Below, piece by piece: positions 1-64,000 of a stretch of 64,000 bases of DNA (position 1 is its first letter; every line of letters starts with the position of its first letter). The DNA is from Candidatus Poribacteria bacterium (lineage in GTDB: Bacteria; Poribacteria; WGA-4E; GCA-2687025). The DNA is taken from the NCBI GenBank assembly GCA_028818695.1, contig JAPPNK010000020.1:190632-254631 (forward strand), read 5' to 3'. A program made the translations under genes and the position numbers. Below the pieces are notes generated by a model. That model saw only the letters and a program-made list of their open reading frames with translations. It ran no database searches and was not told the origin of the DNA.

Positions 1-75
1 CGCATGCGAAGGTTTTTTATCGTTGAGCGTGTTCTTTTATATATAGTAATATAGAAACAACCTCCCGCCGCTTTC

Positions 76-840
76 TCATTTCCATCGGAACGAGGCGGAG
101 GAGACGGTGGTCAGATAGAGGCATACCGAAATGAAGCTAAGATAGTAAACCAGGCTTTTGACGGCGACGACTCCCTGCGAAAACCCCGTTAGATGTTGCT
201 GAAGCGACATGTAAACGGCGATCTCGCGCAGCGTTCCGTAGAGAGTCGCGGTACCCGCCGCCGGCGGCAGCGACTGGATCATCCAAAGAAACAGCCCGGC
301 GCCGAGAGTCGAAACCCCCGCCACAATCTGGTTCGATGAAAGCGAGGAAATGAGCAGACCGAGCGCCAGCAAGCATCCGCCCAGCAGCGCCAACCCAAGG
401 TATCCGACCAGTATCGGCGCGACGTCAGGGTTGCCGTATCTCTGAACAAAGAGCGGATATGGGGCTGTCGCAAGCAGCATTGCGCCGACGAGAAACCAGC
501 TGGCGAAGAACTTGCCTAAGACAATGTCGCGTTCTCGAATCGGCGATGTGGCAAGCAGCTCCATCGACCCTGCGCGGCGTTCTTCGGCGAAGGAGCGCAT
601 CGTCAGCAGCGGCGAGGCAAGCGTCAGCAGCACGCTCATCGTTTGTATCGCGAAGACCATCAGGTCGGTCGCGGCCGTTTCAGAGCCTCCTCTTTGAGAT
701 AAGTAGTTGAACGTAATGTAGAAAAAAAAGCCGCAGAGAAGCAGGAACGGAACGATCGTAAAGTAGGCGACGGGCGAGACGAAGTAGCTGTAGATTTCAC
801 GTTTACAAACGGCCAGCGACGGACCCGTTAGACGTCTCAT
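76..840 (-). CDS. ABC-2 type transporter permease (GldF/NosY-like)
   Basis: A 254-residue integral membrane protein with about six hydrophobic segments (residues roughly 24-44, 62-82, 112-132, 140-165, 170-190, 228-248). The N-terminal half holds the family-typical stretch RSFAEERRAGSMELLATSP, followed by an IVLGKF segment, as in ABC-2 permeases of the gliding/NosY group. It lies 31 bp downstream of the matching ATPase, so the two most likely form an exporter in the inner membrane. The substrate is unknown. In Bacteroidetes such pairs are sometimes called gldA/gldF, but nothing here shows gliding motility. Confidence 0.85.
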   Translation of the reverse strand: MRRLTGPSLAVCKREIYSYFVSPVAYFTIVPFLLLCGFFFYITFNYLSQRGGSETAATDLMVFAIQTMSVLLTLASPLLTMRSFAEERRAGSMELLATSPIRERDIVLGKFFASWFLVGAMLLATAPYPLFVQRYGNPDVAPILVGYLGLALLGGCLLALGLLISSLSSNQIVAGVSTLGAGLFLWMIQSLPPAAGTATLYGTLREIAVYMSLQQHLTGFSQGVVAVKSLVYYLSFISVCLYLTTVSSASFRWK

Positions 841-871
841 TGTTCGCCTCTTCGGGCTGGCGCGTCTCGTT

Positions 872-1864
872 TCATGCGGCTTCTTGCTGCGTCAGGTTTA
901 AAAAGATCCGCTCAAGCGACGGGCGGGCGGGCGCGAGTTTCAGGAGCTCCCCTCCCGCCTCCACAACCGTGGCGGCGCATGCGCCTCGTATGTCCGTCCC
1001 CGGTTCCGCTTCGACAAGCCATGCCGGCTCCTCCTCTTGAATCTCAAGGGCAGATTCTTTTGACGCCCGACGGACGGAGACGGCGCCGGGGATCTGCCGA
1101 AGGCGCGCCTCCATCGCCTCGTCAAAGGGGCGGGCGGCGACGACGACGGAGCCTTCCGACAGAAGCGGAGGAGCGTTTTTCTCTGTCTGAATCGACACGG
1201 CTTCCCCTGCCGCGTTGAGCCGTATGTCGGCGGCGATGCGCCCGCGGTTGATGACAAGCAGCCGTCCGCAGGAGGCTTGCGCTTCCGCCAAAATATGCGT
1301 TGTCAATAGAACGGCGCGGTCTTGATGTCCGAGACGCTGGACAAGTCCGCGTATTTCGACGATCTGCGCCGGGTCAAGTCCGCTGGTCGGCTCGTCCAAC
1401 ACAACCGCTTTCGGCTCATGAATCAAAGCCTGGGCGATGCCGACCCGCTGCCGATACCCTTTTGACAGATGTCCGACAACGCGCTTGCGCATCTCTTCAA
1501 GTCCGCACAGCTCAACCGCATCGTCGATTCGTCCGGCGATGCGGCGCGGTTCAACGCCTTTGATGGACGCGGCAAAGCGCAGATACGCCGCGACGGTCAT
1601 TTCAGGATAGAGCGGCGGCGTTTCAGGCAGGTACCCGATATGGCGGCGCGCCTGCATGCTCTCTTTGAACAGGTCGTATCCGGCGACCGAGGCACGCCCC
1701 GATGTGGCTGACATGGCGCAGGTGAGAATGCGCAGCGTCGTCGTTTTGCCCGCTCCGTTCGGGCCGAGAAGCCCAACCGCTTCTCCCGCTTCAATCTTGA
1801 ACGAAACCTCTTCAATGCCGAGGTAGCTTCCGTACCGCTTTGTCAGCCCTTCCGCCTCAATCAT
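872..1864 (-). CDS. ABC transporter ATP-binding protein (GldA/CcmA-like)
   Basis: A 330-residue ABC ATPase. The Walker A motif GPNGAGKTTT lies near residue 34, the signature LSKGYRQRVGIAQ near 133, Walker B AVVLDEPTSGLD near 153 and the switch histidine in LLTTHILAEA. The last 100 residues form the extra C-terminal domain usual in ATPases that pair with ABC-2 permeases. The start codon overlaps the stop of the upstream response regulator (ATGA), and the permease follows 31 bp later, so regulator, ATPase and permease are very likely co-transcribed. Cytoplasmic, energising export of an unknown substrate. Confidence 0.9.
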   Translation of the reverse strand: MIEAEGLTKRYGSYLGIEEVSFKIEAGEAVGLLGPNGAGKTTTLRILTCAMSATSGRASVAGYDLFKESMQARRHIGYLPETPPLYPEMTVAAYLRFAASIKGVEPRRIAGRIDDAVELCGLEEMRKRVVGHLSKGYRQRVGIAQALIHEPKAVVLDEPTSGLDPAQIVEIRGLVQRLGHQDRAVLLTTHILAEAQASCGRLLVINRGRIAADIRLNAAGEAVSIQTEKNAPPLLSEGSVVVAARPFDEAMEARLRQIPGAVSVRRASKESALEIQEEEPAWLVEAEPGTDIRGACAATVVEAGGELLKLAPARPSLERIFLNLTQQEAA

Positions 1865-2727
1865 TCACTTTCACCGCCCGCTATAGAGAGGACTTCAGCC
1901 TCTGGGAGCGCGTCTTCTGAATCGTCCGCCTCAAAGCTTGCGCTCTCCGGGAGCGCGTCCGCTGAATCGATCAACGCAACCCGCCTGCCCAACGATGCGC
2001 CGTCATGGAACTTGTATCCGACGCCCCAGACGGTGAGGATGTAATGCGGTCGGGACGGGTCCTCTTCGACATGCTCTCTGAGTCGGCGTATGTGGACGTC
2101 GACGGTGCGTTCGCCGATGCAGTAGTCGGAGTTCCAGATATGATCAATGAGCTGCCGGCGGGTGAACACTTTGCCGGCGCGTTTGACGAGAAAGTAGAGC
2201 AGATCAAACTCGGTGGCGGTCAGTTTCAGGTCGCGCTCACGGATGGAAGCGGACCGCCGCGCCGGGTCGATTCGAAAGTCGCCGTAGACGAGAACGCCGT
2301 CGCTGGAGCCAGGGGATTCTTCGTTGGGGGCGTAGGAGCGGCGGATGACCGAGCGGATGCGCGCAAGCAGTTCGCGCGGGTTGAACGGCTTCACCATGTA
2401 GTCGTCCGCGCCCAGCTCAAGACCGATGATCTTGTCGATGTCCTCCGTTTTTGCCGTTAGCATGACGATCGGCACGTTGGAGGTTTTGCGTATTTCTCGG
2501 CACACATCGAACCCGTCTATCTTCGGCATCATGATGTCGAGAAGGATGAGATGGATGCGGTCTTCGCTGTTTTCGGATTGCTGTGTTTGGTTGAAGATCC
2601 GGAGCGCGGATTCTCCGTCGTACGCTGGGATGATCTTGTACCCCTCCGACGTCATGTAGGAGTCGATCATGTCGACGATGTCTTCATCGTCGTCAACGAA
2701 CATTATTCTGTAGCGGTATTCTGGCAT
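1861..2727 (-). CDS. OmpR/PhoB-family response regulator
   Basis: A two-component regulator with an N-terminal receiver and a C-terminal winged helix. The receiver shows VDDDED at the acidic pocket, the phospho-acceptor Asp in LLDIMMPK (about residue 64) and the conserved Lys in MLTAKTED. The DNA-binding domain includes LTATEFDLLYFLV, RTVDVHIRRLR and the closing VWGVGYKF. An acidic tail of about 45 residues after the winged helix is unusual. I chose the ATG at 2727 because AAGGTGG sits about 6 bases upstream; an in-frame GTG lies at 2736. No histidine kinase gene is nearby. It is coupled to the ABC exporter, which it may regulate (inference). Confidence 0.92.
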   Translation of the reverse strand: MPEYRYRIMFVDDDEDIVDMIDSYMTSEGYKIIPAYDGESALRIFNQTQQSENSEDRIHLILLDIMMPKIDGFDVCREIRKTSNVPIVMLTAKTEDIDKIIGLELGADDYMVKPFNPRELLARIRSVIRRSYAPNEESPGSSDGVLVYGDFRIDPARRSASIRERDLKLTATEFDLLYFLVKRAGKVFTRRQLIDHIWNSDYCIGERTVDVHIRRLREHVEEDPSRPHYILTVWGVGYKFHDGASLGRRVALIDSADALPESASFEADDSEDALPEAEVLSIAGGESE

Positions 2728-2779
2728 TGTTTCCACCTTCAGTTGTGCGGCGTCTCATGCATTGATCTTGCGGCGCGCT

Positions 2780-4693
2780 TCATCGGGCGATCACGATCAG
2801 CCCTCTAAAAACCGCGGCCGCGGCCTTCACATCTTCCACATGCGCCTGCGCGAAATACACATACGGACCGATTGGAGCCGCCTGACCGTTTCGATCAACG
2901 CCGTCCCATTCAACCGACATGGCTCCGGCGGAAGCCTTCGCCCGGTCGGCAAGCGTTCGTATCAACATCCCGCGCAGATCATATATCTTTACTGTATACC
3001 ATACAGGGCGATTGTGCAAGTTTCCACCCATGTTTAAAAACAGGCGCGACCGATCCGCCCTGCCGTCCCCGTTCGGCGAAAAAGGGTTCAAACTCCATTG
3101 AACCGTGAAACTGCGCTCATCGGACGGCGCGGAGCGCATCTGAAACAAAGCCAACGGCGCCAGCGCGTTCGTCTCAAAATGGAAAAGACCGCCGACCTGC
3201 GCCGCGCGCGTCCACTCCCAGCGATTCGTTGAAGCGTCCAGAAAAAAAAGACCGATCTGCTGATCTTCCGCCGTTGACGGAACTCTCACCGCCGCCAGCA
3301 CAGGGTTTAGAAAGGGAATCTCGCTCTGCGATTCCTGCGCCGCAACCCGCGCCCCCGACGCATCGTAAAACTCGATCTCGTTGATCTGTATCGTATGCCC
3401 CGCCTTCCCCTCTTCAATAAACAGCTCCGCCCATCTGCCGCTCAAACCAGGAGGAAGGTCGATCGCTGTCGCCCCGTCGTTGAACTGGTCAGCCTCCTGC
3501 GCCAATTGAAAGCGGGCGCCGTCTGTGGAGAGCCAGATGGAGGCTTTGCTTGGACTATAGGAAATGCCCCCCTCCTGATGCGCGCGGACGACGACGCGGC
3601 CGATTGTCTCAACGCGCCCAAGATCGACCTTCCAGCGTATCGGAAACGGCGCGCGCGCTGCGACCCATGTCGAAGGGTAAGCGGTACGTCCGTCCACTGC
3701 GAGCGAGGCGGGTTGACCAGGGAGAGACGCGCTCGCCTCCGCCTCAAACGCCGTTTGAAACAGCCCCTCAAAACGGTACGCCAAGAGCGGCGGACGGCGA
3801 TCGTCAATGAGGCGGTGTCCGCGGTAGGACGCGAGCGGCGTCTCTTGCGGATCCATGCGTATCAGACGGAGGCCGCGCATCGTTTCGTCGACGGAGCCGG
3901 GCGGCATCTCAATTGTCAAGCCGCTTCCGTCGCTCAGGACAACCGTTTCTTCAGGCGTTCCTCCTCCGAACGGATCTGCCAGTTCCGCTTCCACTTCGGC
4001 GGAGGCGCGTTCCCCCGTTTCAAGCTGTAGAACGAAAAGCCGAATGCGGTTTGCGCCTGGGCGCAATTGGATGGTTCGTTTGAAGGTTACTTCAGCGTCC
4101 GCTTGCGCGAAAAACGTTCCCGTTTGGACGATTTGAGCAGAGCCGGCTATGAGCGCGATCCCTTTTAAACGTACGTGGGGCGTTCCGTCGGGTCGGCGCT
4201 GCCAGCCATGCCTCCAGCGCAAGCGGTAGAATCGACTGGGCGGAAGGTTGTCGAAGCGGACGGCCGCTTCTTGGCGCGGGTCGCTGACGCCGGACGGGCA
4301 GGTCAAGACAGCGGAAGGGGCGGCCGCTTGAAGAGCTGAGCTGTCGTTTCCCGTCCACACCTCCACAATGCGCGGCCCGTATGATTTCCAGCCGCGCTCC
4401 GTTCGCTCTATGACGGGCTGAAAGACGACTCCCGCGGCTGAAGTTTGTCGACCCGCGTCCAGCGCCAGCTCGGAGATATGCGTTTCAGAACCGTCCAGAG
4501 CGGAGGGCGCCGCTGTCGCGTCTATGGAAAGCAGCAGCGGGCCGCCGTCTGAAATGAGCCGCCCTTCTAGGATCAGCGTCGGATTGTTTGTGGAGAACCG
4601 CGCGCCCGCCAACGGATGCGTCAATTCAATTTGAACATCGGCGGACGCTGAACAGACGGCGGCGAGCAATGCGGCAACAACAGCGCGTTTCAC
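2780..4693 (-). CDS. Secreted protein with discoidin-like domain and C-terminal FlgD-Ig domain
   Basis: 637 residues with a cleavable signal peptide (cut near residue 18). The middle (about 320-445) has the pattern of an F5/8 type C (discoidin) carbohydrate-binding fold: LAVDGRTAYPSTW, IRWKVDLGRVETIGRVVV, then INEIEFYDASG. The last 100 residues start with NPFSPNGDGRADRSRL and include VKIYDLRGMLIRTL and VEWDGVDRNGQ, which is the FlgD-Ig/T9SS-like C-terminal domain seen in secreted proteins of several diderm phyla. The start overlaps the lpxK stop by 4 bases, yet nothing in the protein links it to lipid A. Likely cell-surface or periplasmic; ligand unknown. Confidence 0.75.
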   Translation of the reverse strand: MKRAVVAALLAAVCSASADVQIELTHPLAGARFSTNNPTLILEGRLISDGGPLLLSIDATAAPSALDGSETHISELALDAGRQTSAAGVVFQPVIERTERGWKSYGPRIVEVWTGNDSSALQAAAPSAVLTCPSGVSDPRQEAAVRFDNLPPSRFYRLRWRHGWQRRPDGTPHVRLKGIALIAGSAQIVQTGTFFAQADAEVTFKRTIQLRPGANRIRLFVLQLETGERASAEVEAELADPFGGGTPEETVVLSDGSGLTIEMPPGSVDETMRGLRLIRMDPQETPLASYRGHRLIDDRRPPLLAYRFEGLFQTAFEAEASASLPGQPASLAVDGRTAYPSTWVAARAPFPIRWKVDLGRVETIGRVVVRAHQEGGISYSPSKASIWLSTDGARFQLAQEADQFNDGATAIDLPPGLSGRWAELFIEEGKAGHTIQINEIEFYDASGARVAAQESQSEIPFLNPVLAAVRVPSTAEDQQIGLFFLDASTNRWEWTRAAQVGGLFHFETNALAPLALFQMRSAPSDERSFTVQWSLNPFSPNGDGRADRSRLFLNMGGNLHNRPVWYTVKIYDLRGMLIRTLADRAKASAGAMSVEWDGVDRNGQAAPIGPYVYFAQAHVEDVKAAAAVFRGLIVIAR

Positions 4694-5784
4694 GAATTCG
4701 CTTTCAGGTTTAGCGGAGCTTTTTTCAAGGCGCTGTTGAGAATGTCGTCAAGCGGCGCGTCCAGTTCCATGCGAATATTCAGCGTCAGGTAAGGAAAGCG
4801 GGGGCCGTCTTCCCATTTGACAGCGTCTTTTGCGGTGGCGACGACGGTTCGTCCGCCGGCGGCGCGTTCGATCTCGTCCCAGTCGCGCGAGTCGTATCGA
4901 CGGTGGTCGGGGAACGGCATCATCTCAACGCGCGCGCCGAGGCTTCGGAGCGAGGCTTCATACTGACGCGGATTGCCGATGCCGCACACGCCCAGTATCT
5001 CAGCCCCGTTCAATTCGCCCAACGGCAGGCTTTCTCCGCCGCTGCTTGTCAAGCTGGACGGAACGCGCCGCGCCTTGACGACAGGCGCCGTCGATTTCAG
5101 ATACGGGCGGATTGCCGCTTCGCTGTCTTCTTCAGCCGACTCTTCTCCCTCAACCAAAACGGCGATGTCCGCATCCGCAAGCGCTTCAGGCCGTTCCCGC
5201 AAGAAGCCGGCGGGAAGCGTCCGTCCGTTGTCAAGGGGACGCGCCGCGTCCAGCAGGACGATGTTCAGGTCGCGCGCCAGACGCAAACTTTGAAAGCCGT
5301 CGTCCAGAACGATCGCGTCCAACGGAAATTCGGAAGCGAGCTCCAGCGCCGTCCGCGCCTTGTCCTTGCCCGCGGCTAGAGGAACGGCAGGATGCTTCAA
5401 GGCGAACATGACCGCTTCGTCCCCCGCCGTTTCGACGTCCGCATACAGCTCTTCCCCGTCCGACACAAGCGCCCAGCGGAGGCTTCTGCGCCAGAACGCG
5501 CCGTTCTCGGTCGGTTGAAGAGGCGGCCGCGCCTTGTAGGCTCGCATGACGACCCCAGGCGTATATCCCGACCGCGTCAACTGCTCAACGATCGCTTCAA
5601 CCATCGGCGTTTTCCCCGCGCCTCCAACAGCGAGATTGCCGACCGACACGACCGGCATCGGCAGGCGTATGACGCGCGGCGCGCCCCGTCCGCGGTAAAA
5701 CGCCCGCCTCCATGCGCCCGCCGCTGCGACAAGCGGCTCCAACGGCGCAAACCATCGGGCAATCGGCGGCAGCGTCTCAACCAT
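4690..5784 (-). CDS. lpxK: Tetraacyldisaccharide 4'-kinase
   Basis: Phosphorylates the 4' position of the tetraacyldisaccharide to form lipid IVA, at the inner face of the cytoplasmic membrane. The 364-residue length is slightly longer than usual. The P-loop is VGNLAVGGAGKTP (about residues 47-59), and the family motif LDDGFQSLRLARDL follows with conserved RPLDNGRTLPAGFLRE. The gene overlaps lpxB by 8 bases, so the two lipid A steps are translationally coupled, and it overlaps the downstream discoidin gene by 4. The weak helix at the N terminus (PLEPLVAAAGAW) fits the membrane anchor of the family. Confidence 0.95.
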   Translation of the reverse strand: MVETLPPIARWFAPLEPLVAAAGAWRRAFYRGRGAPRVIRLPMPVVSVGNLAVGGAGKTPMVEAIVEQLTRSGYTPGVVMRAYKARPPLQPTENGAFWRRSLRWALVSDGEELYADVETAGDEAVMFALKHPAVPLAAGKDKARTALELASEFPLDAIVLDDGFQSLRLARDLNIVLLDAARPLDNGRTLPAGFLRERPEALADADIAVLVEGEESAEEDSEAAIRPYLKSTAPVVKARRVPSSLTSSGGESLPLGELNGAEILGVCGIGNPRQYEASLRSLGARVEMMPFPDHRRYDSRDWDEIERAAGGRTVVATAKDAVKWEDGPRFPYLTLNIRMELDAPLDDILNSALKKAPLNLKANS

Positions 5785-6922
5785 TCCAGTCCCCCGACGG
5801 ATCCGCCGTTTTTAAAATCAAGCGCGCGATGCGCTCCATCGCCTTTTCGTCTCCCAGCTGCGCAGCCGCTTCTTGAAACGCCTGAATTTGCGCGGCGCGT
5901 TCCTGCCCGTCTTTTTTTAAAAGAGGAGAAACCGCCGCGGCGAGCTGCGGAGCTGCGGCGTTTTCTTGGTAAAGCTCTGGGCATACTTCGCGGTCTAGAA
6001 GCAGGTTCGGCAGCGCAGAAAAGCGAACGCTCGAAAGACGGCGCGCGGCGGCGTAGGTGAACGCGGAGAGACGGTATGCGACAACCATCGGCGTTTCCAT
6101 GATGGCGGCTTCCAGCGTCGCGGTGCCGGACTTCACCAGAGCCGCGTCCGCCGCGCGCAGCAGCTCCCATGAACGCCCGCGCAGAACAGGCAACTCAGGC
6201 GGAAACGCGGCATCAATGTTTTCAGGCAGCGAATCGGGGAGAGCGGCGAGCGCGTTGAGAGACGGCGTCCGCTCGCGCAAAATGCGCGCGGCTCCGATCA
6301 TTTCATCCGCCAGAGCGGCCGTTTCTTTGACGCGGCTGCCCGGCAAAATCGCCAGCAGCGGCGCCTTCTCGTCCGCGCCAATTCTTCGTTTCGCTTCGTT
6401 TCGGGTCAACGCTTTCGTTTCGGCGAGAGCGCCAATGAGCGGATGTCCGGCGTATTGGACATTCGCGCCGGCTTCCGCATAAAACTGGGCGGCAAACGGA
6501 AGAACGCAGACAACCAGAGAAGCCGCTCTAGCGTAACGCTGTCCGCGCTTCGGCCGCCATGCCCATGCTTTAGGGGGAATGAAAGCGACGGTCGATATGC
6601 CGTGCCGAGACGCAAATTCCAATATGCCTGCATGGAAGTCGGGAAAGTCGATGAAGACAGCGGCGTCCGGTTTATTCTGCTTGAGGGCGCGCTTGAGAAT
6701 GCGCCGCTTCCGAAAAAATGCGGGCAGCTGCGCGGCAACCTCGGACAGCCCCACCACCGACGACGCCCCAATCTCGACCGTCAACTGAACGCCCGCCGCT
6801 TTCATCTGCGTCCCGCCCATCCCGAACGGCTCCAGTTGCGGTTTCAGCCGGCGCAGATGATTCATGAGCGCGGCTCCGTACATGTCTCCGCTCGGTTCGC
6901 CTGCTGAGATGAAGAGTCTCAT
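5777..6922 (-). CDS. lpxB: Lipid-A-disaccharide synthase
   Basis: Glycosyltransferase (GT19) that joins UDP-diacylglucosamine and lipid X into the lipid A disaccharide. 381 residues, normal for the family. The start MRLFISAGEPSGDMYGAALM is the hallmark N terminus. FGMGGTQMKAAG, VFIDFPDFH, VAFIPPKAWAWRPKR, LPFAAQFY and LPGSRVKE, then KSGTATLEAAIMETPMVVAYR near the donor site, follow in the expected order. Its ATG overlaps the stop of the upstream aminotransferase by 4 bases. With lpxK directly downstream it shows that the organism makes lipid A. Confidence 0.96.
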   Translation of the reverse strand: MRLFISAGEPSGDMYGAALMNHLRRLKPQLEPFGMGGTQMKAAGVQLTVEIGASSVVGLSEVAAQLPAFFRKRRILKRALKQNKPDAAVFIDFPDFHAGILEFASRHGISTVAFIPPKAWAWRPKRGQRYARAASLVVCVLPFAAQFYAEAGANVQYAGHPLIGALAETKALTRNEAKRRIGADEKAPLLAILPGSRVKETAALADEMIGAARILRERTPSLNALAALPDSLPENIDAAFPPELPVLRGRSWELLRAADAALVKSGTATLEAAIMETPMVVAYRLSAFTYAAARRLSSVRFSALPNLLLDREVCPELYQENAAAPQLAAAVSPLLKKDGQERAAQIQAFQEAAAQLGDEKAMERIARLILKTADPSGDWNG

Positions 6923-8085
6923 GAGTTGTTCAGATATTCGCGCAGGCGTCTTGCTCCCTCCGCGCAGTCCTCGTCCGGGGCGGCGACGGAGAGCCGAACG
7001 TATTTGTCTGCCGCCTCTCCGAAGGTGGCGCCGGGAGCCGTTGCGACGCCGGTCTCCCGCAGAAGCGCCTGCGCGAAGGAGAACGAGTCCATGCCTGAAT
7101 CGGCGATGTTGACAAGTATATAAAACGCTCCGTTCGGTTCATAATGCGCGCTCATGGCGAAACGCAGCGTATCAAGGACAACGCGCTGCCGACGGGCGTA
7201 CGCCTTGATCATCTCGCGCACAGGCTCCTGCGGACCTAACAGAGCCGCTTCCGCCGCCTTTTGCGAGATGGACGGCGCGCAGGAATAGTACGGCTCTTGA
7301 AGCCGGACAATCAGCCGCGCTGTCTCGCCGCTTGCGACCGCGAAACCGACGCGCCAGCCGGTCATCGCATAGGTTTTGGAAAAGCTGAAAGCGGAGACGA
7401 CGCGCCCCTCGGCGTCGAAACGGGCGGGGCTGACGTGGCGCGCGCCTTGAAAGGTCAGCTTCTCATACGCTTCGTCCGAAAGCAGGTACAGGTTGCGCCG
7501 GTTCGCCAGCTCCACCAGCCGGCGCGCGGTCTCTTCAGGATAGACGGCTCCGGTCGGGTTGGCTGGAGTGTTCACAACAAGCATCTTTGTTCTTGGGGTG
7601 ACGAGCGCTTCCACCGCCTCCGGATCGGGTATGAAGTTGTCTTCCTCCCGCAGCAGATACGGCACAGGCTCCGCCCCGCGGGCGCGCGTCAGCATCGCGT
7701 AGTTTGTCCAGCCAGGCTCCGGTATCAGAACCTCGTCCCCGTTCTCCACAACGGCGACGAAAGCGCTGGCGACGGCGCCTTCAGACCCGACCGTGACGAC
7801 AATGTTCTCCGCCTGCGCATCGATCTGGTTTTCTTGGCGGACCTTCTCTGCGCACAGCTCGCGCAGAGGCGCCAGCCCCGCGTTCGGCGTGTAGGCGGTG
7901 TATCCGTCCAAGGCGGCCTGATGCGCCGCCTCGATGATATGCGCCGGCGTCGGAAAATTCGGCTGCCCCGCCTCCATCCGTATGGCTCCCTGCATCTCGG
8001 ACGCCATGCCCATGATGAGCCGAATGCCTGAAATCGGCATGCTCGAGGAACTGGACGCGAGGGGGCGCATGGCAGTTTTGTTCAT
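6919..8085 (-). CDS. Class I/II pyridoxal-phosphate aminotransferase
   Basis: 388-residue fold-type I aminotransferase of the aspartate aminotransferase group. Visible features are GQPNFPTPAHI near the N terminus, NTPANPTGAVY (substrate carboxylate and PLP contacts), LLSDEAYEKL with the PLP-interacting Asp and Tyr, and the Schiff-base Lys in SFSKTYAMTGWRVGF. Substrate cannot be read from sequence; aspartate or aromatic amino acids are likely. It leads the lpxB-lpxK string and overlaps lpxB by 4 bases. The first 25 or so residues are Ser/Met-rich and variable, so the true start could be one of several internal ATGs. Confidence 0.9.
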   Translation of the reverse strand: MNKTAMRPLASSSSSMPISGIRLIMGMASEMQGAIRMEAGQPNFPTPAHIIEAAHQAALDGYTAYTPNAGLAPLRELCAEKVRQENQIDAQAENIVVTVGSEGAVASAFVAVVENGDEVLIPEPGWTNYAMLTRARGAEPVPYLLREEDNFIPDPEAVEALVTPRTKMLVVNTPANPTGAVYPEETARRLVELANRRNLYLLSDEAYEKLTFQGARHVSPARFDAEGRVVSAFSFSKTYAMTGWRVGFAVASGETARLIVRLQEPYYSCAPSISQKAAEAALLGPQEPVREMIKAYARRQRVVLDTLRFAMSAHYEPNGAFYILVNIADSGMDSFSFAQALLRETGVATAPGATFGEAADKYVRLSVAAPDEDCAEGARRLREYLNNS

Positions 8086-8127
8086 GGTTCGCCCTGCCGC
8101 GCGCCGTTCATTTGAATTGTCATCGTT

Positions 8128-8706
8128 TCAATCCAGCGGATTGCCGAGCTGGTTGCGCGCTTTCGGCACGGCGTTGCGTATCGGCTTGAGCGACTGAAAA
8201 TACGCCCACATATCCTTCATGTCCTGCTGCGACATGGACTGGTAATGTTTCCAGGGCATTGGGGGGAGAATGGCGCGTCCTTCAGGATCGCCCTTATGCT
8301 TGCCGCTGCGCATGGCGCGTATGAACTGTTCTTCCGTCCATGCCCCAAGGCCTGTCTCCTTGTCGGGGGTTAGATTGGTGGCGAAGGAGACGCCCCATGG
8401 GCCGCTGAAAGCGGTCATCGTGGGCGAAATAGAGATAAAAACTCCTTCATTTATGATGAGATCAACTGCTGCGCTTTTCGGCGCGGGAGCCGAGGCGGGA
8501 TGCCCCGACAGATGCCGCGTCATGTCCGGCTCGGCTCTTTCGCGGGGGGTATGGCAATGGCCGCAGGCGGCAACCGACTCCGCCAGATACTTTCCGCGCG
8601 CGATCTGTTTAGACGAGTCCTGCGCCTTCAGATGCGCGAGACCCCACAGAGCCGCCGCCGCAACCGCCGCCGCTCCCAACAACCGCCAGCGCTTTGATGT
8701 TAACAC
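8128..8706 (-). CDS. Membrane-anchored or exported mono-haem cytochrome c
   Basis: 192 residues. An N-terminal hydrophobic segment (about residues 9-25) serves as signal peptide or anchor. A single haem-binding motif CGHCH sits at residues 48-52, and the likely axial methionine is in AILPPMPWKHY near residue 146, as in class I cytochrome c of the alcohol or gluconate dehydrogenase subunit type. It would work in the periplasm in electron transfer. No dehydrogenase partner is adjacent. It is followed by the aminotransferase after 42 bp, and the outer-membrane gene precedes it by 16 bp. Confidence 0.88.
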   Translation of the reverse strand: MLTSKRWRLLGAAAVAAAALWGLAHLKAQDSSKQIARGKYLAESVAACGHCHTPRERAEPDMTRHLSGHPASAPAPKSAAVDLIINEGVFISISPTMTAFSGPWGVSFATNLTPDKETGLGAWTEEQFIRAMRSGKHKGDPEGRAILPPMPWKHYQSMSQQDMKDMWAYFQSLKPIRNAVPKARNQLGNPLD

Positions 8707-8722
8707 CGCATGCCTCCGATTC

Positions 8723-9970
8723 TCACAACGCTTTGAAGTTCAACGTCAGCGCCAATTCGCGCCGCCATGGCTTTCCGTCCGCGCGGACAAGCGACAGGCT
8801 GACGAGCAAACGCACTTCGTTTTCAATATAAAACAAAAAAGAGGGCGTCGCCGTGTGCGACACAACCGTATTGCCGCCCCCCGCAAACCGCTCCATGTCA
8901 AGCCGGTAGTCGAGTCGAAAGTCGATGCGGTTCATCGCCTCGTAAAGATAGCCCGTCGAAGCCGAGAGGCGGTAGGCGCTTCCAAAATCGCTGTCCAACG
9001 GGCTTGCCAATGCGGCGCGCCCCTCTATCTGCGAGCTCCATGAGATGGGCCGGGCGTAACGCGCGGACAGATCCGCCGCAGGAGCGGGGCGGTCGGCTTG
9101 AGCGTCGGCTTGCGTCAAGGTGTAGCGCAGGCCGAGGGTGACGTCGTAGCCGTAGTACCTTTCGCCGATATTTTCGCGGTACAGCGCCTCGCTCATGCGA
9201 AGGGCGCCGCTTGCGCCGATGGTTTCTCCGCGCAGATAGCCCGAATTTTGGACAATCTTTTCGATATCTTCGAACCAGTATTTAGTGTACGTGTCGTCTC
9301 CAAATCGCTGGACATATTCGCGCTGCCGTTCAATAGCCGCCGCCATTTCCAAGAGCGTTTCGGCGGGCAGCCTGCGTTCGGTGACATTCTCTTCAGAGAA
9401 AAATGCGTCGATGCGTACGGCTTTGCGCAGCGCGGTCGCGTTGATGAACCTTCCCCATCCGATTCCGACGGTGACGCTGGAGGAGGGGCGGTCGAACGCT
9501 TTTCGGTAGTCGGCGTTGAGGCTGACGGAGCCGAACATCTCCTGTTCATCCCATGCGTATTTTTTAACGCGCCCTTCTGCGGCCGTCGCGTAATAGATGG
9601 AGGCGGCGTTTTCCAGGAGCGCGCGCGACCAGACGCCGTCCGCGTCAATGGAGTATGCAAAGGGGAGCGATTCATAAAATTGGCTGTAGTTGAAGCTGAT
9701 GTCGCCGTCGTTGACGAGCGCGGTTCCGTCGTTCCGTTCGTAGTCGTAGCGCAGGTCTAAGAAGAGGCTTGTTGCGCGGCTGACGGGCGGTTTGTAGTCG
9801 AAGATCGAGACATTTTGGGCGCGCGCGTCGGGGAAAATTGCCGCCAGCAGAAAGAGACATGCGGATGTCATGCAGGCGGCTTTGAACATGGAGGCGCCGT
9901 TGATTCGGACGGGGAAGGAATCGGCGGGCGTTTTCATGTTGTTGCCTGCTCCATGCGTTTTCTGCTTCAT
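8723..9970 (-). CDS. Putative outer-membrane beta-barrel protein, unknown function
   Basis: A 415-residue protein not recognised as a named family. A signal peptide is clear only from the internal methionine at about residue 28 (MFKAACMTSACLFLLAAIF, cleavage near ARAQ), so the true start may be near 9889 rather than 9970. The mature part has many alternating amphipathic strands rich in Tyr, Arg and Asp (LFLDLRYDYE, VTVGIGWGRF, YDVTLGLRYTL, IDFRLDYRLDM) and ends in LALTLNFKAL, a short terminal strand as in outer-membrane barrels. The gene lies 27 bp downstream of the RNase P RNA end. Confidence 0.6.
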   Translation of the reverse strand: MKQKTHGAGNNMKTPADSFPVRINGASMFKAACMTSACLFLLAAIFPDARAQNVSIFDYKPPVSRATSLFLDLRYDYERNDGTALVNDGDISFNYSQFYESLPFAYSIDADGVWSRALLENAASIYYATAAEGRVKKYAWDEQEMFGSVSLNADYRKAFDRPSSSVTVGIGWGRFINATALRKAVRIDAFFSEENVTERRLPAETLLEMAAAIERQREYVQRFGDDTYTKYWFEDIEKIVQNSGYLRGETIGASGALRMSEALYRENIGERYYGYDVTLGLRYTLTQADAQADRPAPAADLSARYARPISWSSQIEGRAALASPLDSDFGSAYRLSASTGYLYEAMNRIDFRLDYRLDMERFAGGGNTVVSHTATPSFLFYIENEVRLLVSLSLVRADGKPWRRELALTLNFKAL

Positions 9971-9997
9971 TGACGCTCCGTTTCACTCGGGTTGGCG

Positions 9998-10400
9998 GGC
10001 GGGAGCCGGTCGTAAGCCGGATTCTGTTCCCGCGCTTGCTTTCGCGCCTGCGGGCGGCGGCCATTCATCTGGGGCGCGCATTGCTGCTGCGCCTCTTGCG
10101 ACCTAACCCGGGGGCTGGCAGGACTGCCAATAGCCCCTCTATTCGGTCTTGCACCGGGCGAGGCTTGCCGATCCAAGCGCGTCGCCGCGCCTGCTGGTAG
10201 GCTCTTACCCCACCGTTTCACCCTTGCCTGATACCCGCGTCCTTTCGAAGCGGGTCCATCGGCGGTTTGCTTTCTGTTGCGCTGTCTGTGAGATCGCTCT
10301 CCCTGGGAGTTACCCAGCGCCCTTGTCCTTGGTGTCCGGACTTTCCTCATCCGCCCGTTCCATAAAACGCGCAGACGCGGCCGTCTGAACGACTCCCGCC
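9998..10400 (-). ncRNA. rnpB: RNase P RNA, bacterial type A
   Basis: On the minus strand, GAGGAAAGTCCGGACACC near the 5' end and ACAGAATCCGGCTTAC near the 3' end are the universally conserved P4-forming blocks. Between them lie AGGGTGAAACGGTGGGGTAA and GAGGGGCTATTGGCAG, typical of the J11/12 and P13-P14 regions. The termini GGCGGGAG (10393-10400) and CTCCCGCC (9998-10005) pair as helix P1, which sets the ends at about 403 nt. The RNA is the catalytic subunit that trims tRNA 5' leaders. A TATCAT at 10408-10413 is well placed as a -10 box; no good -35 was seen. Confidence 0.96.
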
Positions 10401-10436
10401 TCTTAAGATGATACACCGCTTTCTCGGCCGGCGCTG

Positions 10437-11111
10437 TTAAAACAGCTCTCCCTGATCAGATTCGCCGGCAGGCTCCATGCATTCGCGGGCGTCGTTGACG
10501 GGGCTGTTGACGCGCCTGCTCACCGGATACGCCTCCAGATCCGCGCCGCTCGGTTTCAGCAGCGGGCGCAGCAGCGACGGCTCCTCCACCGAATCGTTCA
10601 GCCACAGCTCCCAATGCTCCTCTTCAAGCAGGACAGGCATGCGGTGATGAAGCCGCTGTACCGCCGCATTCGCTTCGGTTGTGACAACGGCGCACGACTC
10701 TTTGCCCTGCCATTCGTCCCAAATGCCCGCCGCCGCGGCTGTTTGGCGGTCGGCTCTTCGGATAAAGTAGGGCTGTTTTCCGCCTGGCGTTTCGCTCCAT
10801 TCATAATAACCGGTCATTGGGACGATGCAGCGTCGGCGTCGGGCAGATTCTCGGAAGGAGGGCTTGTCAAAGAGCGTTTCGGCGCGCGCGTTGAACATGC
10901 GCCGTCCAATGCGCGCGTCAGCCGCCCAGCGCGGTATCAACCCCCAGCGCGCCATGAACGCTCTGCCGCTCCCGACAGCCGCAATCAGCTGCGACGGCGC
11001 AATGTTGTAGCGGGTCTTCGGATCCATGTCCAGGTTGACGCCGCCGCCCCGTAGATCAAGGAGACGCTGTAGAAACATGGCGTCCGATTCAAGAGCAAAC
11101 CTTCCGCACAT
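10437..11111 (-). CDS. SRAP/HMCES-family abasic-site DNA-protein crosslinking protein
   Basis: 224 residues from the ATG at 11111, which gives the family start MCGRF with the catalytic Cys2 exposed after Met removal. A longer TTG start at 11120 would bury that Cys, so I reject it. Further family blocks are NIAPSQL, FMARWGLIPRWA, NARAETLFDKPSF, RRCIVPMTGYYEW and the active-site His in RLHHRMPVLL. SRAP proteins crosslink to abasic sites in single-stranded DNA and shield them during replication. GGAAGG lies about 9 bases before the ATG. The rnpB gene begins 36 bp downstream. Confidence 0.93.
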   Translation of the reverse strand: MCGRFALESDAMFLQRLLDLRGGGVNLDMDPKTRYNIAPSQLIAAVGSGRAFMARWGLIPRWAADARIGRRMFNARAETLFDKPSFRESARRRRCIVPMTGYYEWSETPGGKQPYFIRRADRQTAAAAGIWDEWQGKESCAVVTTEANAAVQRLHHRMPVLLEEEHWELWLNDSVEEPSLLRPLLKPSGADLEAYPVSRRVNSPVNDARECMEPAGESDQGELF

Positions 11112-11333
11112 ATTCAGCAACCCTTCCCGATTTCCAACTCGCCGCGCAATCAGGATACCATAGAAACTCTGACGACGCTTTGCGCTTTAAATATGAAAGC
11201 CAGGCGGTCTCCACTGCTGACGAAGTTGCAGGACGCAGTCATGGTTTGTTGAGCGCCGCGGTTTGGTGTTTTGATTGGCGAAGCGGGAAACGCGAACGCG
11301 ATAGCGTCTATGCCGCGGATTGAGGAGACGAGC

Positions 11334-13148
11334 TTATTCGATATACTCGCGAGAGCGCTCTCGATCATACATATAATGTTCAGCGGGAAGCGGCGCTCCT
11401 CTAAAAGAATCGTAGCGGTATATCAGAGGATGCGTTTCGCTAGATCGATTCTCTAGAGACTCCATATAAAGATTCCAAAGCCCTATCCCGTGCGCCATTG
11501 CGAGGTCCTGCGCGAGCCGCTTCTCCTCTTCTGTCGCCCTGCCGTCCATCAACGCCGCTTTCCACTCTTTGACGGCGACCAGCTGCTCCAGCGCCGCCGC
11601 CGCGCGCTCTTCACACGCAAGCCGAACCTTTGTCGAATAGATGTTTTCAATGTCCATCGCAACCGCCATGCTCTCGGCGATCTTATACACCACAATCTCA
11701 TAGATCGCCGTCTCAATGTCCAAGTACCGCGTTTCGCTTTCTATCAGTAACGGATAAAGCCGCTCTTTTTCTACAAACTGCCGAATGTCAAACTTCTTGG
11801 CGGCGCGGTAGGCGCCGCTAGCGGCTAGAGCCGCTTCAGCGGCGGCGCATTTTTCCTCCTCCCCCGCGCTCTCGTCTGCTAGAGCCGCCTGCCATCTTTT
11901 GACTGCCGCCCACCATTCGAGAGACGCCTCCCATTCTTCATCGAAGGTTGACGGCATGAACGCTTTTTTCCACTCGTCGCTGCTATGTTTCCGTTCAAAA
12001 TACATGTACAGGAGGGTATTTCGCTTTGGAAATATCTCAATCCTCCACACCGCAGCGGTCGCTCTAGCTTTTTCCAACGCGGCTGTAGAAGGATCTAACC
12101 GCCAATCCTCATGGCGCTCCGCTCCCTTTTGAGCGATAAAGGAGGGAGGATGCGGCAGCCATTCCGCGTTTGCCGCCGCGGCGCAAGCGTCGGCGAACGC
12201 CGTATAAGAAGCGTAACGCGCCCGCCGTAACGGCTGCGCCGGCGGCTCTTCGTTCCGCTTGAGAGCCTGCAAGTAGGCGTTTTCCGCTTCAAGACGTTTC
12301 TCTACGGCTAAAAGCCATGTCTGAACGGCGGCGCGGACAACCTCATGCTTTGCCGTCCGCACCGCTGTCCATTCAGAAGCGTCCATTTGCCTTGCCAGCT
12401 TCCGCTGAATCCGTTTCGTTCGCTCCAGCGTTCGCGCGGTTCTTTCGATGCCGTTCTCTATCTCAGGAAGCTGCGGCGCAACGCCGCCGTCATGCGGCGG
12501 GAGCTGCGTTCTCACTTCGACAAGCTCTTGTAGAAACGCCGCTTGCGACCGTACGCGATTCCGCTTCGCCTCCGCCATTGGCATGCCGCTTTTGAGCGCG
12601 TCCAGCCATGCCTCTTCGATGGCGACGCTTTTCTCAAATAGAGGCAGCGCCGCCTCTACGTTCATGACCGGAAACCGATGGCCGCCGAACCAAAGGTCTG
12701 TTTCGCGCATATAGCCCAGCAGCGACCGATTCCGCTCTAAGCGCGCTTCTGCGCAGAGAATATGCAAACCTCTCATCCCGTTAGACGCGAGAAACTTGTC
12801 GATGGTCGTTTTATTTAACCAATAACGATTCTCATGATCATGAATGGAGATGCGGCTTCCCATTGATATGAGAGTCCATTCGAGATCGTCTGAATTCTTA
12901 GGTTGACAGCCGCTTAGGTCTGCAATAACGCCAATATCCGCTTCAACGCCTAGGGGACGAATTGATCCAATATAGGGTATCCAACGGAGATGGGACCTCC
13001 AAAAGGAGAGCGTCTTTTCGAGCGTATCGCGGTCCATTTTTGCGATTCTGGGATTCGGGGCTGAATCCGTTGAAGGCGGGGGCGGCGGCTGCGTGAAACA
13101 TCCCGCAACCGCCGACAGCGCCGCCATGATCATGAAAAATCGCCTCAT
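11334..13148 (-). CDS. Large helical lipoprotein of unknown function
   Basis: 604 residues starting with a lipoprotein signal (lipobox VAGC, Cys17) followed by a proline-rich linker. The rest is strongly helical and rich in Ala, Glu, Trp and Arg. Degenerate internal repeats are visible: AVKRWQAALADESAGEEEK and AVKEWKAALMDGRATEEEK are the clearest pair, and two weaker ones lie earlier (AIEEAWLDALKSG, AVEKRLEAENAYLQALK). I do not recognise the family. It starts with an ATGA overlap on a 47-residue sigma-factor fragment. A lipoprotein coupled to sigma suggests a former signalling unit (inference). Confidence 0.7.
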   Translation of the reverse strand: MRRFFMIMAALSAVAGCFTQPPPPPSTDSAPNPRIAKMDRDTLEKTLSFWRSHLRWIPYIGSIRPLGVEADIGVIADLSGCQPKNSDDLEWTLISMGSRISIHDHENRYWLNKTTIDKFLASNGMRGLHILCAEARLERNRSLLGYMRETDLWFGGHRFPVMNVEAALPLFEKSVAIEEAWLDALKSGMPMAEAKRNRVRSQAAFLQELVEVRTQLPPHDGGVAPQLPEIENGIERTARTLERTKRIQRKLARQMDASEWTAVRTAKHEVVRAAVQTWLLAVEKRLEAENAYLQALKRNEEPPAQPLRRARYASYTAFADACAAAANAEWLPHPPSFIAQKGAERHEDWRLDPSTAALEKARATAAVWRIEIFPKRNTLLYMYFERKHSSDEWKKAFMPSTFDEEWEASLEWWAAVKRWQAALADESAGEEEKCAAAEAALAASGAYRAAKKFDIRQFVEKERLYPLLIESETRYLDIETAIYEIVVYKIAESMAVAMDIENIYSTKVRLACEERAAAALEQLVAVKEWKAALMDGRATEEEKRLAQDLAMAHGIGLWNLYMESLENRSSETHPLIYRYDSFRGAPLPAEHYMYDRERSREYIE

Positions 13149-13288
13149 TCCTTTTTTTCAATGAGCGAACGGATGAAACCGATTAGGCGAGCGCGGTACT
13201 GTTTATAGAGGATGTTAAAGGCGTCCTCGTTTCCTTGCTGGGCGCTTACCGCCAGCTGAGCGGTCTTTTGATCGTTCATCGTCGTCAT
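13145..13288 (-). pseudogene. ECF sigma factor N-terminal fragment (region 2.1), 47 codons
   Basis: A short reading frame whose product contains AVSAQQGNEDAFNILYKQYR followed by ARLIGFIRSLI, the start of region 2 of extracytoplasmic-function sigma factors. It ends after ...RSLIEKKE, before the -10-binding helices and the whole of region 4, so it cannot be a working sigma factor. Its TGA stop overlaps the ATG of the 604-residue lipoprotein (ATGA at 13145-13148), so translation is coupled. An ATG at 13279 is an alternative start. It may be a remnant of a sigma gene or a small regulatory peptide; remnant is the simpler view. Confidence 0.6.
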
Positions 13289-13517
13289 CCGCTGTTTCAC
13301 TTGGCATGCGCATCATAACGCAGGATTTTATTGCGCTCAAGCTTTACTTAATGCGGCGCTAAGATTCCGCTTGCATAGGAATGACGATCTGGTTAGCGGA
13401 GCCTATGTTCGTTCAACGTCCCAACTTTAGGCATGAGGTCAGGAAGCCAGGTTGCATTACGGCGGGTCGGCGGTTATTCTACACCTGCTCTCTTGAAATT
13501 GTCAGCGGGGTTATTAA

Positions 13518-14390
13518 ATGGGCGGCAGGCGTCGGCGCTGGATCGGATTGTTATGGCTGTGCGCGGCAGCCGCCGCAGGAGTTTGGGGCTGTCAACAGGC
13601 GCCGAACGATCCGAATTCTAACGGCGGTTTGCATTTTGAAAACGCTGAGACGCTGCGTATCGCGTCGGCTCTTCCAAGCGTGACCGAGACGCTTTACGCG
13701 CTCGGTTTGGAGGATCGCATTGCCGCCGTAACAAGCAATTGCGACTATCCGCCTGAAGCGAAAGAGAAGGAATCGATCGGCGATTTTTCGTTGAATTATG
13801 AGAAGATTGCCGCTCTGAAAATCGATGCGGTGATCGGAGCGCGCGGCTTTACGGACGCGGCAGCCGACCGTCTGCGCGAGCTTGGCGTTCAATACGCGGC
13901 GATGGACAGCTCCAATATGGACGCCGTCGCGCGTTCCATCAAGGAGCTGGGAAAGGCGTTTGGAACTGAAGAAAAGGCGCGCGAGCTCGTACAGACGTTC
14001 GATGCCGCAATTGAGCGGGCGGCTGCGCGCGCGGAGGGAAAAAAACGTCCGACAGTTTTTTGGGTTCAATGGAATCAACCGCTCTCAACGGTCGGCCCCG
14101 GCAATTTTCACCATGATTTGATTCAGAAAGCCGGCGGCGAGAACATCGCCTTCGATCTCGGATCCGCCTACGCGCCGTTCAGCGAGGAGACGCTCATCCT
14201 GCGCAACCCTGAAATTCTGCTGGTTCATGGCAAGGCGGCTGCCGAATGGGCGCGCCGCCGTTTTCCGTCTGTAGAGGCGGTTCGTTCCGGCCGCGTCTAT
14301 CTGTTTTCGTTTGACGAGGCGGCGCGCCCCGGACCGCGTCTGCCTGCCGCCTTAGACCGCCTCTCGCAGTTGCTGCATCCCGAATCATGA
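13518..14390 (+). CDS. Periplasmic metal-chelate/cobalamin-binding lipoprotein (BtuF/FepB superfamily)
   Basis: 290-residue helical-backbone binding protein. Lipoprotein signal with lipobox VWGC (Cys25). RIASALPSVTETLYALGLEDRIAAVTSNCDYP is split here as RIASALPSVTETLYALG and DRIAAVTSNCDYPPEAK; this pattern is typical of BtuF-like proteins. Later come DAVIGARGFTDAA and NPEILLVHGK in the second lobe. It delivers vitamin B12 or an iron/haem chelate to the permease encoded immediately downstream (4-base overlap). Which ligand is bound cannot be told. GGGG lies about 8 bases before the ATG. Confidence 0.88.
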   Translation: MGGRRRRWIGLLWLCAAAAAGVWGCQQAPNDPNSNGGLHFENAETLRIASALPSVTETLYALGLEDRIAAVTSNCDYPPEAKEKESIGDFSLNYEKIAALKIDAVIGARGFTDAAADRLRELGVQYAAMDSSNMDAVARSIKELGKAFGTEEKARELVQTFDAAIERAAARAEGKKRPTVFWVQWNQPLSTVGPGNFHHDLIQKAGGENIAFDLGSAYAPFSEETLILRNPEILLVHGKAAAEWARRRFPSVEAVRSGRVYLFSFDEAARPGPRLPAALDRLSQLLHPES

Positions 14391-15430
14391 TTCGCCGAGC
14401 GCCTCTCGTCTGGGTGTTGACGGGGCTGGCGATTCTGGGAGCGGCGGCGGTTCTGTTGTCGTGCGCTCTGGGAGCCGTTTCGATACCTGTCTGGAAGCAG
14501 CTCTCGATCTGGCGGGAGACACTTTTTGAGGGCGGCGCGCCGCTGGAGGACCGCGCAGCGCATCTATACTGGAACATCCGCCTGCCCCGCGTGTTGACCG
14601 CATACGCGGCGGGGATGGGGCTTGCGGCGGTGGGGGCGTTGTTTCAAGCGCTGCTGCGCAACCCGCTGGCGGAGCCGTATATCATTGGAGTGTCGCCTGG
14701 GGCGGCTCTCGGCGCGACCATTTTTATCGCGGCGTCCGCGGTTGCGTCCGGAAATTCAGCCGAAACGGGAGCGTTGGCAGGCCGCGCGGCGAGCGCGTTT
14801 GCGGGCGCATTGGCGGCGGTCGCAGCGGCGTATCTGCTGGCGAGCCGAGGGCGCTTCTTAAACCTGTCCGACATTCTGCTGGCGGGAATTGCGGTCGGGT
14901 CGTTGGCGGCCGCGTTGACCTCGTATCTATGGATTCGCGTTTTACAGCAGTTTCGCGGACTGTTGTACTGGATGATGGGCAATTTGGGGTCGGCGTCTTG
15001 GAAAGGAGCCGCCCTGCTCGCCTGCTTGACAATTCCGACAGCGGCGGTGTGCTGGCGTCTGGCGCCCGCTCTCAATTTGATGATGCTGGGCGAGGAACGG
15101 GCGGCGTCTCTCGGCTTGAATGTGGAGCGTTTCAAACGTTGGATGCTGTTGCTCGGTTCGTTGACAGCGGCGGGTACGGTCGCGGCGGCGGGGATGATCG
15201 GTTTTGTCGGAATCATCGCGCCGCATATCGTTCGCCGGCTTGTCGGTTCAGACAACGGACGGGCGGTTCCCGCTTCCTGTCTGTTTGGGGGCGCATTTTT
15301 GACGTTATGCGACCTGGTCGCTCGGACGGCTGCCGCGCCGTTGGAGCTGCCGGTGGGCATCTTGACAGCGGCTATAGGCGCGCCGTTTTTCTTAACGATC
15401 CTGCGGCAAAGTCAGGCGGAGCGGTCGTAG
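14387..15430 (+). CDS. FecCD/BtuC-type ABC transporter permease
   Basis: 347 residues with about ten hydrophobic segments, usual for the type II importer permeases of B12 and siderophores. Motifs in order: RLPRVLTAYAAGMGLAAVGA, LLRNPLAEPYIIGVSPGAALG (family signature), LLYWMMGNLGSASW, EERAASLGLNVERF (coupling-helix region) and GFVGIIAPHIVRRLVGSDN. The ATG overlaps the binding-protein stop. No ATPase gene (btuD/fecE type) follows: the next gene is convergent and overlaps this one by 19 bp. The ATPase must be encoded elsewhere, or the system is incomplete. Confidence 0.92.
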   Translation: MIRRAPLVWVLTGLAILGAAAVLLSCALGAVSIPVWKQLSIWRETLFEGGAPLEDRAAHLYWNIRLPRVLTAYAAGMGLAAVGALFQALLRNPLAEPYIIGVSPGAALGATIFIAASAVASGNSAETGALAGRAASAFAGALAAVAAAYLLASRGRFLNLSDILLAGIAVGSLAAALTSYLWIRVLQQFRGLLYWMMGNLGSASWKGAALLACLTIPTAAVCWRLAPALNLMMLGEERAASLGLNVERFKRWMLLLGSLTAAGTVAAAGMIGFVGIIAPHIVRRLVGSDNGRAVPASCLFGGAFLTLCDLVARTAAAPLELPVGILTAAIGAPFFLTILRQSQAERS

Positions 15431-16248
15431 CGGCTCGTTGAAAAGGCGGTTTCAATCGGCGCCGCCTCTTCGTAAGGGTCGGGCGGAAGTTGAAAGTTGC
15501 GTTCCAGCGCGCCGTTCTCTGACCATTGGACGAGCCGCCACAGGTTTGCGATTGTCCATTGGCGGAAACGGCGCGTCAGGATGCGCTCGGCGCAGGCGTT
15601 TTGAAGCCACCGGCGCGTCCATTCGGCGTCCGCCCCGATCCAACGCGCAAGCCGCTTTGCCCCGAACCGCTCCTTTAACATGCGTTGAGTTGCTCGGCTT
15701 TCGGTTCCGCGTTTCAGCAGCTCTAGCAGTGCGGAGGCGGCGCGCGCGTTCCGCGATTTGCCGTATAAGGCGCGCAGCGGCATCGGCTTTAAAAGGATGG
15801 GGCGGAACGGCATGCCCCATCCCTCGCGCCACTGAATGAATCGGCGGAAGGCGGGGAGCGGGACGAACCAGACAGCGGAGTCGCGCAGAGCCTCGACAGG
15901 AGAAGAATCGGCGGAACGGGCGGCGAGGCATGCGAGCAGATCTCCCGCTTCCGCGACCTGTATGCGCAGGTCTTCTTCGTTGCTGGGCGCGTCTGAGTCG
16001 GTCGCCGAGGGGGAGAGGTCAAGCCGTATGCGCCCCGTTTCGACGGCGCCGATCCAGTCGACGGGGCGGCCTTTGGGAGGGGGAGGTTGAAGCGGCTGTT
16101 TGGCGGCTGTTTCGACGCGCAGGGCGAGGCGCCGCCATTCGCGCATGTCATGCGGACGTATCCGCCGAAAAAACTGTGCGTCCTCTATGCGGCTCCACCG
16201 CGATAAACGCTCCGATGCGATGGGGGCTGTCGACGTTCGCGTTTTCAT
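15412..16248 (-). CDS. Hypothetical protein, Arg/Trp-rich
   Basis: 278 residues from the ATG at 16248, which overlaps the stop of the upstream WD40 gene (ATGA); an in-frame ATG at 16272 would overlap it by 28 bases. I do not recognise the family. The N-terminal third includes a proline-rich linker (QPLQPPPPKGRP); the C-terminal half is rich in Arg and Trp with helical stretches such as SALLELLKRGTESRATQRML and ERFGAKRLARWIG, resembling a helical DNA- or protein-binding domain. No signal peptide. It converges on the permease gene with a 19-bp overlap. Confidence 0.55.
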   Translation of the reverse strand: MKTRTSTAPIASERLSRWSRIEDAQFFRRIRPHDMREWRRLALRVETAAKQPLQPPPPKGRPVDWIGAVETGRIRLDLSPSATDSDAPSNEEDLRIQVAEAGDLLACLAARSADSSPVEALRDSAVWFVPLPAFRRFIQWREGWGMPFRPILLKPMPLRALYGKSRNARAASALLELLKRGTESRATQRMLKERFGAKRLARWIGADAEWTRRWLQNACAERILTRRFRQWTIANLWRLVQWSENGALERNFQLPPDPYEEAAPIETAFSTSRYDRSA

Positions 16249-18011
16249 GGGTTCATGTCGGAGAGGTCCCACAGGATGACAGTACCGTCGCTGCTGGCTG
16301 TCGCAAGCGTCTTGCCGTCCGGCGAATATCCCACCCAGTTCACATTGCCCGTATGCCCTTCAAGCGTTTTGAGAACGTCGCCGGTCTCCGCGTCCCAGAT
16401 GCGCGCCGCGCAGTCGGCGCCGCCGCTCGCGATTCTCATGCCGTCCGGCGAATAGACCGCACAGTTGACGCTGGCCGTATGCCCTTCAAGCGTTTTGAGA
16501 ACATCGCCGGTGTTGGCGTTCCAGATGCGAACGGTCTTGTCTCTGCTTGCGCTGACGATCCTTTTGCCGTCCGGCGCATACGCCGCCGATCGGACACTCC
16601 CCGAATATCCTTCAAGCGTTTTGAGCGGGGCCCCTGTCTCTGCGTCCCAGATTCGTATCGTACTATCGCCTGCGCTGACGATCCTTTTGCCGTCTGGGGA
16701 GTAGGCGGCCGAATTGACCGGCGAAAACCAATTTTTTCTACTCAACCTTCTATGGCCTTTAAGCGTATTGAGCAGCGCCCCAGTTTCAGCGTCCCATATC
16801 CGAACAAATCCGTTCCAGCCTGCGCTGACAAGGGTCCGCCCGTTTGGAGAAAACGACGCGGCGCCGATCCTATTCGCATCCCCCTTGACCGCTTTGAGAA
16901 GCGCGCCAGTTTCGGCGTCCACTATATGAAGATTCATATCGTCCTTAACGCCGACAATGCGCATGCCGTCCGGCGAATATGCCGCCATGTCCACGCGAGC
17001 CTCAGGATTTTGCAGCGTGTTGAGAAGCTCCCCAGTCTCGACGTCCCACACATGCAGATGTCCTTTGCGGTGGTATTTGACGACGATTCGTTTCCCGTCC
17101 GGCGAAAAAGAGGCAAAGTAAACTTGGCCTGTATGCCCCTCCATCGTACGGACAAGGGCGCTGATCTCTATGTTCCAAATGCGAATGAATCCGTTGCTTT
17201 CAGCGCCGGCGATAAAATGTCCGTCCGGCGAAAACGCGATCGAATCGCCGTCGAGACCTTTGTTATCGAGCGGCTGAAGAGGCGATCCGTAGGCGGCGCT
17301 CCACATCCGCAGTTTCGTAAATCCTCCGCCTGCGAGGATCCTCCCGTCCGGCGAAAACGCGACCGAATCGATCCAACGCGCGTCAAGAGTATGGAGCGCC
17401 TCGCCTGTTTGAGCGTCCCATATGCGAACCGTTTGTTTGTCGCTGCTGGCGATCATTTTTCCGTCCGGTGAATACGCCGCTGATCGGACGCTCTCCGTGT
17501 GTCCTTCAAGCGTTTTGAGAACCTCGCCTGTTTCAGCGTCCCAGATGTGAACTGTTTTATCCCAGCCGCCGCTGACGATTCTTTTTCCGTCCGGTGAATA
17601 CGCCGCCGATTGGACGCTCTCCGTATGTCCTTCAAGCGTCTTGAGTGTCTTTCCCGTCTCGGCGTCCCATATCCGAATCGTACTGTCCGAACTGGCGCTG
17701 ACGATTCTTTTTCCGTCCGGTGAATACGCCGCCGATCGGACGCTCCTCGTATGTCCTCGAAGCAGCGCGATTTCTCCGCCGAACCGCGCGTCGTATATCC
17801 AGACGCCAAGACTCCCTCCGACCGCGATTCGGGCGTTGTCGGGCGAGTAGGCGATCGAGTAGGTCAAGCCTTTGCCGATGCGCAGCTTGGCACCGTCGGG
17901 AAGGCCAAGGCTCGAGATCATTTCTGAAGGAAACGCTTTGAACGCGCATAGGATGAACAGGCATGCGCAGAGAGGATACAGCCTTCGTCTAACGCCGCGG
18001 GGATTGTTCAT
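16245..18011 (-). CDS. Secreted WD40-repeat protein, copy 1 (13 repeats)
   Basis: 588 residues: an N-terminal signal peptide (YPLCACLFILCAFKAFPS) and then 13 recognisable WD40 repeats of about 42 residues, most with the pattern SxAYSPDGKRIVSxSxDxTxRIWDAETG. The sister copies have 14, enough for two seven-bladed propellers, so one blade seems missing or degenerate here (a Trp/Phe insertion RRLSRKNWFSP lies before repeat 10). Probably a periplasmic or surface binding scaffold; partner unknown. It is the last of three tandem homologues and is followed with a 4-base overlap by the Arg/Trp-rich gene. Confidence 0.9.
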   Translation of the reverse strand: MNNPRGVRRRLYPLCACLFILCAFKAFPSEMISSLGLPDGAKLRIGKGLTYSIAYSPDNARIAVGGSLGVWIYDARFGGEIALLRGHTRSVRSAAYSPDGKRIVSASSDSTIRIWDAETGKTLKTLEGHTESVQSAAYSPDGKRIVSGGWDKTVHIWDAETGEVLKTLEGHTESVRSAAYSPDGKMIASSDKQTVRIWDAQTGEALHTLDARWIDSVAFSPDGRILAGGGFTKLRMWSAAYGSPLQPLDNKGLDGDSIAFSPDGHFIAGAESNGFIRIWNIEISALVRTMEGHTGQVYFASFSPDGKRIVVKYHRKGHLHVWDVETGELLNTLQNPEARVDMAAYSPDGMRIVGVKDDMNLHIVDAETGALLKAVKGDANRIGAASFSPNGRTLVSAGWNGFVRIWDAETGALLNTLKGHRRLSRKNWFSPVNSAAYSPDGKRIVSAGDSTIRIWDAETGAPLKTLEGYSGSVRSAAYAPDGKRIVSASRDKTVRIWNANTGDVLKTLEGHTASVNCAVYSPDGMRIASGGADCAARIWDAETGDVLKTLEGHTGNVNWVGYSPDGKTLATASSDGTVILWDLSDMNP

Positions 18012-18044
18012 GCTTCGTTCCCTTCTCGCCGTTGGATATGCGCA

Positions 18045-18548
18045 TCACAGGTCGGAGATGTCCCACAGGAGGACGGTACCGTCGTCGCTGGCTGTCGCAA
18101 GCGTCTTGCCGTCCGGCGAATATCCCACCCAGTTCACATCGCCCGTATGCCCTTCAAGCGTTTTGAGCAGAGCTCCTGTTTCTGCGTTCCAGATGCGCGC
18201 CATGCAGTCGTTGCCGCCGCTGGCGATTCTCTTGCCGTCCGGCGAAAACGCTGTCGATTGGACGCTCTCCGTATGGCCTGTGAGCATTTTGAGAAGCGCT
18301 CCGTTCTCCGAATTCCATATCCAGACGCTGCCGTTGCCGCTGCCGCTGACAATGCGCTTTCCGTCAGGTGAAAGAGAAACCGAATGGACAGCGGATTTAT
18401 GTTTGTCAAGCGTTTTGAGAAGCGCCTCGGTCTCAATATCCCATATGCGAACCGTCGAGTCCATGCCGGCGCTAACGACGCGCTTGCCATCCGGCGAAAA
18501 CTCTGCAGACATCACTGGTTTCGTATGCCCTTTGAGCGTGTTGAGCAT
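18045..18548 (-). pseudogene. 3' part of WD40 copy 2, separated by an amber stop
   Basis: This segment encodes the last four WD40 repeats of copy 2, in the same reading frame as the upstream part. The only interruption is the TAG at 18567-18569, where every neighbouring repeat has TGG for the Trp of the RIWD/RIWN motif. The first methionine after the stop is at 18548, with no ribosome-binding site, so independent expression is doubtful. It ends VNWVGYSPDGKTLATASDDG then a short tail, just like copies 1 and 3. The undamaged gene would run 18045-19922 and encode 625 residues. Confidence 0.8.
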
Positions 18549-18672
18549 GCCGCCTGTGTTTGCGTTCTATATGCGAACCGTCGAGTCCATGCTAGCGCTA
18601 ACGACGCGCTTGCCGTCCTGTGAAAACTCCACCGATAGGACCGGTTTCGTATGCCCTTTGAGCGTGTTGAGT
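18445..18672 (-). repeat. Near-identical adjacent WD40 blades (126-nt unit, two copies)
   Basis: Two neighbouring blades of copy 2 are nearly identical at DNA level: the block beginning ATGCGAACCGTCGAGTCCAT (plus strand) occurs at 18445 and again at 18571, exactly 126 nt (42 codons) apart, and similarity continues to the GTGTTGAG at the end of each unit. This points to a recent duplication of one blade. The premature TAG lies at the junction of the two units; the equivalent codon in the other unit (18441-18443) is an intact Trp codon. Confidence 0.8.
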
Positions 18673-19922
18673 ACCGTATCTGATTCGGGGCGCCAAATAT
18701 CGATAACCCCTACACGGCCTCCGCAATAGAGTTGATCGCGAGAAATTGCAAATCTTTCTCCGTCCGGCGAATACGCTGCAGATTTGGTGAAAATGTCCTT
18801 AAACGTTCTTTTGAGAAAGGTACCCGTTTCGATATCCCATATCTGCATATAGACTTGGGGCTTAAAGGCGATTCTCTTTCCGTCCGGCGAAAACGCGGCA
18901 AACTCAACGCTGTCCGTATGCCCGTTAATCGTACGGACGCGGGCGCCAATCTCTATATTCCAAATGCGAATGGCGCCGGCTCTTTCAGCGCCGGCGATAA
19001 AATGCCCGTCCGGCGAAAACGCGGCAGCTCTAACGCCATTGCCTCTGTTATCGAGACGGGGAAGAAGCGCGCCGCTTTTGGCGTTCAACATCTCCATATA
19101 AGAGAAAGATCCGCCAGCTATGATTCTCCCGTCCGGCGAATACGCTACCGACGTGAGTACTCTTACAATTGTTTTGAGCGGAGCGCCGGTCTCGGCGTCC
19201 CAGATGCGAACAGTCCGGTCTTTGTCGCAGCTGGCGATACGCATGCCGTCCGGAGAATAGGTTGTTGAATTGACCCTGTACGCATGTCCGTGGAGCGTTT
19301 TAAGCGGCGCGCCTGTCTCCGCGTCCCAGACGCGTACGGTCTTGTCTGCGCTTCCGCTGACGATGCGCCTGCCGTCAGGGGAAAACGCCGCCGAATGGAC
19401 GCCGCCTTCATGTTCGTTGAGCGTTTTGATCGTTTTGCCGGTCTCGGCGTCCCAAATCCGAATCGTTTTGTCCGCGCTTGCGGTGACGATCCGTTCGCTG
19501 TCCAGAGAATATGCCGCCGAATGGACGCTCTTCGTATGTCCAGTGAGCGTGTTGAGCGGGGCGCCTGTTTCGGCGTCCCAGACGCGTACGGTCTTATCCT
19601 CGCTGGCGCTGACGATTCTTTTTCCATCCGGCGAATACGCCGCCGATTGAACGCTCCTTGTATGTCCTCGAAGCAGCGCGATCTCCTTGCCGAACCGCAC
19701 GTCGTAGATCCAGACGCCAAGGCTACCGCCGACCGCGATTCGAGAGCTGTCGGGCGAGTAGGCGATCGAGCTGGTCCAGCCTCTGCCGATGCGCAGCTTG
19801 GCGCCGTCGGGAAGGCCGAGGCGCGAGACCATATCCGAAGGAAACGCTTTGAACGCGCATAGGATGAACAAGCATGCGCAGAGAGGATACAGCCTTCGTC
19901 TAACGCCGCGGGGATTGTTCAT
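18567..19922 (-). CDS. Secreted WD40-repeat protein, copy 2, truncated by in-frame TAG
   Basis: 451 residues: the same signal peptide as copy 1 (MNNPRGVRRRLYPLC at the start) and the first nine and a half WD40 repeats, ending in ASMDSTVRI just before an amber codon. The next codons continue the repeat without a frame change. With the 3' part, 14 repeats (two seven-blade propellers) would be restored. The start at 19922 matches copy 1; an upstream in-frame ATG at 19976 overlaps copy 3. A truncated product would have an incomplete second propeller and is unlikely to fold fully. Confidence 0.85.
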   Translation of the reverse strand: MNNPRGVRRRLYPLCACLFILCAFKAFPSDMVSRLGLPDGAKLRIGRGWTSSIAYSPDSSRIAVGGSLGVWIYDVRFGKEIALLRGHTRSVQSAAYSPDGKRIVSASEDKTVRVWDAETGAPLNTLTGHTKSVHSAAYSLDSERIVTASADKTIRIWDAETGKTIKTLNEHEGGVHSAAFSPDGRRIVSGSADKTVRVWDAETGAPLKTLHGHAYRVNSTTYSPDGMRIASCDKDRTVRIWDAETGAPLKTIVRVLTSVAYSPDGRIIAGGSFSYMEMLNAKSGALLPRLDNRGNGVRAAAFSPDGHFIAGAERAGAIRIWNIEIGARVRTINGHTDSVEFAAFSPDGKRIAFKPQVYMQIWDIETGTFLKRTFKDIFTKSAAYSPDGERFAISRDQLYCGGRVGVIDIWRPESDTVLNTLKGHTKPVLSVEFSQDGKRVVSASMDSTVRI

Positions 19923-19954
19923 TCTTGGCTCTCTTCTCGCGGTTGGTTTGCGCA

Positions 19955-21814
19955 TCACAGGTCGGAGACATCCCACAGGATAACAGTGCCGTCGTTGCTG
20001 GCGCTTGCCAGCGTCTTGCCGTCCGATGAATAGCCGACCCAGTTCACCTCATCCATATGCCCCTCAAACGTTTTGAGAACAGCCCCGGTCTCCGCGTCCC
20101 AGACGTGAACGGCTCTGTCCGCGCCCCCGCTGGCGATGCGCCTGCCGTCCGGCGAATACGCCGCTGAATGCGCATACGGTTGATGCCCCTCCAGCTTTTT
20201 GAGCAATCTGCCGGTCTTCGCGTCCCATATCCAGACGATGCCGTCGCCGCTGACGCTGACAATGCGCGCGTCGTCCGGCGAAAAGGACGCCGAATGGACG
20301 ATAGACGTATGCTCCGCAAGCATTCTGCGCGGCGCGCCTGTCTTGGCGTCCCAAATGCGAGCTGTCCCGTCCCAGCTGGCGGTGACGATTTGGCTTCCGT
20401 CTGACGAGTAAGCCGCTGTCTGTATAGGCTTTGAGTGGCCGATCAGCGCGAGCCGCTGCCCGCCCGTATTTACATCCCAGATGAGAACCATATTGCCGTA
20501 GCTGTGGGAAAGAATGCTCAATCCGTCTGGGGAAAAGGATGCAGAATAGATCTTCGTATGCCCCATCATCGTATGGAGCGTCTCGCCCGTTTCAGCGTCC
20601 CATAGGTGGATCTTCTTATAACTGACGCCGGCAATTGTCTTTGCGTCTGGAGAATACGCCGCCGATTCAATGTAGCCGACCTGATGGGATTTGAGAATAT
20701 CCCCAGTCTCAACATCCCATATCTGCAGGCGGTCCCGCATCTTAACGGCGATTCTTTCCCCGTCCGGCGAAAAGGCGGCTGACTCCATATTATTCGGATG
20801 CCCCTCAATTGAACGCGCAGGAGCTCCGATTTCGAGGTTCCAAACGCGAATGGGTCCGTTTTCCGCGACAGCAATGAAATGACCGTCAGGGCTAAAGGCG
20901 AACGCATAAGCGTTGTCGTGAATATCCTCAAACGGAGGCAGCGGCGCTCCGCTCACGGCGTTCCACAGCGACAGATCAAACCCGTCGCATACCGCAAGAA
21001 TCCTTCCGTTCAGGGAATACGCCATCGAAAGGACTCTCCTGGAATATCCAATCGGAGGGTTGGGCGGGGGGCGCTCCGAAAAACGACCCGATTCTTTGTC
21101 AATATCCCATATCCGCGCCCCGTCCACGCCGCCGCTGGCAACGCTCTTGCCGTTCGGCGAATACGTTGCCGAATAGACCTCTTTGGTATGCCCAGTCAAC
21201 GTGTTGAGCGGCGCGCCGCTCTCGGCGTCCCAGATGCGAACCGTCTGATCGCCGCTTCCGCTGACGACGCGCATGCCGTCCGGCGAAAAGGACGCCGAAT
21301 GGACGTCGCCTTCATGTCCGTTGAGCGTTTTGATCGTCTTGCCGGTCTCGGCGTCCCAGATGCGAATCGCGTCGTCCCAGCTGGCGGTGACGATGCGTTT
21401 GCCGTCCGGAGAATAGGCGGCGGACGCGACTCGATCGGCATGCCCTGTGAGCATTTTGATCGTCTTGCCGGTCTCGGCGTCCCAGACGCGCGCCGTTTTG
21501 TCCGCGCTCCCGCTGACGATGCGCTTGCCGTCCGGAGAATAGGCAGCTGAAACGACCTTCTCCGTATGCCCTTGAAGCAGCGCGATCTCCTTGCCGAACC
21601 GCGCGTCGTAGATCCAGACGCCGAGGCTCCCCGCCGCTAAAAGGCGCGAGCTGTCCGGAGAATAGGCAAGCGATTTGATGTCGCCTCTGCCGATGCGCAG
21701 CTTGGCGCCTTCAGGGAGGCCGAGGCGCGAAACCTTTCCTGAAGGCGAAGAGAACGCTTTGAATGCGCATAGGATGAAAAGGCATGCGCAGAGAGAATGT
21801 AGATGAAGTTTCAT
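19955..21814 (-). CDS. Secreted WD40-repeat protein, copy 3 (14 repeats)
   Basis: 619 residues, intact. Signal peptide (SLCACLFILCAFKAFSS) followed by 14 WD40 repeats, which matches two seven-bladed beta-propellers. Repeats 2-4 and 11-14 are close to consensus (SAAYSPDGKRIVSGSADKTA); the central ones are more diverged, with one longer loop rich in proline near residue 230. AGGAG lies 6 bases before the ATG. First gene of the tandem WD40 cluster: copies 2 and 1 follow at 32- and 33-bp spacing, so co-transcription is likely. Role unknown; exported protein-binding scaffold is inferred from the fold. Confidence 0.92.
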   Translation of the reverse strand: MKLHLHSLCACLFILCAFKAFSSPSGKVSRLGLPEGAKLRIGRGDIKSLAYSPDSSRLLAAGSLGVWIYDARFGKEIALLQGHTEKVVSAAYSPDGKRIVSGSADKTARVWDAETGKTIKMLTGHADRVASAAYSPDGKRIVTASWDDAIRIWDAETGKTIKTLNGHEGDVHSASFSPDGMRVVSGSGDQTVRIWDAESGAPLNTLTGHTKEVYSATYSPNGKSVASGGVDGARIWDIDKESGRFSERPPPNPPIGYSRRVLSMAYSLNGRILAVCDGFDLSLWNAVSGAPLPPFEDIHDNAYAFAFSPDGHFIAVAENGPIRVWNLEIGAPARSIEGHPNNMESAAFSPDGERIAVKMRDRLQIWDVETGDILKSHQVGYIESAAYSPDAKTIAGVSYKKIHLWDAETGETLHTMMGHTKIYSASFSPDGLSILSHSYGNMVLIWDVNTGGQRLALIGHSKPIQTAAYSSDGSQIVTASWDGTARIWDAKTGAPRRMLAEHTSIVHSASFSPDDARIVSVSGDGIVWIWDAKTGRLLKKLEGHQPYAHSAAYSPDGRRIASGGADRAVHVWDAETGAVLKTFEGHMDEVNWVGYSSDGKTLASASNDGTVILWDVSDL

Positions 21815-21904
21815 GCGCAGCTCCTGTTTGCGCGGGTTATCATAGCGTATAAGCGGATGAGACGCGCGTCAAGAGACCGATAAAACGCGCGGCTCTCTCT
21901 TTAA

Positions 21905-21910
21905 TATAAT
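21905..21910 (+). promoter_or_regulatory. -10 box (TATAAT) upstream of sulfotransferase gene
   Basis: A perfect TATAAT lies about 25 bases before the sulfotransferase start, in the gap between divergently oriented genes. No convincing -35 hexamer is found at the usual distance, so support rests on the -10 match and position only. Confidence 0.45.
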
Positions 21911-21934
21911 GAATATGGAGCGGGTTTGGGGAGA

Positions 21935-22765
21935 ATGAGCGAATCGTTGATCAATCTTGTGATGATCGCCGGATGCAACTATTCCGGCTCAACGCTTCTG
22001 GAGATGATGCTGTCGCGCCATTCCGAGGCGTTTGGCGCGGGCGAGTTTGCGCGCTTTCGCCTTTTTTTAGACGAAACGGAGCCGTGGACGCCGACGCCGG
22101 AGCATCCTGAGCGCTCCTGCGCATGCGGAGCGGCGTCGCTGCTGCGGTGCGCGTTCTGGTCTAGAGCGATGGAGCGGGCGCGCGAGCTGTATCCGCATTT
22201 CAACCCGAATTTTGAGCGCGATCCCCGCCGTTTAATGCGGCATGAGGAGGCGCTGTTGAAGGCGTGCCAAAGCTTGACCGGCGCGCGCGTTCTCATCGAC
22301 TCAAGTAAAAATCCCGACCATCTGCGCCGATGCCTCGGCTCCTCCGCCGCGCGCGTCCATGTGATTCATTTGACAAAAGACCTGCGCGAATACAGCGGCT
22401 CTTTTCAACGGCGAAACCCAAATCGGCTCTTGGCGTACGGCACCTGGATACGCCGAAACGCTCGGACGGAGCGGCTTGGGCGCAGGGCTGCTTCCTATTT
22501 CCCGCTTTCCTACGCCGACCTCGCCTCCAATCCGCAGGCTGTCATGACTGAACTGTATGCGCGGCTTGATCTGCCGTATGAAGACTCGTTTTTGCGCTAC
22601 TGGGAGGGCGAGCGGCACTCCATCGGCGGAAACCGCATGCGCCGCGCCCCGCAACCGATTCAGTACCGCCCGACGCGCGCCGGCGGGCTAGCGGATCGGG
22701 CGCTTTACGGAACGGTCGGGTGGGCGTTCAACCGCCGACTGCTTCCCCCTCGGCGGCATGTTTAG
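21935..22765 (+). CDS. Sulfotransferase family protein
   Basis: 276 residues from ATG 21935; a TTG at 21926 with GGAG five bases upstream is an equally good alternative start. The N terminus carries the 5'-phosphosulfate-binding loop in the form GCNYSGSTLLEMMLSRH, and the 3'-phosphate-binding region is seen in ARVLIDSSKNPDHLR plus IHLTKDLREYSGSFQRR, as in bacterial PAPS-dependent sulfotransferases. YADLASNPQAVMTELYARL is the helical region before the C terminus. It would transfer sulfate from PAPS to a hydroxyl on a glycan, lipid or small molecule; the acceptor is unknown. It stands alone between the WD40 cluster and surE. Confidence 0.82.
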   Translation: MSESLINLVMIAGCNYSGSTLLEMMLSRHSEAFGAGEFARFRLFLDETEPWTPTPEHPERSCACGAASLLRCAFWSRAMERARELYPHFNPNFERDPRRLMRHEEALLKACQSLTGARVLIDSSKNPDHLRRCLGSSAARVHVIHLTKDLREYSGSFQRRNPNRLLAYGTWIRRNARTERLGRRAASYFPLSYADLASNPQAVMTELYARLDLPYEDSFLRYWEGERHSIGGNRMRRAPQPIQYRPTRAGGLADRALYGTVGWAFNRRLLPPRRHV

Positions 22766-22780
22766 CGCGGGCGCATCCTG

Positions 22781-22786
22781 TATAAT
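22781..22786 (+). promoter_or_regulatory. -10 box (TATAAT) upstream of surE
   Basis: A perfect TATAAT about 30 bases before the surE start codon, just after the sulfotransferase stop. The -35 region is poor (ATGTTT at 17-bp spacing). Confidence 0.45.
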
Positions 22787-22815
22787 GAAGGCATCCGCGA
22801 GAGTTGGGAGATCGA

Positions 22816-23559
22816 ATGATACTGGTAACAAACGACGACGGCATCACGGCGCAGGGCATCCGATGGCTTGCGGAGGCGGCGGCGCAATTTGGAGAGACGT
22901 TCATCGCCGCGCCCGACCGGGAACGAAGCAACATCGGCATGGGCATCACGCTTGATCAGCCGCTGCGCGCCGTTCCGTCCGGCGAGAACGCCTACGCAAT
23001 CAGCGGCACGCCTGTGGACTGCGTCGATCTGGCGATCGGCGAATTGATGCCGCGCCCGCCTGAGTTGTGCGTCGCAGGCGTGAATATGGGGCAGAATTTG
23101 GGGCATGACGTTCATTTTTCAGGCACCGTCGGCGCGGCGCGCAAGGCATGGTTTCTGGGCGTTCCGTCGATCGCTTTCTCCATGCCGCGCGGAAGGAAGT
23201 GGCGCCGCGAAACGGCTCTTCATTATGTGTCGATTTTCATACGCGAGGCGTTGGAGAGAGGGCTTCCAAAGGAAGCGCTGCTGAATGTGAACATCCCGAA
23301 CGCGCCGCTGCAGGAAGTGACCGGCGTCCGTCTGACGCGGCTTGACCCGGCGCCGTACGACACGCATGTGGAGAAGCGGATCGACAAGTTTGGCGGCGAG
23401 TATTACTGGATCGGCGGAAAGCGTCTGGAGGCGGAGGGAAGGGATCGCACCGATTACGGCGCGCTGGCTGACAACGCCGTTTCCGTCACGCCGCTCGGTT
23501 CCGATCTGACGCACCATTCGTCGTTTGAAAAGTTGGCAGAATGGCGCATCGATTCTTGA
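22816..23559 (+). CDS. surE: 5'/3'-nucleotidase SurE
   Basis: Metal-dependent phosphatase that dephosphorylates nucleoside monophosphates and polyphosphate. The ATG at 22816 gives the family N terminus MILVTNDDGITAQGI, whose two Asp bind the metal, and GGGAG lies 5 bases upstream; the upstream TTG is rejected. Other motifs: APDRERSNIGMGITL with the active-site Ser and Asn, SGTPVDCVDLAI, VAGVNMGQNLGHDVHFSGTVGAA (read as VAGVNMGQNLGHDV then FSGTVGAAR) with the metal-binding Asn. 247 residues, normal for the family. Confidence 0.96.
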   Translation: MILVTNDDGITAQGIRWLAEAAAQFGETFIAAPDRERSNIGMGITLDQPLRAVPSGENAYAISGTPVDCVDLAIGELMPRPPELCVAGVNMGQNLGHDVHFSGTVGAARKAWFLGVPSIAFSMPRGRKWRRETALHYVSIFIREALERGLPKEALLNVNIPNAPLQEVTGVRLTRLDPAPYDTHVEKRIDKFGGEYYWIGGKRLEAEGRDRTDYGALADNAVSVTPLGSDLTHHSSFEKLAEWRIDS

Positions 23560-23584
23560 TTGCGCAGCCGTCCCGATGTATGAT
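23556..23584 (+). promoter_or_regulatory. Sigma-70-type promoter for the GAF-cyclase gene
   Basis: TTGATT at 23556-23561 and TATGAT at 23579-23584 are separated by 17 bp. The -35 box overlaps the surE stop codon, and the predicted start site lies about 17 bases before the cyclase ATG. Confidence 0.55.
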
Positions 23585-23607
23585 ATGCGTATGAAGCCGG
23601 AGCGGCA

Positions 23608-25329
23608 ATGAAGCAGACAGAAATGACGCAGGACGACCTGGACGGTCTAAAAGATCTGATTGGCGAACTGCTTGAGGAGCGCAGCGGAGCCGATCCGCGC
23701 GAGATTCTTCAAGCGGCGCTGGACATGTCGGCGGACTGTATCGATGGCGCCGCATTGTGGATTGACGCAGGCGGGTCGGATCTTTACGTCTCTTCGAACG
23801 CCGAGGGGGAACTGCTAGAGGCTCTGGAAGCTGCCGACCTGCGCCGTTTGTCTTCCGAAAGCGAGATCCTCGCCGGCCTTCATCAGGGCATGCATGCGGC
23901 GGCCGCTCCGTTTGGGGCGGAAGGTTCGGGCTGGCGGATTGGCGCCGTCAGCGGCCGCCCCATTTCTGGCGTCGAAAAGGTACTGAATCTACTCAACCAA
24001 CAATTAGACGGGTTTGCGATGTTTGAAGAGAAAGACAGTCTGACGGAAGCGGTTATAGAGGAGCCGGCTGCGTCGGACGATTTAACGGCGGAACGTCAGG
24101 CGGTGCGATCCAAGGTGAAGACGATTTTAGAAAGCGACGGGCTGGACGGTTTCGGCGACGCGCTGGCAAATCTGCAGTCGTTCCTGGAAGCGGATCGAAT
24201 CGTCGCGCTTTACTTGAGCGACCATGACGCCTACGACCATGAGCCGAGAGATCGGCGCGTCGAAACGGCGCATGCCGCTGACGGAAAGACGGTTCCGCCG
24301 CCCGCGCGCGATTATGCGCTGAACGAAGGTCTCGGCGGAAATCTGATTGCCTACGATGGAGAGCCGCTCGATTCCGAAATCGGAATGCAGGCGCTTGGCA
24401 TCATCCGCAGCGTCGGGGACGAAGCGCCGCCGTGTCAGACGATCGTTCTAGAAGACCGCACGCGGACGCCGAACCGCGTCATCGGGAAGATGTTCATCGT
24501 CGGATGTCCGCCGCTGCAGCCTGCGGACGCGGACCTGGTGGACGCGGTTGCGATGCAGATCGAGACGCGGATCGCCCATTTCCATGCGGTGAAGGGCGGT
24601 TTGACGCAGTCGATTCGCGCCGACCAGGCAAATTATTTGATTCGCCGTTCCTACGCTTCCAGCTGGGCTTTTGATCAGCCGCGGCAGACGGAGGCGGCGG
24701 TCGCGCAGTGCGGCGTCAAAAACTTTGCCGAGATCGCGGTGAGCGGCAACGCGGCGGCCGTTCAAGGCGCGCGGCAGTGGATCGACATGGAGCGCGCGCT
24801 TGCCGTCCAGCGGGGCGGATATTTTGAGGTGGAGGCGGGAGACTGCGTCGAAACGATGTTCGGTCCCCCGCTGTATGAGATCAGCATGGACGCGCTGCGG
24901 GGCGTCTCTTCCGCCGGAGATCTGGACGCTTTGATGAAGGAGCTGCCGCCGAATTCGGAGCGTTATGCGTATATGGCGGCGCAGTTTGCTCTGGCGAGCG
25001 CCGCCGCGGCGGAGGAGCTGAACCTGGGCGGCGTCTCGCTGGAGCTCTCGATCGGCGTTGAAGTGGGAGAGATGACGATCGGAAATTTCACCGGTTCGGA
25101 GGGGTCGCTTTCGGCGGTGGGCGACGCTGCCAGTCGAGCGGCGCGCCTGCAGGAGCTGGCGAAGCATGGGGAGATTGCGATCGGGCCGGTGTGCCAGGAG
25201 CGGCTGGAAGGTTACCGCCGTTCAACGCTGGACGACTCGCTTCCGTTTGAGATACGGGAAGCGGGGAACGCGCAGCTGAAAGGGTATGATGAACCTGTGA
25301 CCTACTATACGATTCATCCTCTTGAATAA
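23608..25329 (+). CDS. GAF-domain and class III nucleotide cyclase-like protein
   Basis: 573 residues. Residues about 110-330 look like one or two GAF-type sensor domains (for example LQSFLEADRIVALYLSDHDA and LNEGLGGNLIAYDGEPL). The C-terminal 200 residues resemble class III adenylate/guanylate cyclase: GDCVETMFGPPLYE, LSIGVEVGEMTIGNFTGSEG, SAVGDAASRAARLQELAKHG, and the end LKGYDEPVTYYTI. The first metal-binding Asp of the usual F-x-D-I motif appears as Glu (NFAEIAV), so catalysis is uncertain. It could make cAMP or act as a nucleotide-regulated signalling partner. No membrane helix. Confidence 0.75.
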   Translation: MKQTEMTQDDLDGLKDLIGELLEERSGADPREILQAALDMSADCIDGAALWIDAGGSDLYVSSNAEGELLEALEAADLRRLSSESEILAGLHQGMHAAAAPFGAEGSGWRIGAVSGRPISGVEKVLNLLNQQLDGFAMFEEKDSLTEAVIEEPAASDDLTAERQAVRSKVKTILESDGLDGFGDALANLQSFLEADRIVALYLSDHDAYDHEPRDRRVETAHAADGKTVPPPARDYALNEGLGGNLIAYDGEPLDSEIGMQALGIIRSVGDEAPPCQTIVLEDRTRTPNRVIGKMFIVGCPPLQPADADLVDAVAMQIETRIAHFHAVKGGLTQSIRADQANYLIRRSYASSWAFDQPRQTEAAVAQCGVKNFAEIAVSGNAAAVQGARQWIDMERALAVQRGGYFEVEAGDCVETMFGPPLYEISMDALRGVSSAGDLDALMKELPPNSERYAYMAAQFALASAAAAEELNLGGVSLELSIGVEVGEMTIGNFTGSEGSLSAVGDAASRAARLQELAKHGEIAIGPVCQERLEGYRRSTLDDSLPFEIREAGNAQLKGYDEPVTYYTIHPLE

Positions 25330-25414
25330 GGCGCGGGCGCGGGTTGAGCCGCCGGACGCCCCGCGTAAAAATGAGGTTCATCGTTTGTTAGGAGCGCTGT
25401 CCGATTTGAACAGG

Positions 25415-25443
25415 TTGACAATTAGGGGTTGTTTGTTTATGTT
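25415..25443 (+). promoter_or_regulatory. Strong sigma-70-type promoter for the tRNA pair
   Basis: A perfect TTGACA (25415-25420), a spacer of exactly 17 bp and TATGTT (25438-25443). The first tRNA begins 9 bases after the -10 box, the right distance for a short leader. Confidence 0.8.
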
Positions 25444-25452
25444 TTAGTAGGC

Positions 25453-25528
25453 GGGGCCGTAGCTCAGCGGTCAGAGCCTCCGGCTCATAACCGGCAGGTC
25501 CCAGGTTCGAATCCTGGCGGCCCCACCA
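25453..25528 (+). tRNA. tRNA-Met (anticodon CAT)
   Basis: A 76-nt cloverleaf including an encoded CCA. The acceptor stem GGGGCCG pairs with CGGCCCC, the D arm contains AGCTCAGC, the T arm CCAGG-TTCGAAT-CCTGG is perfect, and CAT sits at 25486-25488 in loop CTCATAA. The anticodon stem lacks the three GC pairs of an initiator, so it is an elongator Met tRNA or, if the C is modified to lysidine, a tRNA-Ile2. The outermost anticodon-stem pair is mismatched. Confidence 0.93.
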
Positions 25529-25535
25529 GCGGAAC

Positions 25536-25610
25536 GGGGCGCTAGCTCAGGGGTAGAGCGCTATCTTCACACGGTAGATGTCGCTGGTTCAAATCCAGCG
25601 CGCCCCACCA
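25536..25610 (+). tRNA. tRNA-Val (anticodon CAC)
   Basis: 75 nt with encoded CCA. Acceptor stem GGGGCGC pairs with GCGCCCC; the anticodon stem CTATC/GGTAG closes loop TTCACAC with CAC at 25568-25570; the T arm CGCTGG-TTCAAAT-CCAGCG is perfect. Only 7 bases separate it from tRNA-Met, so both come from one transcript under the upstream promoter. It reads GTG codons. Confidence 0.94.
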
Positions 25611-25641
25611 TTTCCCGCTGTAGAGATTGAACGGAATCATC

Positions 25642-26370
25642 ATGTATCTGGAATCATTGACGCGGCGGGAGCTGGAGGCGGTCTCGCGCGAATGTGTGGC
25701 TGTCCTTCCCCTCGGAAGCTGCGAGCAGCACGGTCCCCACCTCGCCTTTGGCATCGACAATCTCATTCTGCGGCGGCTCATTGAGCAAGTTGAAACGCGC
25801 CTTTCCGCGCGCGCGCTCTGGCTGCCGGTTCTCCCGTACGCCCATTCAGGGCGGCACCGCGCCTATCCCGGCTCCGTCAGCGTTCCGATCGCGCTCTATA
25901 CCGAAGCGGCCGCCGCCGTTCTCGACAGCATGGCGGAGGCAGGCTTCACGAAAGCTCTCCTGTTGAACGGTCAACGCGGAAACGAAGCGCCGATGGAAAT
26001 CGTCTTGCGCATGCTGCGGGATCGGCGCGCCGGGTTTGCCGCTGCCGGGGTCTCCTATTGGAACCTGCTCGACAAAGCGCTTGACGACGGTTTCGTCAAC
26101 CATGCGGGCGGCCTTGAAACCTCCCTCGCGCTTTTCTTGGCGCCTGAACATGCGCGGATGGAGTATGCGGTCGCCGACGGAGTGCAGCGCGCCTCCGCCT
26201 ACTCCGCCAAAACAATCAATTACGCGAGAGTCGATCAGCAGTCGCGCGGCGGCGGGTTAGGCGACCCAGAAAACGCCTCCGCCGAACTGGGCAAGAAAGC
26301 GTTTCATGAAGCTGCCGATCGGCTCGCGGAGCTGATCAACGATCTGCATGACGGACTGATCGCGTTGTAG
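25642..26370 (+). CDS. Creatininase-family amidohydrolase homologue
   Basis: 242 residues. The first metal-binding motif is intact: LGSCEQHGPHLAFGIDN carries the Glu, His and Asp ligands. Later come PGSVSVPIAL and NHAGGLETSLALFL with the conserved Glu. The usual NGHGGN motif, however, reads NGQRGN (Gln111), removing a His that ligates metal in characterised creatininases. Family members hydrolyse cyclic amides such as creatinine or act in redox-cofactor maturation (MftE); which, if any, applies here is unknown. Start at ATG 25642, 31 bp after tRNA-Val; a TTG at 25627 is the alternative. Confidence 0.85.
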   Translation: MYLESLTRRELEAVSRECVAVLPLGSCEQHGPHLAFGIDNLILRRLIEQVETRLSARALWLPVLPYAHSGRHRAYPGSVSVPIALYTEAAAAVLDSMAEAGFTKALLLNGQRGNEAPMEIVLRMLRDRRAGFAAAGVSYWNLLDKALDDGFVNHAGGLETSLALFLAPEHARMEYAVADGVQRASAYSAKTINYARVDQQSRGGGLGDPENASAELGKKAFHEAADRLAELINDLHDGLIAL

Positions 26371-26382
26371 AGGGAGAAACGC

Positions 26383-27810
26383 ATGCCGCGCTTGAGCGCG
26401 CAAACGCCCCAGCTGACTGAAGCGCAGCTTTGCCAAACTTGGCTGCGGCCGGGTCTGCTGCGCTCCCCGCTGCGCTCTATCGACGGGCGAGTGATTGAGC
26501 GGATCGACCCAGGGCGTTGGAATTTGGGCGACGGACCCGATTTTTTAGGCGCGGCGCTCAAGATCGACGGCGCGCTGAAGCGGGGGGACGTGGAGTTTCA
26601 TCTCAACAGCGGCGACTGGACAATTCACCGGCACCATCTGGACGCCCGGTATGAGCGGGTCGCGCTGCATGCGGCGCTGAACCACACGGGCGGCGGGCTG
26701 TATGTGCGCGACTCAAGCCTGCGCCCTGTGCCGATTGTGGAGCTGCGCTCGCAGTTGACCTTTCCGCTGGGCGAGCTGCCGCGCATGCTGGAGAGCTCTC
26801 CGGAGGCGCGCGAATGCCCCCTGCCAGACGGCGACCCGCCGATTGACGCGCGCCTAAACCATATCGAAACGATGGCTGACATACGGCTGCTGCGGCGCGT
26901 TGAGAAGATGGAGGAAAAGGCGAGCGCATATTCTTTGGAGGAGGCGTTTTATCAGGCGCTGGGGGACGCGCTTGGGTATTCAGAGAACCGCGCAGGGTTT
27001 GCGAAGTTGACCTTCCGCGTTCCGCTGCGTTCGCTGCTTGGGCTGCCGCTGTTGGAGATCGAAGCGCGTCTGCTTGGGACGGCGGGGCTGATTCCGCCTT
27101 CCGAAACGGATGAGCGGGCGGCTCTGTTGCGTCGGCTCTGGACGGCGTACCGCAAGAACCAGCAAAACCCGCGCATGGGCGAGATGTCGCGTCAAGAATG
27201 GCGCTTCGCCCCGACGCGCAGAGGCAATGCGCCGACTCGGCGGGTTGCGGCGCTGGCGGCTTTGACGGCGCGGCATGCCGACCGTCTGGGAAGCATGCTG
27301 GACGGCATGATCAAGGAGGCGGCGAAGGGCGATCCAGGCCGCGGATGGCGCCGGCGCTGGGAGTACTTTGCGGCTCAATGCGGCGATCAAGGAGACGGGT
27401 ACTGGGCGGAACATGACGAGATCGGCCGACCGTCCCGACGCCGTTCGCGCCGGCTTGTGGGAGAATCGCGCGCGCGGGACATCTGGATCAACGCGGCTCT
27501 GCCGGCTCTCGTCTTGATCGCAGAACGGCGCGGAGACGAAGAGCTGCGGGAACGCGCATTTCAGCTCTACCGCGCACATCCGCCGCTGCAATCGAATTAC
27601 AAAACGCGCTGGATCGCCGAGAACGCGCTGCGTCAACCCGCCGGCTCCGACAAGCGCATGACAGCGCGGCAGCAGCAGGGAGCCACCGACCTTTACTCGT
27701 TGTTTTGCCGCCCGCGGCGGTGCGCGGAATGTCCGCTACTCGGCGCAAGAAGCCTTGCGGCGGTCCATGTAGAGAATCAGGCGCAGTATGTGATTGAGCG
27801 TCAGATGTAG
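26383..27810 (+). CDS. DUF2851 family protein
   Basis: 475 residues with the hallmarks of DUF2851: near the N terminus GRWNLGDGPDFLGAALKIDG, then RGDVEFHLNSGDWTIHRHH, and near the C terminus a Cys cluster in LFCRPRRCAECPLLG that may bind a metal. Biochemical function is not established. The VEFHxxxxDW pattern suggests a nuclease-like fold, but that is inference. GGGAG lies before the ATG, and the gene follows the creatininase gene by 12 bp. Its 3' end overlaps the convergent SIS-domain gene by 75 bp. Confidence 0.85.
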   Translation: MPRLSAQTPQLTEAQLCQTWLRPGLLRSPLRSIDGRVIERIDPGRWNLGDGPDFLGAALKIDGALKRGDVEFHLNSGDWTIHRHHLDARYERVALHAALNHTGGGLYVRDSSLRPVPIVELRSQLTFPLGELPRMLESSPEARECPLPDGDPPIDARLNHIETMADIRLLRRVEKMEEKASAYSLEEAFYQALGDALGYSENRAGFAKLTFRVPLRSLLGLPLLEIEARLLGTAGLIPPSETDERAALLRRLWTAYRKNQQNPRMGEMSRQEWRFAPTRRGNAPTRRVAALAALTARHADRLGSMLDGMIKEAAKGDPGRGWRRRWEYFAAQCGDQGDGYWAEHDEIGRPSRRRSRRLVGESRARDIWINAALPALVLIAERRGDEELRERAFQLYRAHPPLQSNYKTRWIAENALRQPAGSDKRMTARQQQGATDLYSLFCRPRRCAECPLLGARSLAAVHVENQAQYVIERQM

Positions 27811-28326
27811 GTCCTCCACGACGCCGTAGTCGGAGCTGTCGACAACGAAAGCGATGTCGCTGACGCGGGCAAGTTCGCCTCCGCCGAAGCCTGTTACGCC
27901 GACGACTCGGCATCCGATCTCTTTTGCCAGACGGGCGGCGCGAAGGACATTCTCCGACATACCGCTCGCGCTGACGCCGACGGCGACATCTCCCTCTTGC
28001 GCCAGGCTGCGCAGCTGCTCGGCGAAGATGTCCTCGTAGCTGAGGTCGTTTGCCCATGCAGTGATGAGCGCATTGTTGTCGGCCAGGCTGACGACGCGAA
28101 GAGGCGGTCCCGCGGCGACATCCTTCTCATCAAGCGTTCCTTTGGCGAGGTCGCATGCCCAGTGGGAGGCGGTGGAGGCGCTGCCGCCGTTGCCGAACAC
28201 GAAGACGCATGCGCCTCGATCGCGCGCGTCTATGAGCGTCTCGGCGATTTGTTGAACCGTTTCTTTTGAGACGGCGTTCAGCGCGTTTTGCAGATCGTTC
28301 AGATAGAGATTGATCAGTTCAATCAC
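27736..28326 (-). CDS. SIS-domain phosphosugar isomerase (GmhA/DiaA-like)
   Basis: 196 residues forming one SIS domain. Phosphosugar-binding motifs are FVFGNGGSASTASHWACDLA and VGVSASGMSENVLRAARLAK; a late motif VVEDLHLTLNHILR matches the GmhA/DiaA C-terminal helix with its His. It most resembles sedoheptulose-7-phosphate isomerase, which starts heptose synthesis for LPS. The catalytic Glu of the E. coli GmhA segment AEEL is replaced (ACDL), so a different sugar or a DiaA-like non-enzymatic role is possible. It is the last gene of a ten-gene minus-strand run and overlaps the beta-barrel gene by 8 bases. Confidence 0.8.
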   Translation of the reverse strand: MIELINLYLNDLQNALNAVSKETVQQIAETLIDARDRGACVFVFGNGGSASTASHWACDLAKGTLDEKDVAAGPPLRVVSLADNNALITAWANDLSYEDIFAEQLRSLAQEGDVAVGVSASGMSENVLRAARLAKEIGCRVVGVTGFGGGELARVSDIAFVVDSSDYGVVEDLHLTLNHILRLILYMDRRKASCAE

Positions 28327-29029
28327 GTATTTTTGCCGCTCTTTTTGCTAAGTCTTTTGCGTCTTGGACGCCCTGCACAGCCTTGTCGCTGCTGTATCTC
28401 AGGGAGAATACGACCGCTTTTCCGCTGAATTGGTAGGCGGCTCCGATGCGCAGCCCTTCCTCATAGCGCCGCTCCATTCCGATCAGAAACTCGTCCCCCT
28501 CCCATTCGGCGAGGGCGCGCAGGTCGCTGTTGAAGGCGAACCATTTTTTTTCAAACGATCCGAACGGGCGCGTTCTGTCCTGTCCCTCCTCCGCCGAGAG
28601 CCGATGGCGGACGCCGACGCTGCATTGGAAAAAACCGGCGGAGGGCAGGTTCAGCTCCTTTGTAAGGACCGCATGCGCCTCGGCCGGCTCATGTTCCGCC
28701 CCGATGAAAGCGGCTCCGACCGCAACCGCCGGAACGGCTCCGCTTTCTTGAATCAACCGAAGGCGGCCGGTCCAATGAAGTTCCTCCCCCTCGTCCCAGA
28801 CCGCTCCGATCTGCATCCATGGGAACGCGGCCGCTTCAAAGGCGACTCCCGCCTCTTCTCGTTCAAAAGAGGCGGCGCTGTCGTACCTGCCCGTGAGACC
28901 AAACGCGCACACTCCCTGCCGCATCGTTTCGGCGGTCGGCGTTGAGACGGCTCCCGCGCCCTGAAAGTAGGTCTGGGCTGACGCCGCAGAGGCGGAGAGC
29001 GCCAGAAGCAGACTCAGCGCCGCTCTCAT
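28319..29029 (-). CDS. Putative outer-membrane beta-barrel protein (YjbH-like)
   Basis: 236 residues with a signal peptide (LSLLLALSASAASA, cleaved before QTYFQG). The mature start YFQGAGAVSTPTAETMRQG resembles YjbH-type lipoprotein/barrel proteins, where a similar segment begins the barrel. The rest alternates aromatic and polar residues (AFPWMQIGAVW, RLRLIQESG, GFFQCSVGVRHRL, LRIGAAYQF) and contains a strand VVFSLRYSS. The last 20 residues are a charged Lys/Asp-rich tail. It overlaps livF by 4 bases and the SIS gene by 8, so it is translated within the same operon. Confidence 0.6.
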   Translation of the reverse strand: MRAALSLLLALSASAASAQTYFQGAGAVSTPTAETMRQGVCAFGLTGRYDSAASFEREEAGVAFEAAAFPWMQIGAVWDEGEELHWTGRLRLIQESGAVPAVAVGAAFIGAEHEPAEAHAVLTKELNLPSAGFFQCSVGVRHRLSAEEGQDRTRPFGSFEKKWFAFNSDLRALAEWEGDEFLIGMERRYEEGLRIGAAYQFSGKAVVFSLRYSSDKAVQGVQDAKDLAKRAAKIRD

Positions 29030-29742
29030 TCGCCTCCCCCAAGATAGGCGTTCTGAATGCTCGGATCGTTCAGCAGATCCTCGGCTTCCCCCTCCATAGT
29101 GAGCCGCCCTGTTTCCATGACATAGGCGCGGTGGGCGGTCTCCAGGGCCATTTTGGCGTTCTGTTCAACAAGCAGAATGGTGGCGCCGCCTCGTTGAAGC
29201 CGTTGAATGATCTCGAATATCTGTTTGACAAGAAGCGGAGCCAGCCCTAACGAAGGTTCGTCCAAAAGCAGGATGCGCGGTTTCGCCATGATCGCCCTGC
29301 CGATGGCGCACATCTGCTGCTCGCCGCCGGAGAGGCTGCCGGCGGGCTGCTTTCGCCGCTCTTTGAGGCGCGGAAACAGCTCATACACATAATCCAGGTC
29401 CATGCGCATCTCCTGCCCTTTTTTGCGGAGATAGGCGCCCATCTCCAGATTCTCGGCGACGGTCAGCTCCGAGAACAGCTTGCGCCCTTCGGGAACCTGC
29501 GACAGCCCAAGCCGCACCACATCTTTTGTCGAGCGGTTCGCAATCTCCTCCCCTTCCAGAAGTATGGAGCCGTTCGTGACGCGCACAATGCCGCAAATTG
29601 CGTTCAGCGTCGTCGTTTTTCCGGCGCCGTTTGCGCCGATGATCGTGACAATTTCTCCCGTCTCGACGCGAATGTTGATTCCATGCAGCGCCTCCAGGCG
29701 TCCGTAGGCGGCGCGTACGTCGTTCAGTTCAAGAAGGGGCAT
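29026..29742 (-). CDS. livF: Branched-chain amino acid-type ABC transporter ATP-binding protein LivF
   Basis: 238 residues. Walker A GANGAGKTTT near residue 34, Q-loop region LSQVPEGRKLFSELTV, signature SLSGGEQQMCAIGRA, Walker B ILLLDEPSLGLAP and the family-typical switch ILLVEQNAKMAL. These are diagnostic of LivF rather than LivG. With LivG it energises uptake through LivH/LivM. AAAGGAG stands about 8 bases before the ATG in a 59-bp gap after livG. No LivK-type binding protein is encoded in this window. Confidence 0.93.
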   Translation of the reverse strand: MPLLELNDVRAAYGRLEALHGINIRVETGEIVTIIGANGAGKTTTLNAICGIVRVTNGSILLEGEEIANRSTKDVVRLGLSQVPEGRKLFSELTVAENLEMGAYLRKKGQEMRMDLDYVYELFPRLKERRKQPAGSLSGGEQQMCAIGRAIMAKPRILLLDEPSLGLAPLLVKQIFEIIQRLQRGGATILLVEQNAKMALETAHRAYVMETGRLTMEGEAEDLLNDPSIQNAYLGGGE

Positions 29743-29801
29743 CTGTCAGCTCCTTTCTGCGCTGTCGCCGGAGTCGATCTCTATTGGGATGATCGGCAAG
29801 G

Positions 29802-30695
29802 TTACGCTCCCAGATAAGCGGCGATGACGTCGGGGTTGGAACGCACCTCCTGCGGCTCTCCTTCGCCGATTTTGCGCCCGTAATCCAGCACGACGATTCG
29901 GTCGGAGATCTCCATGACCAGTTTCATGTCATGCTCAATGAGAAAGACGGTGACTCCCGCTTCTCCGATTTTTCCGATCAGCTCAATCAGCTCGTTCGTT
30001 TCGGTGGCGTTCATCCCGGCGGCGGGTTCGTCCAGCAGGAGCAGTTTCGGGTTCGTGGCGAGGGCGCGGGCGATTTCAAGACGGCGCTGCTCCCCGTAGG
30101 CGAGTTCGTCCGCGTCTTCCCATGCGCGGTCTTTTAACCCGACAAATTCAAGATACCGCATGGCGGCTGCGGCTACGCTGCGCTCCTCGCGATTGTGGCG
30201 CGGGGAACGGAGAACGTTGTCCAGCGCGCCGCTTTTGACGCGCGCGTGCATGCCGACCTTCACATTATCGAGCGCGGACAGGTCGGTGAAGAGCCGTATG
30301 TTCTGAAAGGTGCGCGCGACGCCGAGACGCGCGACCGAGTCGGGATGGCGCGGGCGGTAGTAGAGCCGTCTCGAAAGCGGCGGAACGGCAAGGGCGAGCG
30401 CGCCGAGACCCAGCGTCGCCGAGCACAAGACCGCCGTATAGAACGAATCGAACACAGGCTTGGCAAGGTCGATGGAGGAATCGCCGCCGTGAAAAAGAAT
30501 GCGCCCTTCCGTCGGCTCATAAAGCCCTGTGATGAGGTTGAAGACGGTGGTTTTGCCGGCTCCGTTTGGACCGATGAGGCTCGTGACGATGCCGGCGGAT
30601 ACGTCGAACGAGACGTCGTCAACGGCGCGCACTCCGCCGAAATGCTTCGACAGGTTTTCCAGGGTGAGGATGGGGGATTCGTTTGCGCCGTTCAT
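29802..30695 (-). CDS. livG: Branched-chain amino acid-type ABC transporter ATP-binding protein LivG, with hydrophobic insertion
   Basis: 297 residues from ATG 30695, which overlaps the livM stop (ATGA). Walker A GPNGAGKTTV, Q-loop VARTFQNIRLF, signature ELAYGEQRRLEIARA, Walker B LLLLDEPAAGMN and switch FLIEHDMKLVM are all intact. Between Walker A and the Q-loop, about 40 extra residues (about 72-118) are inserted compared with E. coli LivG; residues 85-107 of these (FYTAVLCSATLGLGALALAV plus a few) are hydrophobic enough to be a membrane helix. I know of no LivG with such a segment. Confidence 0.92.
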   Translation of the reverse strand: MNGANESPILTLENLSKHFGGVRAVDDVSFDVSAGIVTSLIGPNGAGKTTVFNLITGLYEPTEGRILFHGGDSSIDLAKPVFDSFYTAVLCSATLGLGALALAVPPLSRRLYYRPRHPDSVARLGVARTFQNIRLFTDLSALDNVKVGMHARVKSGALDNVLRSPRHNREERSVAAAAMRYLEFVGLKDRAWEDADELAYGEQRRLEIARALATNPKLLLLDEPAAGMNATETNELIELIGKIGEAGVTVFLIEHDMKLVMEISDRIVVLDYGRKIGEGEPQEVRSNPDVIAAYLGA

Positions 30696-31849
30696 GATCC
30701 GCCGCCGATTTGGTATAGTGAATTGTTTTCGCTGTCGGGGGGTATATCGGTCGGTTTGGCGCGGGAGCGCGTGATCAATCCCTGCGGCCGGAAGAGCATG
30801 ACGACGACCAGCAGCGCGCCGAAGAACAGGAGCCGCGAGTCGTCCGGTATATCCAGCGTCTTCAACCCCCATCGCAGCGCCTCGCTCAGCCCTGTCACGA
30901 TGAAGGTTCCGCCGAGGACGCCGGCGATGGAACCCATCCCCCCCAGCACAACGCAGCAGAGAATGATGACCGAAAACCATGTATCGAAGAAGGTGGTCGA
31001 GATGACGTTGTTTCGAAAGCCGAGGAGCGCCCCCCCGACGCCGGCGATGAAGGCGGAGATGGCAAACGCGGTCATTTTGTATCTGGCAAGGTTGACTCCG
31101 CTCGACATGGCAGAGGTTTCGTCCGCTTTGATGGCGAGCCATGCCCTGCCCGTTCTTGAGTTCTCCAGCCGCCAGACAGCTAAAATGGTGAGCGCCAGAA
31201 TCACAAGGCACAGATAGTAGAATTCGATCGTGTTGCCGAACCAGAGGCCGTCATATCCCAACACCTTGTCATAACGCCATACCCCGTCCGAACGGAGCAA
31301 GCCTTCGTATTCGCCTCCAGTCAGTTTGGCTCCCCACAGGTTGACGGCGGGATACCCTTTTAAGCCTTGGCCCCCGCCGGTGAGCCAGGATTCGTTGCGC
31401 TGAACGATGCGTACGATTTCGGCAAACGCCAAGGTGACGATGGCGTAGTAGTCGCCCGACAGGCGCAGAGTCGGCGCGCCGCGGATCAGCCCCCATACCG
31501 CCGCATGCAGCCCGCCCGCTATCAACACAACGACAAACGAGAACGGAAACTGCATCCATTGCCGGTCGTATAAGATGGCGGCGGTGTAGGCTCCGATCGA
31601 CGCGAAGACGACGACGCCGATGTCCAGCAGCCCCGTCAACCCCGTGACGACATTCAGCCCAAGCGCGACGATGGAGAAGATAATGCACAGCAGCACAACA
31701 TTGACATAATCGCGCCCAGGATGATTTGGAAGCGCGGTGATCAACGGCGAGACCGCGACGATGAGCGCGATCAGTATGAAAACGGCGCGGAGCGGACTGC
31801 GCAAGCTTTCGGCGATCCATTGAGACGTTTTGGACTGATAATTCTGCAT
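30692..31849 (-). CDS. livM: Branched-chain amino acid-type ABC transporter permease LivM
   Basis: 385 residues with about ten hydrophobic segments. Family landmarks are LGLNVVTGLTGLLDIGVVVF (usually GLxGxxSLG), LRLSGDYYAIVTLAFAEIVR, RLENSRTGRAWLAIKADETSA (coupling loop with EExAA-like sequence) and KMTAFAISAFIAGVGGALLG. The start at 31849 lies 4 bp after livH stops and agrees with where homology begins; an upstream in-frame ATG at 31912 would overlap livH. It forms the translocation path with LivH. The substrate may be an amino acid, urea or amide. Confidence 0.92.
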   Translation of the reverse strand: MQNYQSKTSQWIAESLRSPLRAVFILIALIVAVSPLITALPNHPGRDYVNVVLLCIIFSIVALGLNVVTGLTGLLDIGVVVFASIGAYTAAILYDRQWMQFPFSFVVVLIAGGLHAAVWGLIRGAPTLRLSGDYYAIVTLAFAEIVRIVQRNESWLTGGGQGLKGYPAVNLWGAKLTGGEYEGLLRSDGVWRYDKVLGYDGLWFGNTIEFYYLCLVILALTILAVWRLENSRTGRAWLAIKADETSAMSSGVNLARYKMTAFAISAFIAGVGGALLGFRNNVISTTFFDTWFSVIILCCVVLGGMGSIAGVLGGTFIVTGLSEALRWGLKTLDIPDDSRLLFFGALLVVVMLFRPQGLITRSRAKPTDIPPDSENNSLYQIGGGS

Positions 31850-31853
31850 GGCT

Positions 31854-33062
31854 CTACGCTCTTTCTGCGGCGGAGGAGCCGAGTATGCCGGTCGGACGGA
31901 TGAGAATGACAAGAATCAGAATCGCAAAGGCGAAAGCGAGCGAGTATCGACTGCTGATCTCAAGCCAGTCGGCGATATACGCTCTGGATATGGTCTCGAC
32001 GATGCCGAAGATGAATCCGCCTAGGATGGCTCCGCGTATATTGCCGATTCCGCCCAGCACCGCCGCTGAGAAAGCTAAAAACCCAGGTTGATACCCCATG
32101 CGGAAATTGATGCCGACGCCGAGATACAGCCCAAACAGGATGCCGGCGGCCGCGGCCATTGCCGACCCGATCGCAAAGGTCAGGGCGATGATTCTATTGA
32201 CATCGATGCCCATCAGCGCCGCGGTTTCTTGGTCTAAGGAGCATGCGCGCATCGCTATTCCGACGCGCGTTCGCTTCACGAGCGCCTCAAGGGCGACCGT
32301 AAAGAGAGCTGTCGTCGCCCAGATTAACAGTATCTTCCAAGGAATATCGACCGGATTTTTTCCGATCGGGATCGATACGGCGGGCTTGTGGAGAAAATGG
32401 CGCAGGCTTGGTCCGATGGATGGCTTTTCCAGTCCGAGGTCGGGGTTCTCGGCTTTCATTTCGTTCAACAAGGCGTTCGCTTCGCTGCTGATGACCCTTC
32501 TCGTTTCGGCGCCGCCGGTCGCAAGAGGAAATTCGACGATGAGCTGATCCTCTTCCCGTTTCAGCTTTTTAACTTTCGCCTCCGCGTCCGGCATCGGCAT
32601 CGAAAGGCGTTCTTCGAGAGCGTCTAAAAAGGCAGGTCCGTTCTCTTCCGCCTTCTCTCCCTGCGCTTGAACGGCGCGCGCCGGGTAAAGATCCGGAAAA
32701 TTTCGATGGTTTGCCGACCAGATGAGCATCGCTAGGTTCTGTAAAAACAGCGACATTCCGATGGCGGTGATCAGCGCCGCGAGGCGGGGGGAACGGCGCA
32801 GCGGTTTATACGCCGCCCAGTCGATCATGATGCCGAGAAAGGCGCAGATCACCATCGAAGCGGGAAGGGCGAGATAAAGCGGAACGCCGACTCCGATCAG
32901 CAGAATGCCGGCGAAGGCTCCCGCCATATAAATTTCGCCGTGCGCAAAATTGATCAGTTTGATGATGCCGTACACCATCGTGTATCCGACGGCGATAAGC
33001 GCATAGATGCCGCCTATCGTGAGAGCGTTCACCGTTTGATTGGTGAGTTGGTTCAAATCCAT
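31854..33062 (-). CDS. livH: Branched-chain amino acid-type ABC transporter permease LivH, with hydrophilic insertion
   Basis: 402 residues, about 100 longer than usual. The core is typical: NALTIGGIYALIAVGYTMVY, IKLINFAHGEIYMAGAF, ALITAIGMSLFLQNLAML, then RVGIAMRACSLDQETAALMG and AAVLGGIGNIRGAILGGFI. The excess is a charged insertion at about residues 128-225, after the helix ending LIWSANHR, rich in Glu/Lys with a coiled-coil-like part (EERLSMPMPDAEAKVKKLKR). Its place predicts a periplasmic loop. With no LivK nearby it could substitute for, or dock, a binding protein (inference). Confidence 0.92.
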   Translation of the reverse strand: MDLNQLTNQTVNALTIGGIYALIAVGYTMVYGIIKLINFAHGEIYMAGAFAGILLIGVGVPLYLALPASMVICAFLGIMIDWAAYKPLRRSPRLAALITAIGMSLFLQNLAMLIWSANHRNFPDLYPARAVQAQGEKAEENGPAFLDALEERLSMPMPDAEAKVKKLKREEDQLIVEFPLATGGAETRRVISSEANALLNEMKAENPDLGLEKPSIGPSLRHFLHKPAVSIPIGKNPVDIPWKILLIWATTALFTVALEALVKRTRVGIAMRACSLDQETAALMGIDVNRIIALTFAIGSAMAAAAGILFGLYLGVGINFRMGYQPGFLAFSAAVLGGIGNIRGAILGGFIFGIVETISRAYIADWLEISSRYSLAFAFAILILVILIRPTGILGSSAAERA

Positions 33063-33090
33063 TTTGCTGTTCGCGCTGTTGCGGCAGGTC

Positions 33091-34275
33091 TCATTTTTCT
33101 CCTCTGTTGAGATAAACCCGCTGGACGCGCTCTCCGACGCCGGCTAGCAGCTCGTATGGATGCGTCCCGAACCGGGCGGCCGCTTCTTCGGCGCCGATGC
33201 GCTTTCCTCCGTCTTCGCCGAGAAGGGTTGTCTCGGTTCCCGTCTGCGCTTCGGATATGTCGGTAACATCAAACATAAAAGCGTCCATCATCACGTCGCC
33301 TAGTATATGCGCAAATTTTCCGCGCGTCAATACCTTAACGCCCTCTCCCGTTAAAGGTTTCATGCGGGCTGCCGGTCGAAACCCGTCCGCATACCCGACC
33401 GGAACGACCGCGGCGCGCATTGGACGCTCCGCCGTAAAGGAGCGGTTATACGAAAGCGCATCGCCAGGTTTTAAATGAACGATCGAGGCGATTCTCGTTT
33501 TCCAAGAAAGAACCGGCTTCAGCGCAACGGAGCGCAGCGTTTTCGGATGCGGATAGACGCCGTAAAGTCCGAGGCCGACGCGGGCAGCTCCAAGCGCCGA
33601 TTCGGGAAAGTTGAGCGCGGAGGCGGTGTTGGCGGCATGTATGAGCGGTCTAGGGAAATGCGCGGCGAGGCGGAGCGGTTGTACAGCGTTTAGAAAGGCT
33701 TTCAGCTGTTGCTGGGTGAAGGCGCTGTCGGGTATGCCCGCCTCGGTGAAATGAGTTGAAACGCCGGCAAGGCGCAGGGCAGGGCAGTCTTGAACCTTTT
33801 GGACAAGCGCGGGCAGTTCGCCTGGGTCGGCTCCGTACCTGTTCATGCCGGTATTGAGCGCGATGTGGACGGAGGCGGTCGCGTTGAGTCGGCGCGCGGT
33901 CTGATCGGCGCGTTCAATTTCATCAGCGCCGGCGGCTGTGATCTCCGCGTCCGCCATGAGCGCCGCCTCCAGCTCATCCTTGAAAAGCGGGTAGAGCAGC
34001 AGAATCGGCTTCTGGACGCCGGTCTCTCGAAGCTGCGCCGCTTCGCTTGGGGAGCCGACCGCGAACCTGTCGACAAACGGATGAAGCGCCGCTGCAATTT
34101 CAGGCGCGCCGTGTCCGTAGGCGTTCGCTTTGACAACGGCGATCAGTTCGGCGTTTCCGATGCGTTTTTTGAATTGACAAGCGTTCTCGCGCAGCGCCGC
34201 GCAGTCGATCTCCGCCCATGAGCGCGCGCCGCGCGCGTTCAAAAGTCGCGGTCGATGCGGAACAGGCCGCGCCAT
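33091..34275 (-). CDS. alr: Alanine racemase
   Basis: Interconverts L- and D-alanine with PLP for peptidoglycan synthesis. SWAEIDCAALRENACQFK near the start, the PLP lysine in ELIAVVKANAYGHGAPE, ALNTGMNRYGADP, THFTEAGIPDS, ARVGLGLYGVYP, ALSYNRSFTAERPMRAAVVP (catalytic Tyr region) and GDVMMDAFMFDVTD are all present. Length up to 394 residues. The start is uncertain: ATG 34275 overlaps the upstream gene by 37 bases, while a TTG at 34242 overlaps its stop by four (TTGA), as is common in this genome, and gives a standard N terminus. livH follows after 28 bp. Confidence 0.95.
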   Translation of the reverse strand: MARPVPHRPRLLNARGARSWAEIDCAALRENACQFKKRIGNAELIAVVKANAYGHGAPEIAAALHPFVDRFAVGSPSEAAQLRETGVQKPILLLYPLFKDELEAALMADAEITAAGADEIERADQTARRLNATASVHIALNTGMNRYGADPGELPALVQKVQDCPALRLAGVSTHFTEAGIPDSAFTQQQLKAFLNAVQPLRLAAHFPRPLIHAANTASALNFPESALGAARVGLGLYGVYPHPKTLRSVALKPVLSWKTRIASIVHLKPGDALSYNRSFTAERPMRAAVVPVGYADGFRPAARMKPLTGEGVKVLTRGKFAHILGDVMMDAFMFDVTDISEAQTGTETTLLGEDGGKRIGAEEAAARFGTHPYELLAGVGERVQRVYLNRGEK

Positions 34276-37082
34276 TCGGACGCTTTCACCAGGTCATGCC
34301 CCCGCGCCAGGTCCCAGCGCAGCTGATGTCCGAGGATGCGCGCCCGCGCTCCGAACCCGAACTGCCAGTTCAGATCGTCCAACCGCGTCTGTCCGTCGAC
34401 GACGCGGGCGGCTCTCGGCTTCTCGCCCCTCTGCCATGCCGCGCCCGCGTCCATGAACAGAACGCCCCGTATGGAGCGCAGACGAAGACGCGCCGGCCAT
34501 GAGAGGGACAGCTCGCGCACAAACGGGACGCGCAGCTCAAGCGAACTGAACGCGGCGCGGGTGCCAGAAAACGCTTCAAAACGGGAGCCGCGCAGGGATG
34601 TATGGCCTCCAAGATACGCCAGCTCCGGGGCGGCTCCTCCGCTGTGGAAGGCGGCGATGCGTCCCGCAAAGACGGCGCTACGACCCAGCAGCGTATAAAG
34701 GCGCGCGTCGGCTGAGAAGGTGAGCGCGTTGACGCCGTCCCCCCCGCGAACGGCGGAGCCTTCAATTCTAAAGCGCGTCCCCGCCACGGGACCGAAAGCG
34801 GAGGAAACGCTCGCGTTGTCATGTACAATGGAAACGCCCAGAAACGCTGTATGGACGGGCTTGAGGATGTCCGCGTCGATCCCGCGCGCGTCGTGGCGGT
34901 AACGAAGCGGAGCCCGGACGCCGCCCAGGGACGCCTCAATGCGTTTGACTCGGCTGAGCGGATACTCGGCGGAGAAAGCGGCGGACGACTCGGTCTGCCG
35001 TTTCAATATGCCGGTCTCGTCTCGATGCAGCCGTTCCAAGCGGTCGACAGCGAGGCGGTATTTGACGGGCCGTTTCAGCCATTCCATCTGAACAGCGGCG
35101 GAGGGGGCTGTTTTCGCCGAAGGAACAGCGAGAGCGCGCAGCCGAAAATCGCCCGTCCAGGAGGCGGCGAGAACTTCCAGCGCGGCGCGCGCGGCTCCGT
35201 CGTTCGGGGTGTAAAGGCGGAAGGAGAGGCCGTCCAGCGTGAAGCCGAACGGAAGCGGCTGCGCCGGCGGAGTCTCCCGCGCGTCCGCAGTTTCGATGGT
35301 TTCGCTCTGTTCAGGGGGAGCCGGCGGAGCGGACGGTTCGCGTTCAGCTTGATCCATCGGCAGCGAAAAAAGCGTCTCAAGCCCGCGGTGAAGCGACGAG
35401 AAGGCGATCTGCGAGCCGTCGGGCGAGACGGCCGGCGTGGAGGCTCCCGCCAAAAAGTTGGTGATGCGCTGCGGGTCGCTGCGTTTCTCCTCTGCGTCGG
35501 TCTGAAACAGATAGATGTCTCGCGCGCCCGACCATTCCGCCGTGAAATAAAACGCCCCTGGCTCCTTCGCCCAGAACGGGTCGTACACTCCCCCCGCTCC
35601 GTCCAACAGCTCCGTCTGCCGCCCCGTCTCAAGATCTAAGTAGACAAGCCGCGACCTTCCCGCGCGTTCGGAGGCGTAGAGAGCCGTTTTGCCGGTCGGG
35701 TCAATGACGGGAGAGGAGTCGTAATGCGCGTCGTTCGTGAGACGGCGGGGCGCGGCTGCTTCTTCTGCGCCGTTTAGCGCGACCTCAAACAGATCGGTCT
35801 GTCCGTCCAGGGAGGCGGCGAGAAGAACCCGCTTGCCGTCCGGATAGACGGCGGGGGAATGCGCCTCTTTAAAGGGAAGATCGATGCATCGGCGCAGCTC
35901 GCCGGAGACGACGTCGGAGACGATGAGGCGCAGCCGAGGTCCCTTGCGCCCGATATAGAGAACCGCGTCGCCGTCCGGCGTCCAAGCAAGGGCGCGCCCC
36001 CTCACCGGCATCGAATCGAATTGACGGCGCGCCGATTTGGAGATGTTTTGAATCATGGACCCGTCCCGCGCCGACAAAAGCCACACCTCGTCGCGCCGGT
36101 AGCTCCGCACGACGGCGGCAAGAGCTTCTCCTTTGGGCGACCATGCGGGGCTGTATGTGTGCGCGGGGACGCTCACCGGCAGAGCGCGGGCGGCGGAGTC
36201 GATCGGCTCCTTCGCGCGGATGAGGGGCCAGTATTTTTTCTTCGCGTCCCGCTGCCACCGCTTGTTGAACGTCTCGAAGTCGATGCCGAGAATTTTTTGG
36301 AGCGGTTTGTTCATGTCTCCCGTTCGTTCTTGGGCGACGGCGGTCAGCAGCTGTCCGAGCGCGCGGTCGCCGTACTGATTGGAGATATACGCGGCGGCGG
36401 AGTATCCTTGCGCGGCTGCCAGCTCCAGATCGCCTCCGCGCCGCGCCAGCGCATTGAAGTCGTTCAACCGATCCAGCGAATCGAGCTGGTTGTTGAGGCT
36501 CGCGCCGCGCAAGACCGCCTCTTCCCGCAGCCGCCCCGGCCCCGCCAAGTAGAGAGCCGTCCCTTCCAAAAACCAGTCAGGCGGGTGAAACAGCGGGCCA
36601 AGGCCGACCGCCTCCCATCCGCCGTTTGGGTAGAGTATCTGCTGTTGAAGTTCGCGCGCGGCGAAGTACCTAACCGAACGCCGAAAATCTGCCTCAAGTC
36701 CGTCAAACACGATCATCTTCCGCCGGCGCAGAAGCGGAGACCATGCCCGCAGACGGGTATCGACCCCGCTGGCGGGTATGTTGGAAGCGGCAGCGGCGTA
36801 ACGCGACGGAAAGACAAACCACGCCCCCGCCTTTTCAAGCCGCAGACCGAGTCGCTTCTCCATCTCGTCTGCCGCTTCTTCCGCTGTTGTCAGGGCGCTC
36901 CGCGCCAGCTCTTCCGCCCCCTTCGGATAAGCGATGTGAAAACGCTCCGACGCGATCGAGTTCCATTCAAGAGAGGGGGAAGGAGGGCGGTTTTGACCAT
37001 ATGAGCCGGACGAAAAAGCCTCGGCAGACGGCGCAGCCAACGCGGCAAAGCATGCAATCAGCAGCGCGGGAAGCAGTCTCAT
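34239..37082 (-). CDS. Exported fusion: degenerate gluzincin domain, PD40 propeller, Omp85-like barrel
   Basis: 947 residues with a signal peptide. Residues about 40-280 resemble the peptidase MA-like family: PDWFLEGTALYLAG keeps the downstream Glu helix, but the zinc motif HExxH is replaced by ARELQQQ (about 141-148), so no protease activity is expected. Residues about 300-590 hold TolB/PD40 repeats (YSPAWSPKGEALAAV, SSPVIDPTGKTALYASE, STPAVSPDGSQIAFSS). A disordered Pro/Glu linker leads to a C-terminal barrel (about 660-947) with Omp85 traits: YLGGHTSLRGSRFEAF, GVLFMDAGAAW, FGFGARARIL and final FRIDRDF. The outer membrane is the likely location. Confidence 0.8.
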   Translation of the reverse strand: MRLLPALLIACFAALAAPSAEAFSSGSYGQNRPPSPSLEWNSIASERFHIAYPKGAEELARSALTTAEEAADEMEKRLGLRLEKAGAWFVFPSRYAAAASNIPASGVDTRLRAWSPLLRRRKMIVFDGLEADFRRSVRYFAARELQQQILYPNGGWEAVGLGPLFHPPDWFLEGTALYLAGPGRLREEAVLRGASLNNQLDSLDRLNDFNALARRGGDLELAAAQGYSAAAYISNQYGDRALGQLLTAVAQERTGDMNKPLQKILGIDFETFNKRWQRDAKKKYWPLIRAKEPIDSAARALPVSVPAHTYSPAWSPKGEALAAVVRSYRRDEVWLLSARDGSMIQNISKSARRQFDSMPVRGRALAWTPDGDAVLYIGRKGPRLRLIVSDVVSGELRRCIDLPFKEAHSPAVYPDGKRVLLAASLDGQTDLFEVALNGAEEAAAPRRLTNDAHYDSSPVIDPTGKTALYASERAGRSRLVYLDLETGRQTELLDGAGGVYDPFWAKEPGAFYFTAEWSGARDIYLFQTDAEEKRSDPQRITNFLAGASTPAVSPDGSQIAFSSLHRGLETLFSLPMDQAEREPSAPPAPPEQSETIETADARETPPAQPLPFGFTLDGLSFRLYTPNDGAARAALEVLAASWTGDFRLRALAVPSAKTAPSAAVQMEWLKRPVKYRLAVDRLERLHRDETGILKRQTESSAAFSAEYPLSRVKRIEASLGGVRAPLRYRHDARGIDADILKPVHTAFLGVSIVHDNASVSSAFGPVAGTRFRIEGSAVRGGDGVNALTFSADARLYTLLGRSAVFAGRIAAFHSGGAAPELAYLGGHTSLRGSRFEAFSGTRAAFSSLELRVPFVRELSLSWPARLRLRSIRGVLFMDAGAAWQRGEKPRAARVVDGQTRLDDLNWQFGFGARARILGHQLRWDLARGHDLVKASEWRGLFRIDRDF

Positions 37083-37765
37083 TGAGCCAGCGTCCTTTCT
37101 TCAATCTCGTAGTGCGGCGCAATTGCGCGGATAAATTTGAGAACCGCGCGCCTGCCCAGCTGCGACGCCGTTTCGGTTGAGCTGAGCGCCTCGCTCGCGA
37201 TGGCGGTGAGCGCGTTGTGCGGCTCGCGGTAACGCTCCGTCAAAGACTGCCGAAAGATCGGCTCGCCGCTCTCCGAATCGATGACCGCGATGTCCAACTT
37301 GAAATAGTGGGAGCGGACGATGCGCGTTTCCATCTCCGTAATGATGCGCTGCTGCGCGTATGAGTAACGATCCACCGGCTGATGCTGAACGTCCAAGATT
37401 GTGTCGTAGGAGGCTTGGGCGACGATGAGCGCGTCCACCTCAAAGATGTCTGCCCAGGCGCGCGCCTTGTCTGGATCCGCCCAGTCGCCGGCGTTCAGCT
37501 CCTCGCCCGCGACCATGGAGCGCGTAAACGCCCCGCTGACGACAGACGCGTCCGCGGAACGCCCGATGCGCTCGCGCGTCATCTCGGTCATCTCTTCCAG
37601 GACAGCGTCCGGCAGGCGGCCGCTCTCATCGACAAACGGAAGCGCCGCAAAGGAGCGGAGTTTCTGCAGGTCGATGGCGGAGGCGACCCTGACCCGTATC
37701 GGCGCCTTGACGGTCGACTGGCATCCGACAGCGGCTGCGAGCAGCAAAACTGCTAAGGTTCGCAT
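37079..37765 (-). CDS. Lipoprotein of unknown function (CsgG/GNA1162-like fold suspected)
   Basis: 228 residues with lipobox AAVGC (Cys15). Sequence such as KLRSFAALPFVDESGRLPDA at the N terminus and ADIFEVDALIVAQASYDTIL in the middle follows the pattern of CsgG-like or LPP20/GNA1162 outer-membrane lipoproteins, in which a strand with 'ALPF' precedes a helix and a 'VDALIVG' strand. That family assignment is inference. The gene overlaps the PD40-Omp85 gene by 4 bases and the TPR gene by 13, so all three products probably act together at the outer membrane. Confidence 0.65.
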   Translation of the reverse strand: MRTLAVLLLAAAVGCQSTVKAPIRVRVASAIDLQKLRSFAALPFVDESGRLPDAVLEEMTEMTRERIGRSADASVVSGAFTRSMVAGEELNAGDWADPDKARAWADIFEVDALIVAQASYDTILDVQHQPVDRYSYAQQRIITEMETRIVRSHYFKLDIAVIDSESGEPIFRQSLTERYREPHNALTAIASEALSSTETASQLGRRAVLKFIRAIAPHYEIEERTLAQ

Positions 37766-38142
37766 GATTCGGTCGGCTCCGTTTCGTTTGGCGGGGCGGC
37801 GGCGCGCCCTGCGCGTTGTTTGTTCATTTCAGCCATGCGCAGATTTTGAATGTAATGTTTGTTGTTTGGATCAAGGCTCACTGCCCGCTCATACGCTTTG
37901 AGGGCGTCGTCGTACTGCTCGCCTGCTTCGTAGGCGACGCCGAGGTTGTTCCACACCTTTGCGTTTCCGCCGAGGGCGGCGGCTTGCTCCCATCGGAACG
38001 CCGCCTCTTTCCAGAGGCCGTGTTCAGCTAAGCGGACGCCGTAGCGGTTGTATGCGTCGATTCGGTCGGCGGAACCGGCGCAGCCGCAGACGCACGCGGC
38101 GCATACGGCGGCGGCCGTCCATATCCAACAGGCGCGTTGCAT
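37753..38142 (-). CDS. TPR-repeat lipoprotein
   Basis: 129 residues. The signal peptide is Cys-rich (CACVCGCAGS) with lipidation likely at Cys21. Residues about 30-105 form two TPR units: LAEHGLWKEAAFRWEQAAAL and NNLGVAYEAGEQYDDALKAY, the latter continuing to ERAVSLDPNNKHYIQNL. The C terminus is short and Pro/Glu-rich. It is the first gene of the ten-gene minus-strand run that reaches the SIS gene. GGAGAG lies about 7 bases upstream. TPR lipoproteins usually act as assembly partners, which suits a neighbour of an Omp85-like protein. Confidence 0.85.
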   Translation of the reverse strand: MQRACWIWTAAAVCAACVCGCAGSADRIDAYNRYGVRLAEHGLWKEAAFRWEQAAALGGNAKVWNNLGVAYEAGEQYDDALKAYERAVSLDPNNKHYIQNLRMAEMNKQRAGRAAAPPNETEPTESCEP

Positions 38143-38186
38143 TCGTCTCTCTCCGTCTTGCGGGGCGAAGCCTTCGATACATTTAT

Positions 38187-38192
38187 AGTATA
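38187..38192 (-). promoter_or_regulatory. Putative -10 box (TATACT) for the ten-gene run
   Basis: TATACT on the minus strand lies about 45 bases before the TPR gene start, in the only gap upstream of the operon. A 9-base direct repeat CTTCATGTT (plus strand 38202-38210 and 38214-38222, 12-bp period) sits immediately upstream, where an activator or repressor could bind. No good -35 hexamer is seen. Confidence 0.35.
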
Positions 38193-38257
38193 ACGCATGG
38201 GCTTCATGTTCACCTTCATGTTAAAGGCGTACGGCAAAGGGAGCCGTCAAAAGCGAA

Positions 38258-39208
38258 TCATGGGCGCCATTCTAGTTCGGCGGCGACGGGGAAATGGTCG
38301 CTTGGGTATTGCCCGTCCATCTCAAACAGGTGGGTCTCGTACGAGACCGCTTCCAGCCCGCCGCGCAGGAGTATCCAGTCGATGCGCGCGCCCTCGCGCG
38401 GACCGCGCCAACCGTGGTAGGTGGCGATGTTGGGAATGTCGACGCCCGATTCGAGCGCGGCGTCCCGAAACCCCGCCTTTTCGGTCAAGATCGCATACGG
38501 GCGGCTGCGTTCGGCTGCGGCGTTGAAGTCGCCCAAGAGAACGATCGGCAAATTGGAGTTCAGCTCTGCGCAGCGCGAGGCGACCAGCTCCGCCGAAAGG
38601 ACGCGCGCCTTCTCCACAACATGATCAAAATGCGTGTTGACGACGTAAAGCTCCCGGTCTGCCGCCTTATCCAAAAACCGAATCCAGGTGACCATCCGCT
38701 TGACCGAATTTCCCCAACTGGAGGAGCCGACAACGTTCGGCGTGTCGGAGAGCCAGTAATGGTCAAATTCCAGCGGCTCAAACCGATCCCGCTTGAAAAA
38801 GACAGCCATGAACTCGCCTCGGCTGCCGCCGCTGCGCCCCGTCCCGATCCATTCATATTCGGGCATGTCGGCCGCCATATCGCGCAGCTGCCGATAGACC
38901 CCTTCCTGCGTTCCGACGATGTCTGGATCGTATCGGCGGCGCCACTCGCGCACAACGGGGCGGCGCTCATGCCACGAATTGGGCGGCTCATACTGCGCAA
39001 ATTTCAGGTTGAAGGAGACGGCGCGGATTCGAGGAGCGGCGTCGCTGTTCATAGGATCTGCTCCTTGGATGAAAGCGGGTACTGTAAAGAGAGCCAATGC
39101 GCACACTGCCGCCGGCAACAGCATTCGTCCGCCGGCATGTTCCAACTCAAAAATCATTCTTATTAAGCCGTTTCTGTTGACACCTGCTATCATGATGTCC
39201 ATAGTCAT
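38258..39208 (-). CDS. Exported endonuclease/exonuclease/phosphatase family protein
   Basis: Up to 316 residues. The catalytic signature of the EEP fold is complete: VSFNLKFAQYEPPNSW, DIVGTQEGVYRQL with the metal-binding Glu, YVVNTHFDHVVEKAR, VLLGDFNAAAERSRPY, ARIDWILLRG and YPSDHFPVAAEL with the catalytic Asp-His. This subgroup (exported, Trp-rich middle) includes sphingomyelinase-like phosphodiesterases and nucleases; the substrate is unclear. A hydrophobic stretch LLPAAVCALALFTVPAFI is a signal peptide, so the real start may be an internal ATG (39157 or 39124). Confidence 0.85.
   Translation of the reverse strand: MTMDIMIAGVNRNGLIRMIFELEHAGGRMLLPAAVCALALFTVPAFIQGADPMNSDAAPRIRAVSFNLKFAQYEPPNSWHERRPVVREWRRRYDPDIVGTQEGVYRQLRDMAADMPEYEWIGTGRSGGSRGEFMAVFFKRDRFEPLEFDHYWLSDTPNVVGSSSWGNSVKRMVTWIRFLDKAADRELYVVNTHFDHVVEKARVLSAELVASRCAELNSNLPIVLLGDFNAAAERSRPYAILTEKAGFRDAALESGVDIPNIATYHGWRGPREGARIDWILLRGGLEAVSYETHLFEMDGQYPSDHFPVAAELEWRP
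39177..39205 (+). promoter_or_regulatory. Sigma-70-type promoter for purU
   Basis: Perfect TTGACA at 39177-39182, 17-bp spacer and CATAGT at 39200-39205. The start site would fall about 20 bases before the purU GTG, leaving room for the ribosome-binding site only. Confidence 0.6.
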
Positions 39209-39231
39209 TCTACCATAAAAAAGGAGGCAGC

Positions 39232-40086
39232 GTGTTTAAAACTCCGTCGATCGTCTTCTTGATGCAATGCCCCGACCAGAAGGGGCTTGTCGCCGCGGTG
39301 AGCGGTTTCTTTTATAAACGCGGGTTCAACATCCTGCGCAGCCAGCAATATACCGACGCGGCGCGCAACATCTACTACATGCGGCTGGAGCTGGATCTGC
39401 GCCATCTGGCGATGCCGCGCCTGCAGCTTGAGGAGGAGTTCGGCGCATTGGCCAAGATACTCAACATGAAATGGACGGTGGACTACTCCGACCTCCGCCC
39501 GCGCGCCGCCATCCTCGCGACGAAGGCTCCGCACTGTCTTTACGACCTGCTGCTGCGCCGAAAAGAGGGGGAACTGGACTGCGATATTCCGCTCATTGTT
39601 AGCAACCATGCGCATTTGGAGGAGGCCGCCAATCTGTTCGGCGTTCCGTTCCGGTGCCTGCCTGTCGGCGACGACCGAGACGCCCAAGAGCGCCGTATGC
39701 TGAAGCTGCTAAAGGCGCATCATATCGATCTTGTCATTCTGGCGCGGTATATGCAGATCCTTTCCAAGCGCGCTATTGACGCCTATCCGAACCGCATCAT
39801 CAACATTCACCATGCGTTTTTGCCGGCGTTTCAGGGCGCGTACCCGTATCGGCAGGCGTATGAGCGAGGCGTCAAAATGATCGGAGCGACAGCGCATTAC
39901 GCCACTGAAGACCTTGACCAGGGACCGATCATTGAACAGGACGCGGCGCGTGTGACGCATGAGCAGTCGCCGCGCGACCTTGAACAGATCGGGCGCGATA
40001 TTGAGCGGGTCGTGCTGGCGAGAGCCGTCAAAGCGCACCTTGAGCGGCGCGTCATCGTCTCGGAGAACCGCGTCATCGTCTTCTAA
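39232..40086 (+). CDS. purU: Formyltetrahydrofolate deformylase
   Basis: Hydrolyses 10-formyl-tetrahydrofolate to formate and tetrahydrofolate, supplying formate for purine synthesis and balancing one-carbon pools. 284 residues: an N-terminal ACT domain (MQCPDQKGLVAAVSGFFYKR) and a formyltransferase-fold domain with the motifs VILARYMQILS, NIHHAFLPAFQGAYPYRQAY and MIGATAHYATEDLDQGPII, which carry the catalytic Asn/His/Asp set. The start is GTG, fixed by a perfect AAGGAGG four bases upstream. It stands alone. Confidence 0.95.
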   Translation: MFKTPSIVFLMQCPDQKGLVAAVSGFFYKRGFNILRSQQYTDAARNIYYMRLELDLRHLAMPRLQLEEEFGALAKILNMKWTVDYSDLRPRAAILATKAPHCLYDLLLRRKEGELDCDIPLIVSNHAHLEEAANLFGVPFRCLPVGDDRDAQERRMLKLLKAHHIDLVILARYMQILSKRAIDAYPNRIINIHHAFLPAFQGAYPYRQAYERGVKMIGATAHYATEDLDQGPIIEQDAARVTHEQSPRDLEQIGRDIERVVLARAVKAHLERRVIVSENRVIVF

Positions 40087-40094
40087 ACAGGCGT

Positions 40095-41123
40095 TTAGCC
40101 CGCCTCGTCAACGCCGTCCCAGGTGTACCCCTCAATCTCGCCTTTTCGGACAAGCAGCGACGACTGAATCATGGCGCGCAGGCTGCCTCTGGGCTGAAAA
40201 CCGATCAGGCTCTTCGCCTTATTAATGCAGTGGTCGTACACCCAGCGGACCGGCAGACGCGCCTCTGCAGGCTCCTGACCCGTCCATTCGCGCATGATCT
40301 CCGCCGCCTCGACAAAGGAGAACGGCGCGGGCGCGCCTAGGTTGAACGACTCATGGACGGCCGCTTCGGAACGAACGGCGCAGACGATCGCAAGGGCGAC
40401 GTCGCGCGCGTCGTTCGGCTGATACATCCATGGACGCCCGTCCAGGTCTGTCGCGGCGCATGGCTGGGACATGCTCTCCGCCTTCTCTTCCAGTTCGCGC
40501 CATGGCTCCGTGTCGACGGGGGTGTGGATCTCGCTGAGCGGATGCCGCTGCCCGTTCTTCAAGAGGCCGACCGCCCTGCCGACGCTCAAATTGCTCAATA
40601 CCGAGTCGCCGGAAAGGGCATGGCTTGGACGGACGATGGACCAGCGCAAGCCCGTACTTCGCCCCGCGTCTTCAGCCATGAATTCGCCAATCAGCTTGGA
40701 GAGATTGTATTCGCCGGGCGCGCGCTTCGGGTGGAGTTCATCGACAGGATGGTAGGCGCAGGCGAGGTTGTGGCTGTCGTTTGGAAAGACGCCCGACGAG
40801 CTGACGTAGACATAACGCTCCAGCCGGTCGGCGTTTTGAGCGCAGACGCGCGTGACGACGCGGTTCGTTTGAATGTTGTTGTCGAAATGGGGTCCGACCA
40901 GATTGGCGGTGTGCGCGACCGCGTCCACGCCGTCGACCGCTTTTTGAACAAATTCGTCGTCCTGCAGGTCGCCCGCCAGCAGTTCGACATCGATTCCGTC
41001 TAGGCGTTCGATGGCGGGGTCATCTGGGAGAACGGTTCCGCGCGCCTCCCAGTTTTGGTCTAGTATCTGTCGGACAAGCCTGCATCCGACCTGCCCTGCG
41101 GCGCCCGTTACAAGTACTTTCAT
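40095..41123 (-). CDS. NAD(P)-dependent epimerase/dehydratase (extended SDR)
   Basis: 342 residues. The nucleotide-binding motif MKVLVTGAAGQVGCRLV begins at the chosen start, and GGGAG is about 10 bases upstream; a longer ATG at 41171 adds 16 unlikely residues. AGDLQDDEFVQKAVDGVDAV and HTANLVGP follow, with catalytic Ser/Tyr/Lys in YVYVSSSGVFP and YNLSKLIGE. The family includes UDP-sugar epimerases and dihydroflavonol-type reductases; the substrate cannot be assigned. It overlaps nothing downstream but is the last gene in a run that begins at the methyltransferase. Confidence 0.88.
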   Translation of the reverse strand: MKVLVTGAAGQVGCRLVRQILDQNWEARGTVLPDDPAIERLDGIDVELLAGDLQDDEFVQKAVDGVDAVAHTANLVGPHFDNNIQTNRVVTRVCAQNADRLERYVYVSSSGVFPNDSHNLACAYHPVDELHPKRAPGEYNLSKLIGEFMAEDAGRSTGLRWSIVRPSHALSGDSVLSNLSVGRAVGLLKNGQRHPLSEIHTPVDTEPWRELEEKAESMSQPCAATDLDGRPWMYQPNDARDVALAIVCAVRSEAAVHESFNLGAPAPFSFVEAAEIMREWTGQEPAEARLPVRWVYDHCINKAKSLIGFQPRGSLRAMIQSSLLVRKGEIEGYTWDGVDEAG

Positions 41124-41187
41124 ATCGGAAAACTCCCTGTCGGCATTCGATTCACTTTGCGCATTATGCATGGGAGCGGGCGGCGCG

Positions 41188-41279
41188 TCAACTTGAATGC
41201 CGGCGCCTTATTCTTAGGACGCCCAGATCCATGACGATCTCTTCAAAGCCAGGGTCGTCTTCATCCCCCAGCTGATAAA
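41188..41279 (-). pseudogene. Out-of-frame C-terminal extension of the preceding gene
   Basis: Thirty-one codons in a different frame directly after the 41280 stop, with normal codon choice, encoding VIYQLGDEDDPGFEEIVMDL and then GVLRIRRRHSS before a TGA. The stretch is too short and lacks a start, so it is best read as the displaced end of the 212-residue protein. Confidence 0.55.
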
Positions 41280-41918
41280 TCACCGATCGATCGCTTCTCC
41301 GTTCGAAAGCGTGATCGGATGCTGCGTTTCCGACATCGGTATGCGCCGCGCGCGCGCCAGCACATTCGGGGTCGCCCACTCCCGAACGGGAATGTCGTTG
41401 AGGAACGGTTTCATGGCGTTCAACAGATCCAGATATTCTGTTTGCAGCTTCCCGAAGGTTTCTTCTACAGCAGTTGTTTGCGCCCATTGTTCAGCCTTTT
41501 TATCGCGCGTCAAGCCCAAGTGTTCGACTACACGGGGGTTTTTTTCGAGCAAGGCGTTATACGCCGCAAAAACCTCTTCAGGAGCCCCCTGCGCCTTATA
41601 CTTGTCGTACGCCAGCCCCGCCAGCTCGGCGTAGGCGTCCATCGCGTCTTCCCAGCTTTGAAAATTGTATTGAACAGCCGCGCTTTCCGTCTCCGCGGGA
41701 GCTTCTTCTGTCTCCGCGGCTTCAGCGGCAGCCTCAAGCGCCTCTTGAGGCGGCGTCTGAACGGACGTGAAAGAATAGGCGGATGTTGGCGACTCGTCGA
41801 TAAGCATAAAGAGCTCCTCACCGCGCTCCGTACCGCCGCGCTGTAAGACCCAGACGACTGCCGCCAGCAAGCAGTAGAGAGAAAAGGTCAGGAGGATTCG
41901 ATACGGTTTCATTTTCAT
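41280..41918 (-). CDS. Membrane-anchored protein of unknown function, 3' end frameshifted
   Basis: 212 residues from ATG 41918 (AGGAG about 9 bases upstream). One N-terminal membrane helix (ILLTFSLYCLLAAVVWVL), then an Ala/Glu-rich linker and a helical domain (SWEDAMDAYAELAGLAYDKY, LLEKNPRVVEHLGLTRDKK). The frame stops at 41280 after NGEAIDR, but another frame continues at once with VIYQLGDEDDPGFEEIVMDL and ends at 41188. This reads like the missing C terminus, so a single-base deletion near the GATCGATC at 41284-41291 is likely. Not a recognised family. It follows ftsX by about 130 bp. Confidence 0.65.
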   Translation of the reverse strand: MKMKPYRILLTFSLYCLLAAVVWVLQRGGTERGEELFMLIDESPTSAYSFTSVQTPPQEALEAAAEAAETEEAPAETESAAVQYNFQSWEDAMDAYAELAGLAYDKYKAQGAPEEVFAAYNALLEKNPRVVEHLGLTRDKKAEQWAQTTAVEETFGKLQTEYLDLLNAMKPFLNDIPVREWATPNVLARARRIPMSETQHPITLSNGEAIDR

Positions 41919-42049
41919 TTGCGTCAGCTCCTTTTGATCGCTTCGTTTTGCGCTGCCCCGCCATGCATGTTTTACAGTACTTGATGCGTATGCTGCAACT
42001 GCAACGCGCTTTTTTCGCTGTATGCGCGAATTTTGATTGAGAGCGGCGG

Positions 42050-42901
42050 CTAATTCATCGCCCGAATATGCTTGCGGAGAGGCGCCATACCCGCCAGCAT
42101 CCCGACGAGCGTCGCCCCCGCCGCCACGATTCCCATCTGCTCCGGCTTTAAAAAAGATGTGAAGCCTATAGACGCTCCGTATTGCCAATAAAGTCCGTAC
42201 AAGATCAGCATGCCCAGCCCGCTCCCAAACAGCCCCTCCAGCAAACCTTGCAGCAGCAGCGGGATGCGGATATAGCCGTATGTCGCGCCCAAGAGGCGCA
42301 GAATCGCGATCTCCTCACGCCGGGCGTATACGGTCAGCATGATCGAAAACGCGATGACGACCATCGAGACGGCAGCGATCAAGCCGCCCAGCAGGAACGC
42401 GACCCGCTTCATCTTGTCCAGCTGCTCCATCGCCTCGTTCTCAAAGACGACATCCTCAACGCCCTCCAGCTGTTTCATCTCCTCCGCCATTTTACGCATC
42501 GATTCAGCGTTTCGGTACTCCTCGCCCGCAAACGCCTCAATCGCGACCGGGAACGGGTTCTCTTCAAACCCTTGGAGCATCAGGACGCTGTCGTCTCCGA
42601 ACATTTTTTGGCCTCTCTGGAGCGCCTCGTCTTTCCAGACGATGTGCGTTCGTTCGACCGACTCCATCGCCAGGATCGTCTTTTCCAGCTGCTTGACCTC
42701 CTCTTCGGAGAGCTCGTCCATGATGAAGGCGGCCGCGCCCGCGTTCTTTTCAAACTGCGCCGCCTCCGCATAGACGGCGTTCCGCACCAGATAGAGCGAG
42801 CTGAAAAGCGCCGCTGTGAGCGCGACGATGACGACCGCCAGCAAGCTTACGACGCCGCCATGGCGCACATTTAATAATGCCTCGCGAAAGAGGCGCATCA
42901 T
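42050..42901 (-). CDS. ftsX: Cell-division ABC transporter permease FtsX
   Basis: 283 residues with the FtsX layout: cytoplasmic N terminus, helix 1 (VVSLLAVVIVALTAALFSSLY), a periplasmic loop of about 120 residues (with EENPFPVAIEAFAGEEYRN), then three helices near the C terminus (VAFLLGGLIAAVSMVVIAFSIML, IRIPLLLQGLLEGLFGSGLGM). The segment ARREEIAILRLLGATYGYIR precedes the fold that contacts FtsE. With FtsE it transmits ATP hydrolysis to periplasmic amidase activators during division. ATGA overlap with ftsE. The final residues RKHIRAMN end at the membrane. Confidence 0.93.
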   Translation of the reverse strand: MMRLFREALLNVRHGGVVSLLAVVIVALTAALFSSLYLVRNAVYAEAAQFEKNAGAAAFIMDELSEEEVKQLEKTILAMESVERTHIVWKDEALQRGQKMFGDDSVLMLQGFEENPFPVAIEAFAGEEYRNAESMRKMAEEMKQLEGVEDVVFENEAMEQLDKMKRVAFLLGGLIAAVSMVVIAFSIMLTVYARREEIAILRLLGATYGYIRIPLLLQGLLEGLFGSGLGMLILYGLYWQYGASIGFTSFLKPEQMGIVAAGATLVGMLAGMAPLRKHIRAMN

Positions 42902-43611
42902 GCGATGTCCTCAATCACGCGCCGCCGTTCAATGCGCAGGATGGGCTGGCGCCTTGAAGCCGCCATCGCCGCGTCATGCGTCGCTACGACGACGGTTGTG
43001 CCTCTAAAATTAAACTTCTCAAACAGGTCCAGTATCTCCGTCGACATGCGCGGGTCTAGGTTGCCTGTCGGCTCGTCCGCCAGCAGGACGTTCGGTTCGT
43101 TCACCATGGCGCGGGCGATGCTGACGCGCTGTTGCTCCCCGCCGGAGATTTCGCTCGGATAGGCGTCTCTGCGGTGGGCGAGGCCGACGCGCGGAATGAT
43201 CTCGTCCACCTTCTCGCGTATCGTTCGGCTGGAGGCGCCTGTCACGCGGAGAGCGAGCGCGATGTTTTCAAAGACGGTTCGGCGCGGAAGCAGCTTGAAA
43301 TCCTGAAAGATGAAACTCACCTCGCGCCGATAGTACGCCATGCGCCGTCCGCGCATGTTGCGCAGGTTGATGCGTCCATAAAAGACGGCGCCTTCGATGG
43401 GGCGTATGTCGCCAAACAGCAGGCGCAGCAGCGTCGTTTTGCCGGAGCCGCTCGGACCGAGGAGAAACACAAAACCGCCGCGTTCAATCGTAAAAGAGGC
43501 GCGTTGGATGACCGCTTCTCGGCTGCCGAAGCGCGCCGTCACCTCTTTCGCTTCCAGAATGGGAACCCCCTTCTCGCCGGCGGGGTTATGGATCAGATGT
43601 GTCGTATGCAT
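42898..43611 (-). CDS. ftsE: Cell-division ATP-binding protein FtsE
   Basis: 237 residues from ATG 43611, preferred over ATG 43641 because GGAGAG lies about 4 bases before it. Walker A GPSGSGKTTLLRLLFGD, Q-loop FIFQDFKLLPRRTVFEN (diagnostic of FtsE), signature ISGGEQQRVSIARAMVNEP, Walker B LLADEPTGNLDP and switch VVVATHDAAM are intact. Partner of FtsX. It starts 14 bp after the methyltransferase stop, so the methyltransferase, ftsE and ftsX are co-transcribed. Confidence 0.95.
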   Translation of the reverse strand: MHTTHLIHNPAGEKGVPILEAKEVTARFGSREAVIQRASFTIERGGFVFLLGPSGSGKTTLLRLLFGDIRPIEGAVFYGRINLRNMRGRRMAYYRREVSFIFQDFKLLPRRTVFENIALALRVTGASSRTIREKVDEIIPRVGLAHRRDAYPSEISGGEQQRVSIARAMVNEPNVLLADEPTGNLDPRMSTEILDLFEKFNFRGTTVVVATHDAAMAASRRQPILRIERRRVIEDIA

Positions 43612-43625
43612 GAACTCTCCGCCGT

Positions 43626-44258
43626 TTACAGCGTTTTCCAACCGACAATCAGTCCGTCCCGAATCGGAATGAGCGAGCAGGCGAAGTCGGGATCGCTGTA
43701 TAATAGGCGCGTGATCTCGCGCACGCCGCGCGTCATGTCGTCGTTCACATTCTCGTCCCAGGCGCGCCCGCGCCAGAGCATGTTGTCGACGATCGCCAAG
43801 CCGCCGGGGCGCAGCTTCTCCTTTAAAACCTTATACGAGGCGGGATAACCGTCCTTGTTGATGTCGTTGAAGACGATGTCAAAGGGACCTTCCGCGTTTC
43901 GGAGCGCTTCAACCGCTTCGCCGACGGCGTAGTCGACGCAGTCGTTCAGTTCCATGCGGGAGAGGTACGCCCGCGCTTTTGCGGACAGCTCGTCGTCCCA
44001 GACGACATGGTGGACGGTTCCGCCACCGTTGTCGCGCACGGCTTTTGCGAACCAGGCGGTGGAGTAGCCGTATCCGCTGCCCATCTCAAACACTTTTTGG
44101 GCGCCGACAGCCCGCGCGAGCATGTAGCAGAGCTGCCCTGCCGCCGGCCCGATGATCGGAAATCGGCGCCGCCTCGCCTCTGCCTCCATCTCCTGCAAGA
44201 CCGGGTCGCCATGTTCAGCCAGCGACGCCAAATAGTCGTTCACCTCTAGAAAGTCCAT
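43626..44258 (-). CDS. SAM-dependent O-methyltransferase (family 3)
   Basis: 210 residues from ATG 44258, chosen because AGGAGA lies six bases upstream and homology starts there. The SAM-binding motif is VFEMGSGYGYSTAWFAKAV, followed by HVVWDDELSAKARAYLSRM. The metal/substrate Asp motif FDIVFNDINKDGYPASYKVL matches catechol-O-methyltransferase-like enzymes (usual D-x-x-K). GLAIVDNMLWRGR gives the second metal-binding Asp-Asn. It methylates a hydroxyl, possibly a catechol. Located just upstream of ftsE with no clear functional tie. Confidence 0.9.
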   Translation of the reverse strand: MDFLEVNDYLASLAEHGDPVLQEMEAEARRRRFPIIGPAAGQLCYMLARAVGAQKVFEMGSGYGYSTAWFAKAVRDNGGGTVHHVVWDDELSAKARAYLSRMELNDCVDYAVGEAVEALRNAEGPFDIVFNDINKDGYPASYKVLKEKLRPGGLAIVDNMLWRGRAWDENVNDDMTRGVREITRLLYSDPDFACSLIPIRDGLIVGWKTL

Positions 44259-44293
44259 GCTGTCTCCTGTTCTTTTGTTGCGGCATAACGGGT

Positions 44294-45055
44294 TTAATTT
44301 TGAATGCGCTTCAATCCGCCCCATGCGACGGCCGCCTTGCCTCTCGGCGAGACGGACTGCGGCAGCGGCCCAAACTCCATCACCATGCGCACCTCCTCTT
44401 CGTCGAGGCCGCGCTTCCACAGGTTCAGATCGTCCATCCATCCGTTGAAGGGGCGGTTGTTGTCGATGTTATATCCGACGCGGGCGCCCATGCCCCAGTC
44501 TTTGGCGATAAGTCCGTTTGCGTCTTGGTTGCCGACCATTTCGCCGTTGATGTAGAGAGCGCCTTGACTGCCGTTGTACGTTCCGGCGTAGTGAACCCAT
44601 TCTCCCGCTTTTGCGACGCCGGCGCGTATGTCGAAGAGATTCGCTCCGCCGTCGCTGCGGAGGAGCCAGCGGTAGTTGCCGTCCCCGCGTATTTCAGGAT
44701 GTACGAGCCAGGTGGCGTCGCTTGCGCGGGCGTTGAAGATAGCTTGGTCAGAGATCGCTTTCACATGAACCCATGCCGAGACGGTCATGCCGCTGCGCGG
44801 CGTCAGCTCTTCCGGCCAGTTTTCGCCGTCCAGGTCAATGTAGCTGCCGATTTCAAACAGCGCGACGCGCCCGCGTTCGGCGTCCTGCTCCGAGGTCACC
44901 TTCCCTTCCACGACGCCGTTTCGGCCGTTGCCCGATTTGTCGATCGCGGCGGCTCCGTCAAAGTCTTCATAGTCATAGTAAAGAATGAGATCGGCGTCCT
45001 GCGCCAACGCAAACATGGCGCACGCCCAAACCGCCGCGCATAATGCAACCCGCAT
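44294..45055 (-). CDS. Exported LamG/concanavalin-like domain protein
   Basis: 253 residues. Signal peptide (MRVALCAAVWACAMFALAQ) then one LamG jelly-roll: LILYYDYEDFDGAAAIDKSG, GMTVSAWVHVKAI, GEWVHYAGTYNGSQGALYIN and FNGWMDDLNLWKRGLDEEEV. The C terminus VSPRGKAAVAWGGLKRIQN matches the end of the LamG protein at 53591-54325, a shared tail I associate with Poribacteria. The fold binds glycans or proteins. GGAGG lies about 6 bases before the ATG, and TAGAAT at 45084-45089 (minus strand) may be its -10 box. Confidence 0.85.
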   Translation of the reverse strand: MRVALCAAVWACAMFALAQDADLILYYDYEDFDGAAAIDKSGNGRNGVVEGKVTSEQDAERGRVALFEIGSYIDLDGENWPEELTPRSGMTVSAWVHVKAISDQAIFNARASDATWLVHPEIRGDGNYRWLLRSDGGANLFDIRAGVAKAGEWVHYAGTYNGSQGALYINGEMVGNQDANGLIAKDWGMGARVGYNIDNNRPFNGWMDDLNLWKRGLDEEEVRMVMEFGPLPQSVSPRGKAAVAWGGLKRIQN

Positions 45056-45205
45056 TCGAATCCTCCAGTTGATGTGTGGCTTTATTCTAACGCATTCCGC
45101 AGAAAAATGCAGCGTTTAGAGTTTGGACGCGCTATGTTGCATGGACAAGGCGTTTAGCATACAATCGGGGCGTTGGGCGCAAAGACGCAACGAAAGGAGC
45201 GCGGC

Positions 45206-46315
45206 TTGGCGGAAATCCGCATTGAAGGACTGCGCAAAACATACGGCGGCAAAACAGCGCTGGACGGCGTCGACCTTCATATCGAAGACGGCGAATTCTT
45301 CGGCCTGTTCGGACCGTCCGGCGCCGGCAAAACCTCCCTGCTGCGCTGCGTCGCCGGGCTTGAAACGCCCGACGAAGGGCGCATTCTCATGGACGGCGAG
45401 GATGTGTCCGATCTGCCGCCCTCCGAGCGCGGAGCCGCGATGGTGTTTGAATCGTACGCTCTGTATCCGCATCTCACCGTCTGGGAAAATATCGCGTATC
45501 CGCTGCGCGAACGCAAAATGGAACCGAACGTCGTCAAACAGCGCGTCGAAGAGACCGCCGAACGACTCGGCGTCTCCCACACGCTGAACAGGCGCCCGCA
45601 GACGCTCAGCGGAGGCGAAATGCAGCGCGTCGCAATCGGGCGGGCGATCGCGCGCGAGGCGCGGGCGTACCTGCTGGATGAGCCGCTTTCGCACCTAGAC
45701 GCCCAGCTGCGCGAGCAGATGCGCGCTGAACTGAAACGGCTCCACCGGCAGATGGGCGCGTCGTTCCTCTACGCAACGCCCGACCAGCTGGAAGCGATGA
45801 CGCTGCCCGACCGCATCGCCGCGCTGGACAGCGGGAAGGTTGCGCAGTGCGGACCGCCGCTAGAGCTGTATGATCGTCCGTCGCATGCGTTTGTGGCGCG
45901 TTGTTTGGGCGATCCGCCGATGAACCTGATTGCGGGAAGCGTTGACGGAGAGGGCTTTTTCACAGCGGAGAGCGTTGAGACGCCGCCGCTGCGCGTTAAG
46001 GCGCCGCCGGGGCCGGCTCTGCTGGGCGCGCGCCCTGAGGCGTTGACGTTGAGCGTTGAGGCGGAGGCGCATGACCCTGGGCGTGTGTCGTTTACGGCGC
46101 GCGTCTTTGCCGCCGAGATGCGCGGAGATTACGCTGTCGTCGCATTGACCGCCGGAGAGGAGCGCATCCAGGCTGTCGCGGCGGAACGGCCGAGCGCCTA
46201 TCGATACGACGAGAAGAGGATCGTTTCATTTTTAAAAGAGAATGCTTACTTGATCAATCCAGCGACCGACTCGGTCGTCAGCCTACAAGCCCACATTGAA
46301 GGAGATGTTGAATGA
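45206..46315 (+). CDS. Sugar-type (UgpC/MalK-like) ABC ATP-binding protein with altered Q- and H-loops
   Basis: 369 residues from TTG 45206; AAAGGAG six bases upstream and the MalK-like N terminus AEIRIEGLRKTYGG fix this start. Walker A GPSGAGKTS, signature LSGGEMQRVAIGRA and Walker B YLLDEPLSHLD are intact, and a MalK-type regulatory beta-domain follows from about residue 235. The Q-loop usually written VFQSYALYPH reads VFESYALYPH, and the switch His of THDQ is Pro (ATPDQ), so ATP turnover may be impaired. It overlaps the binding-protein gene by 4 bases. No permease genes are nearby. Confidence 0.88.
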   Translation: MAEIRIEGLRKTYGGKTALDGVDLHIEDGEFFGLFGPSGAGKTSLLRCVAGLETPDEGRILMDGEDVSDLPPSERGAAMVFESYALYPHLTVWENIAYPLRERKMEPNVVKQRVEETAERLGVSHTLNRRPQTLSGGEMQRVAIGRAIAREARAYLLDEPLSHLDAQLREQMRAELKRLHRQMGASFLYATPDQLEAMTLPDRIAALDSGKVAQCGPPLELYDRPSHAFVARCLGDPPMNLIAGSVDGEGFFTAESVETPPLRVKAPPGPALLGARPEALTLSVEAEAHDPGRVSFTARVFAAEMRGDYAVVALTAGEERIQAVAAERPSAYRYDEKRIVSFLKENAYLINPATDSVVSLQAHIEGDVE

Positions 46316-47709
46316 AGCGCCTGCGATGGTTCGTTTTGCCGGCTCTGTTGATTGCGGCTGCCTGCTCGCAGCCCGAAGAAGAAAAAAAGATCACCCTGCA
46401 GATGACCGGTCCCGACTGGCTTCCGATCAGCCTCATGGAGCAGATCTCCGCCGATTTTCCCGCCTACGCCAAAGAGAAACTGGGCTATACGGTCGAGATC
46501 AACATGGACCCTGCGCCGTGGTCAACCTACTATGAACGGCTGACCGCAGCTCTTGCGGCGGGAAGTCCGACCTACGACCTGTTTGTCGCGGACAGCCAGT
46601 GGCTCGGCGATTTTGCCGAAAGCGGGCATATTCTCAAACTGAACGAGCATATTGCGAACGACCCTGAGCTCGCCGCCATCATGGACAAGATTCACCCTGT
46701 CTTAAAGGGGGCGTACTGCGCCTACCCAGGCGGAACGGAAAACTGGTGGGGCTTTCCGCAGGAGGCGGACGTTCAGGGCTTCTTTGTTCGCAAGGACCTG
46801 TTTACGAACGCGGATGAGCGCTCCGCCTTCCAGAGCCGGTACGGACATGAGCTCCCGCAAACTTACGAGGACTGGATGAAGGTGGAGTGGGAACAGGCGC
46901 GCGACTACGCCGAATTTTTCACGCGCAAGGCGGGCGAAACGCTTGCCGGCGAAACGCTCGAAAACGACTTTTTCGGTCTCGCCCTCGCATACAGCAAAGA
47001 GTACGACTTTGTGTCGATGGCATGGCTCCAGTTCCTTTACAATTGGGGCGGCGATGTCTGGGACTGGGAGACGATGCAAGTTGACGGGCATCTGAATTCT
47101 CCCAAAGCGGTCGAGTCGCTTGAATACTTTTTGGACCTGATGCAGTTTCAGCCGCCCGGCTCCGTCAACAACAACCTGGACGGAGTCAACAACGCGGTCG
47201 CCAGCGGACTTGTCGCCATGGCGTCCAACTGGATCGCCGTTAGCCCAGGAGTGATCGAAGACCCGTCCTTCTCGACCGTGACGGACAAGATCATGGTGGT
47301 CGTTCCGCCGGGGGCGAACGGACGTCGTTCGTTTAACCTGGGCGGACAGCCGTTCGTCGTCGGATCGAAGTCGAAGCATGTCAAGGAGGCGCTGGAGTAT
47401 ATCAAGTGGTGGTTTCAGGACGCGCAGCAGCAGCGTTTTGCGGAGGGCGGCGGGCTCCCGTCCACGACGGCTCTCATTGAGAGCGATGAATTTAAGAAAA
47501 GCCGCGCATGGACGCGCGCCTTTGCCGACACGATCCCGTACCAGCGCGACGTCTGGAAGCATCCAAAGTTCTTTTCCATGATCACCGCGCAGCAGGAGGA
47601 GCTGCATAAGGCGGTGTCGGGCGAGCAGACGGCGCAGGAGGCGCTGGAAAACGCCGCGCTCAGACAGGAGGGCATCCTGGAAGAATGGCGCAAGGATAAG
47701 GGGGAATGA
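46312..47709 (+). CDS. Extracellular solute-binding lipoprotein, family 1 (sugar type)
   Basis: 465 residues. Lipobox AAAC with Cys18, then a mature domain KITLQMTGPDWLPISLMEQI typical of family 1 sugar-binding proteins. TYDLFVADSQWLGDFAESGH and GFPQEADVQGFFVRKDLF match the first lobe, and VVPPGANGRRSFNLGGQPFV the second. It delivers a sugar or glycerol-phosphate-like ligand to a permease that is not encoded here. The ATG overlaps the ATPase stop, and the oxidoreductase follows 3 bp later. Confidence 0.9.
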   Translation: MKRLRWFVLPALLIAAACSQPEEEKKITLQMTGPDWLPISLMEQISADFPAYAKEKLGYTVEINMDPAPWSTYYERLTAALAAGSPTYDLFVADSQWLGDFAESGHILKLNEHIANDPELAAIMDKIHPVLKGAYCAYPGGTENWWGFPQEADVQGFFVRKDLFTNADERSAFQSRYGHELPQTYEDWMKVEWEQARDYAEFFTRKAGETLAGETLENDFFGLALAYSKEYDFVSMAWLQFLYNWGGDVWDWETMQVDGHLNSPKAVESLEYFLDLMQFQPPGSVNNNLDGVNNAVASGLVAMASNWIAVSPGVIEDPSFSTVTDKIMVVVPPGANGRRSFNLGGQPFVVGSKSKHVKEALEYIKWWFQDAQQQRFAEGGGLPSTTALIESDEFKKSRAWTRAFADTIPYQRDVWKHPKFFSMITAQQEELHKAVSGEQTAQEALENAALRQEGILEEWRKDKGE

Positions 47710-47712
47710 GCG

Positions 47713-48705
47713 GTGAAGACGCGCCATGTCGCCTTAAAACAGGCGCCGGACGGAATGCCGTCGCTGAACGATTTTCAGATCATCGAAGCGGAGCTTCCCG
47801 ATCTTAAGCCTGGCGAAGCGCTGATTGAGAATCTGTATATGTCGGTTGATCCGTATATGCGGGGAATGATGCGGGCGGGGGCGTCCGATCCGCCGGCTCC
47901 GCTTTCGGGGGGCGCGGTTGGGCGCGTCGTTCGTTCAAGGCTGGACGGGCTGCCTGAAGGCTGCGTTGTGTTGACCGGAAGCGGCTGGCGCGAGCATTTT
48001 ATAACGGACAGCGCGGGTCATGAGCGGGTGTACGAGTTGTCCGCCCCGTTGTCCGCCTACCTGGGCGTGTTGGGGATGCCTGGTTTCACCGCCTGGTACG
48101 GGTTGAACCGCATCGGCCGTCCGCAGGCGGGGGAGACGTTGGTTGTGTCGGCGGGGGCTGGGGCGGTCGGCTCGCTGGTCGGGCAGCTGGGAAAACGCGC
48201 CGGCTGCCGCGTCGTCGGCGTCGTCGGCTCTGAAGAGAAGCGGCGGTATGCGCTGGAGACGCTCGGGTACGACGCGGCTCTGAACTGGCGCAAAGGCGGT
48301 CTCGGCGCCGCGCTATCAGAGGCATGTCCAGAAGGCATCGACATCTATTTCGAGAATGTGGGCGGCGCGCTGCTGGAAGCGGTTTTAGACCGGATCAACT
48401 TCGGCGCCCGAATCCCTGTATGCGGGATGATTTCGCAGTATAATCTAAAGGAGCCTGAACCGGGACCGAGCAACCTGTTTCAGCTGATTGGACGCCGAGC
48501 CGAGATGAAAGGATATATCATCAGCGACCACGGCGAATTGAAACCGCAGTTTTTGGAGGAGGTCGCGCCGCTCGTCGCAGACGGCAGCGTCCAGTATTCC
48601 GAAACGATTTCGGACGGCTTAGAGAGCGCCCCGCAAGCGTTTATCGATCTTTTCTTGGGACGGAATATTGGAAAAATGGCGGTGAAGTTGAACGATGAGG
48701 CTTAG
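47713..48705 (+). CDS. NADP-dependent oxidoreductase (MDR family, CurA/PTGR type)
   Basis: 330 residues from a GTG at 47713, three bases after the previous stop. IENLYMSVDPYMRGMM is the family N-terminal motif, GMPGFTAWYGLNRIGRPQAG is also typical, and the NADPH-binding Rossmann motif is SAGAGAVGSLVGQLGKRAGC. The sequence IDIYFENVGGALLEAVLDRI follows. These medium-chain enzymes reduce alpha,beta-unsaturated ketones such as curcumin or prostaglandin derivatives; zinc ligands are absent as expected. Its end overlaps the HEAT gene by 11 bases. Confidence 0.92.
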   Translation: MKTRHVALKQAPDGMPSLNDFQIIEAELPDLKPGEALIENLYMSVDPYMRGMMRAGASDPPAPLSGGAVGRVVRSRLDGLPEGCVVLTGSGWREHFITDSAGHERVYELSAPLSAYLGVLGMPGFTAWYGLNRIGRPQAGETLVVSAGAGAVGSLVGQLGKRAGCRVVGVVGSEEKRRYALETLGYDAALNWRKGGLGAALSEACPEGIDIYFENVGGALLEAVLDRINFGARIPVCGMISQYNLKEPEPGPSNLFQLIGRRAEMKGYIISDHGELKPQFLEEVAPLVADGSVQYSETISDGLESAPQAFIDLFLGRNIGKMAVKLNDEA

Positions 48706-50440
48706 GCGGTTCGTTCTCGCATTGATGGCTCTGACGCTGACGCTCTCCGCTTCCGCGCAGGAGGAGAGCGGAGACGCAGACGACATCCGCTTTGAGATTG
48801 CCAAACTGGAAGCGCAGAACCCGATGACGCGCGCCCGTTCGATGGACGCTCTCTGGAGATACGCCGCGCAGGAGGCGAACTGGCCTGAATTGCGCAAGGC
48901 GCTGCCGAAACTGCAGGAGCTGCTGAACGATCCGCTGCCGGTTGTGCGGGCTAGGTCGGCCCTGACGCTTCTGCGCCTGGCGCCTGAAGAGATGCGCGAG
49001 GCGGCGTATGAAACGCTGGAGAAAGATGCGGCGCATCCCCAGTACCATGTGCGTCTGACCGTTGTGGAGGCGGCGGAGCTGATGGGCGGAGACGAACGCT
49101 TGAACGCTCTGCTGCGCCGTTTAGCTGAGGACGACGACCTGGATGTGCGGGAGGCGGCTCAAGCCGCGATCAACAGTTTGAACCGTCCAAGACAGCGCGG
49201 AGGAGGTCCGCAGATTGAGCAGATAGGCTTCGACTTCAACCCGTTTATCGATGTAGAGTCGGAGACGAGCCAGCCGGAGGAGGCGGTCGGTTCGTCTTCA
49301 GAGTTGGCGCAGGCGCGCGACGCTGTCCGGCGCGTTCCCGATCCGTCGGCGCTGGAGACTCTGGCGCGCTTGACGCGCTACCGCGCCGGCTTCCAAACGG
49401 AGGAGGGCGGTCTTGTTTCGCTGGCTGAAACGGTCGCGCCGGCCGTTCAACCGCTCATACAGCTGTTGCGCGAGGAGGAGCCTGCCCGTCCGCTGGATCT
49501 GCGTTATGCGGCAATCGCGCTGGGCTGCGCGGACGATGAAGCGCTGCCTTTTTTGGCGGCTTCTCTAGAATATCCGCATCCGCACACGCGTGAGGCGGCT
49601 GCGTTTGCGCTCATGCGCCGAGGGGCGGATCAGCGCGGGCAGCCGATTGAAGAGCGCTCCTTTGCGGAAGAGGCGGGCGCGCTCGCCTTCGCCTTGACGG
49701 ACGAAAGCCCCGCAGCGCGCGCTTACGCGGCTGTCGGCATCGGCAAGATGCGCGGCGGCGCATACGCCGAAGAGATCCTTGCGGCGCTCTCGGACGAAGA
49801 CGGAAGAGCGCGGACGGCGGCGGCGTATGCGGCGGCAATGCTGGGCAGGTCTGAAGAAGCGGCGGAAGCGATTCGCGGCGGAATGAGTTCGCCGGACCTG
49901 TTGACGCGGGCGGCGGCGGTCTCCGCATTTCCGACAGCTGCGCCGGACGGCTTGGAGGCGTTTCTGCGTCTGATGGAGGACGCGCCGCCCCGTCTGTTAT
50001 ATTACGCTGTTGGGGCGGCGGCCGCGTTTGAGAACGGACAGGACGCCCTGCAAATCCTCGCCGGCAGCGCAGACGGGGAGCTGCGGCAGGCGGCGCTGGC
50101 AGCCGTATCGCCGACGGACGGGGCGAAGCTGTTTCCGCTTGTTGAACGGATCCCCGACGAAGAGGCGGAGCCGGCGCTGCGCTTGGAGATTGCGGCGGGG
50201 GCTGGTTGGACATATTTTTCAAATGCGCAGATCGAGATACCGCTGGCGGACGCGCTGGTTTCTTATACAGGACCGGCAAACGGCTCCGCCAGAACCGATT
50301 CGCGCGGACAGTTGATCTTGGAGAATCTGCCGCCGGGGCTTTACTTGGCGCGCGTTGAGGCGGAAGGGCATCTGCCGATAGAGGCGCCGATCACATTGTA
50401 TAAGGGTACGGCGCGCATTCGGCTTCACCGACATTATTGA
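48695..50440 (+). CDS. Exported HEAT-repeat protein with C-terminal carboxypeptidase-regulatory-like domain
   Basis: 581 residues. Signal peptide (FVLALMALTLTLSASA). Residues about 40-170 and 230-480 are HEAT/PBS-lyase-like repeats, for example DPLPVVRARSALTLLRLAPE and VREAAQAAINSLN, DLRYAAIALGCADDEALPFL, HTREAAAFALMRRGAD. A low-complexity linker (about 170-205) separates two repeat blocks. Residues about 500-581 form a beta-sandwich (ADALVSYTGPANGSARTDSR, ILENLPPGLYLARVEAEGHL), as in carboxypeptidase regulatory domains. Exported scaffold of unknown partner. The start overlaps the oxidoreductase. Confidence 0.82.
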   Translation: MRLRRFVLALMALTLTLSASAQEESGDADDIRFEIAKLEAQNPMTRARSMDALWRYAAQEANWPELRKALPKLQELLNDPLPVVRARSALTLLRLAPEEMREAAYETLEKDAAHPQYHVRLTVVEAAELMGGDERLNALLRRLAEDDDLDVREAAQAAINSLNRPRQRGGGPQIEQIGFDFNPFIDVESETSQPEEAVGSSSELAQARDAVRRVPDPSALETLARLTRYRAGFQTEEGGLVSLAETVAPAVQPLIQLLREEEPARPLDLRYAAIALGCADDEALPFLAASLEYPHPHTREAAAFALMRRGADQRGQPIEERSFAEEAGALAFALTDESPAARAYAAVGIGKMRGGAYAEEILAALSDEDGRARTAAAYAAAMLGRSEEAAEAIRGGMSSPDLLTRAAAVSAFPTAAPDGLEAFLRLMEDAPPRLLYYAVGAAAAFENGQDALQILAGSADGELRQAALAAVSPTDGAKLFPLVERIPDEEAEPALRLEIAAGAGWTYFSNAQIEIPLADALVSYTGPANGSARTDSRGQLILENLPPGLYLARVEAEGHLPIEAPITLYKGTARIRLHRHY

Positions 50441-50464
50441 GCTCCGTATTGAAAGGAGAGAGCG

Positions 50465-50923
50465 ATGCTGCGGGGCATACCGCCGGTCATATCGCCGGCG
50501 CTGATGCATACGCTCATGTCGATGGGACATGGGGATGAGATTGTGTTTGCGGACGGCAATTTTCCGGCGGCGTCCAATGCGCGGCGTCTTGCGCGGGCGG
50601 ACGGAGTCGGCGTGACGGAGCTGCTGGAGGCGGTCGCGCCTTTTTTTCCGCTGGATCAATACGACGACGAGCATGCGCTGGTCATGGAGGTTGTGGAAGA
50701 GTACGCGCCGGAACCCCCGATTTGGGACGAATTTCGCGCGGCGTTGAGCCGTTCGGAGGGGAGGCCTGTGTCGCTGACTCCTGTTGAGCGGTTTGCGTTT
50801 TATGAACGCGCCCGCCGATGTTTTGCCGTGGTTGCAACGAGCGAATCTGCGGTGTACGCCAACCTGATACTCAAAAAAGGCGTTGTGTACAACGGCGCCG
50901 AAATCATAGAAAAGGATCGTTGA
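50465..50923 (+). CDS. fucU: RbsD/FucU-family sugar mutarotase
   Basis: 152 residues. MGHGDEIVFADGNFPA is the family signature: the His of GHGDE is catalytic and the DxNFP segment lines the pocket. The C-terminal VVATSESAVYANLILKKGVV matches the FucU end, where Tyr contacts the sugar and ring-closing NG follows. Such enzymes speed conversion between alpha and beta anomers of fucose or ribose. AAAGGAG is 7 bases before the ATG. It lies in the same run as the sugar-type ABC genes, consistent with sugar use. Confidence 0.92.
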   Translation: MLRGIPPVISPALMHTLMSMGHGDEIVFADGNFPAASNARRLARADGVGVTELLEAVAPFFPLDQYDDEHALVMEVVEEYAPEPPIWDEFRAALSRSEGRPVSLTPVERFAFYERARRCFAVVATSESAVYANLILKKGVVYNGAEIIEKDR

Positions 50924-51180
50924 TGTCTAATCCGCTTGACGCGACGCGCGATATTTTGATCGCATACATTGAAAAGTATCCGATGTCCACCTCCGCCTAC
51001 TCGGCGAACATGGAAAAGACAATGCGCCAGCTGCGCGAGGATGTGATCGACTTTGCGAAGGAGATGTACCGCACTTTTCAGGAGCTTGAGGAAGGCGCTC
51101 CTCCGCCCGAACCGCCGCGGCGGCGCAACCCTGAACCGTCCGAGTCGCCCGACGAGCCGGATGAGGAACCGCCGCTCTGA
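50923..51180 (+). CDS. Small hypothetical protein with acidic proline-rich tail
   Basis: 85 residues; its ATG overlaps the fucU stop (TGATG). The first 55 residues are helical (TRDILIAYIEKYPMSTSAYS, MRQLREDVIDFAKEMYRTF), the rest a Pro/Glu/Asp tail (PEPSESPDEPDEEPPL). Not a recognised family; no signal or membrane segment. The regular codon use and tight coupling argue that it is real. Confidence 0.65.
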   Translation: MSNPLDATRDILIAYIEKYPMSTSAYSANMEKTMRQLREDVIDFAKEMYRTFQELEEGAPPPEPPRRRNPEPSESPDEPDEEPPL

Positions 51181-51463
51181 ATCGGAAAATGGACAGAAGG
51201 GCAGCGACGCGCCGAAGCGCGCCTCCGCTCCAAGGGCGGTCATCGAGACGACGAAGATGTTTCTGCGCCCGGCGATGTTCGGATGGACGCTGCGCGCGTT
51301 TGGAACGCTGACGATGCTGCTGATTCCGTTTGCCGCCGCGTCCACATTCTACCAGATGCGCTCGGGGAGCCGCGGCATGCTTCTAGCGGCGTCTGCGGCT
51401 CTCTTTGCGGTCGCCTGGGGGCTTCGGCGTTTAGGGGGGGTTATACGCAAAAATCGGAAATGA
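51161..51463 (+). CDS. Small two-helix membrane protein
   Basis: 100 residues from ATG 51161, overlapping the previous gene by 20 bases in another frame. A charged N-terminal part (about 35 residues, RRSESENGQKGSDAPKR) leads to two membrane helices (LRAFGTLTMLLIPFAAASTF and MLLAASAALFAVAWGLRRL) and a basic end. Function unknown. It ends the plus-strand run that starts at the ABC ATPase; the convergent frameshifted gene begins 33 bp later. Confidence 0.65.
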   Translation: MRNRRSESENGQKGSDAPKRASAPRAVIETTKMFLRPAMFGWTLRAFGTLTMLLIPFAAASTFYQMRSGSRGMLLAASAALFAVAWGLRRLGGVIRKNRK

Positions 51464-51496
51464 CAGAAGGCGTACAGGGAGAATTGAGACGCGGCA

Positions 51497-51751
51497 CTAC
51501 AGCCGTTCCAGCAGGTACTCTAGATTGGCTGTCAACATTCCTGCCGCCTCCGTTGTATAAAAACGTTCCGCCTCGCCTTCTCGATGAACGCTCTCAACAA
51601 CCGCTTCAAGATTTTTCCGCGCGGCTTGAACATCTCCTTCCGCCAAGAAAGCCTTCGCCCGTTTGAGAGATTCAACCACCTTGCCGCCCGCTAACGGAGC
51701 CGCCCATCCGATTTCTCTACACCGGCGGAACAAGCTTTCCACAATCTCCAA
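51497..51751 (-). pseudogene. 3' end of the two-repeat exported protein, displaced by a frameshift
   Basis: Encodes EIVESLFRRCREIGWAAPLA through TTEAAGMLTANLEYLLERL, which aligns with the end of repeat 1 in the upstream part of the same gene (EYIEKLYFKCGEAGWIESR ... TTEAEGLLTANMEYLADRL). The same frame extends upstream to VGPVPEPSPFEAGAFL, so the break lies at about 51806-51821 and this is the natural C terminus of the 51691-53415 product. Confidence 0.75.
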
Positions 51752-53415
51752 AAACGCTCCCGCTTCAAACGGCGACGGCTCTGGAACCGGTCCGACGACG
51801 AAACCGACCGACCCGACCCCCTTGTCCCTTCTGGGAATTCTATCTCCTCATGGAGATGGTTTGTCCGCGTCAACGATCCGACGACACGCGCCTCCAAAAT
51901 GCCAGGCAATCCTGAACTGCGCAGCTGAAACCCGCCCTGCGTTTCGCCCGGCATAATCAAACGGCCGCGGTAGGATGAACCGTACCATCTCGCCCAGTTG
52001 GTCGCCGTAATATCGGGTCTGGGGACGGATCGGCTCCATCCAAGCTCCGCCGGGCTGGCAAGCGTTGTCGGCGCGTTTCGATCCAGCTCCATATTAATCC
52101 GCAGGCTTCTGATTGCTTGCAAGCTGGAATCGGCGCTGCTGATCTCATAAGAATACGCATACCGAACGGACGGGTCGTCCGACCTGTCTATCTGATGGAC
52201 AACCGTTTTGACCGCCGCGTCCACATTGCATGCCGGTTCATACAAGCGGGACTGAAGGGAATCGTCGTAGTCGAGATGATAGATGCGCAGCCATCCGGGC
52301 GGAACCTCCTTGACCGCCGCATTCGCCGCGGCCAGCAGCTCTAGATCGATTCGGCTTTGAAATCGCGGACGCCGGGCGGCAATCGGCGCAGGCTGTTCAA
52401 GCCTGTCCGCTAGATACTCCATATTTGCCGTCAACAGCCCTTCCGCTTCTGTTGTGAACGGATGCTCACGGACAAGCAGGGCGCCTGTCGCGGAAAGCCG
52501 CTGAATCAACTGAACGCCGTCTAAAACCGCCTGTCGAGCCGTTTGCGCGTCGCCGCTCTCTAAAGCGGAACGCGCTCTTTTCAACGCCCAAAGAACCTCG
52601 ATACCCTTCCGGCGCGATTCGATCCAACCGGCTTCGCCGCATTTGAAATAAAGCTTTTCAATGTACTCAATGAACGCGATCGGATGGAAGTTTTTCGGCT
52701 CTGGAACCGGACCGACGACCCAGCCGCAGACGGCGTCCTGACCAGGCTCATTGGGAACATACGCATTTTTGTGGATTCGGTTGCGATGCGACGGCTTGCC
52801 CTGCATGAACGCCGGCAAAACGCCTGGCAGACCGACGCTGCGCAGCTCAAAGTTTGCCGTCTCTCCCGGCTCCAGCGGTTTTTGATCGTTCGTCCAGACC
52901 GCCCAGTTTTTGCCGTCCTTGTTCTCGAAGGGGCGTTGAAAGCGCCACCTTTGGTATGCGGGTACCGCTCTATCGAACCTGACCGGCGCGCCTTTTTCCA
53001 GCCGCATGCGTATCGTGAAGTTCCAGATTGGCTGCCGGCTGTCGTCTGCGCTGCGTACGGCGTACGCATATGCGTATGTGTAGCGAATCGTTGCGTTGCT
53101 CGGCTTGTTTAGTTTTGTGACGATCGTCTGCGCTGTCGCGTTCACATTCACTTGAGGCTCGTAGATAAACGATTGAGAGCTGCCGTCGTCCGCGCGGCAA
53201 TAGACGCGGTAGCGGCCGGGCGGGATGATCGGAGGGCTGGTACGCTCAACGGGTTTGTCAGACAGGCTGGACTCCGATATGCAGGGCGGCCATAAGTTGA
53301 GCGCCCATTCGTCAAAACGGCTTTCAAACGGCATGCGCTTTGCTGAAACGGTTGATGCAATCAGCGCCACCAAAGCCCATGCCATTTTTACGCCGTTCGC
53401 GCTTCGTCTGTTCAT
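51691..53415 (-). CDS. Exported two-repeat protein of unknown function (frameshifted near 3' end)
   Basis: 574 residues as read; signal peptide MAWALVALIASTVSA. Two tandem repeats of about 280 residues each contain a beta-rich domain (SQSFIYEPQVNVNATAQTIV / LQSRLYEPACNVDAAVKTVV), the motif ELRSVGLPGVLPAF / QLRSSGLPGILEAR, the phrase VGPVPEP and a helical segment. The last 40 residues as read (RSVSSSDRFQSRRRLKRERF) are off-frame: one base lost, or two extra, in the tandem GACC tract at 51803-51821 hides the true end, which continues to 51497. Family not recognised. Confidence 0.7.
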   Translation of the reverse strand: MNRRSANGVKMAWALVALIASTVSAKRMPFESRFDEWALNLWPPCISESSLSDKPVERTSPPIIPPGRYRVYCRADDGSSQSFIYEPQVNVNATAQTIVTKLNKPSNATIRYTYAYAYAVRSADDSRQPIWNFTIRMRLEKGAPVRFDRAVPAYQRWRFQRPFENKDGKNWAVWTNDQKPLEPGETANFELRSVGLPGVLPAFMQGKPSHRNRIHKNAYVPNEPGQDAVCGWVVGPVPEPKNFHPIAFIEYIEKLYFKCGEAGWIESRRKGIEVLWALKRARSALESGDAQTARQAVLDGVQLIQRLSATGALLVREHPFTTEAEGLLTANMEYLADRLEQPAPIAARRPRFQSRIDLELLAAANAAVKEVPPGWLRIYHLDYDDSLQSRLYEPACNVDAAVKTVVHQIDRSDDPSVRYAYSYEISSADSSLQAIRSLRINMELDRNAPTTLASPAELGWSRSVPRPDITATNWARWYGSSYRGRLIMPGETQGGFQLRSSGLPGILEARVVGSLTRTNHLHEEIEFPEGTRGSGRSVSSSDRFQSRRRLKRERFWRLWKACSAGVEKSDGRLR

Positions 53416-53527
53416 GCCGTTTCCGCCCGCTTGCCGTTTCCGCTCTCTACAGGTTCATCCTAGTCGACCGCCCCCTTTTCTACAATTCGACTTAACGCTT
53501 TAGTAGGGCAATATCGGCAGGCAAGCG

Positions 53528-53556
53528 TTGCGAAACTGAATAGACGGCGCTACAAT
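53528..53556 (+). promoter_or_regulatory. Promoter for LamG gene
   Basis: TTGCGA at 53528-53533 and TACAAT at 53551-53556 are 17 bp apart, in the gap between divergent genes. The LamG GTG lies 35 bases downstream. Confidence 0.5.
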
Positions 53557-53590
53557 TGCATCACACACTCCATGCGTTAGGGAAGCAAAC

Positions 53591-54325
53591 GTGATTCGCA
53601 AGCAGATTATGATATGGGTGCTCGCATTTGGCGCAGCGGCAGCCGCCTCCGCCGTGACGGAGGGTCTTGTCGCCTACTGGGATTTCGACGACGGCAACGG
53701 AGACATGGCGCGCGATCTCTCCGGCAACGGGCATGACGGGGAGCTGGTTGGAAAAGCCGATTGGGCGGAAGGGCGGTTCAACGGCGGGCTTGAATTTGAC
53801 GAACCGCTAGAATATGTCGCCGTGCCGGACCATCCCGATCTGGACCTGTCCGACGCTGCAACCTACATGGTTCATTTCAAGCCGATGGATTCGCTGGCAA
53901 GCCGAAGGCTCATGGTTAAAAACGACTCTGTATTTGTCATCTTCGACTTTGGAAACGTTACCTCCATCGACTTTCTGGTCAAGCCGACGAATTTTTTTGC
54001 TGAATCGGCGACGACCGAATGGACAATTGGCTCCTGGTACCATTTCGCAGGTACGTTTGACGGCTCCACCCTCCGCGTCTATGTGGACGGCAAACTGGAC
54101 GGCGAAGCGCCTAACAATGAGCCGATTGCGACCTCTGACCTAGACCTGTGGATCGGCGCAGACGATTTTGGCCGTCCGAGCGACGCCTTTCCAGGCGTTC
54201 TTGACGATGTGCGCATCTACAACCGCGCATTGAACGAACGCGAAATACAGGAGGCGATGAGCGGTCCGTTGAGCGTTGACCCGCGCAGGAAAGCAGCCGT
54301 CGTTTGGGCGAATCTGAAACGCTGA
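53591..54325 (+). CDS. Exported LamG/concanavalin-like domain protein
   Basis: 244 residues from GTG 53591, with AGGGAAG about five bases upstream. Signal peptide (MIWVLAFGAAAAASAV) then one LamG fold: GLVAYWDFDDGNGDMARDLS, NGGLEFDEPLEYVAVPDH, IGSWYHFAGTFDGSTLRVYV, FPGVLDDVRIYNRALNEREI. It ends SVDPRRKAAVVWANLKR, the same tail as the LamG protein at 44294-45055. Ten bases separate it from the VWA gene, so they are co-transcribed; LamG and VWA could act as two extracellular binding modules. Confidence 0.88.
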   Translation: MIRKQIMIWVLAFGAAAAASAVTEGLVAYWDFDDGNGDMARDLSGNGHDGELVGKADWAEGRFNGGLEFDEPLEYVAVPDHPDLDLSDAATYMVHFKPMDSLASRRLMVKNDSVFVIFDFGNVTSIDFLVKPTNFFAESATTEWTIGSWYHFAGTFDGSTLRVYVDGKLDGEAPNNEPIATSDLDLWIGADDFGRPSDAFPGVLDDVRIYNRALNEREIQEAMSGPLSVDPRRKAAVVWANLKR

Positions 54326-54335
54326 GAGGCATCCA

Positions 54336-55910
54336 ATGGAGCAAGCGACGCCGAAACATGAGCCGAACAGGAAGCGGAAGAACGCCCCCGCGCAGTGGGG
54401 AGGCAGCGTTATTCTGTCGTTGGCGCTGCATACAGTACTTTTTTTCACCGCTTCGTTTGTTTTGATCGACGCGGCGCCGCCTCTTGGTTCTGTCCAGAAG
54501 GCGGACGCGGAACCGCCGCTTGTGCATCTTTTCCAAGAGCCGCCGCCCGCTCCCGTTCCGCCTTTGAAGACGGAGACGGCGCCGGCCGTTCAGCCGATAG
54601 TTGAAGAACTCAAGCCGCAGCGGCCGGACGCGGGGGACGGGTCGAGCTTTAAGTTTCGACATGAGCAGGTCGCGGAACGGACCGCGGACGAGCTGTACAA
54701 AACGAGCGAGATCGCGTCCAAAACGCCTGTCTTGAACGAGCCTGCGCACGCGCCGCTGAAGCGTCAAACGGGAATGGACGCGCCCGCCTTCAAGGAAAGG
54801 CCGAGCGCTGACGCAAGCGAGATCCGGCGGGTGGAATGGCCGACGCAGGAGGGTATGAACGCCGAAGGCAGAACGGCTATTGGACGCGCGCCGAGGCTCT
54901 ACGCGGCGGGGCGCCGAACCGTCAACGGAGCGGGCGGCGCCGGCGGAGCCTCCTACGGTCCAGGCTCCAACGCGCAGCCCTCTTATATGGTTGATCCGTA
55001 CCGCGGCATCATGAAAAAGTTGGCGGAGGGGATTGTCCAATCGACCGAAGCGGAGAAGCTGGACATTGTCCTAATTGTGGATACGACCGGAAGCATGGAG
55101 GACAATGTGCGCGGCGTTCGCGCCTACGCCGATCAGTTCGCGCGCATCCTTCGTATCAATAAACGGGACGCGCATTTCGGGCTGGTGACCTTTACCGACG
55201 CTTCGCATGACCCGCCGAAGACGATGGGAATGACCGACAATGCGGTTGATCTGCGCAACTGGCTCAACGCGGCGAAATTCACAGGCGGCGGGGGGCTGGC
55301 AGAATCGGGGCTGGAGGCGGTCATGGCGGCGTTGAACGAGTTTCGCTATCGAGACGGCGCAAAAAAGCGGTTCATTTTCATCAGCGACGGACCCTTCCAC
55401 GACCGAGATTACAACGGCGCCTCCGACTTGACGATGGACGCGGTCATCGAGACGCTCAAACAGCGGCGCGTCACGCTCGATTCGGTGTCCATCGATTTTC
55501 TCTTGACAAAGCAGCTTGCATGGGGAACGGGCGGCCAGTGGACGCGCATACCAGGGAAGGGGCATCTTGAACAGTTTATTCAGCCGCTGCCTGTCCAATC
55601 GAACGCGGCTCTAGGCGTCCTTTCCACCAAGGCGGGCAGCGCCTCGGATGAAATCTACGTCTTTGTTCCTCCAGATCAGCAGATTCAGTGGTACCAGCTG
55701 ACATGGCGGCTGCTCAACCCGCGCGGAGAAAAAATACAGGGCGAATTCACCGACCGCCGCAGCGCTGTCGGACAGCGGAAGATCGTCTTTAGACCCCAAT
55801 TCGACCCTGAATGGTTCAGCGGCTTGCATGGCGCCTACACCGCGATTTACCGCGTCACGGACAGCGCCGGGAACAGCAGCTCCCTGCGGCGCATCATGGA
55901 TTACCGATAA
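54336..55910 (+). CDS. Membrane-anchored VWA-domain protein with TonB-like N terminus
   Basis: 524 residues. One helix near residue 25-45 (VILSLALHTVLFFTASFVLI) is followed by a Pro-rich stretch (EPPPAPVPPLKTETAPAVQP), as in TonB-type proteins. Residues about 235-420 are a von Willebrand A domain: the MIDAS motif is IVDTTGSMEDN (DxTxS), with the metal Thr in VTFTDAS and the Asp in ISDGPFHDRDY. The C-terminal 110 residues are a beta-rich domain. The family is likely a cell-envelope adhesion or assembly factor; the partner is not known. Confidence 0.82.
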   Translation: MEQATPKHEPNRKRKNAPAQWGGSVILSLALHTVLFFTASFVLIDAAPPLGSVQKADAEPPLVHLFQEPPPAPVPPLKTETAPAVQPIVEELKPQRPDAGDGSSFKFRHEQVAERTADELYKTSEIASKTPVLNEPAHAPLKRQTGMDAPAFKERPSADASEIRRVEWPTQEGMNAEGRTAIGRAPRLYAAGRRTVNGAGGAGGASYGPGSNAQPSYMVDPYRGIMKKLAEGIVQSTEAEKLDIVLIVDTTGSMEDNVRGVRAYADQFARILRINKRDAHFGLVTFTDASHDPPKTMGMTDNAVDLRNWLNAAKFTGGGGLAESGLEAVMAALNEFRYRDGAKKRFIFISDGPFHDRDYNGASDLTMDAVIETLKQRRVTLDSVSIDFLLTKQLAWGTGGQWTRIPGKGHLEQFIQPLPVQSNAALGVLSTKAGSASDEIYVFVPPDQQIQWYQLTWRLLNPRGEKIQGEFTDRRSAVGQRKIVFRPQFDPEWFSGLHGAYTAIYRVTDSAGNSSSLRRIMDYR

Positions 55911-55948
55911 TCGACACTCAACGCCCGAAATCAGGCAGAGCGCAGTTC

Positions 55949-57082
55949 ATTGGACTCTCAACCGCGCACGGGGTTGTCGACTCCTACGCGCTGTCCATAC
56001 CGTATTTGCTGCCGATACTGGTCGACCGCGTCGCTCCGTCCGATCAGCGCGAGCTGTATGCCGGGCTGCTTGTCGCGGCGGCCGGCGCGTTCAACTCCAT
56101 AGGACAGGTCGGCTTTGCCTGGATCGCCGACCGCGTCCGCAGCGTCTCTTTTATGTGGAAAGGGCTGGCGGGAGCGGCGGTCGGCATCTCGCTTGTGGGG
56201 CTAGCTCCGAACCTGTTTGTCATGATCGCGCTGTTGCTGGTTGGCGGTCTTGGGATCGCGGCGTTTCATCCGCCCTCGGCGATGGCGGCAAATCGGCTGT
56301 CCATTGAAGCGAAAGGCGTCGGGATGTCCATCTTTATCTGCGGGGGGAATCTTGGACAGGCGGCGGGACCGCTGCTCTTGATGGTCGCCTATGAACGCTG
56401 GTCGAACGCCGTCTTTCTGCCGGCTATGATTCCTGGGCTGCTCATGGCGGCTGCGATGGCCGCGTTGTTTTACTATGACGCAAAAACTGAGAAACGGCCG
56501 AAGCCCGCCGAGGGCGCCCCCGTGTTCAACAAGCCGCTCATCATCCTATGGACGATTGTGACGCTGCGAACCTTAACGACGATCGGATTTCTCAATTTTC
56601 TGTCGATACATCTCAAGGATGAGGGGATGACAGACGTCGCGCGGTCGCTGATTTTGTCGGGCTATCTGCTGTTCGGCTCGGTTGGGATGCTGCTCGGCGG
56701 CTATGCGTCGGACAAGTTTTCGCGCAACGGCGTTCTGATTGCGTCGCTGCTGCTGCCGGCGCCGCTTTTTCTGGGCGCGCTCGCGCTGAAAGGGCCGCTA
56801 TTCTTGACGACGCTCTTTGCCGGCAACTTCCTGCTTCAGCTGACGACGCCCGTCTATATCGTCATTGGACAAGAGACGACGGAGCAGCCGACAAATCTCG
56901 CCACCAGCATGGTCATGGGAGGGGCATGGGGAGCCGCCGCGGTTTTGAACCTGCCGGCGGGCGCGGCCGCCAATCAGATTGGCATTGTTCCGATGCTGTC
57001 GGGGCTGGCGTTTCTTCCGCTCATATGCCTTGCGCTGCTGACGCTCCTCCCGTCTCGGCTGAAACATCCAAAATCGGCTTAA
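55949..57082 (+). CDS. MFS transporter (fosmidomycin-resistance-like), start codon unclear
   Basis: About 377 residues of a 12-helix major facilitator, similar to the Fsr group: TM1 AHGVVDSYALSIPYLLPILV, GQVGFAWIADRV (motif A), FHPPSAMAANRLS and LGGYASDKF. It probably exports a drug or sugar-phosphate-like molecule. The first in-frame ATG/GTG/TTG upstream of TM1 is ATG 55811, 100 bases inside the VWA gene, so that start is unlikely. An ATT at 55949 (or ATA/ATC near 55912) is the best available candidate, or a base has been lost. The 3' end overlaps the convergent WD40 gene by 4 bases. Confidence 0.8.
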   Translation: MGLSTAHGVVDSYALSIPYLLPILVDRVAPSDQRELYAGLLVAAAGAFNSIGQVGFAWIADRVRSVSFMWKGLAGAAVGISLVGLAPNLFVMIALLLVGGLGIAAFHPPSAMAANRLSIEAKGVGMSIFICGGNLGQAAGPLLLMVAYERWSNAVFLPAMIPGLLMAAAMAALFYYDAKTEKRPKPAEGAPVFNKPLIILWTIVTLRTLTTIGFLNFLSIHLKDEGMTDVARSLILSGYLLFGSVGMLLGGYASDKFSRNGVLIASLLLPAPLFLGALALKGPLFLTTLFAGNFLLQLTTPVYIVIGQETTEQPTNLATSMVMGGAWGAAAVLNLPAGAAANQIGIVPMLSGLAFLPLICLALLTLLPSRLKHPKSA

Positions 57083-58089
57083 GGCGCCTCTTCCTTTGTC
57101 GTCTCTTCTTCCGCCTTTTCTTCCTCCGGTTGATATGTCCAAAACAGGAGCTTTCCGTCCGCCGAGGCGCTTGCGAGCGTCTTGCCGTCCGCCGAAAAGG
57201 CTGTCCATTTGACCCAGTCCTCATGCCCCTCCAGCGTCTCCAGCTGCTCCCCCGTTTGGACATTCCATAAGATCAGCGTTTTGTCGCTGCTGGCGGTGGC
57301 GAGCGTCTTGCCGTCCGGCGAAAACGCGACCGATTCGACGCGGTCTTCATGCGCGTCCAGCGCCACGCTCTCGCCCGTTTGGACATTCCATAAGAGAGCC
57401 GTTTCATCGCCGCTGCCGGTGGCGAGCGTCTTGCCGTCCGGTGAAAAGTCGGCTGTCAGTACCGCTTTTGAATGACCTTCTAATATGCGGTTTTGTTCAA
57501 GAGCGAAATCCCACAGCTGAACAGTGATGTCCCAACTGCCGGTAGCGAGCGTCTTGCCGTCCGGTGAATAGACAGCCGCGAGCGCGAAGCCCTGGTGTTT
57601 CAAGACGGTCTGTCGATGCTGTCCAGTCTTTGCGTCCCATAGGCGGACGGAGCCGTCCATGCTGCCGGTGGCGAGCGTCTTGCCGTCCGGCGAGTAGGCG
57701 ATTGCGCGGACATTTCCGGTATGTCCAATGAGAACGGCGTTCAGCCCTCCCGTTTCAAGATTGATGACGCGCGCCTGCCTGTCGAATCCGCCGAAAGCGG
57801 CGCTTTTTCCGTCTGGAGAGAATGCGGCGCAGCTCGCCCCGCCGGCGCGTCCAAGCGGGAGGCTAGCGTCCTCGCCCGTAGAGAAGAGAAACGAACGGAC
57901 GCCCTCAGGACCGACGACAGCGATGATCTTCCTGTCTGGAGAGAGCGCTCCGCCCATCAGCCCTTCTTTGCTCAGTTCTGCGTCCGTCTGTTTGGACGCT
58001 GTCCATTTCGCCGGCGCCGCGACTACAGCGGCAAGCCATAACCCAACCAACGCCGCCGACCATGCCGGCCATTGCGTCCAATGCTTCAT
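57079..58089 (-). CDS. Exported WD40-repeat protein, single propeller
   Basis: 336 residues from ATG 58089, which overlaps the cca stop (ATGA). Signal peptide (AALVGLWLAAVVAAPA), then seven WD40 repeats of the form SPDGKTLATGSxDxTxxLW, the number for one beta-propeller, and a short Glu/Thr-rich tail. Much simpler than the 13-14-repeat proteins at 16245-21814 and without their N-terminal GLPDGAKLRIG segment, so it is a separate lineage. Likely a periplasmic scaffold; the partner is unknown. Confidence 0.9.
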   Translation of the reverse strand: MKHWTQWPAWSAALVGLWLAAVVAAPAKWTASKQTDAELSKEGLMGGALSPDRKIIAVVGPEGVRSFLFSTGEDASLPLGRAGGASCAAFSPDGKSAAFGGFDRQARVINLETGGLNAVLIGHTGNVRAIAYSPDGKTLATGSMDGSVRLWDAKTGQHRQTVLKHQGFALAAVYSPDGKTLATGSWDITVQLWDFALEQNRILEGHSKAVLTADFSPDGKTLATGSGDETALLWNVQTGESVALDAHEDRVESVAFSPDGKTLATASSDKTLILWNVQTGEQLETLEGHEDWVKWTAFSADGKTLASASADGKLLFWTYQPEEEKAEEETTKEEAP

Positions 58090-59465
58090 TGCTCCAACCT
58101 CCCTTTTGCGCGCAGCCATTCCAGCCCTGTTTCCAATGTGTCGAACGCTCCGTCCAATTGCGCCTCGTACGCCTCTTTTAGCAGATGTCCAATCTTCGGC
58201 CCTGGCTCCATGTCCAATTCCTGTATCGCATGCCGTCCGAGAAGTATCGGATTCGGCTGCGAATCGAGCGCGTTCAGTTCCGCGGCGCGTTTTTTGAGCC
58301 ATGCAAGTTCCGTCTGCCCTGTTTTTGGCAGAGGCGGGCGTCCGTTCATGTCGGCGGCGCAGACGCGCAGAAGTCTGTCTAAACGCCCCGCTCGGCGCGA
58401 GAGACGGCGCACCGCCGCGTCGCTCACGCCAGGTTCCAACTGCGCGGGAACCATATGCCAGCGCGTCAACGCCGCCGCCTCTTTCGCCAAACCTTTTTGA
58501 TTGGACAACCTCTGGACAAAACGGCGCGTCAATTTCTCCCCTTGGACATCATGCCCAGGCGAACGCCAGCGGCCCCGCTCAAACACGGTCGATGCGGGTT
58601 TCCCAAAGTCATGGCACAGGACGCCCAGCCCGACAACCAGATCCTCCCGTTCGCATCCAATGCGCTCCTTGGCAAAAGCGTCCATACAGTGCAGCGTATG
58701 CGTCCAAACATCCCCCTCAGGATGCCATTCAGGGTCTTGCGGGGTATCGATGAGCGCCTCCAGCTCTGGAAAATAGCGCGTCCAGCCGACCCTGCGCAAA
58801 AAGTCCAACCCCATGGACGGCCGCTCGCCCAGCAGTATCAGTTTTTTCCATTCGTCAAAAATCCGCTCCTTCGCCAGCCCCTCCATCGTCATGGATCGGC
58901 ACAGCTGAATTGTCGCCGGGTCGGCGTTCAAGCGGAAGCGCGCCGCAAACTGCGCCCCGCGCAGAACGCGCAGCGGGTCTTCAGCAAACCGATAGGACAC
59001 ATGGCGCAGAATTCGGCGGTCAAGGTCTCCGCCGCCGCCGAACGGATCCAGCACCTCGCCCGTCAACAGGTCGAATCCCATCGCGTTCATGGTGAAGTCG
59101 CGCCGGCTCGCAGCCTCTTCAAACGAGAGCGTCGGGTCTGCGGTTGCCGTGAAGCCTTTATGTCCAAGTCCAGACTTGGATTCGCGGCGGGGGACGGACA
59201 CATCCAGCGGCAGCCCCCTGATTTTGACGACGCAGAACGCCTCGCCGACCAGATCGACCGAGAAGCGCGTTTTGAGCAGCTCTATGAGACGGCGCGGGTC
59301 CACGCCAAACGCCTCCATGTCGGCGTCTTTAGCGGCGCGTCCCAGATGCGCGTCCCGAACGCACCCGCCTACAAGCAGCGCGCGTCCGCCCGCTTCATGG
59401 ACCGCGCGCGCTGTCCACTCCGCCGCCTCTGCGGCTTGGTTGTCCTGCAGCTTCACCCGCCGCAT
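58086..59465 (-). CDS. cca: CCA tRNA nucleotidyltransferase / poly(A) polymerase family protein
   Basis: 459 residues from ATG 59465, which has GGAG six bases upstream and follows the -10 box at a suitable distance; upstream ATGs at 59504 and 59621 are unlikely. Nucleotidyltransferase core: LLVGGCVRDAHLGRAAKDAD (catalytic Asp pair is DxD in KDADMEAFGVD), RRDFTMNAMGFDL, DPFGGGGDLDRRILRH, FAEDPLRVLRGAQFAARF. An HD domain follows (LGVLCHDFGKPAST), as in longer bacterial Cca. The family adds or repairs CCA at tRNA 3' ends. The tRNAs here encode CCA, so repair is likely. Confidence 0.94.
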   Translation of the reverse strand: MRRVKLQDNQAAEAAEWTARAVHEAGGRALLVGGCVRDAHLGRAAKDADMEAFGVDPRRLIELLKTRFSVDLVGEAFCVVKIRGLPLDVSVPRRESKSGLGHKGFTATADPTLSFEEAASRRDFTMNAMGFDLLTGEVLDPFGGGGDLDRRILRHVSYRFAEDPLRVLRGAQFAARFRLNADPATIQLCRSMTMEGLAKERIFDEWKKLILLGERPSMGLDFLRRVGWTRYFPELEALIDTPQDPEWHPEGDVWTHTLHCMDAFAKERIGCEREDLVVGLGVLCHDFGKPASTVFERGRWRSPGHDVQGEKLTRRFVQRLSNQKGLAKEAAALTRWHMVPAQLEPGVSDAAVRRLSRRAGRLDRLLRVCAADMNGRPPLPKTGQTELAWLKKRAAELNALDSQPNPILLGRHAIQELDMEPGPKIGHLLKEAYEAQLDGAFDTLETGLEWLRAKGRLEQ

Positions 59466-59507
59466 CGTCTTCTCCGCTCCCCTGGCGCCAACCGCCGTTA
59501 ACATTTT

Positions 59508-59537
59508 ATTATAACCGATTGAGGCGTAGCTATTCAA
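59508..59537 (-). promoter_or_regulatory. Promoter for the cca gene
   Basis: On the minus strand, TATAAT at 59508-59513 and TTGAAT at 59532-59537 are 18 bp apart, with the predicted start site near 59500, about 35 bases before the chosen cca ATG. Confidence 0.6.
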
Positions 59538-59588
59538 CATTCCCGCCCGGCATGACCCCTCAATTGCGGCGAAGCGCGGAATTTGGAA

Positions 59589-59602
59589 AAATAGCGCTAA
59601 AA
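59589..59602 (+). promoter_or_regulatory. Conserved upstream element of fused sigma copy 1
   Basis: AAATAGCGCTAAAA, containing the palindrome TAGCGCTA, lies exactly 60 nt before the copy 1 ATG. The identical 14-mer stands exactly 60 nt before copy 2, although the sequence between 59603 and 59630 differs. Candidate -10 element or operator. Confidence 0.5.
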
Positions 59603-59630
59603 TTGAAGCGGGAACTGCCACAAAAGAGCT

Positions 59631-60040
59631 GAACGAAAGGAGCGCTGAATGAACGACCGACCGCTAAGCGACTTCGACGCGACGGTTCTTGGGCAGATGG
59701 GGCATATCCGCGCCGTCGGCAGAAAGCAGCTGCGCAACCAGAACGAGCTGGACGACTTCGTCCAAGAGACGGTGGCGCGCGTCTATGCGAACCGCGCTCA
59801 ACTGCGCGATCCCGCCAAGCTGAAGCAGTGGATCGCGGGCATCGCGCGGAACACGGCGAACGAGATGAACCGCGCCGGCTTCCGCAAACGCGAAGAGCCG
59901 CTGCCGGAAGAGGACGATCTGCCGGACATGCGCAACCCGCATGACGAGCTGGAACGGGCGGAACGGAACGACCAGATACGCCAAGCGATGAACAGACTGA
60001 ACCCGATCGACCGCGACCTGCTGCAGGGGCGGTATATGGA
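59631..60040 (+). repeat. 410-bp perfect duplication, copy A (sigma module)
   Basis: This segment is identical, base for base, to 61101-61510, including the ribosome-binding site and nearly all of sigma regions 2 to 4. Downstream of 60040 the two copies start to differ, and beyond about 60200 similarity falls steeply. Perfect identity in one block between otherwise diverged genes suggests recent gene conversion. Confidence 0.95.
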
Positions 60041-61010
60041 GGAGGAGTCTTACGCCGATCTTCAGGAGCGGCATGGGCTGTCCTATTCGGCGGTCGGGTT
60101 CCGACTGCATCGCGCGAAACGTCAGCTTCGGAAGTTGTTGACAGGAATGAAGGTCGCGTTGGCATTGGCGCTCGCCAACATGAAACAAACAGCATTTGGA
60201 GGAGTGCTTCTCATGACAAACACGACCAAGATCGCTCTCGGAACGGCGTCGGCTCTCATTCTCGCCCTGCTGGGCGGATACCTGTGGCTCGAATACGGCG
60301 GTTCATCGGACGATTCGGCGCGCGGGCTGACGGTTGAGGAGCAGTCGCCGATTGTTAATGCCCGCGGCGCCAATGACAGCGCCGATTCTTCAGCCGAAAC
60401 GGAAACGGCCGGCGGAATCGAAGCCGCGCAGACTCCTGAAACGCCCTCAACCGGCAAAAGCGGCGAGACGGTTGATGCGAACGCCGCCTCCGCCGGCGAG
60501 GCTGTGAGCGTCAACGCGCCCGACGCCTTTTCAACCGAATTTCAAGAGGCGGTTGAAGAACTGAACGACTTCGCGAAAAAGCTGCAGGCGGAATTTCCCG
60601 AATTCAGCGGCGTGACGAAAATGGCGGTTGAGATGGGGGACGCCCTTCTGAAGCGCGAAGCGGAATTGCGTCAACAGGGAATGACCGCCGAAGAACGCAA
60701 AACGCAGCTGCGCGAACAATATCAGACCGCTTCTAAGAGCTTCTCAGACAGCTTCATGGATCCAATGGTCAAAGGAACCATTCATGATCCATTGGAGAGC
60801 TCCGACCCAGTGGCTGCGTTCCGACAACACGCAGATAAGTTGCGCGCTTTAATTCGGTTCATGGCTGAGAACCAGCCCAAAAAGATGGAAACCGTTCTTG
60901 GACTTCCAACAAGCGATGTGTCGATGGATGAGATTGATGCCGTCTTCAGCGATCTCGATTCGTTCATCATTGACGCTCCCATGCCGGCGGTGGAGCCGGA
61001 GGACCGGTAA
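59649..61010 (+). CDS. Fused ECF sigma factor-membrane helix-exported domain protein, copy 1
   Basis: 453 residues. Sigma-70 region 2 spans about residues 5-80 (ELDDFVQETVARVYANRA, KQWIAGIARNTANEMNR) and region 4 about 115-170 (MNRLNPIDRDLLQGRYMEEE, HGLSYSAVGFRLHRAKRQ). A membrane helix follows (LGTASALILALLGGYLWLEY), then a Ser/Glu/Ala/Pro linker and an exported helical domain with QGMTAEERKTQLREQYQ and VLGLP. Sigma thus stays tethered to the membrane unless cut. An internal GGAGGAG plus in-frame ATG at 60213 could also start a separate 265-residue membrane protein. AAAGGAG is 7 bases before the main ATG. Confidence 0.88.
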   Translation: MNDRPLSDFDATVLGQMGHIRAVGRKQLRNQNELDDFVQETVARVYANRAQLRDPAKLKQWIAGIARNTANEMNRAGFRKREEPLPEEDDLPDMRNPHDELERAERNDQIRQAMNRLNPIDRDLLQGRYMEEESYADLQERHGLSYSAVGFRLHRAKRQLRKLLTGMKVALALALANMKQTAFGGVLLMTNTTKIALGTASALILALLGGYLWLEYGGSSDDSARGLTVEEQSPIVNARGANDSADSSAETETAGGIEAAQTPETPSTGKSGETVDANAASAGEAVSVNAPDAFSTEFQEAVEELNDFAKKLQAEFPEFSGVTKMAVEMGDALLKREAELRQQGMTAEERKTQLREQYQTASKSFSDSFMDPMVKGTIHDPLESSDPVAAFRQHADKLRALIRFMAENQPKKMETVLGLPTSDVSMDEIDAVFSDLDSFIIDAPMPAVEPEDR

Positions 61011-61034
61011 GAGTTCGTTGTTCGGCAAATTTTG

Positions 61035-61049
61035 TTGACGCCGCGTCAA
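61035..61049 (+). promoter_or_regulatory. Palindromic -35/operator region before sigma copy 2
   Basis: TTGACGCCGCGTCAA is a perfect inverted repeat with a three-base centre. Its left arm TTGACG could act as a -35 box for the AAATAG at 61059, 18 bp away, and the palindrome could bind a regulator. Confidence 0.4.
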
Positions 61050-61058
61050 GCCGCATGC

Positions 61059-61072
61059 AAATAGCGCTAAAA
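61059..61072 (+). promoter_or_regulatory. Conserved upstream element of fused sigma copy 2
   Basis: Same 14-mer AAATAGCGCTAAAA as upstream of copy 1 and at the same distance (60 nt) from the start codon. Confidence 0.5.
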
Positions 61073-61100
61073 ACCCAAAGGGCATCGCCACAACCGAACC

Positions 61101-61510
61101 GAACGAAAGGAGCGCTGAATGAACGACCGACCGCTAAGCGACTTCGACGCGACGGTTCTTGGGCAGATGGGGCATATCCGCGCCGTCGGCAGAAAGCAGC
61201 TGCGCAACCAGAACGAGCTGGACGACTTCGTCCAAGAGACGGTGGCGCGCGTCTATGCGAACCGCGCTCAACTGCGCGATCCCGCCAAGCTGAAGCAGTG
61301 GATCGCGGGCATCGCGCGGAACACGGCGAACGAGATGAACCGCGCCGGCTTCCGCAAACGCGAAGAGCCGCTGCCGGAAGAGGACGATCTGCCGGACATG
61401 CGCAACCCGCATGACGAGCTGGAACGGGCGGAACGGAACGACCAGATACGCCAAGCGATGAACAGACTGAACCCGATCGACCGCGACCTGCTGCAGGGGC
61501 GGTATATGGA
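61101..61510 (+). repeat. 410-bp perfect duplication, copy B (sigma module)
   Basis: Identical to 59631-60040 at an offset of 1470 bp. The first mismatch downstream is at 61511. Confidence 0.95.
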
Positions 61511-62375
61511 AGAGGAGTCTTACGCCGATCTTCAGGAGCGGCATGGGCTGTCCTACTCGGCGGTCGGGTTTCGACTGCATCGCGCGAAGCGTCGGCTTCG
61601 GAAATTGCTGACTGGAATGAAGGTCGCGTTGGCATTGGCGCTCTCCAACATGAAACGAACAGCATTTGGAGGAATGCCCATCATGACCAAAACGACCAAG
61701 ATCGTTCTCGGAGTTGCGTCGGCTCTCATTCCCGCCTTGCTGGGCGGGTATCTGTGGATCGAATACGGCGATTCGCCGGACGATTCGGCGCGCGAGCTGA
61801 CGGTTGAGGAGCCCAGGCTGACGGCTGAGGAGCAGTCGCCGATCGTCAAGCAGAAATCTGCTGAAACGCCAAAGCAAACCGCCGAAGAAACCTCTGCGCC
61901 GGAGCGGCAAGAGGAAATGCGCGTTTTTGGAGATTCGATCGCTTCTGAAGAGTCTGCCGCCCGATCTGACGGCAGCGAAAGCGTCGGCACAACGCAGCCC
62001 GACGCCCTGCAAGCCGCTCCGCAAGACCTGTTCACCGTCGAACTTCAGGAGGGGGTCAGCGAGTTTAAGGAGGTGTACCAGCGTCTTGTTGAATTGCATC
62101 CAGGTCCGAGGGCAACCTACATCGCAGCTCTGCATAATGAAGTTGTCGACAGCATGATGGAATACAATGAGGAGCTGCAAGATCAAAACTTGGAGCGCGC
62201 GGAACGCGCCGCCAGACTTGCCGCCCGCCTCCTTGAGACCGCGCAGCGGTTGGAGCCGCAGTACACCGCGATGCTGGCCAAAATACACCCTGAAGAAAAG
62301 AAAGCGTACGCTCAATTCATTAAAAACAACACGCCCCGCAAACTGTTCGTTTTTCTCGGGTTGCTGCCTGAATAA
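61119..62375 (+). CDS. Fused ECF sigma factor-membrane helix-exported domain protein, copy 2
   Basis: 418 residues. The sigma part is identical in protein sequence to copy 1 through region 4 apart from late changes. The membrane helix is LGVASALIPALLGGYLWIEY, with a proline where copies 1 and 3 have leucine. The exported domain differs from copy 1 but keeps the same order of features: a low-complexity linker, a FTVELQEGVSEFKEVYQRL block, an RAERAARLAARLL block in place of TAEER, and a terminal RKLFVFLGLLPE. The internal GGAGGA and ATG are at 61668 and 61683. Sigma 2 and 1 probably recognise the same promoters but could sense different signals (inference). Confidence 0.88.
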   Translation: MNDRPLSDFDATVLGQMGHIRAVGRKQLRNQNELDDFVQETVARVYANRAQLRDPAKLKQWIAGIARNTANEMNRAGFRKREEPLPEEDDLPDMRNPHDELERAERNDQIRQAMNRLNPIDRDLLQGRYMEEESYADLQERHGLSYSAVGFRLHRAKRRLRKLLTGMKVALALALSNMKRTAFGGMPIMTKTTKIVLGVASALIPALLGGYLWIEYGDSPDDSARELTVEEPRLTAEEQSPIVKQKSAETPKQTAEETSAPERQEEMRVFGDSIASEESAARSDGSESVGTTQPDALQAAPQDLFTVELQEGVSEFKEVYQRLVELHPGPRATYIAALHNEVVDSMMEYNEELQDQNLERAERAARLAARLLETAQRLEPQYTAMLAKIHPEEKKAYAQFIKNNTPRKLFVFLGLLPE

Positions 62376-62542
62376 AGCTGTTTTCAGCGCCGCGGGCGGG
62401 GGACCTCAAACGGCGTTCCCTGCCCTGCTGCGCCAATCACTTTATGGATGTCGCCGCGGTGAAGGCAGTCTCTACAGACGACGATGTACGAAATCTTGTT
62501 CAAATCGGACGGTATTCGCTAAAGCCATCTTTCCGCCCTTAG

Positions 62543-62559
62543 CCCGCCGCGCAGGCGGG
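62543..62559 (+). terminator. Possible Rho-independent terminator after sigma copy 2
   Basis: CCCGCC-GCGCA-GGCGGG forms a 6-bp GC stem with a 5-base loop, followed by AATCTTTTCC. The T-run is weak and interrupted, and the hairpin lies about 170 bp beyond the copy 2 stop. Confidence 0.4.
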
Positions 62560-62652
62560 AATCTTTTCCCAACAGCGCAAATAGACGCAATTGCATGTAA
62601 AATCTCCGGAAGGAACTCCACATGTATATTGTATAGCGAAGGGAGCGGCGCC

Positions 62653-63888
62653 TTGAAAGATCAACCACTGACGGACTTCGACAAGACGGTTCTGGAGCAA
62701 ATGGAGCGGATACGCGCCATCGGCAGACGCAAACTGCGCAACCAGGGCGAACTGGATGACTTCGTCCAAGAAACGGTCGCGCGGGCATACGCTAACCGCG
62801 CCAAGTTGCGCAATCCCGCCAAGTTGAAGCAGTGGATCTACGGCATCGCGCGCAACACGGCGAGCGAATGGAACCGCGTCCATGAACGCTGGAACAGCAA
62901 GCGTCAGACGCTGGACGAAGCCGAAGCGGCGAACATGCCGCATCCGCTCACCGCGCTTGAACAGGCGGAGAGCAACGAACAGATACGGCAGGCGTTAGAC
63001 AAACTGAACCCGATCGACCGCGACCTGCTGCGCGGGCGGTTTATGGACGAAGAGACGTATGAGGCGCTACAGAAGCGGCATGGGCTTTCCTATTCGGCGG
63101 TTGGGATACGGCTGCATCGCGCGAAGCGTCGGCTTCGGAAGTTGTTGACCGGAATAAAGGTCGCGTTGGCATTGGCGCTCGCCAGCATGAAACGAACAGC
63201 ATTTGGAGGAGTGCTTCTCATGACCAAAACGACCAAGATCGTTCTCGGAGTCGCGTCCGCTCTCATTCTCGCCTTGCTGGGCGGGTACCTGTGGATCGAA
63301 TACGACGGTTCGCCGGACGATTCGGAGCGCGGGCTGACGGTTGAGGAGCAATCGCCGCGCATTGAACAGAACTCTGATGGAGCGTCAGATCAAACCGCCG
63401 ACGAAATCTCTGCGCCGGCGCCGCAAGAGGAAACATCCGCCTCTGATGAGTCCGCTGTCGAAGTATCTGCCGTCTTTTCTGACGACAGCGAGAGCGCCGG
63501 CGCGACGCAGCCCGACGCCCCGCAAGTCTCTCCGCAAGATCCGTTCACGCTGGAGCTTCAGGAGGGGATAGATGAGCTGAACGAGCTTGCTGACCAATTT
63601 GTTCAGCAGTTTCCAAGTTCGATAGCGGCCGATCTGGCGGATATTTTAGTAGGGATCGGGAGAGATCTGATAAAATATGACGAGGAGCTCCGCGGGGAGT
63701 ACTTCACTCGAGAGGAGCGGACCGCCAAACTGCGCGCGTTTTGGCTAGAGTCCATACATCCGGCGACCGAATACTACAATGCCGTCACAACAGAATATTT
63801 AGAATCTGAAATAAAAAACGCGATGGATCAGTTCTTTAATAACAGCGCGCTTCATAAACTGGGCGCGCTTCTCGGATTGCCCAATTAA
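62653..63888 (+). CDS. Fused ECF sigma factor-membrane helix-exported domain protein, copy 3
   Basis: 411 residues from TTG 62653, with GGAG seven bases upstream and the same N-terminal pattern as copies 1 and 2 (MKDQPLTDFDKTVLEQM). Sigma region 2 (ELDDFVQETVARAYANRAKL) and region 4 (LNPIDRDLLRGRFMDEETYE, GLSYSAVGIRLHRAKRRL) are complete but more diverged. Membrane helix LGVASALILALLGGYLWIEY; exported domain with FTLELQEGIDELNELADQF, EYFTREERTAKLRAFWLES and HKLGALLGLPN. GGAGGAG at 63205 precedes the in-frame ATG at 63220. GGAACT at 62612 resembles an ECF -35, so self-regulation is possible. Confidence 0.87.
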   Translation: MKDQPLTDFDKTVLEQMERIRAIGRRKLRNQGELDDFVQETVARAYANRAKLRNPAKLKQWIYGIARNTASEWNRVHERWNSKRQTLDEAEAANMPHPLTALEQAESNEQIRQALDKLNPIDRDLLRGRFMDEETYEALQKRHGLSYSAVGIRLHRAKRRLRKLLTGIKVALALALASMKRTAFGGVLLMTKTTKIVLGVASALILALLGGYLWIEYDGSPDDSERGLTVEEQSPRIEQNSDGASDQTADEISAPAPQEETSASDESAVEVSAVFSDDSESAGATQPDAPQVSPQDPFTLELQEGIDELNELADQFVQQFPSSIAADLADILVGIGRDLIKYDEELRGEYFTREERTAKLRAFWLESIHPATEYYNAVTTEYLESEIKNAMDQFFNNSALHKLGALLGLPN

Positions 63889-63902
63889 AGAAAGGATACG
63901 CC

Positions 63903-64000
63903 ATGCGTCTCAACATCATTCTCGCCGTTTTTTGAGCCTGTTGTCTTGAACCGTCATCGCCGGCGGCTCTGGCGATGAACCTCAAACAGGCTTCCATTGC
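63903..64000 (+). pseudogene. Start of an exported protein gene, interrupted by TGA, cut by the window end
   Basis: AAAGGA sits before ATG 63903. Ten codons (MRLNIILAVF) end at TGA 63933-63935, but the same frame continues ACCLEPSSPAALAMNLKQAS, completing a standard signal peptide with an AxA cleavage site. A Trp codon mutated to TGA is the simplest reading. Alternatively a short leader peptide is followed by a start at ATG 63975. The gene runs off the window. Confidence 0.45.

Follow-up and report, generated by a model that had tools for sequence, protein, structure and literature searches.

ECF sigma factors are canonically paired with a membrane anti-sigma protein: an envelope signal leads to release of the sigma factor, and the pair is often autoregulated. 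Two proteins are involved in such systems, whereas the locus considered here encodes a single chain.

The closest experimentally studied fusion is IutY from Pseudomonas putida (ECF243), a proven membrane-tethered sigma factor. Its one chain runs from an ECF sigma through a single membrane helix to a periplasmic domain, and two proteases, Prc and RseP, set the sigma free (PMC5411451). Similarly, ECF48, ECF52 and ECF53 contain an ECF sigma with a C-terminal extension and a membrane helix, and SCO4117 from Streptomyces has an outside domain beyond the helix; for these groups proteolytic release has been proposed (PMC8999054, PMC5826349).

The window studied here is a 64,000-nucleotide stretch of contig C21 from the genome of a Candidatus Poribacteria bacterium. 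It contains three neighbouring genes, each encoding a sigma factor with an exported domain attached through a membrane helix. The exported part of IutY is an anti-sigma domain that partners the outer-membrane receptor IutA, whereas the genes described here have exported domains of several unrelated predicted folds, occur in a dozen copies, and have a conserved putative internal start and a predicted common promoter. No FecR match was obtained for the three window proteins at E-values up to 1, and FecR is absent from the families listed for 16 members. The ECF48, ECF52 and ECF53 proteins, in turn, come from actinobacteria and have a zinc finger ahead of the helix, whereas no zinc-finger anti-sigma domain has a Pfam match between the sigma part and the helix of the window proteins; nor is an internal start described for these groups in the accessible parts of the reports. 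On balance, we favour the reading that the genes encode single-chain membrane-anchored ECF sigma factors with a second translation start at the boundary between the sigma and membrane parts. An earlier note on this DNA considered the system a candidate for an undescribed one. This does not apply to the tether itself, proven for IutY (PMC5411451) and proposed for ECF48, ECF52 and ECF53 (PMC8999054). As for the other features, in the open-licence literature searched we found no report of an internal second start in a sigma factor, and no description of a promoter almost confined to a dozen fusions, or of sensors being exchanged while the sigma stays uniform. The note mentioned neither the putative internal start and the common promoter-like element nor the sigma-free relatives and the exchange of modules.

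Architecture and spread of the fusions

The three genes are intact open reading frames on the forward strand: gene 1 (59649–61010, 453 aa), gene 2 (61119–62375, 418 aa) and gene 3 (62653–63888, 411 aa). The start of gene 3 is most likely the TTG codon at 62653, which is preceded by a Shine-Dalgarno (SD) sequence; the listed 573-aa ORF merely opens at an earlier ATG. In each protein ECF sigma regions 2 and 4 are followed by a transmembrane helix, a linker and an exported helical domain. Pfam models Sigma70_r2 and Sigma70_r4/r4_2 score above the cut-off for all three genes, and NCBIfam model TIGR02937 matches them with E-values from 1e-19 to 1e-21; the presence of both regions is as expected for ECF sigma factors (group 4). 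A hydropathy scan identified a single membrane helix at approximately residues 194–214 of genes 1 and 2 (60228–60290 and 61698–61760, respectively) and at the matching place of gene 3 (63229–63291, helix 3–29 of the structure model). The organization proposed in the earlier note is thus borne out by Pfam, NCBIfam and the hydropathy scan, with one correction: the tandem array does not end with gene 3, but continues with sigma-free members. Directly 3' of gene 3 on the same strand lies a broken sigma-free relative, of which only the start is left (63903–63935; MRLNIILAVF, then a stop codon), and past the window edge there are two intact sigma-free genes (C21:254726 and 255546).

The whole genome (3.57 Mb, 91% complete) contains 12 intact fusions of this architecture: three in the window, four in tandem on contig C19, two on C35, and one each on C2, C3 and C9. 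An additional degenerate fusion is located on C26. The intact fusions constitute 12 of 26 matches to the sigma-70 superfamily (sigma-70/ECF model), and such proteins are common in this genome. Their number here, with similar fusions in relatives, goes well beyond what chance would give. Sigma-free genes for the exported domain were found beyond the window (two genes), in tandem on C13 (six genes) and on C26 (three genes). Further proteins encoded on C13 contain related domain copies, several of them with a signal peptide, plus a C-terminal helix.

The query was matched in 55 of 58 relatives from the same class, the most distant matches covering the sigma part only. In the loci of relatives that were opened, sigma factors are fused to C-terminal extensions, most of them with a membrane helix. 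Because similar fusions occur across the class, and given the 12 paralogues in this genome, the single-chain architecture is genuine, and an assembly or frameshift artefact is ruled out. Short sigma ORFs in one relative (G004, contigs C380 and C175) run into contig ends.

Predicted internal translation start

At the sigma/membrane boundary of each window gene there is an internal SD sequence GGAGGA followed, after nine bases, by an in-frame ATG. These elements occupy positions 60198–60215 in gene 1 (GGAGGA at 60198–60203, ATG at 60213–60215), 61668–61685 in gene 2 (ATG at 61683–61685) and 63205–63222 in gene 3 (ATG at 63220–63222), all on the forward strand. The 16S rRNA of this genome ends with ACCTCCTTT. 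The junction GGAGGA is present in 11 of the 12 fusions, and in one fusion the spacer is longer by three bases. In distant families the junction peptide reads SGGLTAMK or GGVVMK and is likewise encoded with GGAGG and ATG. The junction SD is weak in some fusions of related genera (L078, L106), and none was found in the f2 family (L108, L109).

Codon usage at the junction is unusual. The first glycine of the junction Gly-Gly pair is encoded by GGA in 11 of 12 fusions, compared to two of 28 Gly-Gly pairs elsewhere in the same genes (Fisher test, 4e-7); outside the junction, GGC is used at this place in 25 of 28 cases. When this genome was compared with the distant families, the codon for the first junction glycine ranked first of 35 four-fold columns by codon identity. 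A synonymous recoding test did not yield significance gene by gene; hence, a pooled test with control windows was used. For 30 fusions less than 60% identical to each other, which as relatives are not fully independent, it yielded z = −6.0 at the junction and from +0.2 to +2.7 in the control windows (control averages from +1.2 to +1.4 with 30–32 representatives). For this genome alone the signal is weak (z = −1.7, p = 0.05, four representatives). Taken together, these data indicate that the SD sequence and the in-frame ATG or GTG are conserved beyond coding constraint, weakly so within this genome alone.

An SD element immediately ahead of the sole membrane helix could also serve as a ribosome pause for sigma folding or helix targeting, with no second protein produced. 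Programmed pauses in membrane-protein targeting have been proposed in E. coli (PMC4359368). A start codon, however, is not required for a pause, yet when the strongest SD was chosen irrespective of start codons, 47 of 60 fusions had an in-frame start behind it, and two and three had one out of frame. Moreover, where the ATG is lost, it is replaced by GTG (three cases noted: L036, L095 and L104), and this ATG also serves as the start of two sigma-free relatives. A pure pause is thus improbable. From the conserved SD and start codon we predict internal initiation, by which each gene probably produces both a tethered sigma-sensor switch and a separate sigma-free membrane protein. Production of several proteins from one gene has a parallel in spa33 from Shigella, which is reported to have an internal second start (PMC6925163).

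Exported domains and segment exchange

The exported domains extend over positions 60522–61007 in gene 1 (alignment A2), 62025–62372 in gene 2 (from the alignment) and 63541–63885 in gene 3, where the structure model contains five predicted helices with pLDDT mostly above 90. The gene 3 model, built from the internal methionine, comprises the membrane helix and a high-confidence helical bundle, with a disordered linker between them; for the bundle no structural match above the helical-bundle background was obtained. Profile searches yielded no convincing Pfam or NCBIfam match for the C-terminal parts of genes 1–3, and no convincing Pfam family for the exported domain among those listed for 16 members. 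In genes 1–3 the exported part is, as modelled, a helical bundle of its own kind, and its sequence is hardly found outside this genome. Two f6 genomes (G022:C57 and G061:C71, E = 2.5e-6) contain weak homologues of it, which may reflect only coiled-coil similarity.

The earlier view that the exported domains of genes 1–3 are diverged homologues is supported. The ELQE and EER-xx-LR blocks are real, whereas the terminal "LGLP" is just the majority form, as only K213 and L218 are invariant in this motif. The further suggestion of kinship with Spy/CpxP, under which the domains would be sensors of the envelope-chaperone type, found no support. The domain is helical and its EER-xx-LR block is reminiscent of LTxxQ, but the LTXXQ profile has no match in the three window proteins at E-values up to 1 and is absent from the 25 families listed for 16 members. 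Moreover, the structural matches listed for the gene 3 bundle stay at the background level for helical bundles and do not include a Spy-type cradle, and sister fusions use other folds. We regard this reading as hardly credible.

One of these other folds is seen on contig C19, where three fusions share an exported domain whose model (pTM 0.70) resembles NTF2-like proteins. The best VIA match has Z = 8.9 over 99 residues with rmsd 3.6, and most of the 50 listed VIA matches are NTF2-like proteins or contain such a domain; the best Foldseek E-value is 0.01. These models point to an NTF2-like cone in the exported domain of these three fusions only. One C19 fusion contains a DnaJ_C-like segment (E = 1e-4, below the cut-off).

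The linker motif EQSP(R) occurs in most fusions of this genome whatever the exported domain, and also in sigma-free relatives. The chassis is thus conserved, and the outside part varies. Identities calculated by segment are discordant. At the DNA level, the sigma part of gene 1 is 98% identical to that of gene 2 and 97% identical to the C2 copy, and the sigma parts of genes 1 and 3 are 78% identical. The exported domain of gene 2 is 69% identical to that of a sigma-free C13 protein and 64% identical to that of the sigma-free neighbour, and gene 1 is absent from its seven closest listed relatives. Gene 3 and this same neighbour are 82% identical in the helix and linker and 32% identical in the domain. 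Hence, the sigma, helix/linker and exported segments have separate histories and have been exchanged between copies.

The same data bear on the role of the sigma part. Many sigma-free relatives share the exported domain and the degenerate fusion persists on C26, as one would expect if the exported protein were the main product and the sigma part a decaying leader, retained to supply a promoter or to couple translation. On the other hand, curated models recognise sigma regions 2 and 4 in the copies tested, and even at 78% sigma DNA identity the recognition helix hardly varies, which makes a decaying leader very improbable. The block LSYSAVG(F/I)RLHRAK of the recognition helix is common to genes 1–3.

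Shared promoter-like element and the proposed circuit

Each window gene is preceded on the forward strand by a two-box element that we consider a predicted promoter. For gene 1 it covers positions 59587–59623, with box 1 AAAAATAGCGCTAAAAT at 59587–59603 and the match CTAAAAT-N14-CCACAA at 59597–59623. For gene 2 (61057–61093) box 1 is GCAAATAGCGCTAAAAA (61057–61073), and the two-box match is at 61067–61093. The element of gene 3 (62588–62623) is CAATTGCATGTAAAAT, with GTAAAAT-N14-CCACAT at 62597–62623. The 12 fusions share a CAAAATAGCGCTAAAAT-like sequence 39–49 nt upstream of the start, followed after 14 nt by CNWCAW; in the C3 fusion, this sequence lies 67 nt upstream, and a second, degenerate copy is nearer to the start.

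A genome-wide search with STAAAAW-N14-CNWCAW produced 19 matches against seven for the reversed control. Twelve of the 19 are upstream of sigma-fusion genes, the degenerate one included, with box 2 ending 19–30 nt upstream of the start. The remaining seven, a number equal to the control count, are upstream of no convincing gene. No two-box element was seen upstream of the sigma-free relatives, and a search of this genome for additional genes of the regulon turned up a single candidate, for box 1 only: an exported protein on C23, whose box 2 is not convincing. The box 1 look-alike CAAAACGGCTCTAAAAT was discarded, as it belongs to an unrelated intergenic repeat. The element is nearly private to the fusions in this genome.

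ECF promoters are usually read by the sigma factors whose genes they precede. The two-box element is predicted to be such an autoregulated ECF promoter; a separate regulator of a shared promoter would also fit. The single sigma output suggested for genes 1–3 is plausible, given the 98% sigma DNA identity of genes 1 and 2, the common recognition helix and the common two-box element.

We propose the following sequence of events. The full-length product would consist of a cytoplasmic sigma, one membrane helix, a disordered linker with EQSP(R) and an exported domain, and as long as the sigma is held at the membrane we expect it to be inactive. When the exported domain receives an envelope signal, cleavage by a site-1 protease and then by a membrane-embedded M50 site-2 protease would follow, and the freed sigma would recognise the two-box promoter of the fusion genes themselves. 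One activated sensor would thereby raise the whole set. From the same mRNA, initiation at the internal SD and ATG or GTG would yield the anchor and the exported domain without the sigma; this product may be an effector, a decoy damping the signal, or both.

Release by proteolysis has a rival explanation. ToxR and CadC are one-piece membrane transcription regulators, and the sigma could likewise act while anchored, being switched allosterically by the exported domain. Consistent with this, no cleavage site was identified, there is no zinc-finger anti-sigma domain between the sigma and the helix (zf-HC2 has no match in the whole genome), and a conformational change could pass through the short basic stretch that joins region 4 to the helix. 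Nevertheless, the linker is predicted to be disordered, which suits cleavage better than rigid coupling, M50 proteases are encoded in this genome, and in IutY it is Prc and RseP that free the sigma (PMC5411451). Action in the anchored state is thus unlikely, and we keep proteolytic release as the working scheme.

In a broader and more tentative form, which we consider possible, the fusions would constitute a self-contained stress circuit. One ORF with two starts would provide the sensor, the transcription factor and the effector; the sigma would mainly activate its own fusion family, and new inputs would be acquired as exported segments are exchanged on a uniform sigma. Activation would then multiply both the sensors and the sigma-free exported proteins of many folds produced from the internal starts. 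If the proposed scheme is right, one-gene modules with a common promoter and swapped sensors have taken the place of the sigma/anti-sigma protein pair in a dozen parallel pathways of Poribacteria, and two products from one sigma gene would add a layer unreported for sigma factors in the literature searched. The predicted promoter sequence and the predicted internal start make both ideas testable.

The promoter-like element recurs in relatives. A matrix built from the 12 sites of this genome found it upstream of fusions from the distant families (z = 11.4; mostly at 48–50 nt) and in the family's other genera (z = 7.4), but not upstream of other window genes (z = 0.5). In three distant genomes a related pattern gave 12 matches against two for the control. 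Eight of these are upstream of sigma-fusion genes, one of which encodes a sigma-PurC fusion, and two are located approximately 133 nt upstream of genes for exported propeller proteins.

Sigma-fusion variants in the source genome and in relatives

A degenerate sigma fusion is located on contig C26 of the source genome (G000:C26:273163-273745; loci L040 and L219). Its predicted promoter is kept, the membrane helix is disrupted and the exported part is DnaJ_C-like; purC lies approximately 1 kb upstream. In relatives, an ECF sigma factor was found to continue in frame into PurC (SAICAR synthetase) in two genomes of family f1 and one of family f6 (L073:1321-2826, L086:1168-2673 and L228). The joint of the f1 fusions contains GGAGG and an ATG, and a separate normal purC is also encoded elsewhere in genomes G005 and G022.

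Predicted promoter elements upstream of genes without sigma domains

Exported propeller-like genes lacking a sigma domain are also preceded by the predicted fusion-type promoter at loci L233 and L229 (G022:C89:52034, G034:C119:70400). There it is located approximately 133 nt upstream of the longest open reading frame, and these genes are possible regulon members. The sole exact match to box 1, the upstream part of the element, found in the source genome outside the regions upstream of sigma fusions is at G000:C23:23176 (L182, L201), 47 nt upstream of a gene encoding a 287-aa exported protein.

Related domains and other possibly expanded families

Tandem proteins on contig C13 (L032:3456-12266) contain related domain copies and a C-terminal helix, with a signal peptide in several of them; the domain family is that of the sigma fusions, here anchored at its opposite end. 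Within the window, three tandem WD40-repeat proteins (16245-21814) look like recent duplicates. The protein encoded at 41280-42188 (QSWEDAMDAYAELA) is similar to an exported protein from contig C26 at L174 (KDWEAALDYWANLV), and together they perhaps represent another expanded exported family.

A tRNA call and an intergenic repeat

ARAGORN called a tRNA-SeC at 60029-60115, inside the part of gene 1 that encodes the sigma factor. This call is probably false, given that ARAGORN reported no tRNA-SeC in gene 2, whose sigma DNA is 98% identical. The genome carries at least six copies of an intergenic repeat that contains a GCGAAAGCGGGAATCCAGA-like sequence and CAAAAC(A/G)GCTCTAAAAT (L169, L171, L174-L177).
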